Part shown: in pieces, positions 1-34,159 of the stretch
Position numbering within the stretch: position 1 is the stretch's first letter
How the letters are laid out: each line of letters begins with the position of its first letter
Assembly (NCBI GenBank): GCA_902604005.1
Contig: CACKXH010000007.1
Span: forward strand, 1-34,159
Direction of reading: 5' to 3'
From: an uncultured Pelagibacteraceae bacterium
Lineage (GTDB): Bacteria > Pseudomonadota > Alphaproteobacteria > Pelagibacterales > Pelagibacteraceae
Length of the DNA: 34,159 bases
Notes under the pieces: model-generated
Database searches by the model: none
The model's input: only the letters and a program-made list of their open reading frames with translations
Told to the model about the DNA's origin: nothing
Made by a program: the position numbers and the translations under genes

Positions 1-3
1 AGT

Positions 4-1017
4 ATGAAATTTAAAAAACCTTTTTTAATAGCAGAAATTTCTTCTAATCATTGTGGTAATATTAAAATAGCAAAAAAATTGATAACATGTGCAAAAAAAA
101 ATGGTGCTGATGCAGTAAAACTTCAAACTTTCACTGCTGATACCATGACCTTGAAATCTTCAAAAAAATATTTTCAAATAAAAAAAGGTTTATGGAAAGG
201 ATATCAATTGTGGGATTTATATAATCAAGCTCATACTCCTTATGAATGGCACAAAGATTTGTTTAAATTTTCAAGATCTATTGGTTTAGAAATTTTTAGT
301 ACTCCTTTTGATGAAACAGCTGTAGATCTATTAGAAAGTTTAAATTGTAAATTTTACAAAATTTCTTCTTTTGAAATGAATGATCTGCCTCTTATTAAAA
401 GAATAGCAAAAACAAAAAAACCAGTGATCATCTCTACAGGAACATCAAATCTTGAAGAAATAGCTGAAACCTACTATTTTGCAAAGAAAAATAATATAAA
501 AGATTTAACTTTACTATATTGTGTTAGCAATTACCCATCTAAGCCTGAAGACTTTAATTTAAATAATATTAAAATTTTAAAGAAAAAATTTAGATGTAGA
601 GTTGGTTTATCAGATCACTCAACAAATAATAGTATAGCTATGGCAGCTGTTGCAGCAGGGGCTGAAATAATTGAAAAACATATTGCATTAGAAAATCAAA
701 AAAAAGGCTTGGACATAGAGTTTTCTCTAAAAGGTAAAGAAATTAAAAAGTTTAGGCAAGACATTGATTTTGTATATAATTTAATGGGCAAAAATCAATT
801 TTTTAGAAATAAGAATGAACAAAATTCCAAAAAGTTTAGAAGATCAATATTCTCAATAAAAGATATAAAAAAGGGAGAAATTCTTACAAAAAAAAATATT
901 AAGCGAATAAGACCTGGTAATGGTTTAGCCCCAAAATATTATTATAAATTAATTAATAAGAAATCTAAGTTTAGTATTAAAAAAGGTGAACCAATTACTA
1001 AAAAATTCATTATCTGA
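4..1017 (+). CDS. pseI: Pseudaminic acid synthase-like (NeuB family) protein
   Basis: Condenses phosphoenolpyruvate with a 6-carbon amino sugar to make a nine-carbon nonulosonic acid for surface glycans. An N-terminal NeuB TIM barrel (about residues 5-255) shows the opening AEISSNHCG, the KLQTF strand, AHTPYEWHKDLF, FSTPFDE, ISTGT, GLSDHS and EKHI. A C-terminal SAF (antifreeze-like) domain spans about 278-337 (IKKGE, RPGNGL). The GLWKGYQLWDLY segment and AHTPYEWH match PseI better than bacterial NeuB for N-acetylneuraminate, so pseudaminate is favoured, but legionaminate or another nonulosonate cannot be excluded. Length (337 aa) is normal. The ATG lies three bases from the window edge, so its promoter and partners are outside. 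It is probably the last gene of a glycan cluster to the left. Confidence 0.85.
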   Translation: MKFKKPFLIAEISSNHCGNIKIAKKLITCAKKNGADAVKLQTFTADTMTLKSSKKYFQIKKGLWKGYQLWDLYNQAHTPYEWHKDLFKFSRSIGLEIFSTPFDETAVDLLESLNCKFYKISSFEMNDLPLIKRIAKTKKPVIISTGTSNLEEIAETYYFAKKNNIKDLTLLYCVSNYPSKPEDFNLNNIKILKKKFRCRVGLSDHSTNNSIAMAAVAAGAEIIEKHIALENQKKGLDIEFSLKGKEIKKFRQDIDFVYNLMGKNQFFRNKNEQNSKKFRRSIFSIKDIKKGEILTKKNIKRIRPGNGLAPKYYYKLINKKSKFSIKKGEPITKKFII

Positions 1018-1025
1018 TTTAAAAA

Positions 1026-1058
1026 TACTAAATATTTGATAAAGATTTAGTCTTTTTT
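1026..1058. terminator. Possible bidirectional AT hairpin between pseI and tRNA-Leu
   Basis: ACTAAAT (1028-1033 region) pairs with ATTTAGT (1045-1051) across an 11-base loop and is followed on the plus strand by C and six T. On the minus strand the same hairpin is followed by A and five T. It sits just after the pseI stop and just after the 3' end of the oppositely oriented tRNA, so it could end both transcripts. The stem is almost pure A/T and therefore weak. Confidence 0.4.
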
Positions 1059-1144
1059 GGTGCGGCCAGAGAGACTCGAACTCTCAAGGATTTAAATCCA
1101 CACGGCCCTCAACCGAGCCTGTCTACCAATTTCAGCATGGCCGC
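1058..1144 (-). tRNA. tRNA-Leu(GAG)
   Basis: Read on the minus strand: acceptor stem GCGGCCA pairs with TGGCCGC, followed by discriminator A and an encoded CCA (1058-1060). The D arm contains AATTGGTAGA. The anticodon loop is TTGAGGG, giving anticodon GAG. There is a long class II variable arm with the self-complementary GGATTTAAATCC, and a T arm GAGAG-TTCGAGT-CTCTC. The long variable arm and GAG anticodon identify leucine. The anticodon stem CTCGG/CCGTG has a T-T mismatch at its second pair. It lies alone between pseI and nadA. Confidence 0.95.
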
Positions 1145-1154
1145 AATATGACCC

Positions 1155-1183
1155 ACATTAAATCAATGACAAGAAGGTTTCAA
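1155..1183 (-). promoter_or_regulatory. Candidate promoter of tRNA-Leu
   Basis: On the minus strand a TTGAAA -35-like box (1178-1183) is followed after 17 bases by TAATGT (1155-1160). This would place the start a few bases upstream of the mature tRNA 5' end at 1144. The -10 match is poor, so this is a position-supported guess. Confidence 0.35.
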
Positions 1184-1200
1184 ATTGATAAATTTTCATT

Positions 1201-2190
1201 ATGGAATTTAATCAAGAAGTAAAAAAATCTACTGATCCAATTTATCAAAAAATATCTAGGGTGATGCCAGAAATTGAGTGGTCAGTACATGCTCCATATA
1301 TTTATAAAATTAATAAATTAAAAAAAGAGAAGAATGCAGTTATTCTTGCTCATAATTATCAAACTCCAGAAATTTATCATGGTATCGCAGATTTTTCAGC
1401 TGACTCTTTAGCTCTGGCAATAGAAGCATCAAAAACAGAGGCAAATATTATTGTAATGGCAGGAGTCCATTTTATGGCTGAGACTGCAAAACTAATGAGT
1501 CCAAATAAAAAAGTTTTGTTACCAGATATGAATGCCGGTTGCTCTCTTTCTTCTTCAATTACAGGTAAAGATGTTAGGCTCTTAAAAGAAAAATATCCAG
1601 GTGTACCTGTAGTTTCATATGTAAATACATCTGCTGATGTAAAAGCTGAAACTGATATATGTTGCACGTCAGCTAATGCAATTAAAATTGTTAAATCTTT
1701 AGGAGTAAAAAAAGTTATTTTTTTACCTGATGATTATCTTGCTAAATATGTTGCATCACAAACTGATATTGAAATAATTTCTTGGAAAGGCATTTGTATA
1801 GTGCATGATCAATTCAATGAAGTGGAAATAAATAATATTAGAAAAAATAATCCTGGCATTAAGATAATTGCACATCCGGAGTGCCCACCTGAAGTAATTA
1901 AAGCTAGTGACTTCGCGGGTTCAACTTCGGGTATGATTAATTATGTTAAAGATAATCAACCAAAAAAAGTTATGATGGTTACTGAATGTTCAATGAGTGA
2001 TAATATACAAGTAGAAAATCCAAATGTAGAGTTTATAAGACCATGTAACTTATGTCCTCATATGAAAAAAATAACTTTACCAAAAATCTTGGAATGTTTA
2101 GAAAATGAAACTGGTGAAATTATAATGGATGAGCAGACAATTAATAAAGCAAGATTGTCAGTTGAGAAAATGGTTGCCATCGGTAGATAA
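1201..2190 (+). CDS. nadA: Quinolinate synthase A
   Basis: Condenses iminoaspartate with dihydroxyacetone phosphate to quinolinate in de novo NAD synthesis, using a 4Fe-4S cluster in the cytoplasm. The family pattern is clear: HNYQTPEIY (residues 51-59), MAETAKLMSP, DMNAGCSL, GSTSGM and TECSMSDN. By alignment from memory, the three cluster cysteines are Cys114 (NAGCSL), Cys198 (GICIVHDQF) and Cys285 (CNLCPHM). Length (329 aa) is typical. nadC starts 6 bases after its stop, so the two are surely co-transcribed. nadB, which supplies iminoaspartate and often lies between or beside them, is absent here. No strong Shine-Dalgarno sequence is seen at the ATG. Confidence 0.96.
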   Translation: MEFNQEVKKSTDPIYQKISRVMPEIEWSVHAPYIYKINKLKKEKNAVILAHNYQTPEIYHGIADFSADSLALAIEASKTEANIIVMAGVHFMAETAKLMSPNKKVLLPDMNAGCSLSSSITGKDVRLLKEKYPGVPVVSYVNTSADVKAETDICCTSANAIKIVKSLGVKKVIFLPDDYLAKYVASQTDIEIISWKGICIVHDQFNEVEINNIRKNNPGIKIIAHPECPPEVIKASDFAGSTSGMINYVKDNQPKKVMMVTECSMSDNIQVENPNVEFIRPCNLCPHMKKITLPKILECLENETGEIIMDEQTINKARLSVEKMVAIGR

Positions 2191-2196
2191 TTTTTT

Positions 2197-3030
2197 GTGT
2201 CTAAAATTAAACTAAGCAAAAACTTTATTAAAAATACTGTAAAGTTGGCATTAAATGAAGATTTATATCCGTCAGGCGATATTACTTCAAATTTAATAAA
2301 AAATAATAAAATTATTAAAGTTAAATTAATATCAAATCAAAATGCTGTGATTGGCGGATTATTATTTGCAAAACAAGCTTTTAATTTGGTAGATAAAAAG
2401 ATTAGATTTATAACAAAAAAAAAAGATGGATCATTAGTAAAAAAGAATTCTTTGATAGCAATTATTCAGGGCAATGCTCAAAATATATTGATTGCTGAAA
2501 GAGTTGCCTTAAACTTTCTATCTCATATTTCAGGCATAGCCACTAAAACAAATCAGTTTGTTAGGTTAGCTGGAAAAAAATGTAAAATATGCTGTACGAG
2601 AAAGACCATTCCAAATTTAAGGGTTATTCAAAAATATGCTGTTAAAGTAGGAGGTGGTACAAATCATAGATTCAACTTAAGTGATGAGTTTTTGATTAAA
2701 GACAATCATATAGCTAGTTCAGACTTAAAAAAATTAGTATCTTTAGCAATACAAAATAAAAAAGGGAAAAAAATTACTGTAGAAGTTGATAATTTGAAAC
2801 AGCTAAAAAGTATAATAGGATTAAAATTTAATACTGTCTTATTTGATAATATGAATATTAAAAATTTGAAGACAGGAGTTAAACTTGCAAAAAAGTATTA
2901 CCAAACAGAGGCCTCAGGAAATGTAAATCTTAAAAAATTAAAATCAATTGTTAAAACTGGGGTAGATAGAATTTCAGTCGGAAGCATCACTCACAGCACT
3001 TTGGCTATTGATTTCAAACTAGAAGCTTAA
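2197..3030 (+). CDS. nadC: Nicotinate-nucleotide pyrophosphorylase (carboxylating)
   Basis: Converts quinolinate and PRPP to nicotinate mononucleotide with loss of CO2, the step after NadA. The QPRTase pattern is visible: NEDLYPSGDITSN near the N-terminus, ERVALNFLSHISGIATKT, CTRKTIPNLR, KYAVKVGGGTNHR, FLIKDNH, and EASGNVNL followed by GVDRISVGSITHS at the end. The 277 aa length is standard. The start codon is GTG; no ATG gives the conserved N-terminus. It follows nadA by 6 bases as the second gene of a two-gene unit and ends 10 bases before the convergent ppdK. Confidence 0.95.
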   Translation: MSKIKLSKNFIKNTVKLALNEDLYPSGDITSNLIKNNKIIKVKLISNQNAVIGGLLFAKQAFNLVDKKIRFITKKKDGSLVKKNSLIAIIQGNAQNILIAERVALNFLSHISGIATKTNQFVRLAGKKCKICCTRKTIPNLRVIQKYAVKVGGGTNHRFNLSDEFLIKDNHIASSDLKKLVSLAIQNKKGKKITVEVDNLKQLKSIIGLKFNTVLFDNMNIKNLKTGVKLAKKYYQTEASGNVNLKKLKSIVKTGVDRISVGSITHSTLAIDFKLEA

Positions 3031-3058
3031 AATTAGTTATTTAATTTTTAGTTTTTTT
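3029..3058. terminator. Possible weak hairpin between convergent nadC and ppdK
   Basis: AAAATTA (3029-3035) pairs with TAATTTT (3042-3048), followed on the plus strand by a T-rich run to 3058. It overlaps both stop codons. The stem has no G or C, so thermodynamic support is poor. Confidence 0.25.
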
Positions 3059-5707
3059 GAGTTCTGCTTGAGCAGCAGCTAATCTTGCTATAGGAACTCT
3101 ATAAGGAGAACAAGATACATAGTTTAAACCTACTTTTGAACAAAATTGTATACTGCTTGGATCTCCACCATGTTCTCCACAAATACCTAATTTAATTTTT
3201 TTATTTTGTTTTTTTCCTTTTTCCACTGCTATTTCTACCAAATCTTTAACACCATCATCTATTGACACAAAAGGGTCTATAGTAAAGATCTTATTATCTA
3301 TATAATCATTTAAAAATTTACCACTATCATCTCTACTAATTCCAAAGGTAGTTTGAGTTAAATCATTAGTCCCAAAGCTGAAAAATTCAGCATGTTTAGC
3401 AATGTCTTTAGCTTTGATTGCAGCTCTAGGTAATTCAATCATAGTTCCAACTAAAAATTCTATTTTAATTTTATTTTCATCTTGAACTTTTTTTGCAGTA
3501 TTGATTACTAACTCTTTCATAATCCTTATTTCCGTTTCAGTAGAAACTAATGGTATCATTATTTCAGGAAAAGCTGACTTCAATTTTTTCTTTTTAAGAT
3601 CAGTTAGAGCTTCAAAAATTGCTCTACATTGCATTTCATATATTTCAGGAAAAGAAATACCAAGTCTACAACCTCTGTGTCCTAACATCGGATTATGTTC
3701 ATGAAGTTCATCTATTCTTGACTCAACTTCTTTTACATCAGTGCCAACAACATCGGCAACTTCAGAAATTTCTTTTTTAGATTTAGGTAAAAATTCATGT
3801 AATGGTGGATCTAATAATCTTACTGTAACTGGTAAACCATGCATAATCTTGAATATTTCTAAGAAATCTTTTTTTTGATGGGGTAAAAGCTTCTCTAAAG
3901 CTTTAAATCGGTCTTCTTGAGTTTTTGATAAAATCATTTCTCTTACAGATAAAATTCTCTCTTCATCAAAAAACATATGCTCAGTCCTACAAAGACCAAT
4001 ACCTTCGGCACCAAAATCTCTAGCAGTTTTAGTATCTAAAGGGGTCTCAGAATTTGTTCTAACTTTTAATTTTCTAATGTCATCTGCCCAATTCATAAGT
4101 TTAGAAAAATCTCCAGAAATTTCTGGTTTTACTGTTGTTACCTTTCCTAAGATAATTCTGCCAGTAGAACCATCTATAGTGATTATATCACCTTCTTTTA
4201 CTTCAACTGATAAAGTTTTAAAAAATTTTTTTTCATAATTTATATCAATTTCACTTGAGCCTGAAACACAAGGTCTACCCATTCCTCTTGCAACTACTGC
4301 TGCGTGACTTGTCATACCTCCTCTTGCAGTTAAAATTCCTTTTGCCGCATGCATTCCTTGAATATCCTCAGGAGATGTTTCTACTCTTACTAAAATAGTA
4401 TCTTGCATCATATCATTTAGTCTTTCTGCCTCCTCTGAGGTAAAAACAACTTTACCACTTGCAGCTCCTGGAGACGCGGGCAAGCCATTGGCTATAACAT
4501 CAATTGAACTTTTTTCATCTAAAGTTGGGTGTAATAAAGTGTCTAAAGAATTAGGATCAATTCTTAAAACAGCCTCACTTTTTGAAATTAATTTTTCTTT
4601 GACCATATCAACTGCAATCTTTACTGCAGATTTCGAGGTTCTTTTGCCTGAACGAGTTTGCAATATCCAAAGCTTTTTATTTTCTACTGTAAATTCAACA
4701 TCCTGCATGTCTTTGTAATGTTTTTCCAATTTTTTAAGAATCTTAAATAATTCTGCATAAACTTTCGGCATAGACTCTTCCATTGATTGATCTTTAACTT
4801 TAGCCTCTTTTTTTGCTTTTTTAGTTATGTATTGTGGCGTTCTAGTTCCAGCAACAACATCCTCTCCTTGAGCATTAATAAGATACTCACCATAAATATC
4901 ATTTGAACCATCAGAGGGATTTCTTGTAAAAACTACACCAGTTGCACAATCATTACCCATATTTCCAAATACCATAGATTGTACATTGACAGCTGTTCCC
5001 CATTCTGCAGGTATTTGATTTAACTTTCTGTAAACTTTTGCTCTTTTACTTTCCCAAGATAAAAATACTGCACTAATAGCGCCAAGTAATTGTTCATAAA
5101 CATCTTGTGGAAAATCTTTATTTGATTTTTCTTTAACAGTATTTTTAAAATCTTTAATTAGACCATTCCAATCATCTTCATCCAATTCTGTATCTAACAA
5201 AACACCTTTAGTTAATTTGTAATTTTCTATTAGTTCTTCAAAATGGTAGCTCTCAACACCCATAACCACATTTCCATACATTTGAATAAATCTTCTGTAG
5301 CTATCTTTAGCAAATCTACCATTTGCAGTTTTTTTTGCTAAAGCAATAACAGTTTTATCGTTTAACCCAAGATTAAGAATAGTGTCCATCATACCTGGCA
5401 TTGAAACTCTTGCTCCAGATCTAACAGATAGCAATAGAGGATTTTTTAAATCTCCAAATTTTTTAGATACTTCTTTTTCTATTACTTTTAATTCTTTTTT
5501 AATTTGACTAATTAATTTAGAGTTTAATTTCTTTTTATCTTTATAAAATATCTCACAAACTTTTGTTGAAATTGTAAATCCAGGTGGAACTGGAAGACCC
5601 ATTCTTCCCATTTCAGATAAATTAGCACCTTTTCCACCTAAAAAATTTTTGGGATTCTTTATTTTTTTTGATTTTTTTGAGTTAAAGTTTAAAATTAAGT
5701 TATTCAT
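3041..5707 (-). CDS. ppdK: Pyruvate, phosphate dikinase
   Basis: Interconverts pyruvate, ATP and phosphate with phosphoenolpyruvate, AMP and pyrophosphate, serving gluconeogenesis or pyrophosphate-linked glycolysis in the cytoplasm. All domains are present over 888 aa. The N-terminal nucleotide-binding domain carries GGKGANLSEM (24-33) and SVRSGARVSMPGMMDT. The central swivelling domain carries the phosphorylated His468 in GGMTSHAAVVARGMG. The C-terminal PEP/pyruvate barrel carries GLCRTEHMFF and the catalytic Cys843 in CGEHGGDP. Its start overlaps the end of glyS by 8 bases, so it is the last gene of sppA-glyQ-glyS-ppdK. The glyQS-ppdK order also occurs in other alphaproteobacteria. Confidence 0.97.
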   Translation of the reverse strand: MNNLILNFNSKKSKKIKNPKNFLGGKGANLSEMGRMGLPVPPGFTISTKVCEIFYKDKKKLNSKLISQIKKELKVIEKEVSKKFGDLKNPLLLSVRSGARVSMPGMMDTILNLGLNDKTVIALAKKTANGRFAKDSYRRFIQMYGNVVMGVESYHFEELIENYKLTKGVLLDTELDEDDWNGLIKDFKNTVKEKSNKDFPQDVYEQLLGAISAVFLSWESKRAKVYRKLNQIPAEWGTAVNVQSMVFGNMGNDCATGVVFTRNPSDGSNDIYGEYLINAQGEDVVAGTRTPQYITKKAKKEAKVKDQSMEESMPKVYAELFKILKKLEKHYKDMQDVEFTVENKKLWILQTRSGKRTSKSAVKIAVDMVKEKLISKSEAVLRIDPNSLDTLLHPTLDEKSSIDVIANGLPASPGAASGKVVFTSEEAERLNDMMQDTILVRVETSPEDIQGMHAAKGILTARGGMTSHAAVVARGMGRPCVSGSSEIDINYEKKFFKTLSVEVKEGDIITIDGSTGRIILGKVTTVKPEISGDFSKLMNWADDIRKLKVRTNSETPLDTKTARDFGAEGIGLCRTEHMFFDEERILSVREMILSKTQEDRFKALEKLLPHQKKDFLEIFKIMHGLPVTVRLLDPPLHEFLPKSKKEISEVADVVGTDVKEVESRIDELHEHNPMLGHRGCRLGISFPEIYEMQCRAIFEALTDLKKKKLKSAFPEIMIPLVSTETEIRIMKELVINTAKKVQDENKIKIEFLVGTMIELPRAAIKAKDIAKHAEFFSFGTNDLTQTTFGISRDDSGKFLNDYIDNKIFTIDPFVSIDDGVKDLVEIAVEKGKKQNKKIKLGICGEHGGDPSSIQFCSKVGLNYVSCSPYRVPIARLAAAQAELKKTKN

Positions 5708-7772
5708 TATTTATTTTTAATAATTGAAAATTTATAAAATTTTGAAATGTTTTACATAACATATTAATAAGTTCCAATCTGTTTTTTCTTAAATTTTCAT
5801 TATCCTCATTTACTTTTACGTTATCAAAAAACTCAAAAACTTCCTTTTTAGCCCCAGCTAGAATTGATAATGATTGCTCGTAATTTTCGTCATTATTAAT
5901 ATCGGAATAATATTTTCTAATTTCACTAATCTTTTTGAATAAGTTCTTCTCAAAATCAGTTTTGAATATTCCAGGGTCAGTTGTATTTGTTATTTCAACC
6001 TCATTATTTTTCATTTCATTTTCAAGTATATTTGAGGCTCTTTTAAAACTTGAGGTAATATCAAGTCCTATCTGGTTATTTATAATTTTATTTAAGCTCT
6101 TTGCTTTTTCAAAAGATGAAAATAACTTATTTAGTGTAAAAGATGAAATTATTGCATCAATTATGTCAAAACGAATTTGTTTTTCTTTTAAATAATATTT
6201 AAATCTATCTTTCAAAAAATTATTTAATTCTTTTTGTAAATCTTTATTAGTGAAATCATACGTTTGGTCTTGGTATAAACTTGAAGAATAACTTAATAAA
6301 TCATTTATTTTTAAATCTTTTTTATTTTCTATAATGACTCTAATAATACCTAATGCTATTCTTCTAAGTGCAAATGGATCTTTTGAACTTGAGGGTTTTT
6401 CATTAATACCAAAAAAACCAACAAGAGTATCAATTTTATCTGTAAGTGATAAAGCTACACTAAAAGGTTTTTTTGGAATTTTAGAATCAAGTCCCACAGG
6501 TAAATATTGTTCTGTAATTGCTAAAGAAATATCCTTATCAAATCCTTGGTGAGAGGAAAAATATCCACCCATAACACCTTGAAGTTCAGGGAACTCACCA
6601 ACTAAATCTGACATCAAATCAGTTTTAGAAATTGATGTTGACAACTCAACTTTTTCTTTACTTATTAATAATTCATCTGAAATCATGCCACCAAGCTTTC
6701 TCATTCTTTGCACTTTGTCAAAGTACGATCCTAATCCTTTAAAAAAATTAACTTTTTTCAAATCTGATACTTTTTTAACTAAATTTTGAGATTTATCTTT
6801 ATTCCAAAAAAATTCTGCATCATTAAGTCTGGCTTCAACTACTCTTTCATTTCCAATCTTAATAAATCCCTTTAAATCTTTTTTATTTGCAACAATTAAA
6901 AATTCGTTTGTAATATTATTATTTTCATCAAAAGTTGGAAAATATTTTTGATGGAATTGCATAGTCAAGGTTAGTATTTCTTTTGGAATTGATAGAAATT
7001 TCTTGTCAAAACTGCATAGATAAATATTAGGGTTATCTACTAAATTTACCACTTCTTCTAATAGTCTTGGGTTATTATCGATCGTTAATTTTTTTTTATC
7101 TAAAATCTTTGCAAATTCTCGGTTTATTAATTCTTTTCTTTTGTTTTGATTAACAATTATTCCCTGTTTTTTAAAATATTTTTCATACGATTTAAAATCT
7201 TTAAAAGTTTTTTTTTTATCCTCAAAATCATTATCTGTATAAGTTAAGTTTGACGAAACAATATGTTGAAATTGAAAATTTAATACTTTTTTATCAAATA
7301 CTGATAATATTGATTTTAATGGTCTTCCCCAATTCAAATTAAATTCTCCCCATTTCATTGATCTTTTCCACTGATAATTTTCCAATAATTTTGGAATTAA
7401 TTCTATTAATAAATCATGAATTTTTAGTAATTTAGTTTTTGTTTTAAAAAAATAAAATTCACCCTTTTCAGATTTTTTTCTAAATAAATCCTTTTTTTCA
7501 ACCTTATTTGATCTTACAAAACCTTCTAGGGCTTGCTCAGGAGCATCTATTTTTGGACCTCGTATTTCTTCAGAGGGAATCTTTATTTCTTTTTCTAAAC
7601 CTTCAAATACTATAATTAATCTATTAGGTGTAGATAATGAAAAACTCTTTTTTGATTTAATTGATTTTTCCGAAAAAAATTTTTGAAATTCATCCAAAAG
7701 ACTTTCGCGGAAATTTTTTTGAAGTCCTGCAGGAATTTCTTCACTAAATAACTCTAAAAAAAATTCTGCCAT
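5700..7772 (-). CDS. glyS: Glycine-tRNA ligase beta subunit
   Basis: Beta chain of the bacterial alpha2beta2 glycyl-tRNA synthetase. It binds and positions tRNA-Gly, while the alpha chain makes glycyl-adenylate. Recognisable features are the N-terminal LFSEEIPAGLQ, KRMRKLGG-type KVQRMRKLGGMIS in the middle, SKTDLMSDLVGEFPELQGVMGGYF, DKIDTLVGFFGI, SSKDPFALRRIALGIIRVI, and a helical C-terminal anticodon-binding (DALR-like) region from about residue 560. At 690 aa it is full length. It begins one base after glyQ ends and its stop overlaps the ppdK start by 8 bases, suggesting translational coupling along the operon. Confidence 0.96.
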   Translation of the reverse strand: MAEFFLELFSEEIPAGLQKNFRESLLDEFQKFFSEKSIKSKKSFSLSTPNRLIIVFEGLEKEIKIPSEEIRGPKIDAPEQALEGFVRSNKVEKKDLFRKKSEKGEFYFFKTKTKLLKIHDLLIELIPKLLENYQWKRSMKWGEFNLNWGRPLKSILSVFDKKVLNFQFQHIVSSNLTYTDNDFEDKKKTFKDFKSYEKYFKKQGIIVNQNKRKELINREFAKILDKKKLTIDNNPRLLEEVVNLVDNPNIYLCSFDKKFLSIPKEILTLTMQFHQKYFPTFDENNNITNEFLIVANKKDLKGFIKIGNERVVEARLNDAEFFWNKDKSQNLVKKVSDLKKVNFFKGLGSYFDKVQRMRKLGGMISDELLISKEKVELSTSISKTDLMSDLVGEFPELQGVMGGYFSSHQGFDKDISLAITEQYLPVGLDSKIPKKPFSVALSLTDKIDTLVGFFGINEKPSSSKDPFALRRIALGIIRVIIENKKDLKINDLLSYSSSLYQDQTYDFTNKDLQKELNNFLKDRFKYYLKEKQIRFDIIDAIISSFTLNKLFSSFEKAKSLNKIINNQIGLDITSSFKRASNILENEMKNNEVEITNTTDPGIFKTDFEKNLFKKISEIRKYYSDINNDENYEQSLSILAGAKKEVFEFFDNVKVNEDNENLRKNRLELINMLCKTFQNFINFQLLKINNE

Positions 7773-7773
7773 T

Positions 7774-8679
7774 TTATTTTTGAGTATCTATCCAGATTGC
7801 AGCAACTGACTTAGTGATTTCCCTAATTCTTCCAATATATTCTGCTCTTTGAGCAACACTAATTGCACCACGGGAATCTAATACGTTAAATATATGGCTT
7901 GCTTTTAAACACTGATCATAAGCCGGTAAGGATATTTTTTTTTCAACTAATGATTTTGCCTCTTTCTCAAACATTTCAAACATCTTAAAAAGATTTACTG
8001 TGTTAGCAAATTCAAAATTATATGCAGAAAATTCTTTTTCTGATTGATGAAAAACTTCTCGATATTCTATATTTTCATTATTCCAAATTAAATCGTACAC
8101 ATTTTTTTTCTGCTGAGTAAACATACAAATTCTTTCTAAGCCATATGTTATTTCTACAGAAACTGGCTTACATTCAAAGCCAGCCATTTGCTGAAAGTAT
8201 GTAAATTGAGTTATTTCCATACCATCACACCATATCTCCCAACCTAATCCAGCTGCTCCTAATGTTGGACTTTCCCAGTCGTCTTCAACGAATCTAATAT
8301 CATGATTTTTAGAATCAATACCAATTACAGATAAGCTTTTTAAATAAAGTTTTTTTATATTAGACGGAGAAGGTTTTATAATTACTTGAAATTGATAATA
8401 GTGTTGAAGTCTATTTGGATTTTCTCCATATCTACCATCTGTAGGTCTTCTAGAGGGTTGTACATAAGCTGCTTTCCATGGTTTAGGTCCTAGAGATCTT
8501 AAAGTAGTTGCAGGATGAAAAGTTCCAGCTCCTACTTCCATATCATAAGGTTGTAAAATCACACAACCATGTTTACTCCAAAACTTCTGTAAATTTAAAA
8601 TTGTATCTTGAAAAGTTTGAAACTTTTGATTTTTCTTTTTAATTTTAGAGACCATATCTTTGCCAAACAGATCTTTCAT
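7774..8679 (-). CDS. glyQ: Glycine-tRNA ligase alpha subunit
   Basis: Catalytic chain of heterotetrameric glycyl-tRNA synthetase. Near-invariant family blocks are present: [79 protein letters not shown] and [11 protein letters not shown]. Length is 301 aa. Two ATG starts are possible: 8679 (taken here), which overlaps sppA by 35 bases, and 8655 (Met9, MVSKIKK), which overlaps by 11 bases. The conserved core only starts at about residue 22 ([12 protein letters not shown]), so the later start is equally compatible with the family. Neither has a clear Shine-Dalgarno sequence. Confidence 0.96.
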
Positions 8680-9451
8680 CTAATATATTTGCAATTTGAT
8701 TTACCTGATCATTAGATGAAGATAATTTTTTGCTTAACCATCCTTTCGATTTTTCAAATTTCTTAATTACTACATCTTCTCCAAATTTTTCTCTAAGAAC
8801 TTGGTTGGCATCTCCAATTTCATCTATCAGACCTAAATCTTTAGCTTTACTTCCAGACCAAAATTCTCCTGAAAATAATTCAACTTCTTTTTTTTTTAGT
8901 TTCATGCCCCTACTTTTTTCAACCACATTAATAAAATCTTTGTGTAAATCTAACTGGATATTTTTTAATCTCTCAATATCCTCTTTTTTTTCTTCAAGAA
9001 AAGGGTCTAGTGTACTTTTATTTTTACCAGCAGTGTGAACTCTTCTTTCAACTCCAATTTTTTTTATCAGCTCTGTAAAACCAAATGACGAATAAATAAC
9101 CCCAATAGAACCTATGATAGAACTGGAGTTTGCATAAATCTCATCGCCAGCGCAAGCTATTAAGTAACCCCCAGAAGCAGCAACGTCTTCTGCAAAAACT
9201 ATTACTTTCTTTTTATTCTTTTTTGCTAATCGTCTTATAAAATTGTAAATAAGATGCGATTGAACTGGAGACCCACCAGGTGAATTTATAGTAATAGCAA
9301 TACATTCTGCTTTTTTTACTGAAAAAGCTTTTGAAATAATCTCTTCTTGACCTGAAAAATCTATCCCTTGCTTAAACTTTCCGACATTTCCAATAACACC
9401 ACTTAACTTAACATGTGGAACAATTTTTTTCTTTTTTAAAAAAGACAACAT
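8645..9451 (-). CDS. sppA: S49 family serine peptidase (SppA/SohB-like)
   Basis: Self-compartmentalising serine protease family that degrades released signal peptides or membrane-associated fragments. The catalytic Ser93 lies in AASGGYLIA and the general-base Lys145 in AGKNKS. Their 52-residue spacing matches the Ser/Lys dyad spacing of Bacillus SppA. NSPGGSP (56-62) and [12 protein letters not shown] are further S49 hallmarks. At 268 aa it is a single-domain, short form. The N-terminus ([18 protein letters not shown]) has no convincing transmembrane anchor or signal peptide, so it may be cytoplasmic or only peripherally bound. AAAGG lies just upstream of the ATG. It is the first gene of the glyQ-glyS-ppdK unit. 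Confidence 0.88.
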
Positions 9452-9491
9452 TTTTAACCTTTATAGAATTTTTAATTGAATATAAAGACAC

Positions 9492-9519
9492 CTTATAATT
9501 GAAGATTCAGGTGCGTCAA
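9492..9519 (-). promoter_or_regulatory. Candidate promoter of sppA-glyQ-glyS-ppdK
   Basis: On the minus strand TTGACG (9514-9519, five of six to TTGACA) is followed after 16 bases by TATAAG (9492-9497, five of six to TATAAT). The start would lie near 9485, leaving a leader of about 30 bases with AAAGG before the sppA ATG. Confidence 0.6.
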
Positions 9520-9548
9520 TTGATAAGTAATAAATATAAACTTATTAT
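9520..9548 (+). promoter_or_regulatory. Candidate promoter of ispB
   Basis: TTGATA (9520-9525, five of six) and TATTAT (9543-9548, five of six) are separated by the ideal 17 bases. The start would be near 9555, leaving a leader of only about 12 bases before the ATG at 9567. Its -35 directly abuts the -35 of the divergent sppA promoter. Confidence 0.6.
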
Positions 9549-9566
9549 ACTAGTTTGTTCATATAA

Positions 9567-10580
9567 ATGGGAACAGTAATTCAACTTAAAAACCAAATTA
9601 ATAATTCTTATTATCAACTTAAAAACTCAGTTGAGGATAAATTGCTGTTAGTTGAGGAAAAAATAAAATCTAAGTTAACAAGTGATGTGGAGCTAGTTCA
9701 AAAAATGACTAACTATCATCTAGATACAAGTGGAAAAAGACTAAGAGCTTTACTAACCCTATGTTCTGCTAAAATGTGTGGTTATTTAAAAGGTACTAGA
9801 GATATAAATTTAGCTGCTTGTGTTGAGCTTATTCATTCTGCAACTTTAATGCACGATGATGTGATAGATAACGGCTCTATAAGAAGAGGCAAAAAAACGT
9901 TAAACAAAATTTGGGACAATCACTCCTCAGTATTAGTTGGAGACTATTTGCTCAGTAGATGCTTTGAGATGATGGTAGAAGATGGAAATATAGAAGTTTT
10001 AAAATTATTATCCTCAACATCCTCAAAAATTGCTCAAGGAGAAATATTACAACTTCAACATCAAGGAGAAGTTGATATGTTAGAGGAAACATATCTTAAA
10101 ATTATTTCTGCAAAAACTGCAGAATTATTTGCTGCCTCAACAAAAGTTGGTGGGATTTTATCTGATATAGAAAATAAAAAAAAAGAAGCTTTAGAGTTTT
10201 ACGGAAGAAATCTTGGTTTAACATTTCAAATTGCTGACGATACCCTAGATTACAATTCTGAATTAAAATTGTTTGGAAAAAAAATTGGGCAAGATTTTTA
10301 CGAAGGAAAAATTACACTGCCTATAATATTATTATTTCAAAGAGCAGAAGACCAAGAAAAAAAAAATCTTAAAGATATATTCTTTAAAAATAAAAGGACT
10401 GAAGATAATTTAGATTATACTTTATCTTTAATTAAGAAATATAACATAATCAAAGCATGCTATCAAAAAGCTTATCATTATATTAATCTAGCCTCCAATT
10501 CTTTGTCTGTATTTAGTGATTGTGAAGAAAAAAGTATTCTTGAAAATTTAACCTCATTTAGTTTGGAAAGAAACTTTTAA
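9567..10580 (+). CDS. ispB: Long-chain polyprenyl diphosphate synthase (octaprenyl/decaprenyl type)
   Basis: Extends farnesyl diphosphate with isopentenyl diphosphate to the long prenyl tail of ubiquinone. Both aspartate-rich motifs are present: DDVID (97-101, in LMHDDVID) and DDTLD (224-228, in FQIADDTLDY). Also present are GKRLRALL, RRGKKTLNKIW and GDYLLSR. The five-residue first motif with small residues upstream (HSATLMHDD) is typical of long-chain trans-prenyltransferases and differs from the short-chain enzyme at 14236-15153. The exact chain length cannot be read. Its stop overlaps that of pdxH on the other strand by 4 bases, with no room for a terminator hairpin. Confidence 0.92.
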   Translation: MGTVIQLKNQINNSYYQLKNSVEDKLLLVEEKIKSKLTSDVELVQKMTNYHLDTSGKRLRALLTLCSAKMCGYLKGTRDINLAACVELIHSATLMHDDVIDNGSIRRGKKTLNKIWDNHSSVLVGDYLLSRCFEMMVEDGNIEVLKLLSSTSSKIAQGEILQLQHQGEVDMLEETYLKIISAKTAELFAASTKVGGILSDIENKKKEALEFYGRNLGLTFQIADDTLDYNSELKLFGKKIGQDFYEGKITLPIILLFQRAEDQEKKNLKDIFFKNKRTEDNLDYTLSLIKKYNIIKACYQKAYHYINLASNSLSVFSDCEEKSILENLTSFSLERNF

Positions 10581-11203
10581 GGGCTTAAGAGGTTTTTGAT
10601 CCAAGCATTTTTCTTATTCAAAGTATATTTCAATCTTTCGTGTATTCTATTGTCTCCATCCAGCCAAAATTCGATACTTGATGGTTTTAAATTCCAGCCT
10701 GACCAATAATCAGGTCTTGGGACTAGATCTTTATCACCATACTTTTTTTTGTAGTCTTCTATTTCGTTTAAAAGTTCTTCTCTACTTTTTAAAATACTAC
10801 TTTGTTTAGATGCCCATGCACCAATTCTACTTTCATATGCTCTTGAATTGTAATATTCATCTGCAGTTTTATCATCCACTTGTTTTAAAGTTCCTGATAT
10901 TCTTATTTGTCTTAATAAACTTTTCCAATGAAAGCACATTGTAGCGTTAGGGTTTTCTTTTATTTCATTTCCTTTTTGACTATTTAAATTTGTATAAAAA
11001 ACAAATCCATTTTTATCAAAACCTTTGAGAAGTACCATTCTTACTGATGGTATGCCATCTTTGTTAGCAGTACCTAAAGCTAGAGCGTTAGGATCGTTGA
11101 TTTCTTTCTTTTTTGCCTCTACAAACCATTTTTCAAATAATTCAAATGGGTCATCAAGATCAAGAAAGCATTTATTAAGCCCTAGTGAGTTTTTTTGATT
11201 CAT
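10577..11203 (-). CDS. pdxH: Pyridoxine/pyridoxamine 5'-phosphate oxidase
   Basis: FMN-dependent oxidase producing pyridoxal 5'-phosphate in the last step of vitamin B6 synthesis or salvage. Family signatures: PNALALGTANKDGIPSVRMVLLKG, GFVFYTNLNSQKGNEI (FMN-phosphate region), FHWKSLLRQIRISGTL, SRIGAWASKQS, and the C-terminal WSGWNLKPSSIEFW and RIHERL. The 208 aa length fits. It is a single gene between convergent ispB and divergent aroC. Only 33 bases separate its ATG from that of aroC, so any promoter pair must share that space or reach into coding DNA. Confidence 0.95.
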   Translation of the reverse strand: MNQKNSLGLNKCFLDLDDPFELFEKWFVEAKKKEINDPNALALGTANKDGIPSVRMVLLKGFDKNGFVFYTNLNSQKGNEIKENPNATMCFHWKSLLRQIRISGTLKQVDDKTADEYYNSRAYESRIGAWASKQSSILKSREELLNEIEDYKKKYGDKDLVPRPDYWSGWNLKPSSIEFWLDGDNRIHERLKYTLNKKNAWIKNLLSP

Positions 11204-11236
11204 AATTTAAACAAAATAATCTATACAATATAAATA

Positions 11237-12319
11237 ATGTCATTTAATACTTTTGGAAAGTTTTTTCGTTTCACAACATGGGGAGAATCTCATGGACCAG
11301 CTATTGGCTGCATAATTGATGGTTGCCCACCTTTAATTCAGCTAAAAGAACAGGATATTCAGGAAGAACTAGATAAAAGGAAACCAGGTCAATCGAAGTT
11401 CACAACTCAAAGAAAAGAAAGTGACAAAGTACAAATTCTATCAGGGGTGTTTGAAGGTAAAACAACTGGTACGCCAATATCCCTAATAATTTATAATGAG
11501 GATATGCGGTCAAAGGATTACAAAAATATTAAAGATAAATTTAGACCTGGGCATGCTGATTTTACTTATTTTAAAAAATATGGAATTAGAGATTATAGAG
11601 GAGGTGGAAGATCTTCAGCTAGAGAAACAGCTGCAAGAGTTGCGGCTGGCGCTATTGCAAAAAAAGTTCTAGAAAAAAAATTAGGTAGAAAATTTAAGAT
11701 TTCTGCTGCAGTTACTCAGCTAGGTATTCTTGGTTGTGATACAACAAAGTGGAATGATAAAATAATTTATAAAAATCCATTTTTTTGTCCAGACAAATCA
11801 ATGCTAAAAATCTGGGAAAAATATTTACTAAGTATTAGAAAAGCAGGATCTTCCTGTGGAGCAGTAATTGAAGTCAGAGCGAATGGGGTTCCAGCAGGTT
11901 TAGGTGCACCTATTTATTCTAAGTTAGATTCTGATATTGCGTCAGCTATGATGAGTATAAATGCAGTTAAAGGTGTAAATATTGGTTCAGGAATGAATTC
12001 TGCTCAATTGTCTGGAGAGGAAAATTCTGATGAAATTTCACAAAATAATAAAAGATTGAAATTTAATTCAAACAATGCGGGTGGAATACTTGGTGGTATT
12101 TCTTCTGGACAAGAAATAGTAGTTTCATTTGCTGTAAAACCTACATCTTCAATTTTAAAAAGTAGAAAAACAGTAAATAAATTTGGAAAAAACACTACTA
12201 TATCTGTAACTGGTAGACATGATCCTTGTGTAGGAATAAGAGCAGTTCCAGTTGGGGAGGCTATGCTTTCATGTGTATTATTGGATCATTATCTAATGAA
12301 TAAAGCACAGTGTGGTTAA
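11237..12319 (+). CDS. aroC: Chorismate synthase
   Basis: Converts 5-enolpyruvylshikimate 3-phosphate to chorismate, the last step of the shikimate route, using reduced FMN. The three classic signatures are present: [17 protein letters not shown] (about 17-33), the [19 protein letters not shown] block (about 125-143), and the C-terminal [19 protein letters not shown]. The [22 protein letters not shown] and [11 protein letters not shown] segments are also standard. Length (360 aa) is normal. Its stop lies 6 bases from the convergent dxs stop. No other shikimate gene is in the window. Confidence 0.97.
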
Positions 12320-12325
12320 ATAAAA

Positions 12326-14239
12326 TTATTTTTGTTTTTGTAAAACAATATTAGAATTTAAAACATCCAAAACTTTCTCTTCAATTGAGCTAAAATCTAA
12401 ATTTGCAATTTTATACATATTATCTGGTGTATCTTGATCTATAAAAATATCTGGAAGTGTCATTGATCTAAATTTTAGGTTAGAGTCCATTAACCCTTTT
12501 TTTGATAAAAAATTAACAACATGAGAACCAAAACCTCCTATAGAACCTTCTTCAATAGTAACAATTGCTTCATGAGTTGTGGCTAATTGCCAAATTAAAT
12601 TTTCATCTAAAGGCTTCGCAAATCTTGCATCTACAATTGTTATATTAACTCCTTTTTTTTTTAAATTGTCAGCTGCTTTTAATGTTTCATTTAATCTTGC
12701 ACCAAAATTTAAAATAGCCAATTTATTTCCTTCTTGAATTATTCTTGATTTACCTATTTCAATCTTTTCATTAAAACTTGGCAGAACAGAACCTAACCCG
12801 GTCCCCCTCGGGTATCTGAATGCACAAGGTCGATCATTAATTTCAGTTGAAGTGTTAATCATTCTTACAAGTTCAGCTTCGTCACTAGCAGCCATTACTA
12901 CAAAATTTGGCAATGTTGATAAATATGTTGTATCAAAACTGCCAGCATGAGTTGGTCCATCAGCACCAACTAATCCTGCTCTATCTATTGCAAATCTCAC
13001 AGGTAAACTCTGAATTGCTACATCATGAACTACTTGATCATATGCTCTTTGTAAAAACGTTGAATAAATTGCTGTGTAAGGTTTGAAATTTTCAGTGGCT
13101 AAACCAGCTGCAAATGTAACAGCATGTTGTTCTGCAATGCCAACATCAAACGTTCTATCTGGAAATTCTTTACGGAAAATGTCAAGACCTGTTCCGTCTG
13201 GCATGGCTGCAGTAATAGCAACTATTTTACTATCTTTCTTAGCATGTTGAACTAAAGTATTAGCAAATACCTTTGTATATGATGGAATTTTACTTGAACT
13301 TTTAGATTGTTGACCTGTCTCAACATTAAATTTTGTGACACCATGGTATTTATCTTCTGCTTTTTCTGCAAATGAATACCCTTTTCCTTTTTTTGTTTTG
13401 ATGTGAATTAAAATTGGTCCCTCATGTTTTGAGTCTCTTGCATTTTTTAAAATTGGAACCAAAGCATTTAAATCATGCCCATCTATAGGCCCGATATAAT
13501 AAAAACCAAGAGAACTAAACAGAGTTCCACCAGTTACAACTGACCTAAGTAAATCTTCAGCTTTACCAGCTTTCGCACTAAATCTTTTTGAAAATGCAGA
13601 TGTAATTAGTTTAATAGTTTCTCTTAAACTGAAATAAATTTTACCTGAAAAAATTTTAGCCAGATAAGTACCCATCGCGCCTACAGGTTTAGCTATCGAC
13701 ATATCATTATCATTTAAAATCACAATCATTTTTGTTTTAGAAGCACCAGCGTTGTTCATTGCTTCATAAGCCATACCTGCACTGATAGCTCCATCACCAA
13801 TAACAGCTATTACGTTATCTAATTTATTTGATAGCTTATTTGCCTCAGCTATTCCTAAGGCTGAAGAAATTGAGGTTGAACTATGTGCTGCACCAAAAGG
13901 ATCATATTCACTCTCTTGTCTTTTTGTAAAACCAGAAAGACCTCCACCTTGTCTTAGTGTTCTAATTTTATCTTTTCTTCCTGTTAAAATTTTGTGAGGA
14001 TAACATTGATGACCTACATCCCAAATTAATTTATCATTCGGTGTATTAAATATATAATGTAGAGCGACGGTGAGCTCAACTACACCAAGACTTGCTCCTA
14101 AATGACCGCCAGTCACTGACACAGCATTAATCATTTCTTCTCTTAGCTCATCAGCTACCTTTTGAAGTTTTGATTCTGATATTTTCTTTAAATCTGATGG
14201 GAAATTTATTTCATCTAAATATTTGTATTTTTTTATCAT
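12326..14239 (-). CDS. dxs: 1-deoxy-D-xylulose-5-phosphate synthase
   Basis: Thiamine-diphosphate enzyme joining pyruvate and glyceraldehyde 3-phosphate, the first step of the non-mevalonate isoprenoid pathway. Visible blocks are [35 protein letters not shown], the ThDP motif [18 protein letters not shown] to [24 protein letters not shown] with the catalytic Glu, and [15 protein letters not shown]. The 637 aa length is standard. Its ATG overlaps the TGA of ispA (ATGA), so it is translationally coupled as the last gene of xseB-ispA-dxs. Confidence 0.97.
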
Positions 14240-15153
14240 CTATTTCTATTTAAAATATATTCTAATGTTTCAGATAAGTTTTTTGACCTTGGGCCATATA
14301 TCTTAAGTTTATCATTTATTTTTATAATTAAGTTATTAGCATATTTAATAGTATTTTTATGTCCTAGTAAACTAATTAGAGTTGCTTTTCCTTTTATCTT
14401 ATCTTTTCCAGTTTTTTTTCCTGCAATTAGTAAACTTCCTTTGTTATCAATCAAATCGTCAGCTACTTGGAATAGTAATCCAATGTTCGCGCCTATATTT
14501 TCAAATTTATTAATTTCTTTTTTAGATTTTTTTTTAATAATTAAAGGGGCTACACAACAAAAACTAAAAAGTTTTCCTGTTTTTTTAATTTCCATTTCAA
14601 TAATTCTTTTTCTTGAAACTTTCTTATGTTCAAAACTTAAATCTAAATATTGTCCTCCAGCTATTCCCAGATGTCCTGAACTTTCAGAAATCTTATTAAT
14701 CAAATTAATCTTTGTTTTTTCAGAAAGATTTAAATCTTTATGACTTAAAATTTCAAAAGCCATAGTTAAAAGTGAGTTGCCAGCTAGCACCGCTGTAGAC
14801 TCTCCAAATTTAATATGAGTTGAGGGTTTACCTCTCCTAATTGAATCATTATCCATACATGGTAAATCATCATGTATTAATGAGTAAGCGTGTATACATT
14901 CAACTGCTGCACCTAAAATAATTAACGTTTTATAATTAATTTTAAATATTGACCCAACATCAACTAGAACTTTAGATCTAATTTTTTTTCCTCCTGAAAA
15001 CAAACCATATTTCATTGGTATTATTAATTCAGATTTTTTTTGTCTTTTAACAAATCTTTTTAAGAAAAAATTTGTGTCATGTGCAATTTTATTTAATTTT
15101 TTTTTCATTTTTTTTAGAGGTAATTTTTGAGATATTTTCCTTAGTTTTTTCAT
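14236..15153 (-). CDS. ispA: Farnesyl/geranyl diphosphate synthase (short-chain prenyltransferase)
   Basis: Makes geranyl and farnesyl diphosphate from the C5 units that depend on Dxs. The first aspartate-rich motif has the bacterial FPP-synthase form DDLPCMD (95-101) with the two-residue insertion. The second is VADDLID (about 230). [10 protein letters not shown] (54-63) and [14 protein letters not shown] are characteristic. Length is 305 aa from the ATG at 15153, overlapping xseB by 65 bases. Met16 (ATG at 15108) would cut the overlap to 20 bases and give a more usual N-terminus. The first 15 residues are a lysine-rich stretch without family similarity, so the start is uncertain. Confidence 0.93.
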
Positions 15154-15343
15154 TTATATTTTTAACATCTTTTTGAAATTTTTTTTCAATGATATTATTT
15201 AGTTTTAATAAATTTTGATAATTTTCTATAGAATTTTCTAAGTTTTTTTTACTTTCTAAATCTTCAATCATCTTATTGGCCTTTTTAGTTAGCTCCTCAA
15301 GAGACAAAGAATTATAATCATTTGGTAAATTTTTATCTTTCAT
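15089..15343 (-). CDS. xseB: Exodeoxyribonuclease VII small subunit
   Basis: Small subunit of the ATP-independent single-strand exonuclease VII, assembling with several copies per XseA chain. The 84 aa protein has the family pattern: LSLEELTKKANKMIEDLES, then LENSIENYQNLLKLN. This is the two-helix motif usually written as SFEEALxELExIVxxLExG-x-LSLEESLxxYExG. A lysine-rich tail follows. Its place as the first gene before ispA and dxs is the conserved bacterial xseB-ispA-dxs order, which supports the call despite its small size. xseA is not in the window. Its ATG is only 20 bases from the divergent Sua5-type gene. Confidence 0.88.
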   Translation of the reverse strand: MKDKNLPNDYNSLSLEELTKKANKMIEDLESKKNLENSIENYQNLLKLNNIIEKKFQKDVKNINEKTKENISKITSKKNEKKIK

Positions 15344-15363
15344 ATAATACTCTCAGATAATAC

Positions 15364-16296
15364 ATGAAAATTAATCTTGCAAATATTAAAAAAGCTCAAA
15401 AACTCTTAAATAAAAGTGAGTGTGTAGCAATACCAACTGAGACTGTTTATGGTCTAGCGGCCAATGCTTACTCAGATACGGCATGTAAAAAAATATACAA
15501 ACTTAAAAAAAGACCCAAAAATAATCCTCTTATAGTCCACTATTTAAATTGTCAAATTTTAAAGAAAGATTGTAGCTTTAATAACAATTTTATTAAACTT
15601 TATAAAAAATTTTGCCCAGGGCCAATTACATTTATTCTAGATTTAAAAAAAAATTCAAAAATTTCTAAAATTGTTACTAACAAGCAAAATACTTTAGCTG
15701 TAAGATTTCCAAAACACCCAATTGCACGAAGTTTATTAAAAAAACTAAATTTTCCTTTAGCAGCTCCCAGTGCCAATTTATCATCTAAAGTTAGTGCTGT
15801 CACTCCTGCTGACGTCAAAGATGATTTTGGTAACAATATTAAATATATTCTTGATGGAGGAAAATCATCTATAGGACTTGAGTCAACTATTATTGATTTA
15901 AGAAATAAACCCAAAATACTAAGATTAGGAGGTTTAGAAACATCAATAATTAAAAAAGCTTTAAATAAAAAAATTATCATAAATAATAATCCCTCAAAAA
16001 TTTCTTCACCTGGTCAATTTAAGATTCATTATTCCCCAGGCATTCCTATAAGATTAAATGTAAAGAAAATTAGAAATGGTGAGGCTTATCTATTGATAAA
16101 GAAAAATAAAAGAACAAAATCAAATTATTATTTTTTGTCAAAAAATGGTAGTTTGAGAGAAGCATCAAAAAATTTGTATAGTACATTGAGAAAAATTAAA
16201 AAAGATAAATATAAATCAATTGCAGTTTGCAAAATTCCTAATAAAGGATTGGGTAAAACTATAAATGATAGATTAATGAGAGCATCTAAATTTTAA
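15364..16296 (+). CDS. tsaC: L-threonylcarbamoyladenylate synthase, Sua5 type
   Basis: Makes threonylcarbamoyl-AMP from threonine, bicarbonate and ATP for the universal t6A37 modification of ANN-decoding tRNAs. The YrdC domain (about 5-195) shows ECVAIPTETVYGLAANAYS, KIYKLKKRPKNNPLIVHY, FCPGPITFIL, LAVRFPKHPIARSLL, LAAPSANLSSKVSAVTPADV and SIGLESTIIDL. A linker with SPGQFKIHYSPG introduces a C-terminal Sua5 domain (about 225-310), so this is the long Sua5 form rather than the single-domain TsaC. At 310 aa it is slightly compact. The stop shares one base with the next ATG (TAATG), so the SGNH gene is coupled to it. Confidence 0.93.
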   Translation: MKINLANIKKAQKLLNKSECVAIPTETVYGLAANAYSDTACKKIYKLKKRPKNNPLIVHYLNCQILKKDCSFNNNFIKLYKKFCPGPITFILDLKKNSKISKIVTNKQNTLAVRFPKHPIARSLLKKLNFPLAAPSANLSSKVSAVTPADVKDDFGNNIKYILDGGKSSIGLESTIIDLRNKPKILRLGGLETSIIKKALNKKIIINNNPSKISSPGQFKIHYSPGIPIRLNVKKIRNGEAYLLIKKNKRTKSNYYFLSKNGSLREASKNLYSTLRKIKKDKYKSIAVCKIPNKGLGKTINDRLMRASKF

Positions 16297-17378
16297 TGAT
16301 AAAAAAATACTCTAAGATTTTTTTGATTAATATTATTATTTTTATCTTTTTTATTGAGCTCTTATCCTATTTATTAACTAAGATTAATATTTTGCCCAAT
16401 GGTCTTCCACCTCATATTACTTTAAATGCACATGAAGATTATAGTTATTGGCATCCAAAAAATTCAGAGTTCAAAATTGCAACAAAGTGCTGGCAATCAA
16501 AAGTTAAGTTTAATAATTTTGGTATTAAAAGTAATGATGATTTAGAAATAACAAAAACCAAAAAAAGAATTGCTATTCTTGGGGACTCAATGACCCAAAA
16601 CTCACAATTAAGTAATGAAAAAGATTTTACTGCAAAGCTACAGAAACTCCTTCCAGATTATGAAATAATTAATTTTTCAATATCATCAGTTGGTTTAGCT
16701 GATCAAATAAATATTTATAATAAATTAGTTAAAAAATTTAATGTAGATTTTGTATTTATGTACGTAACTTATAATGATTTTTCAGATAATCATTATTCAG
16801 ACCAAAGACCAAATAGAGTAACTTATAAAATTGAAAATAATAATATTGTTGAAATCAATATTGACAAAAGTGGTTTTTTTAAAAAATATAATTCTAAATT
16901 AAATAAATTTAAAAGGAATTATTTAATTTATATCAAAAAAATGACCTATTCATTCAAATTATATCATTTTTTAAAATGGGAATATATTTCTTATAAATAT
17001 AAGAAGGGACAAAATTTAAATAAAAAAATTAAAAGTGATGACACCGAAAAGTTATTTAAAGAAAAATATGCTGTCTACAAATATCTTGTTGAAAAAGCAA
17101 ACGATGAAATTTTTATTAATGTTCCTACCTTGATTTTTATGAACTCAGATAACAATAGTTTTATTAAAGAAACAAAAGAAATTAAAGCTATAAAAGAAAT
17201 ATATAAAAATTATAATTTTTATGATCCTAGATTAGAGTTTACTAAATATCTCAAAGATAATGGTATTTTAAAAAAACCTTATCTTGGATATGATTGTGAT
17301 GCCCATTATTCATCTTTAGGGGCAAAATTGTTAGCAAAATTTACATACGATAGATTTAAAGAATTTAATAATAATTAA
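16296..17378 (+). CDS. Membrane-anchored SGNH/GDSL hydrolase-like protein, function unknown
   Basis: I do not recognise a specific family. The protein has one hydrophobic N-terminal segment (about 9-32, rich in Ile, Phe and Leu), probably an uncleaved anchor, then a soluble domain. All four SGNH blocks can be placed: Ser98 in LGDSMTQ, Gly133 in SISSVGLADQ, Asn160 in TYNDFSDN, and the Asp335-x-His337 pair in CDAHYSSLGAKLL. This is the layout of periplasmic SGNH hydrolases or O-acyl-handling (AlgX/AlgJ-like) proteins acting on surface polysaccharides or lipids; the substrate is unknown. It is coupled by TAATG to the Sua5-type gene, with which it has no obvious functional link. It is followed by tRNA-Arg on the other strand. 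Protein composition is very rich in Lys, Asn and Ile. Confidence 0.75.
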   Translation: MIKKYSKIFLINIIIFIFFIELLSYLLTKINILPNGLPPHITLNAHEDYSYWHPKNSEFKIATKCWQSKVKFNNFGIKSNDDLEITKTKKRIAILGDSMTQNSQLSNEKDFTAKLQKLLPDYEIINFSISSVGLADQINIYNKLVKKFNVDFVFMYVTYNDFSDNHYSDQRPNRVTYKIENNNIVEINIDKSGFFKKYNSKLNKFKRNYLIYIKKMTYSFKLYHFLKWEYISYKYKKGQNLNKKIKSDDTEKLFKEKYAVYKYLVEKANDEIFINVPTLIFMNSDNNSFIKETKEIKAIKEIYKNYNFYDPRLEFTKYLKDNGILKKPYLGYDCDAHYSSLGAKLLAKFTYDRFKEFNNN

Positions 17379-17382
17379 TTGC

Positions 17383-17408
17383 TATAGATAAATTTAAGCA
17401 GATCTATA
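17383..17408. other. Perfect 7-bp hairpin in the tRNA-Arg 3' trailer
   Basis: TATAGAT (17383-17389) and ATCTATA (17402-17408) are exact inverted repeats around a 12-base spacer. They start just beyond the encoded CCA of the minus-strand tRNA and lie just after the SGNH gene stop. No long T run follows on either side, so a role as terminator is doubtful; it may be a processing or end structure. Confidence 0.3.
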
Positions 17409-17409
17409 T

Positions 17410-17486
17410 TGGCGCGCCTGCTAGGAGTCGAACCCAGAACCTCCTGATCCGAAGTCAGGCGCTCTATCCAGTTGAGCTACAAGCGC
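17410..17486 (-). tRNA. tRNA-Arg(TCG)
   Basis: Read on the minus strand: acceptor GCGCTTG pairs with CAGGCGC (one G-T), followed by discriminator G and encoded CCA (17410-17412). The D arm is GCTC-AACTGGATA-GAGC. The anticodon stem CCTGA/TCAGG encloses loop CTTCGGA, giving anticodon TCG, which reads CGA-type arginine codons. The T arm is CTGGG-TTCGACT-CCTAG. It totals 77 bases and all stems are sound. It lies opposite to the flanking genes, 23 bases before rluD. Confidence 0.95.
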
Positions 17487-17509
17487 ATATGATATTAATA
17501 TAGTATTTT

Positions 17510-18490
17510 ATGGAAAAAAAAATAAATTTGATTGTTAAAGATGAAGATAAAAACCTTCGTGTTGATGTTTTTATCAATAAAAATAAAACTGATATTAGTA
17601 GGACTAGAGTTAAAAATTTAATTTTAGATAAAAAATTAAAAATAAATAATAGATTAATAGAAGATCCCTCTAAAAAAGTTTTTGGTGGTGATGTTTTAGA
17701 ATTAACAATTCCTAAACCCAAAAAAGCCTCTCTTAAACCCTATAAATATAAACTTGATATTTCTTATGAAGACGAAGATTTAATTGTACTAAATAAACCT
17801 GCTGGAATTGTAATGCATCCTGGGGCTGGTAACTTTGATAACACAATTGTAAATGCTCTTATAAATTATGATGAAAATTCTCTATCAAATATTGGCAATG
17901 AATTAAGACCAGGAATAGTTCATAGAATTGATAAAAATACTTCTGGATTAGTTATAATTGCAAAAAATAATCAAGCTCATGAAAATCTTTCAATTCAGTT
18001 CAGTAAGCATTCAATTATAAGAGTCTATCAATTATTGATTTGGGGGAAAATAAGACCTTCAAAAGGAAGAATTGAAACTTTAATTACAAGAAGCTCTAAA
18101 AATAGGCAAATGATGGAGGTAAGCGCTACTAAAGGAAAAAAAGCGATTACAAATTATACAACATTAGAAATTTTTGAAAATAAAGAAACTCCAACTTTAA
18201 GTTTACTTGAGTGTAAATTAGAGACAGGAAGAACTCATCAAATAAGGGTGCATATGAATCATTGTGGAAACAGTATTGTTGGAGACGATAAATATAAAAA
18301 AAAATTTAAAATGGTAAAAAATATTGATCCAGAACTTGAAAAAAATCTTTCTAATCTTAATAGACAGTTTCTCCATGCAAAAACTATTGGATTTATTCAT
18401 CCAAAAAAAAATAAAGAAATGATTTTTAACTCAATTTTGCCATATGAGCTTGAAATAATTCTAAAAATGCTCAGAAATACAGGTAAATAA
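17510..18490 (+). CDS. rluD: 23S rRNA pseudouridine synthase, RluD-like
   Basis: RluA-family enzyme that isomerises uridines in helix 69 of 23S rRNA during large-subunit maturation. An N-terminal S4 RNA-binding domain (about 15-70, RVDVFINKN, ISRTRVKNLI) precedes the catalytic domain. The latter has VLNKPAGIVMHPGAGN, the active-site Asp141 in HRIDKNTSGLVIIAK, the ETGRTHQIRVHM motif and GDDKY. Length (326 aa) and the S4 domain fit RluD; the related RluC cannot be fully excluded. The rluD-rpoH neighbourhood is familiar from alphaproteobacteria. The space upstream is only 23 bases beyond tRNA-Arg, so its promoter would have to lie in or across the tRNA gene. Confidence 0.9.
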   Translation: MEKKINLIVKDEDKNLRVDVFINKNKTDISRTRVKNLILDKKLKINNRLIEDPSKKVFGGDVLELTIPKPKKASLKPYKYKLDISYEDEDLIVLNKPAGIVMHPGAGNFDNTIVNALINYDENSLSNIGNELRPGIVHRIDKNTSGLVIIAKNNQAHENLSIQFSKHSIIRVYQLLIWGKIRPSKGRIETLITRSSKNRQMMEVSATKGKKAITNYTTLEIFENKETPTLSLLECKLETGRTHQIRVHMNHCGNSIVGDDKYKKKFKMVKNIDPELEKNLSNLNRQFLHAKTIGFIHPKKNKEMIFNSILPYELEIILKMLRNTGK

Positions 18491-18494
18491 ATTA

Positions 18495-18522
18495 TTGAAA
18501 AATTTAAAATATTAATTAGATA
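18495..18522 (+). promoter_or_regulatory. Weak candidate promoter of rpoH
   Basis: TTGAAA (18495-18500) is followed after 16 bases by TAGATA (18517-18522) in the 40-base gap before the rpoH ATG. The -35 is good and the -10 poor. Read-through from rluD is an equally likely source of rpoH mRNA. Confidence 0.3.
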
Positions 18523-18530
18523 AACTGATT

Positions 18531-21525
<2,995 letters not shown>

Positions 21526-21526
21526 A

Positions 21527-22858
21527 TTATTTTATTTTTTTTGTAATAACATTTATACATTTAGTGAGTAAGTCCCTATTTTCACTTTCACCCATTACTC
21601 TTATCTTTAATTCGGTGCCTGAGTTTCTCACTAGTATCCTACCTTGTCCTTTAATTAATCTCTCGGCGTTTTTAATAGAGCGTTTAATTTCTGGTTTATT
21701 TATTATACTTTTATCTCTTACATCAATATTTTCTAAAATTTGAGGAGTCTTTTTAAATTTATTGAAAAACTCACTAGCTTTTTTCCCTTTCCTCAATGCG
21801 AATAAGGCCTCTAAAGCAACAAGCAAACCATCACCTGTTGTTGCAAATTTACCTAAAATAATATGGCCAGATTGCTCTCCACCTAAATTAAACTTATTTT
21901 TTTGCATCTTTTCTTTAACGTATCTATCCCCTACATTTGCCCTTATAAATTTTATACCCTCTTTCTTAAAAAACTTTTCTAGACCATAATTAGACATTAA
22001 AGTACCAATAACACCGCCTTTTAACATTTTTTTATTTTTCCATCTCGAAGCTAAAGCTGCAATAATTTGATCTCCATCTATTATATTGCTCTTTTCATCA
22101 CACATAATAATTCTATCAGCATCTCCGTCTAACGATATACCAATATGGGCTTTATATTTTTTTACTGCTATCTTAATCTTATTAGGAAATGTTGATCCAC
22201 AATTTTTATTTATATTTAAACCATTTGGTTTTACTCCAATTGCAATTACTTTTGCTCCTAAAGATTTCAATAGTTCAGGTCCAGCTTTGTAGCCTGCACC
22301 GTTTGCACAATCAATTACAATTCTAAGTCCTCTTAAATTAAATTCTTTAGCAAAATTCTTTTTTAAAATTTTTAAATAATCTTTTGTTCCGCTTTCTAAC
22401 CTTTTTACTCTACCTAATTTTTCTGGATTAGAGAGATTTTTTGAAATTTTTTTATCTATAAGACTTTCGATCTTTTTTTCAATTTTATCTGATAATTTCA
22501 TTCCATCTGGACCAAATAACTTTAATCCATTATCATAATGAGGATTATGAGAAGCAGTAATCATGATTCCCATATTTGCCTTCATTGCTTTTGTAAGCAT
22601 AGCTAAACCATTTGTTGGCAGAGGTCCTAGAGTATATACGTGCATACCTGCAGAAGCCAACCCTGAAACTAAAGCAGGCTCAAGTGTGTAACCTGATAAT
22701 CTTGTATCTTTTGCTATAATTGCAGTTTGTTTTTTTTTTTTTTGAGATTTGAAATATGTTCCGCTTGCTAAACCAAATTTAAAAAACATATCCCCATTAA
22801 TATTCTTACTATTTATTGCTCCTCTAATTCCATCTGTACCAAAATATTTCTTTGCCAT
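21527..22858 (-). CDS. glmM: Phosphoglucosamine mutase
   Basis: Converts glucosamine 6-phosphate to glucosamine 1-phosphate for UDP-GlcNAc, hence peptidoglycan and lipopolysaccharide. The N-terminus KYFGTDGIRG is diagnostic. The phosphorylated Ser103 lies in TASHNPHYDNG, the metal loop is SLDGDADRI, GGEQSGHI is the sugar-binding loop, and RILVRNSGTELKIRVMGE is the C-terminal phosphate-binding loop. Length is 443 aa. Its ATG shares one base with the folP stop, and ftsH-folP-glmM is the same order as in E. coli and many proteobacteria. Confidence 0.97.
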   Translation of the reverse strand: MAKKYFGTDGIRGAINSKNINGDMFFKFGLASGTYFKSQKKKKQTAIIAKDTRLSGYTLEPALVSGLASAGMHVYTLGPLPTNGLAMLTKAMKANMGIMITASHNPHYDNGLKLFGPDGMKLSDKIEKKIESLIDKKISKNLSNPEKLGRVKRLESGTKDYLKILKKNFAKEFNLRGLRIVIDCANGAGYKAGPELLKSLGAKVIAIGVKPNGLNINKNCGSTFPNKIKIAVKKYKAHIGISLDGDADRIIMCDEKSNIIDGDQIIAALASRWKNKKMLKGGVIGTLMSNYGLEKFFKKEGIKFIRANVGDRYVKEKMQKNKFNLGGEQSGHIILGKFATTGDGLLVALEALFALRKGKKASEFFNKFKKTPQILENIDVRDKSIINKPEIKRSIKNAERLIKGQGRILVRNSGTELKIRVMGESENRDLLTKCINVITKKIK

Positions 22859-23910
22859 TAATTATTTATTATTCCTTTAAAAACTTTGATTGCTTGTTGT
22901 AATTCATTTACGTCATGAATTCTTAATATTTGTACTCCTTGCATCATTAAATATATTGATGAAGCCAAAGTTCCTCCAATTCGATTTTTACTATCATTTT
23001 TTCCGGATAACTCCCTAATAAATCTTTTTCTTGAGTTGCCAACAAGTATAGGAAAACCAAGTGAATGGAAAATAGAAATATTACGAATTAAATTCATATT
23101 ATGTTTCAAATTTTTTCCAAATCCGATTCCGGGATCTAAAATAATATTATTATGTAATATCCCTAATGATCTTAAAGATTGTATCTTCTGATCAAAAAAA
23201 TCATAGATTTCTAATAATTCATTTTTATATCTTGGTCTATTTTGCATATTTTCAGGATCCCCTTGAGAATGTTGTATGACAAAAGGAGTCTTATATTTCT
23301 TTAATATATTTAAAGTTTTTGTATCGTACTTTAATCCTGAAACATCATTTATCAACTTTATACCAAACCTAATACCTTTTTTCATAATGCTTGCTTTTCT
23401 TGTGTCTAAAGACAAAGGTATTTTTTTATTTAATAATTTTATAATTTTACTTATTCTACTCCACTCTAAATCATCTCTTATTGCTTTTGATCCTGGTCTC
23501 GTAGACTCTCCACCAACGTCTATCAGATCAGCTCCAAAATTAAATAAATTATAAGCATGTTTAATTGCTTTATTTTTTCTAACATATTTTCCCCCATCAG
23601 AAAAACTGTCAGGAGTTATATTTAATACACCTAAAATATTTGGTATTTTTTTGAAATTTAGATTAGAAAAATTTTTTTTCTTTGAAGTAATCTTTAATAA
23701 ATCAAATTTTATCTGTTTCTTTAATGAATAAGAAAGATTCTTTATTTGATTAATAGAAATTATTTTTTTAGATTTTCTCGATATTATTTCAATATGATCA
23801 AATGAAATTTCTTTAATCTGGTGTAAGGGTAAAGCTTTTTTTTTATTTACTAAATCTTTTGATTGCTTGCCATAATAGAAATTACACACTTTTGTGTAAT
23901 ATCTTTTCAT
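22858..23910 (-). CDS. folP: Dihydropteroate synthase with N-terminal extension
   Basis: Joins p-aminobenzoate to the pterin diphosphate to give dihydropteroate in folate synthesis, the target of sulfonamides. The catalytic barrel starts near residue 90: ILGVLNITPDSFSDGGKY (DSFSDGG 101-107), DVGGESTRPGS, LDTRK, INDVSGLKYD, DPGIGFGKN, VGNSRKRFI and RIHDVNE. At 350 aa it carries roughly 85 extra lysine-rich residues. The ALPLHQIKEISFDHIEII segment resembles the extension I recall in other alphaproteobacterial FolP proteins, so it is probably a lineage feature rather than a fusion. A perfect hairpin lies in codons 4-10. Seven bases separate it from ftsH. Confidence 0.94.
   Translation of the reverse strand: MKRYYTKVCNFYYGKQSKDLVNKKKALPLHQIKEISFDHIEIISRKSKKIISINQIKNLSYSLKKQIKFDLLKITSKKKNFSNLNFKKIPNILGVLNITPDSFSDGGKYVRKNKAIKHAYNLFNFGADLIDVGGESTRPGSKAIRDDLEWSRISKIIKLLNKKIPLSLDTRKASIMKKGIRFGIKLINDVSGLKYDTKTLNILKKYKTPFVIQHSQGDPENMQNRPRYKNELLEIYDFFDQKIQSLRSLGILHNNIILDPGIGFGKNLKHNMNLIRNISIFHSLGFPILVGNSRKRFIRELSGKNDSKNRIGGTLASSIYLMMQGVQILRIHDVNELQQAIKVFKGIINN
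23881..23900 (-). promoter_or_regulatory. Perfect inverted repeat inside the first codons of folP
   Basis: On the minus strand ATTACACA, loop AAAG, TGTGTAAT: eight exact pairs and a four-base loop. It begins about 10 bases after the A of the folP ATG. In the mRNA it would form a compact hairpin in the initiation region. No T run follows, so it is not a standard terminator. Confidence 0.45.
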
Positions 23911-23917
23911 AAATGAC

Positions 23918-25807
23918 TTAGTGAACTATTTTCGGTTTAAGCCCTAAAGAACTTAGAGCAGAGCCTTTATCATCCTCAACTTGCATATCCTCTTTATCTT
24001 TTGGATAAATATTCTTATTAATTAGGTTTTCTATTTCTTCACCAGACAGTGTTTCATATGTTAAAAGAGCTTTAGCCAATTTATGTAAATCATCAATTTT
24101 TTCAGTTAATACTTTTTTTGCTCTCTCATAACCTTTGTCAACAATTTTTCTAATTTCAGAATCTACTTTTCTTGCAGTTTCTTCTGACATATTTTGTTGC
24201 CTAGCTACTGATCTACCCAAAAAAACTTCTTCTTCATTTTCTCCATAAGCTACAGGTCCTAACTCTTTACTTAAACCAGCACGCATAACCATTGCTCTAG
24301 CTCTTTTAGTTGCCTGCTCAATATCACTAGCTGCTCCAGTAGTAACTTTGTCTTCACCAAATATAATTTCCTCTGCTACTCTTCCACCCATCGCTATAGC
24401 TAATTGTGCGTGCAATTGTTCTCTTGTTTGAGATAATTCATCTCTCTCAGGGAGCTGCATTACCATTCCTAAAGCTCTACCTCTCGGAATAATCGTAGCC
24501 TTATGAATTGGATAAGCCGCATTTTCATTAATAGTAACAATAGCATGACCAGCCTCGTGGTATGCTGTTAAAGTTTTTTCTTCTTCAGTCATTACCATTG
24601 ATCTTCTTTCAGATCCCATCATTACTTTATCTTTAGCATCTTCAAACTCATTAAGTGTAACTATTCTTTTGTTTTTTCTTGCTGCTAATAAAGCTGCTTC
24701 ATTAACCAAATTTGCAAGGTCTGCGCCAGAAAAACCTGGTGTACCTCTTGCAATAGTTCTTAAATTAACATCCGGTGCCATTTTAATCTTTTTAATATGA
24801 ACCTTTAAAATTTTTTCTCTTCCTATGATATCTGGATTTGAAACTACGACTTGTCTGTCAAATCTGCCTGGTCTTAATAAAGCAGGATCCAAAACATCAG
24901 GTCTGTTAGTTGCAGCAATTATTATTACTCCTTCATTTGTATCAAAGCCATCCATTTCAACAAGAAGCTGATTTAAAGTTTGTTCCCTTTCATCATTTCC
25001 TCCACCTAATCCTGCACCTCTACTTCTTCCTACGGCATCGATCTCATCAATAAAAATTATACATGGTGAATTTTTTTTTCCTTGTTCAAACATGTCTCTA
25101 ACTCTTGATGCACCAACACCAACAAACATTTCTACAAAATCTGAACCTGATATAGTAAAAAATGGGACTCCTGCCTCTCCTGCAATTGCTCTAGCTAACA
25201 AAGTTTTTCCAGTTCCTGGTGGGCCAACTAATAATGCCCCTCTCGGAATTTTTCCACCAAGCCTACTAAATTTTTTTGGGTCTTTTAAAAATTCAACAAT
25301 CTCTTCAACTTCCTCTTTTGCTTCTTCGATACCAGCAACATCATTAAAAGTTACTTTACCTTTCAATTCGTTCATCATCTTAGCTTTAGATCTTCCAAAT
25401 CCCATCGCTCCACCTTTTCCACCTTGCATCTGTCTCATAAAGAAAATCCAAACAGCTATTAATAGCAACATTGGAAACCATGATAAAAGTACACCAAACA
25501 ATGATGGCATTTTTTCTTCTATTGGAGCTGCAGAAATACTTACTCCTTTTTCCGAAAGTTTTTCAATTAAGTTTGGGTCATTTGGAGAATAAGTATTAAA
25601 ACTATTTCCATTTGAATAAACACCTTTAATATTATTTCCTTGAATTTCAACTCTTAAAACTTCACCATTTTCAACTGCTGTCAAAAATTCAGAGAAAATA
25701 ACTTCATTGCCACCTCTGACATTGGCCTGAGGATTTTTAAACATATTGTAAAGACCAATAGTTAAAAAAACTATGATGGCCCACATAGCGATGTTTTTTA
25801 TATTCAT
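23918..25807 (-). CDS. ftsH: ATP-dependent zinc metalloprotease FtsH
   Basis: Inner-membrane AAA+ protease that removes damaged membrane proteins and short-lived regulators. Two N-terminal transmembrane segments (about 5-22 and 102-124) flank a periplasmic domain. The AAA module has Walker A GPPGTGKT (195-202), Walker [12 protein letters not shown] and the second region of homology with [13 protein letters not shown]. The zinc protease motif is HEAGH. I place the start at the ATG at 25807 (629 aa, [12 protein letters not shown]), which matches usual FtsH N-termini. The frame stays open to a TTG at 25834, but that adds nine unconserved residues and lies within the likely promoter. folP follows 7 bases after the stop. 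Confidence 0.95.
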
Positions 25808-25820
25808 GAGTTTAAAATAA

Positions 25821-25848
25821 GAATTATTAATCAATAAACAAGTGTCAA
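25821..25848 (-). promoter_or_regulatory. Candidate promoter upstream of ftsH
   Basis: On the minus strand a perfect TTGACA (25843-25848) lies 36-41 bases upstream of the ATG at 25807, with TAATTC at 25821-25826 after 16 bases as the best -10. The -35 is strong and the -10 weak. It lies in the 61-base gap after tilS and would allow separate transcription of ftsH-folP-glmM-thiD-purA. Confidence 0.4.
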
Positions 25849-25868
25849 TTTTAGCCTTATTCGAAAAA

Positions 25869-26900
25869 TTATCGGCTTTCTTTAGAAATTATCACTGTTT
25901 GATTGACCTTTTTGATTACACACCCTCCCAAAGTACCTTTAAAAGAAATACTCATTACTATCTTTTCCATAATTTGAGTCAATTTTTTACCTCGAGCATA
26001 ATAATAATTTCCTCCAATTTTTTTTAAACAGTCCGACAATGATCTAAATACTATTTCCTCAGGAGCATTAAAAAGATCTATATTGATCATAAAAATATTT
26101 CTTTTTTTTGAAAAAAAACAATTTTTTTGTATATTCTTTTTTACATAATTTTTTACTGAGTAATTTGATTTTTTTAAATTACTTATCGTTGAGATAAATT
26201 TTTTTTTATCTAAACCTTCATTTTCAAGTCTCTGAATTAAATTTCGAATTTTTATTCTTTTAAAACTTTCGTCTTTATTTGAAGGATCTTCAATATATTC
26301 ATTAAATATCTTTTTAGATATATAAATTAAATCTTTTTTTTCTAAATTAATCAATGGACGTAAAATATTTAGCTGATTATTGTTATTAATTTCATCTAAT
26401 GAAACTAGTCCTCTAAGACCACTTCCTCTTAATAATCTAATCATGAAGTTTTCCAATACATCATCTCGATGGTGGCCCACTAAAATATTTCTTATAGCTC
26501 GTTTTTTACACTCATTAAATATTAAGTTATATCTATTATATCTTGCAATTGCCTGTATATTCTTAACTGGTTTCGAACCATTCCATTTTAAAATTTTTGC
26601 TTTTACAAAAATTTTTTTTAAGAGCTGATTTACGTAGATAGCTTCTTGAGTAGAATTATGTCTGAGTTTGTGATTTACTATATAAAAATTAACGTCAACT
26701 TTGTTTTTGATAGAGTATATTTTTGAAAGAAAAGACAATGCAAGACTATCTGGCCCTCCAGAAACAGCAACTGCAAAGCTTTTTGATAATTTAACTTTTT
26801 TTTCGAATTTTTGGTAAATTGATTTAATTTTACTATCTTTTAATTTTAAATCAAAAAATTTATGACTTTTGTTTTCTGCATTCAAATTTTTGAGATTCAT
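25869..26900 (-). CDS. tilS: tRNA(Ile)-lysidine synthase
   Basis: Attaches lysine to C34 of the CAU-anticodon isoleucine tRNA so that it reads AUA, a codon that must be frequent in this AT-rich genome. The PP-loop motif is SGGPDS (47-52). [36 protein letters not shown] and [12 protein letters not shown] are TilS hallmarks. At 343 aa it is a short form lacking most of the C-terminal domains of the E. coli enzyme (about 430 aa). The ATG at 26900 overlaps the end of cpoB by 41 bases. The core begins only near residue 40, so the exact start is uncertain. Confidence 0.94.
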
Positions 26901-27849
26901 ATTTAGCTTTTTGTATCACTGATTGATTGGCATTAGGATATTGTTTTTCAACTCCAGTAATCATTTTACATCCCTGATCTTTTTCACCAATTTGAACCAT
27001 AGACACACCAAGTTTTAGTAAATTTATTGGTGCTTTCTCACCTTGAGGATATTTTTGATAACCTTCAAGATAAGCCGATGCTGCATCTGTATAAAGCTGA
27101 CGAATTCTAAAAGTTTCTGCATACCAATATTGAGCATTTCCAGCTAACTCATGTTCTGGATTTGTTAAAACAAATTCTCTAAATGCTCTTTCAGCAGTAG
27201 GATAGTCTCCTTCTTTTAAAAAGCTTGTTGCAAATTCATACTGCTTTATCGCACTCTCTTCAGGAAGTATCTTCTCTTCATTTTGAAAAGTTTCAGTTAC
27301 AATTGTTGCTGTTGTTTCAATTGACTCAATTTTTTGAGAAGTGTCAGTAGTTGTATTATCTTTATATGAAACAGACCCTAAATCTTGTGGTTGTGAACTT
27401 CCAGGTAAAGTTTTTTCTGTTTGGGAGTCTTTATCTTTTGATACAACTTTAGAAGAATCCCCTGAAGAAACAAAATTTTCTAAATCTTGAAATCTCAATT
27501 GATTATCTGCTTGAACCTTAGATAGTCTATTTGACAGCTTGTCTATTTTAAAATTTATTTCCTCAAATTTATTTGTAAGACTCTGAAATTGACTTTCTAT
27601 GTCAGAAAGTTTCAATAAATGTCTTGTTAACACATCTTCGGAGTTTAAATCTAAATTCTCAGAGGAATTTAAAGGTTCTTTATTCTCAAATGAGCTAGAA
27701 TAAACTGCTTTCTCTAAAGTTTTTAAATCTTTTTGTATTACTTCTAATAATTCATAAACATCATGATTATCAGCACTTAAATTGGAGTTGAAAATAAAAC
27801 TTAAAATTAAGACAAAACCAAAAATAATTTTTTTTATTTGAAAATACAT
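26860..27849 (-). CDS. cpoB: Tol-Pal associated periplasmic protein CpoB/YbgF
   Basis: In E. coli this periplasmic protein links Tol-Pal to peptidoglycan synthesis during division. The layout here is the same. A signal peptide occupies about 1-26 (hydrophobic GFVLILSFIFNSNLSA). A coiled-coil stretch follows (about 35-120, with SDIESQFQSLTNKFEEINFKIDKLSNR in the middle part), then a Ser/Thr-rich linker, and a C-terminal TPR domain (about 205-329). The TPR domain has AERAFREFVLTNPEHELAGNAQYWYAE-type repeats. Length is 329 aa. It follows pal but is separated from it by a strong terminator, and its end overlaps tilS by 41 bases. Confidence 0.92.
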   Translation of the reverse strand: MYFQIKKIIFGFVLILSFIFNSNLSADNHDVYELLEVIQKDLKTLEKAVYSSSFENKEPLNSSENLDLNSEDVLTRHLLKLSDIESQFQSLTNKFEEINFKIDKLSNRLSKVQADNQLRFQDLENFVSSGDSSKVVSKDKDSQTEKTLPGSSQPQDLGSVSYKDNTTTDTSQKIESIETTATIVTETFQNEEKILPEESAIKQYEFATSFLKEGDYPTAERAFREFVLTNPEHELAGNAQYWYAETFRIRQLYTDAASAYLEGYQKYPQGEKAPINLLKLGVSMVQIGEKDQGCKMITGVEKQYPNANQSVIQKAKYESQKFECRKQKS

Positions 27850-27864
27850 TAATGAATATTACTA

Positions 27865-27870
27865 AGTATA
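27865..27870 (-). promoter_or_regulatory. Possible -10 element for cpoB
   Basis: On the minus strand TATACT (five of six to TATAAT) lies 16-21 bases before the cpoB ATG and just downstream of the pal terminator. No good -35 is found at 17 bases, where the terminator hairpin sits. It is listed because cpoB needs a source of transcription after that terminator. Confidence 0.3.
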
Positions 27871-27878
27871 ATGATGGC

Positions 27879-27919
27879 AAAAAAAAGACCTCATACTATT
27901 TCAAGTAGAGGTCTTTTTT
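27879..27919. terminator. Rho-independent terminator between pal and cpoB
   Basis: GACCTC (27887-27892) and GAGGTC (27908-27913) are exact inverted repeats, extended inward by TACT/AGTA around an A bulge. They are flanked by eight A on the left and six T on the right. Read on the minus strand it lies just after the pal stop and ends in eight T. This is the clearest intrinsic terminator in the window. Confidence 0.85.
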
Positions 27920-27929
27920 AAATTTTAAG

Positions 27930-28406
27930 TTAGTTAGCTTTTACTGTAACTGATCTTCTGTTTTTTGACCAAGCTAGTGGATTTGAACCAGAGTCAACTG
28001 GTCTTTCTTTTCCATAACTTAACACAGAAATTCTGTCAGATGAAATACCATAAGTCATTAAATAGTCTTTCGCTGCATTAGCTCTTCTTTCTCCAAGAGC
28101 CAAGTTATATTCTCTTGTACCTCTCTCATCAGCATGACCTTCTAATACTATAGTTATTTTTGAATTTTTTCTTAACCAAGACGCTTGTTTTCTTAAAGTT
28201 TCTCTTGATGCAGTTGTTAAAACTGACTCATTTGTAGCAAAGAAAACTCTATCAGGCACACCTGAAGCTAAATACTCTACTGTATCTGTTCCAGTATAAA
28301 CATCGCCCTGCATTTGTGTTGATACTTTTTTAGTAGCACAAGCAGATAATGCAAAACATGCTAAAATTACTAATAAAGTGTTTCTTAAAATCTTGTTAAA
28401 TCTCAT
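27930..28406 (-). CDS. pal: Peptidoglycan-associated lipoprotein Pal
   Basis: Outer-membrane lipoprotein that binds peptidoglycan and TolB, closing the Tol-Pal link across the envelope. A lipoprotein signal with lipobox LSAC places the lipidated Cys at residue 23. After a short linker the OmpA-like domain (about 50-158) shows VFFATNESVLT, VLEGHADERGTREYNLALGERRANAAKDYL, ISVLSYGKERP and NRRSVTV. The 158 aa length is typical. An unusually good Shine-Dalgarno AAGGAG (28411-28416) lies 4-9 bases before the ATG. tolB ends 83 bases upstream and the transcript ends at the hairpin at 27879-27919. Confidence 0.97.
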   Translation of the reverse strand: MRFNKILRNTLLVILACFALSACATKKVSTQMQGDVYTGTDTVEYLASGVPDRVFFATNESVLTTASRETLRKQASWLRKNSKITIVLEGHADERGTREYNLALGERRANAAKDYLMTYGISSDRISVLSYGKERPVDSGSNPLAWSKNRRSVTVKAN

Positions 28407-28410
28407 AATA

Positions 28411-28416
28411 CTCCTT
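28411..28416 (-). promoter_or_regulatory. Strong Shine-Dalgarno of pal
   Basis: AAGGAG on the minus strand, well spaced before the pal ATG. It stands out in a window where most genes lack an obvious ribosome binding site and fits high Pal expression relative to the other Tol proteins. Confidence 0.7.
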
Positions 28417-28470
28417 GATCAAATTTACTTAAGATTAATTTTTTCATAATTAAATAGATGTTTCAAGTAT

Positions 28471-28491
28471 AAAAATCAAGATAATTTGATT
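28471..28491 (-). terminator. Weak hairpin between tolB and pal
   Basis: On the minus strand AATCAA, a six-base loop and TTGATT followed by three more T. It begins within the tolB stop codon. Six mostly A/T pairs make it a doubtful attenuator, perhaps partial. Confidence 0.25.
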
Positions 28492-29839
28492 AATTACTTA
28501 ATAAAGATGACCAAGATGGGTCGGAAGCATCAGTTGGCGTTAATACTTGACGCTCATTATATCCAGTCAAATCGATAGACCATAATTTTGCTGAAAAGCC
28601 TTTGCCCTGGTCATCTGTTTTTGTCTCTCTATAAAATATAAGCACTCTTCCATTTGGAGACCAAGAAGGAGCTTCTTGATAAAAATTTTCTGTTAATAAT
28701 CTTTCCCCGCTCCCATCCGTCCTCATAACTCCAATATAAAATTTGCCTTTATGAAGTTTTGTAAAAGCAATTAAATCTCCCCTAGGTGACCATACAGGAG
28801 TTCCATATAGTCCATTTCCAAAAGATATTCTTTTAACATTTTTCCCACTGCTATCCATTATATAAATTTGTTGATATCCACTTCTATCAGAATTAAAGCA
28901 AATATATTTTCCGTCAGGTGAATAAGATGGAGAGGTATCAATAGACGGATGATTTGTAATCCTATCCACAACTCTATTTTCTAAATCCATAGTGTAAATA
29001 TCTGAATTTCCATCTTTAGCGAAGCTCATAATTATTTTTTTGCCATCTGGAGAAAATCTTGGAGCAAATGTCATACCAGGAAAATCTCCAACAACTTCTT
29101 GGGTTCCTGTTTCTATATCTAATAAATAAACTCTTGGTAAATTTCTAAAATATGAAAGATAAGTAACCATTTGACTTGTTGGGTTAAATCTTGGAGTTAA
29201 AACTAATTCATTGCCTAAAGTTAAAAATTTATTGTTAGATCCATCTTGATCCATTATTGCTAATTTTTTAATTCTTGAAGTTTTAGGGCCATCCTCAGCA
29301 ACATAAATAATTCTTGTATCAAAATAACCTTTTTCACCGGTTAATCTCTCATATACTTTATCTGTTATTATATGACCCACTCTTCTCCAGTTAGTTGGTA
29401 CAGTTGTGAAAGCTAATGCCATCATCTCTCTACCAGCTAATATGTCCCATAACCTAAATTCAACTCTCAATTTTTCATTTTCATAACTTACCTTTCCAGT
29501 AATCAATGCTTGGGCTTTAATTAATTTCCAATCTTCGAATCTTGGTTTTAAGTTTGCAATGTCTGGTTTTTGTAAAAATGCTTTATTATCTAACGGATTA
29601 AATAATCCTGATGTTTTTAAATTTCTTTCTACAATGCTTGAGATTTCTGCACCAATATCTTTTTTATTCAAAATTTCATTAAATTTTTTTTTAGTTTTTT
29701 CATCTATAGACAAAGGAGAAACTGCTACTGGAAGTGGATTAAGATTTCCTCTTGTAATATCAACCTCGATTAAGGCATGTGAATGAAAAGGTACTATCAA
29801 TAAAATAAATAAAAGTATTTTTTTTTTCATATTAGACAT
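28490..29839 (-). CDS. tolB: Tol-Pal system beta-propeller protein TolB
   Basis: Periplasmic component that binds Pal and the TolA C-terminal domain. A signal peptide covers about 1-22 ([18 protein letters not shown]). The N-terminal domain follows (about 23-165), then a six-bladed propeller with repeated [61 protein letters not shown] and [15 protein letters not shown]. Length is 449 aa. The first ATG (29839) is preferred over Met4 because GAGGGG lies 4-5 bases before it. It starts one base after the tolA stop. Confidence 0.97.
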
Positions 29840-29840
29840 A

Positions 29841-30650
29841 TTACCCCTCTAACATCTCTCTTGCATCAAAATTTAACTGTAATTCTTTCCATCTTTCATA
29901 GCCAGTTGTAGGAACTCTTAATGGTTGACAAAGTTTGATGGCTCTTAAAGCACTTTCAGCTAATACTTTATAAAATCCTTGTCCAGGTTTATTCATTCTT
30001 GCATGATCTAAAATTTCAGAACCAGTTACTGTTCCATCAGGTTTCAATTGTAATTTTATTCTCACAAGCAAATTTTCGTTATATGGTAAACCTAAAGGAA
30101 TACTCCAACAACCAAATATTTGGGCTTTAAGAGCATCTTCCTCGCTTAATGACAAACCTACATTTTCTACATTCCTGTCCTGATCTTGAGTAACTTTATC
30201 AGTTTTATTAATTGTTTCAGCGCTTTCTATTTTTGATTTATCAATCAATGCAGCTATATTATCAGGATCAAATAATTCTTTTTTTTCAAATTCAGAAACT
30301 TGCTTAACTTCATTATCGATTTTTTCTGGATTTTGTTTATCTTCCTTAATTTTTTCAACTTTTTTTATATTATCATCTGGCATCGGTACTGAGTCAGGTT
30401 TAATTTTTTTTACTTTTTTTGGAGGAGCTTGTTCTGAGACTAATTTTTTTTCCTTTTCTTTAATTTTTTCTAAGGTTTTTTTTGCTTTTGGAGCAAATGG
30501 GATGTTAGTTTTTTCAGTTATTTGTATCAATTCTACCGAAACAATTGGAGGAAGATTCAATGGTTTTTTTGCTAAAAAGGGCAGACTCATTGTAGTAACA
30601 ATTACTAACAATATATGAAAAAGAGAAGATATTAATACACTTCTGCTCAA
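29841..30650 (-). CDS. tolA: TolA-like envelope-spanning protein
   Basis: Inner-membrane protein that transmits TolQR energy to TolB-Pal. An N-terminal transmembrane anchor (about 5-26, [20 protein letters not shown]) has the Ser-x3-His pattern of TolA/TonB anchors. Then comes a charged Lys/Glu/Pro-rich middle (about 55-130). The C-terminal TolA/TonB-like domain (about 170-265) carries two cysteines, Cys181 and Cys241, placed as in TolA's disulfide, with [13 protein letters not shown] and [13 protein letters not shown]. At 269 aa the middle domain is short and less helical than in E. coli TolA (421 aa). The start is TTG (30648-30650); the only early ATG would destroy the anchor. Identity rests on the tolR-tolB position as well as the domains. 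Confidence 0.9.
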
Positions 30651-30658
30651 TTTGTTAC

Positions 30659-31075
30659 TTACCTTTCTTTGTAAGGCTCTGATATAAGAGCAACTTTAGT
30701 AAAGCCAGAACCAGAAAGTAAACCCATTATTTCTAGCACTCTTCCATAATTAATTGATTTATCTCCTCTTACATAAATTCTTGTATCTGTTCTATTTTTT
30801 GAAACAGCAAGAACTTTTGCAATAATTTTTTCATATTCCACTTTTGACTCTTGTATAAATATTTCACCTTTTGAATTAATTGTTAATGTCAAAGGCTCTT
30901 GTTCTTCCGGAAGAGAGTCGGCTGAACTTTCAGGTAAATCAACTTGTACTCCTACGGTTAATAATGGAGCAGTAACCATAAAAATAATTAATAAAACCAA
31001 CATTACATCTACAAAAGGAGTGACATTTATTTCACTCATTGGTTCTTTTGATGAACGATTTAATTTAAATGCCAT
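30659..31075 (-). CDS. tolR: Biopolymer transporter TolR (ExbD family)
   Basis: Part of the TolQR proton-driven motor. The N-terminus SEINVTPFVDVMLVLLIIFMVTAP contains a single transmembrane helix (about 20-40) with the proton-carrying Asp23. A periplasmic domain follows with GVQVDLPES, LTLTINSKGEIFI and YVRGDKSINYGRVLEIMGLLSGSGFTKVALISE. The 138 aa length is standard. It is 4 bases downstream of tolQ and 8 bases upstream of tolA. Position in a complete tolQRAB-pal cluster makes TolR more likely than ExbD. Confidence 0.96.
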   Translation of the reverse strand: MAFKLNRSSKEPMSEINVTPFVDVMLVLLIIFMVTAPLLTVGVQVDLPESSADSLPEEQEPLTLTINSKGEIFIQESKVEYEKIIAKVLAVSKNRTDTRIYVRGDKSINYGRVLEIMGLLSGSGFTKVALISEPYKER

Positions 31076-31079
31076 CTTA

Positions 31080-31754
31080 TTAGATTATAGATAAAAATCT
31101 TTTTGAAAAATTTTCTAATTTTGAAGAATATTTTTTTGAGTCATTGTTAAACTTATTATAAGCTACAACTGCTGGTATGGCCGCTAACAATCCTAAAGCA
31201 GTAGCAAAGAGTGCTTCTGCTATACCTGGCGCAACTATTGCTAAACTTGTATTTCTTGAAATTGCAATTGACTGAAAAGAATTCATGATTCCCCAAACAG
31301 TTCCAAATAATCCAATGAATGGAGCTGTCGATCCAATAGTGGCAAGATAAACAAAACCTTTTTCAATTTTAGACATTTGCTTCTCTATTCCAGCCTCCAT
31401 TGTTCCACTCACTCTATCAGTTAAGTTTGATCTTGACTTAGACTTTAATACACCCTGCATTGACTCTCTAAATAAAATTGCCATAGGATCATCTACACTT
31501 GAAGGAATACTATTATAAAACGTTTCTGCTGATTTTGATCTCCAAAATTTTTCCTCAAATTCCTCAGATGAAATATTAATCTTTTTAAATAATTTAATTT
31601 TTTCGATAATTATTGCCCAAGAAAAAATTGAACAAGCTATCAATATTACAATCACTGACTTAACAATAATGTCAGCCCGAATAAATAGGTTTAATAAAGA
31701 AAAGTCAGCACTAGATGCTAAACCAACTGCTTGAGATGTTATATCTGCTTCCAT
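31080..31754 (-). CDS. tolQ: Tol-Pal proton channel subunit TolQ
   Basis: Forms the five-fold inner-membrane motor with TolR. Three transmembrane helices are seen at about 27-50, 132-158 and 168-195. The conserved block is ATIGSTAPFIGLFGTVWGIMNSF, followed by IAEALFATALGLLAAIPAVVAYNKF. Length is 224 aa. AGAAGG precedes the ATG by a few bases. ybgC, which begins the E. coli tol cluster, is absent; the gene upstream is the phage-type ruvC, 52 bases away. Confidence 0.96.
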   Translation of the reverse strand: MEADITSQAVGLASSADFSLLNLFIRADIIVKSVIVILIACSIFSWAIIIEKIKLFKKINISSEEFEEKFWRSKSAETFYNSIPSSVDDPMAILFRESMQGVLKSKSRSNLTDRVSGTMEAGIEKQMSKIEKGFVYLATIGSTAPFIGLFGTVWGIMNSFQSIAISRNTSLAIVAPGIAEALFATALGLLAAIPAVVAYNKFNNDSKKYSSKLENFSKRFLSII

Positions 31755-31806
31755 AATGCCTTCTCACACTTAATTGTGTCATGAATTTGTCTTTAATTTA
31801 AGTTAG

Positions 31807-32301
31807 TTATTCATCTAATTTGAAAGTTTCATAATAATAATTAGCAATTAACATTGCATCTGCCTTATTTGAATCTTTTTTTTTGGATAATTGTGAGGAA
31901 AAATAAGGAAAAATTTCAATCGCCCTAGTTCTACTTGCGTCCTTTTCAGAATTTATCAAACCGAAGTATTTTTTCCATTTAGCCGGTCTTACAAAATACA
32001 TAGGTAATTGCATTGCAGAACAAATGCCTTTTAAAATTCCAAAAGATTGGCCAAAATTGAACATGCTAGTAACACCTTGTCCGGGCATGGCTGACACCTG
32101 TTCAATTATAACTCTTATATCTGAATTTTCGAACTTACTAATTCTTTTTGAAATTTCATTAAAAATTTGTGATCCATTTACTTGTCTTTTATTTTTTTTT
32201 CCCTCGGTCATTGTAGGCATTTCAATAACCTCTAAGATTTTGCCATCTTTAAAAAAACAAATTGATCCAGATATTCCAGGGTCTATTCCAATAATTAACA
32301 T
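31807..32301 (-). CDS. ruvC: RuvC-like Holliday junction resolvase, phage-type subfamily
   Basis: RNase H-fold endonuclease expected to cut Holliday junctions. The acidic active site can be placed: Asp7 in GIDPGISG, Glu67 in VIIEQVSAMPGQG, Asp143 and Asp148 in KKDSNKADAML. The form GIDPGISGSICFF plus MPGQGVTSMFNFGQSFG resembles phage and phage-derived RuvC-like proteins rather than canonical bacterial RuvC, where the Glu motif reads [20 protein letters not shown] in E. coli. At 164 aa it is of normal length. It lies between yebC and tolQ, exactly where ruvC-ruvA-ruvB commonly sits, but ruvA and ruvB are missing. It starts 3 bases after yebC. Confidence 0.82.
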   Translation of the reverse strand: MLIIGIDPGISGSICFFKDGKILEVIEMPTMTEGKKNKRQVNGSQIFNEISKRISKFENSDIRVIIEQVSAMPGQGVTSMFNFGQSFGILKGICSAMQLPMYFVRPAKWKKYFGLINSEKDASRTRAIEIFPYFSSQLSKKKDSNKADAMLIANYYYETFKLDE

Positions 32302-32304
32302 ATC

Positions 32305-33027
32305 TTATTTCGCAAATTTAGCATTTGAATAAATATTTTGTACATCATCATCTTCTTCTAATGATTCAAGAAAATTAATTATATCTTGACTTTTTTCTTT
32401 CGAAATCTCTACACTATTAAGTGGCAGCCATTCGATTTCAGTTGATATAAAATTATTAATTTCTTTCTCTAATTCTTTTTTAACATTATAAATTTCATCT
32501 ACAGAGCATTGAATTTCGTGAAAGTCTTCATCTGACTTACATTCGTCTGCTCCAGCTTCTGTGGCTAATTCAAAAATACGTTCGTCTAAAACCTCTTTCT
32601 TATCAATCTTTATTATACCTATTTGATTAAAATTGTGAGAAGCGGATCCTTGAGTTCCAAGATTACCTCCAGCTTTTTGAAAAATAGTTCTTATTTTTGA
32701 AGCAGTTCTGTTTTTATTGTCTGTCAAAGTTTCAACAATCACTGCCACCTTCTCAGGTCCAAAACCTTCATATCTTAAATTTTCAAAATTTAATTCATTA
32801 TTTATGGAAGATTTATCAATAGCTCTCTCTATATTATCTTTTGGCATATTTGCAGATCTCGCCGCTTGAATCGCTGATCTCAATCTTGGATTCATAGTAG
32901 GATCTTTATCACCTAACTTAGCAGCCACAGTAATCTCTTTGGATAATTTTGAAAAAATTCTAGATCTCTGTTTATCAGCTTTACCTTTTTTATGTTTAAT
33001 TCCTGCCCAATGTGAATGTCCTGCCAT
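32305..33027 (-). CDS. yebC: YebC/PmpR family protein
   Basis: Widely conserved cytoplasmic protein described both as a DNA-binding regulator and, more recently, as a ribosome-associated factor that relieves stalling at proline runs. The family opening MAGHSHWAGIKHKKGKADKQR is followed by SRIFSKLSKEITVAAKLG, DPTMNPRLRSAIQAARSANMPKDNIERAI, RYEGFGPEKVAVIVETLTDNKNRTASKIR and GNLGTQGSASHNF. Length is 240 aa. It stands 3 bases before ruvC and 11 after the YmdB-type gene. The yebC-ruvC pairing is ancient and conserved in bacteria. Confidence 0.96.
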   Translation of the reverse strand: MAGHSHWAGIKHKKGKADKQRSRIFSKLSKEITVAAKLGDKDPTMNPRLRSAIQAARSANMPKDNIERAIDKSSINNELNFENLRYEGFGPEKVAVIVETLTDNKNRTASKIRTIFQKAGGNLGTQGSASHNFNQIGIIKIDKKEVLDERIFELATEAGADECKSDEDFHEIQCSVDEIYNVKKELEKEINNFISTEIEWLPLNSVEISKEKSQDIINFLESLEEDDDVQNIYSNAKFAK

Positions 33028-33038
33028 AAATAAATAAA

Positions 33039-33842
33039 TTAATTATTGTTAAGCTGACCTCCAAAAATATAACTTTCTACTTTTGTTGCCAATCCAGTTT
33101 CTATATCACAATCAACTATAACGCCACTTAAAGTAGCCTCACCCTTTGCAGGGTAATGTTTAACAGAATCTTTTTTTAAAAATCTATTTAATGAATTATC
33201 TTTATTCATTCCTATAACTGAATCGTAATCTCCACACATACCTGCATCTGTTTGATAAGCAGTACCATTTTTTAAAATTCTAGTATCATTAGTTGGTATA
33301 TGTGTATGAGTTCCTACAACAAGAGTAGCCTTTCCATCAAAATAGTGTCCTATGGCATTTTTTTCACTAGTAATTTCTCCATGAAAATCAACTACGAGAA
33401 AATCAAAATCAACTTTTAATTTATATTTTTCCATAAATTTTTTGGAAGCCTCAAAAACATCATCACATTTTTTCATAAAAATATTTCCCATCAAATTAAG
33501 AACACCTATCTTTATACTTTTTATATTCGAGTAAATTTCAAATCCTTTACCTGGCGCCGGTTCAAATAAGTTTTTTGGTCTAAGTAATCTATTTTCTTTG
33601 TCAATAAAATTCATTATTTCTTTTTGATCCCAAACATGATTACCTGTGGTAATAACATCAACTCCACATTTAAAAAAATCTTCACAAATCTCTTTAGTTA
33701 ATCCTACACCAGTTTCATCAGCATTTTCTGCGTTTACAATTACGAAATCAATTTTATATTTTTTTTTTTGTTCCAAAAGATTATTCATTATTTTTGAACA
33801 ACCTGATATTCCTACTACATCACCTAAAAATAATATTCTCAT
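33039..33842 (-). CDS. YmdB-type metallophosphoesterase (TIGR00282-like)
   Basis: Binuclear metal phosphoesterase family; in Bacillus the relative YmdB has cyclic-nucleotide phosphodiesterase activity in vitro and affects biofilm and motility decisions. Its role here is unknown. Metal-ligand motifs are easily seen: FLGDVVG with Asp8, VNAEN (Glu39, Asn40), TTGNHVWD (Asn68, His69), VVDFHGEITSEK, and GTHTHIPTND near residue 180, followed by GTAYQTDAGMCGDYDSVIG. The 267 aa length is typical. It lies one base after the 5-FTHF cyclo-ligase gene and 11 before yebC; this trio occurs in other alphaproteobacteria. Confidence 0.92.
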   Translation of the reverse strand: MRILFLGDVVGISGCSKIMNNLLEQKKKYKIDFVIVNAENADETGVGLTKEICEDFFKCGVDVITTGNHVWDQKEIMNFIDKENRLLRPKNLFEPAPGKGFEIYSNIKSIKIGVLNLMGNIFMKKCDDVFEASKKFMEKYKLKVDFDFLVVDFHGEITSEKNAIGHYFDGKATLVVGTHTHIPTNDTRILKNGTAYQTDAGMCGDYDSVIGMNKDNSLNRFLKKDSVKHYPAKGEATLSGVIVDCDIETGLATKVESYIFGGQLNNN

Positions 33843-33843
33843 T

Positions 33844-34159
33844 TTATTTTTCTCTTTCAGTTACTATAAAATCTAATTGTATATCGTGATTATTTACTTC
33901 TATTTTGTCTACTTTTTGGAAAGAATAAGCTAGACCGATTGTTATAATCTTTCTATTTTTTTTAACTTTACTAATATATCTATCGTAAAAACCTCCACCG
34001 TAGCCAATTCTATTTAAATTTTTATCAAAAGCTACAAGAGGGACTAATAGAATGTTGGGGTATTTTACTTCAGTTGAAATTGGTTCAGGAATACCATATT
34101 TATTAATTTCAAGTGGATCTTCAGTTGACCAGTTAAAAAAATCCATTTGGGCATTTTTC
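33844..34159 (-). CDS. 5-formyltetrahydrofolate cyclo-ligase, partial (5' end outside window)
   Basis: Converts 5-formyl-THF to 5,10-methenyl-THF with ATP. About 105 C-terminal residues of a protein of roughly 190 are in the window. The frame remains open to the right edge, and the in-frame Met at 34146 is internal. Recognisable are KYGIPEPISTE, PNILLVPLVAFDKNLNRIGYGGGFYDRYI (the GYGGGFYDR nucleotide/folate loop) and the end IQLDFIVTE. In many proteobacteria 6S RNA and zapA lie just upstream of this gene, so both may lie beyond the right edge. It links to folP only through folate metabolism. Confidence 0.93.
   Translation of the reverse strand, partial: KNAQMDFFNWSTEDPLEINKYGIPEPISTEVKYPNILLVPLVAFDKNLNRIGYGGGFYDRYISKVKKNRKIITIGLAYSFQKVDKIEVNNHDIQLDFIVTEREK

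Follow-up and report, generated by a model that had tools for sequence, protein, structure and literature searches.

In the stretch of DNA analyzed here (the window, 34,159 nucleotides), a gene for a divergent SGNH-type protein, P0001, lies between the core genes for Sua5 and an RluD-like enzyme, where related genomes usually carry an ABC-2 transporter pair. In our best explanation, to which we would give an even chance, P0001 would be a rare accessory, membrane-tethered periplasmic SGNH esterase that edits an envelope glycan. It would most likely remove or edit ester (acyl) groups, and its gene would have taken the place of the transporter pair between Sua5 and tRNA-Arg/rluD. The explanation builds on observed sequence features, the rarity of the gene, the absence of the pair here, the variability of the interval and the contexts of relatives, and it would put P0001 on the periplasmic side, with chemistry by Ser98, His337 and Asp335 directed at a glycan. 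The window is one whole contig of a genome assembly of 700,742 bases in 30 contigs, which is 67% complete. The features concerned are as follows.

15364 to 16296, plus strand: Sua5-type L-threonylcarbamoyladenylate synthase, left flank of the slot (PF01300, 1.4e-57; PF03481, 2.2e-15; TIGR00057 over cut-off)
16296 to 17378, plus strand: SGNH-type membrane-anchored protein P0001, an open reading frame of 360 aa with an ATG start; SGNH link by profile-profile comparison
16317 to 16373, plus strand: predicted N-terminal hydrophobic anchor, residues 8-26 (hydropathy peak; helix 2-29 in a poor AF2 model)
16488 to 16490, plus strand: Cys65, half of the subfamily Cys pair (9/9 members)
16581 to 16589, plus strand: block I, Gly96-Asp97-Ser98, with the presumed nucleophile (profile aligns at GDS to the esterase 9otv)
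17295 to 17306, plus strand: block V, Cys334-Asp335-Ala336-His337 (C-D-x-H in 8/8 complete members)
17410 to 17486, minus strand: tRNA-Arg(TCG), right edge of the slot and integration site in two relatives, L098 and L063 (tRNA call and half-tRNA scars)
17510 to 18490, plus strand: pseudouridine synthase of the RluA subfamily, RluD-like, on the right flank (TIGR00005 above its cut-off, the RluD model proper below its own)

The original prediction of an anchored SGNH-like reading frame with four blocks was borne out. Residues D97, S98, G133, N160, D161, D335 and H337 of P0001 were all at the positions claimed for them, and blocks I (GDS), II (Gly), III (Asn) and V (Asp/His) occur in the canonical order S-G-N-H, although block V is D-x-H (D335-A336-H337) rather than the canonical D-x-x-H. 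The best 19-residue Kyte-Doolittle window scored 2.57 at residue 8, compared with 0.79 for the best beyond residue 45, and the single strongly hydrophobic stretch is N-terminal. Lys residues before this anchor suggest that the remainder of P0001 would be periplasmic.

P0001 matched no Pfam model above cut-off; PF13472 (Lipase_GDSL_2) gave E 0.013 with 16.4 of 32.9 bits and PF00657 gave 14.3 of 23.6 bits, and there was no match in NCBIfam. Pfam matches to GDSL and ALGX models were better in some relatives than in P0001, while still below threshold. The lowest Pfam E-value of P0001, 0.0067 for Glyco_transf_61, was also below cut-off; it came from a single 46-residue stretch and was absent from the relatives at the limits used, and this identity was rejected. 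A profile of nine relatives (A7) was compared with a second profile (A8), built from five other anchored SGNH proteins, of which two exceed the cut-off of PF00657, one that of PF16822 and the remaining two neither. The two profiles matched across 101 columns (99.3% probability, E 1.1e-20) spanning blocks I-III, with block V outside. By these profile and residue comparisons P0001 is SGNH kin, and it is a divergent, new member of a large, well-known superfamily.

Among PDB sequences, the best match of the profile was the lysophospholipase L1-like esterase 9otv (E 0.0012); AlgX (7ula, E 0.89) was matched very weakly, at block V. An AF2 model made from two sequences was poor (pLDDT 42, pTM 0.37), and with it Foldseek returned nothing at E ≤ 0.001. 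By displayed probability, the highest of its weak matches were TesA (4jgg, 0.66) and an acetyl xylan esterase (7ddy, 0.63), while the top E-value was that of a sugar-binding protein. The 9otv and TesA matches are what would be expected if P0001 were a TesA-like lipid esterase or lysophospholipase-like enzyme acting on membrane lipids, not glycans, and a relative without sugar neighbors (G649, below) points the same way. However, the 9otv alignment is restricted to the GDS region (37 profile positions), and most SAR11 relatives adjoin genes that by eye are of sugar type. TesA, moreover, is a short protein without an anchor, an extension or a Cys pair such as those of P0001. We regard a lipid substrate as decidedly unlikely.

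The gene is accessory, not core, as had been proposed. There was no match to P0001 at E ≤ 0.001 in any of 100 near relatives. With a limit of E ≤ 0.01, matches appeared in 17 of the 396 other genomes searched in the order (6.4e-43 for G189, 9.9e-10 or worse for all others), and with E ≤ 1e-6 in four of the 398 others searched in the genus (G888, G189, G870 and G542); these three samples overlap. The best full-length relative was in G888 (36-38%, E 1.1e-51); that in G189 is cut by a contig end, that in G870 (L141) is broken, with stops in frame, and that in G542 is remote. A pattern scan of an 84,980-species collection, by a method that detects close relatives only, confirmed one relative, Pelagibacteraceae bacterium AG-430-F16, which is G189 found again. 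This is the closest relative that carries a name, and it indicates that the organism of the window belongs to the SAR11 kind. At E ≤ 1e-5, a profile of the subfamily had matches in 20 of the 288 other genomes searched in the class, of which only that in G649 was strong (9.7e-53; next 2.4e-13). Relatives of the gene sit at other genomic places.

The full-length relative in G888, together with the cut one in G189, shows that the reading frame did not arise by chance. It could nevertheless be a decaying or inactive passenger without function, since the broken copy in G870 shows that members do decay, and the Glu two residues past the nucleophile, kept in the eight other subfamily members, is Gln in P0001. 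The latter also counts against our best explanation. Yet the frame is open over 360 codons at 21.8% G+C, the catalytic residues and both Cys are kept, and differences from G888 are more frequent at third (0.579) than at second (0.337) codon positions; the estimates of dN (0.66) and dS (1.14) against G888 are near saturation and little informative. A functionless passenger thus seems improbable to a high degree.

The subfamily as we define it has nine members, i.e., the window, G888, G189, G279, G542, G272, G104, G426 and G649, the last from an alphaproteobacterium of another family. Among the 17 other genomes of the order with matches, five were chosen for it on seeing shared features, ten were set as "others" and two were left out of the alignment (L047, with a run of N, and L048, broken); G888 and G542 were added from the same-genus search and G649 from the class profile search. 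In the alignment, W52-H53, C65, N73, G76, D97-S98, N126-F127, G133, Y141 and D161 are invariant in all nine rows, whereas Gly96 is Ser in G189 and an Asp aligns with Asn160 in G426.

In addition to C65, a Cys directly precedes the catalytic Asp (C334 in P0001) in all eight complete members, G189 being cut by the contig end, and seven of these eight contain no further Cys. By comparison, a Cys before the block V Asp occurred in none of 11 "others" with a block V detectable by pattern, three of the 14 (the ten from the order plus four from the class profile search) having given no match. The shared pair suggests a C65-C334 disulfide in the subfamily, which, if formed, would also mean a periplasmic location for the domain. 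The resulting signature, W-H ... C ... DS ... C-D-x-H, is testable.

The best named models for the subfamily were those of the LA_2486/LA_2490 family SGNH/GDSL-type esterases (NCBIfam NF047474 and NF047475). L079 matched the former over residues 78-366 (2.1e-8) and L142 the latter at 3e-6, far under the curated cut-offs (best 33.8 bits vs 300), and P0001 and L140 were unmatched; both are hypothetical-equivalog models with no stated substrate. With AlgX/AlgJ (PF16822), P0001 shares the D-x-H form of block V, and some relatives gave sub-threshold PF16822 matches. However, AlgX and AlgJ have a circularly permuted H-S-G-N order, GTSYS, and Tyr for the block III Asn (PMC4148444, PMC9487903), whereas P0001 has the order S-G-N-H, GDS and Asn160; the block order rules out membership. 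In OafB, an AT3-SGNH fusion, the SGNH domain is periplasmic, bears a structured extension at its N-terminus and has a D-x-x-H block V (D618/H621) (PMC9833829). Although one relative is encoded beside such a fusion, P0001, unlike OafB, is not fused to AT3 and matched neither PF01757 nor PF19040 at E ≤ 1.

Most relatives keep company with sugar-type genes. Directly after the relative in G888 come a group 1 glycosyltransferase gene and one for an asparagine synthase, and 15 bases separate the end of the relative in G542 from an AT3-SGNH fusion (PF01757, 1.2e-29; PF19040, 1.5e-37). By eye, those in G279, G104, G426 and G272 lie amid methyltransferase-, glycosyltransferase-, carbamoyltransferase- or sugar-nucleotide-type genes, and the G189 copy follows an NAD-kinase-like gene, with DprE1/DprE2-like genes on its contig. 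(Throughout, any gene named without support from Pfam or NCBIfam was identified by eye.) The broken copy in G870 is near an xsc-like gene. On balance, these neighbors support an envelope-glycan role. The surface-glycan part of the original prediction fits most relatives, but it does not fit G649, where the neighbors by eye are MetY-, cytochrome c- and xanthine-dehydrogenase-type genes; this context lowers our confidence in the best explanation. In the window, no sugar gene adjoins the SGNH gene.

The fusion beside the G542 relative raises another possibility, i.e., that P0001 supplies the SGNH part of an acyltransferase split over two proteins, in which an MBOAT or AT3 protein encoded elsewhere would pass an acyl group through the membrane and P0001 would transfer it to a surface glycan. 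Envelope polymers are acylated both by MBOAT proteins with separate SGNH partners of the PatB/DltD type (PMC12148441) and by AT3-SGNH fusions (PMC9833829), and G189 has an AT3 gene, albeit on a different contig. However, the window's own 67% complete assembly contained neither AT3 nor MBOAT (PF03062) at E ≤ 0.001, which also sets P0001 apart from PatB and DltD; G104 (99% complete, one contig) has a subfamily member and lacks AT3; and the AT3 protein in G542 already has an SGNH domain of its own. AT3 was no commoner in subfamily genomes (2/8, 52-99% complete) than in controls (5/20, 97-100% complete), and an association with the subfamily was rejected. We consider the split acyltransferase unlikely, although less so than a lipid substrate. 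We would favor, with moderate confidence, an esterase over an acyl-transferase, both because the 67% complete genome yielded no AT3 or MBOAT partner and because the AT3 in G542 has its own SGNH domain. At this completeness, the absence of AT3, MBOAT and the ABC pair is weak evidence, which counts against our best explanation.

The original prediction had proposed a comparison of the Sua5 to rluD interval across relatives. The SGNH gene is absent in near relatives, the interval is variable, and an ABC-2 pair is its usual content. We searched 299 same-genus genomes (the window's own plus others at least 70% complete), and found Sua5 in 242 and RluD in 256. The survey used the best 150 of the 242 Sua5 matches and the best 150 of the 256 RluD matches, a choice that favors nearer relatives. 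The two lists had 118 genomes in common, with the two genes on the same contig and strand in 114 and on different contigs in four. The usual content from Sua5 to rluD was an ABC-2 ATPase (PF00005) and permease (PF01061), with tRNA-Arg. Judged by length, the interval was that of the pair (1550-1700 bases) in 92 of the 114 genomes, and the pair was found by tblastn in 38 fetched loci with intervals below 1,900 bases, a non-random draw not wholly within the 92.

The remaining 22 genomes comprised five with an interval empty save for the tRNA, 13 with the pair plus extra genes, and four, including the window, in which other genes stand instead of the pair. G028 was a sixth empty interval. Besides the SGNH gene of the window, the replacements were a TylF methyltransferase (G112), a GDP_Man_Dehyd-type epimerase (G167) and three sugar-type genes (G007). 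Of the 16 other non-empty deviants, 11 contained, by eye, at least one sugar-type gene or a methyltransferase often found with such genes; occupants of the interval, again by eye, included WecB-like, GT2, FkbM, Gmd and polysaccharide-deacetylase-like. Unplaced membrane proteins occurred in three deviants (G480, G575 and G533), the extra gene in G480 and G575 lying on the rluD side of the tRNA. Non-sugar occupants were a 237-aa gene in G223 and a 295-aa gene in G294, and their presence counts against our best explanation.

When the permease was sought elsewhere in ten genomes without the pair in this interval, it was found in none, except for remote homologues (27-32%) in four; two pair-bearing genomes scored as they should, and only G112 and G167 of the ten are more than 90% complete. 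Remnants of the ABC genes were sought in the window, with a best E-value of 0.77. When the Sua5 and RluD proteins of 61 loci and of the window were concatenated for a tree (midpoint root, many short inner branches, support values not shown), the window stood beside G436, which has the pair, and G265, which has the pair plus cargo. Because both of these bear the pair, the swap looks recent and appears to have occurred on the window's own branch. The event in the window is replacement of the ABC-2 pair, not plain insertion.

An assembly chimera, with the gene drawn from elsewhere in the genome or from another organism, has in our view a very slight chance. The genome is fragmentary, but the two flanks agree: by score, among the matches listed, the nearest to Sua5 were G121, G423 and G436, and the nearest to RluD were G436 and G121. 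The joins are also tight, and relatives of the gene occur in the same genus.

The coordinates confirm that the first base of the SGNH gene is also the last of the Sua5 stop codon (base 16296), a one-base overlap, and that tRNA-Arg(TCG) is its neighbor on the other side. The overlap had been taken as a coupling to the t6A-synthesis gene, and by translational coupling P0001 might be a partner of Sua5 in t6A synthesis or tRNA biology. This claim failed. The ABC ATPase gene, which is unrelated, starts on that same base in 19 of the 38 loci and overlaps by 4 bases in 8 of 38, counts made with the start codon nearest the Sua5 stop, which favors overlap. Since the equal overlap of an unrelated gene deprives that of the SGNH gene of meaning, and since the SGNH relatives are located elsewhere, a role with Sua5 is hardly credible. 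The overlap is a property of the slot; whatever gene comes after Sua5 tends to be so coupled.

The tRNA-Arg gene lies 31 bases past the end of the SGNH gene, on the minus strand, with its 3' end facing the gene. Half-tRNA scars were found in two of 62 loci (L098 in G285 and L063 in G019), a count that is not a rate because many of the loci were picked as deviant. Each scar is a 51- or 43-base piece of the 3' half of tRNA-Arg that lies between the ABC permease, which it immediately follows, and the cargo, with a local score of 62 (L098) or 56 (L063), the next best being 24. The stranded piece of L098 retains the usual 3' half, and the intact tRNA there has another, common to L057 and nearly to L091, as expected after site-specific integration. 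These scars show the entry route of some genes. The idea of the tRNA as a landing site therefore holds for these two relatives, but the copy in the window has no scar, its best local score for an att-like tRNA 3' repeat being 19 vs 62 and 56.

A search for a phage att site equal to the 3' half of tRNA-Arg found nothing in phage records, and viral contigs contained no exact copy. Carriage of the gene by phages was likewise rejected: P0001 and L140 were unmatched in 50,697 phage records, four scans of viral contigs, which detect close relatives only, confirmed no relative, and the best PHROGs value was 0.017. A defense gene was considered and rejected, PADLOC having given no match. A pelagiphage-like contig carrying a tRNA-Leu att fragment has been described (PMC3861242), and Wilhelm et al. 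proposed homologous recombination at RNA genes for HVR2 (PMC2217521).

The interval resembles the SAR11 hypervariable regions HVR1-4 (PMC2217521) in its turnover of surface genes beside structural RNA genes. However, it is small by comparison, holding one to a few genes, and HVR2, unlike it, lies between 5S and 23S rRNA genes (PMC2217521). In the parts of that source used here, the tables for HVR1, HVR3 and HVR4 include no gene of the interval, and "Sua5" and "ABC" occur 0 times in the text (PMC2217521). Within the portion of the open-licence PMC literature covered, we found no description of the interval or of these SGNH proteins.

Taken together, and tentatively, the Sua5-rluD interval may be a miniature SAR11 hypervariable site apart from the four described, whose default occupant, a conserved ABC-2 exporter pair, would repeatedly have been lost, with surface-sugar genes taking its place or arriving beside it, partly through tRNA-targeted integration. 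The putative C65-C334 disulfide beside the catalytic Asp would then tie the catalytic loop to the membrane-proximal extension, and the enzyme could require oxidation in the periplasm for its activity. The exporter and the editing enzyme might be alternative ways to shape the surface, perhaps under phage pressure. We hold this joint reading to be possible, if on the doubtful side. The interval itself is short and readable, lies between core genes of very abundant marine bacteria, and has its transporter pair kept, lost or replaced; it is a clean site at which to measure surface-gene turnover in SAR11 populations.

The SGNH gene had also been supposed to be the one accessory gene of an otherwise core region. 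Its accessory status stands, but "one" is doubtful: at the opposite end of the window, a NeuB gene (4-1017), also a surface-sugar gene, lies beside a tRNA-Leu.

The slot between Sua5 and rluD contains, in two loci, a stranded 3' half of tRNA-Arg, which follows the ABC permease gene and precedes the cargo, i.e., the extra genes of the slot:

L098 (genome G285), 2204-2254 as stored, 2451-2501 in Sua5-strand orientation: stranded tRNA-Arg 3' half
L063 (G019), 2503-2545 in Sua5-strand orientation: stranded tRNA-Arg 3' half

These halves are att-like scars of integration at tRNA-Arg. In two loci, tRNA-Arg itself has a 3' half differing from the usual one despite the absence of cargo: in L057, which contains the ABC pair only, it is the same as in the intact tRNA-Arg of L098, and in the empty locus L091 it is nearly the same. 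The 3' halves in L057 and L091 are perhaps traces of earlier integration and excision. On the opposite side of tRNA-Arg from the usual cargo, between it and rluD, L099 and L100 encode mutually similar membrane proteins of 607 and 604 amino acids.

SGNH genes of SAR11 relatives repeatedly lie near two genes named by eye, one encoding a carbamoyltransferase and the other a small membrane protein of SxtJ-like type, and this grouping, found in L078, L081, L083, L084, L086, L087 and L088, is a repeated cassette. In G870, a gene of the SGNH subfamily lies broken beside an xsc-like gene:

L141, 280-540: 48% identity over the N-terminal part, followed by stop codons

The next junction, between an rpoH-like sigma factor gene and a purA-like gene, also gains extra genes (by eye; coordinates of both loci in Sua5-strand orientation):

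L064 (G024), 4588-5628: radical-SAM-like gene
L072 (G032), 4509-12253: filamentous-haemagglutinin-like gene (1667 amino acids) and neighbours

In L076 (G036:C2), Sua5 is in two pieces of opposite orientation about 6 kb apart at a contig end, which enclose the sigma factor gene as well as rluD and the ABC pair; this represents either an inversion or a misassembly.

At the contig end, the window contains a second tRNA-adjoining surface-sugar gene:

4-1017: NeuB gene (PF03102, 1.6e-79; SAF domain)
1058-1144: tRNA-Leu(gag), adjoining NeuB
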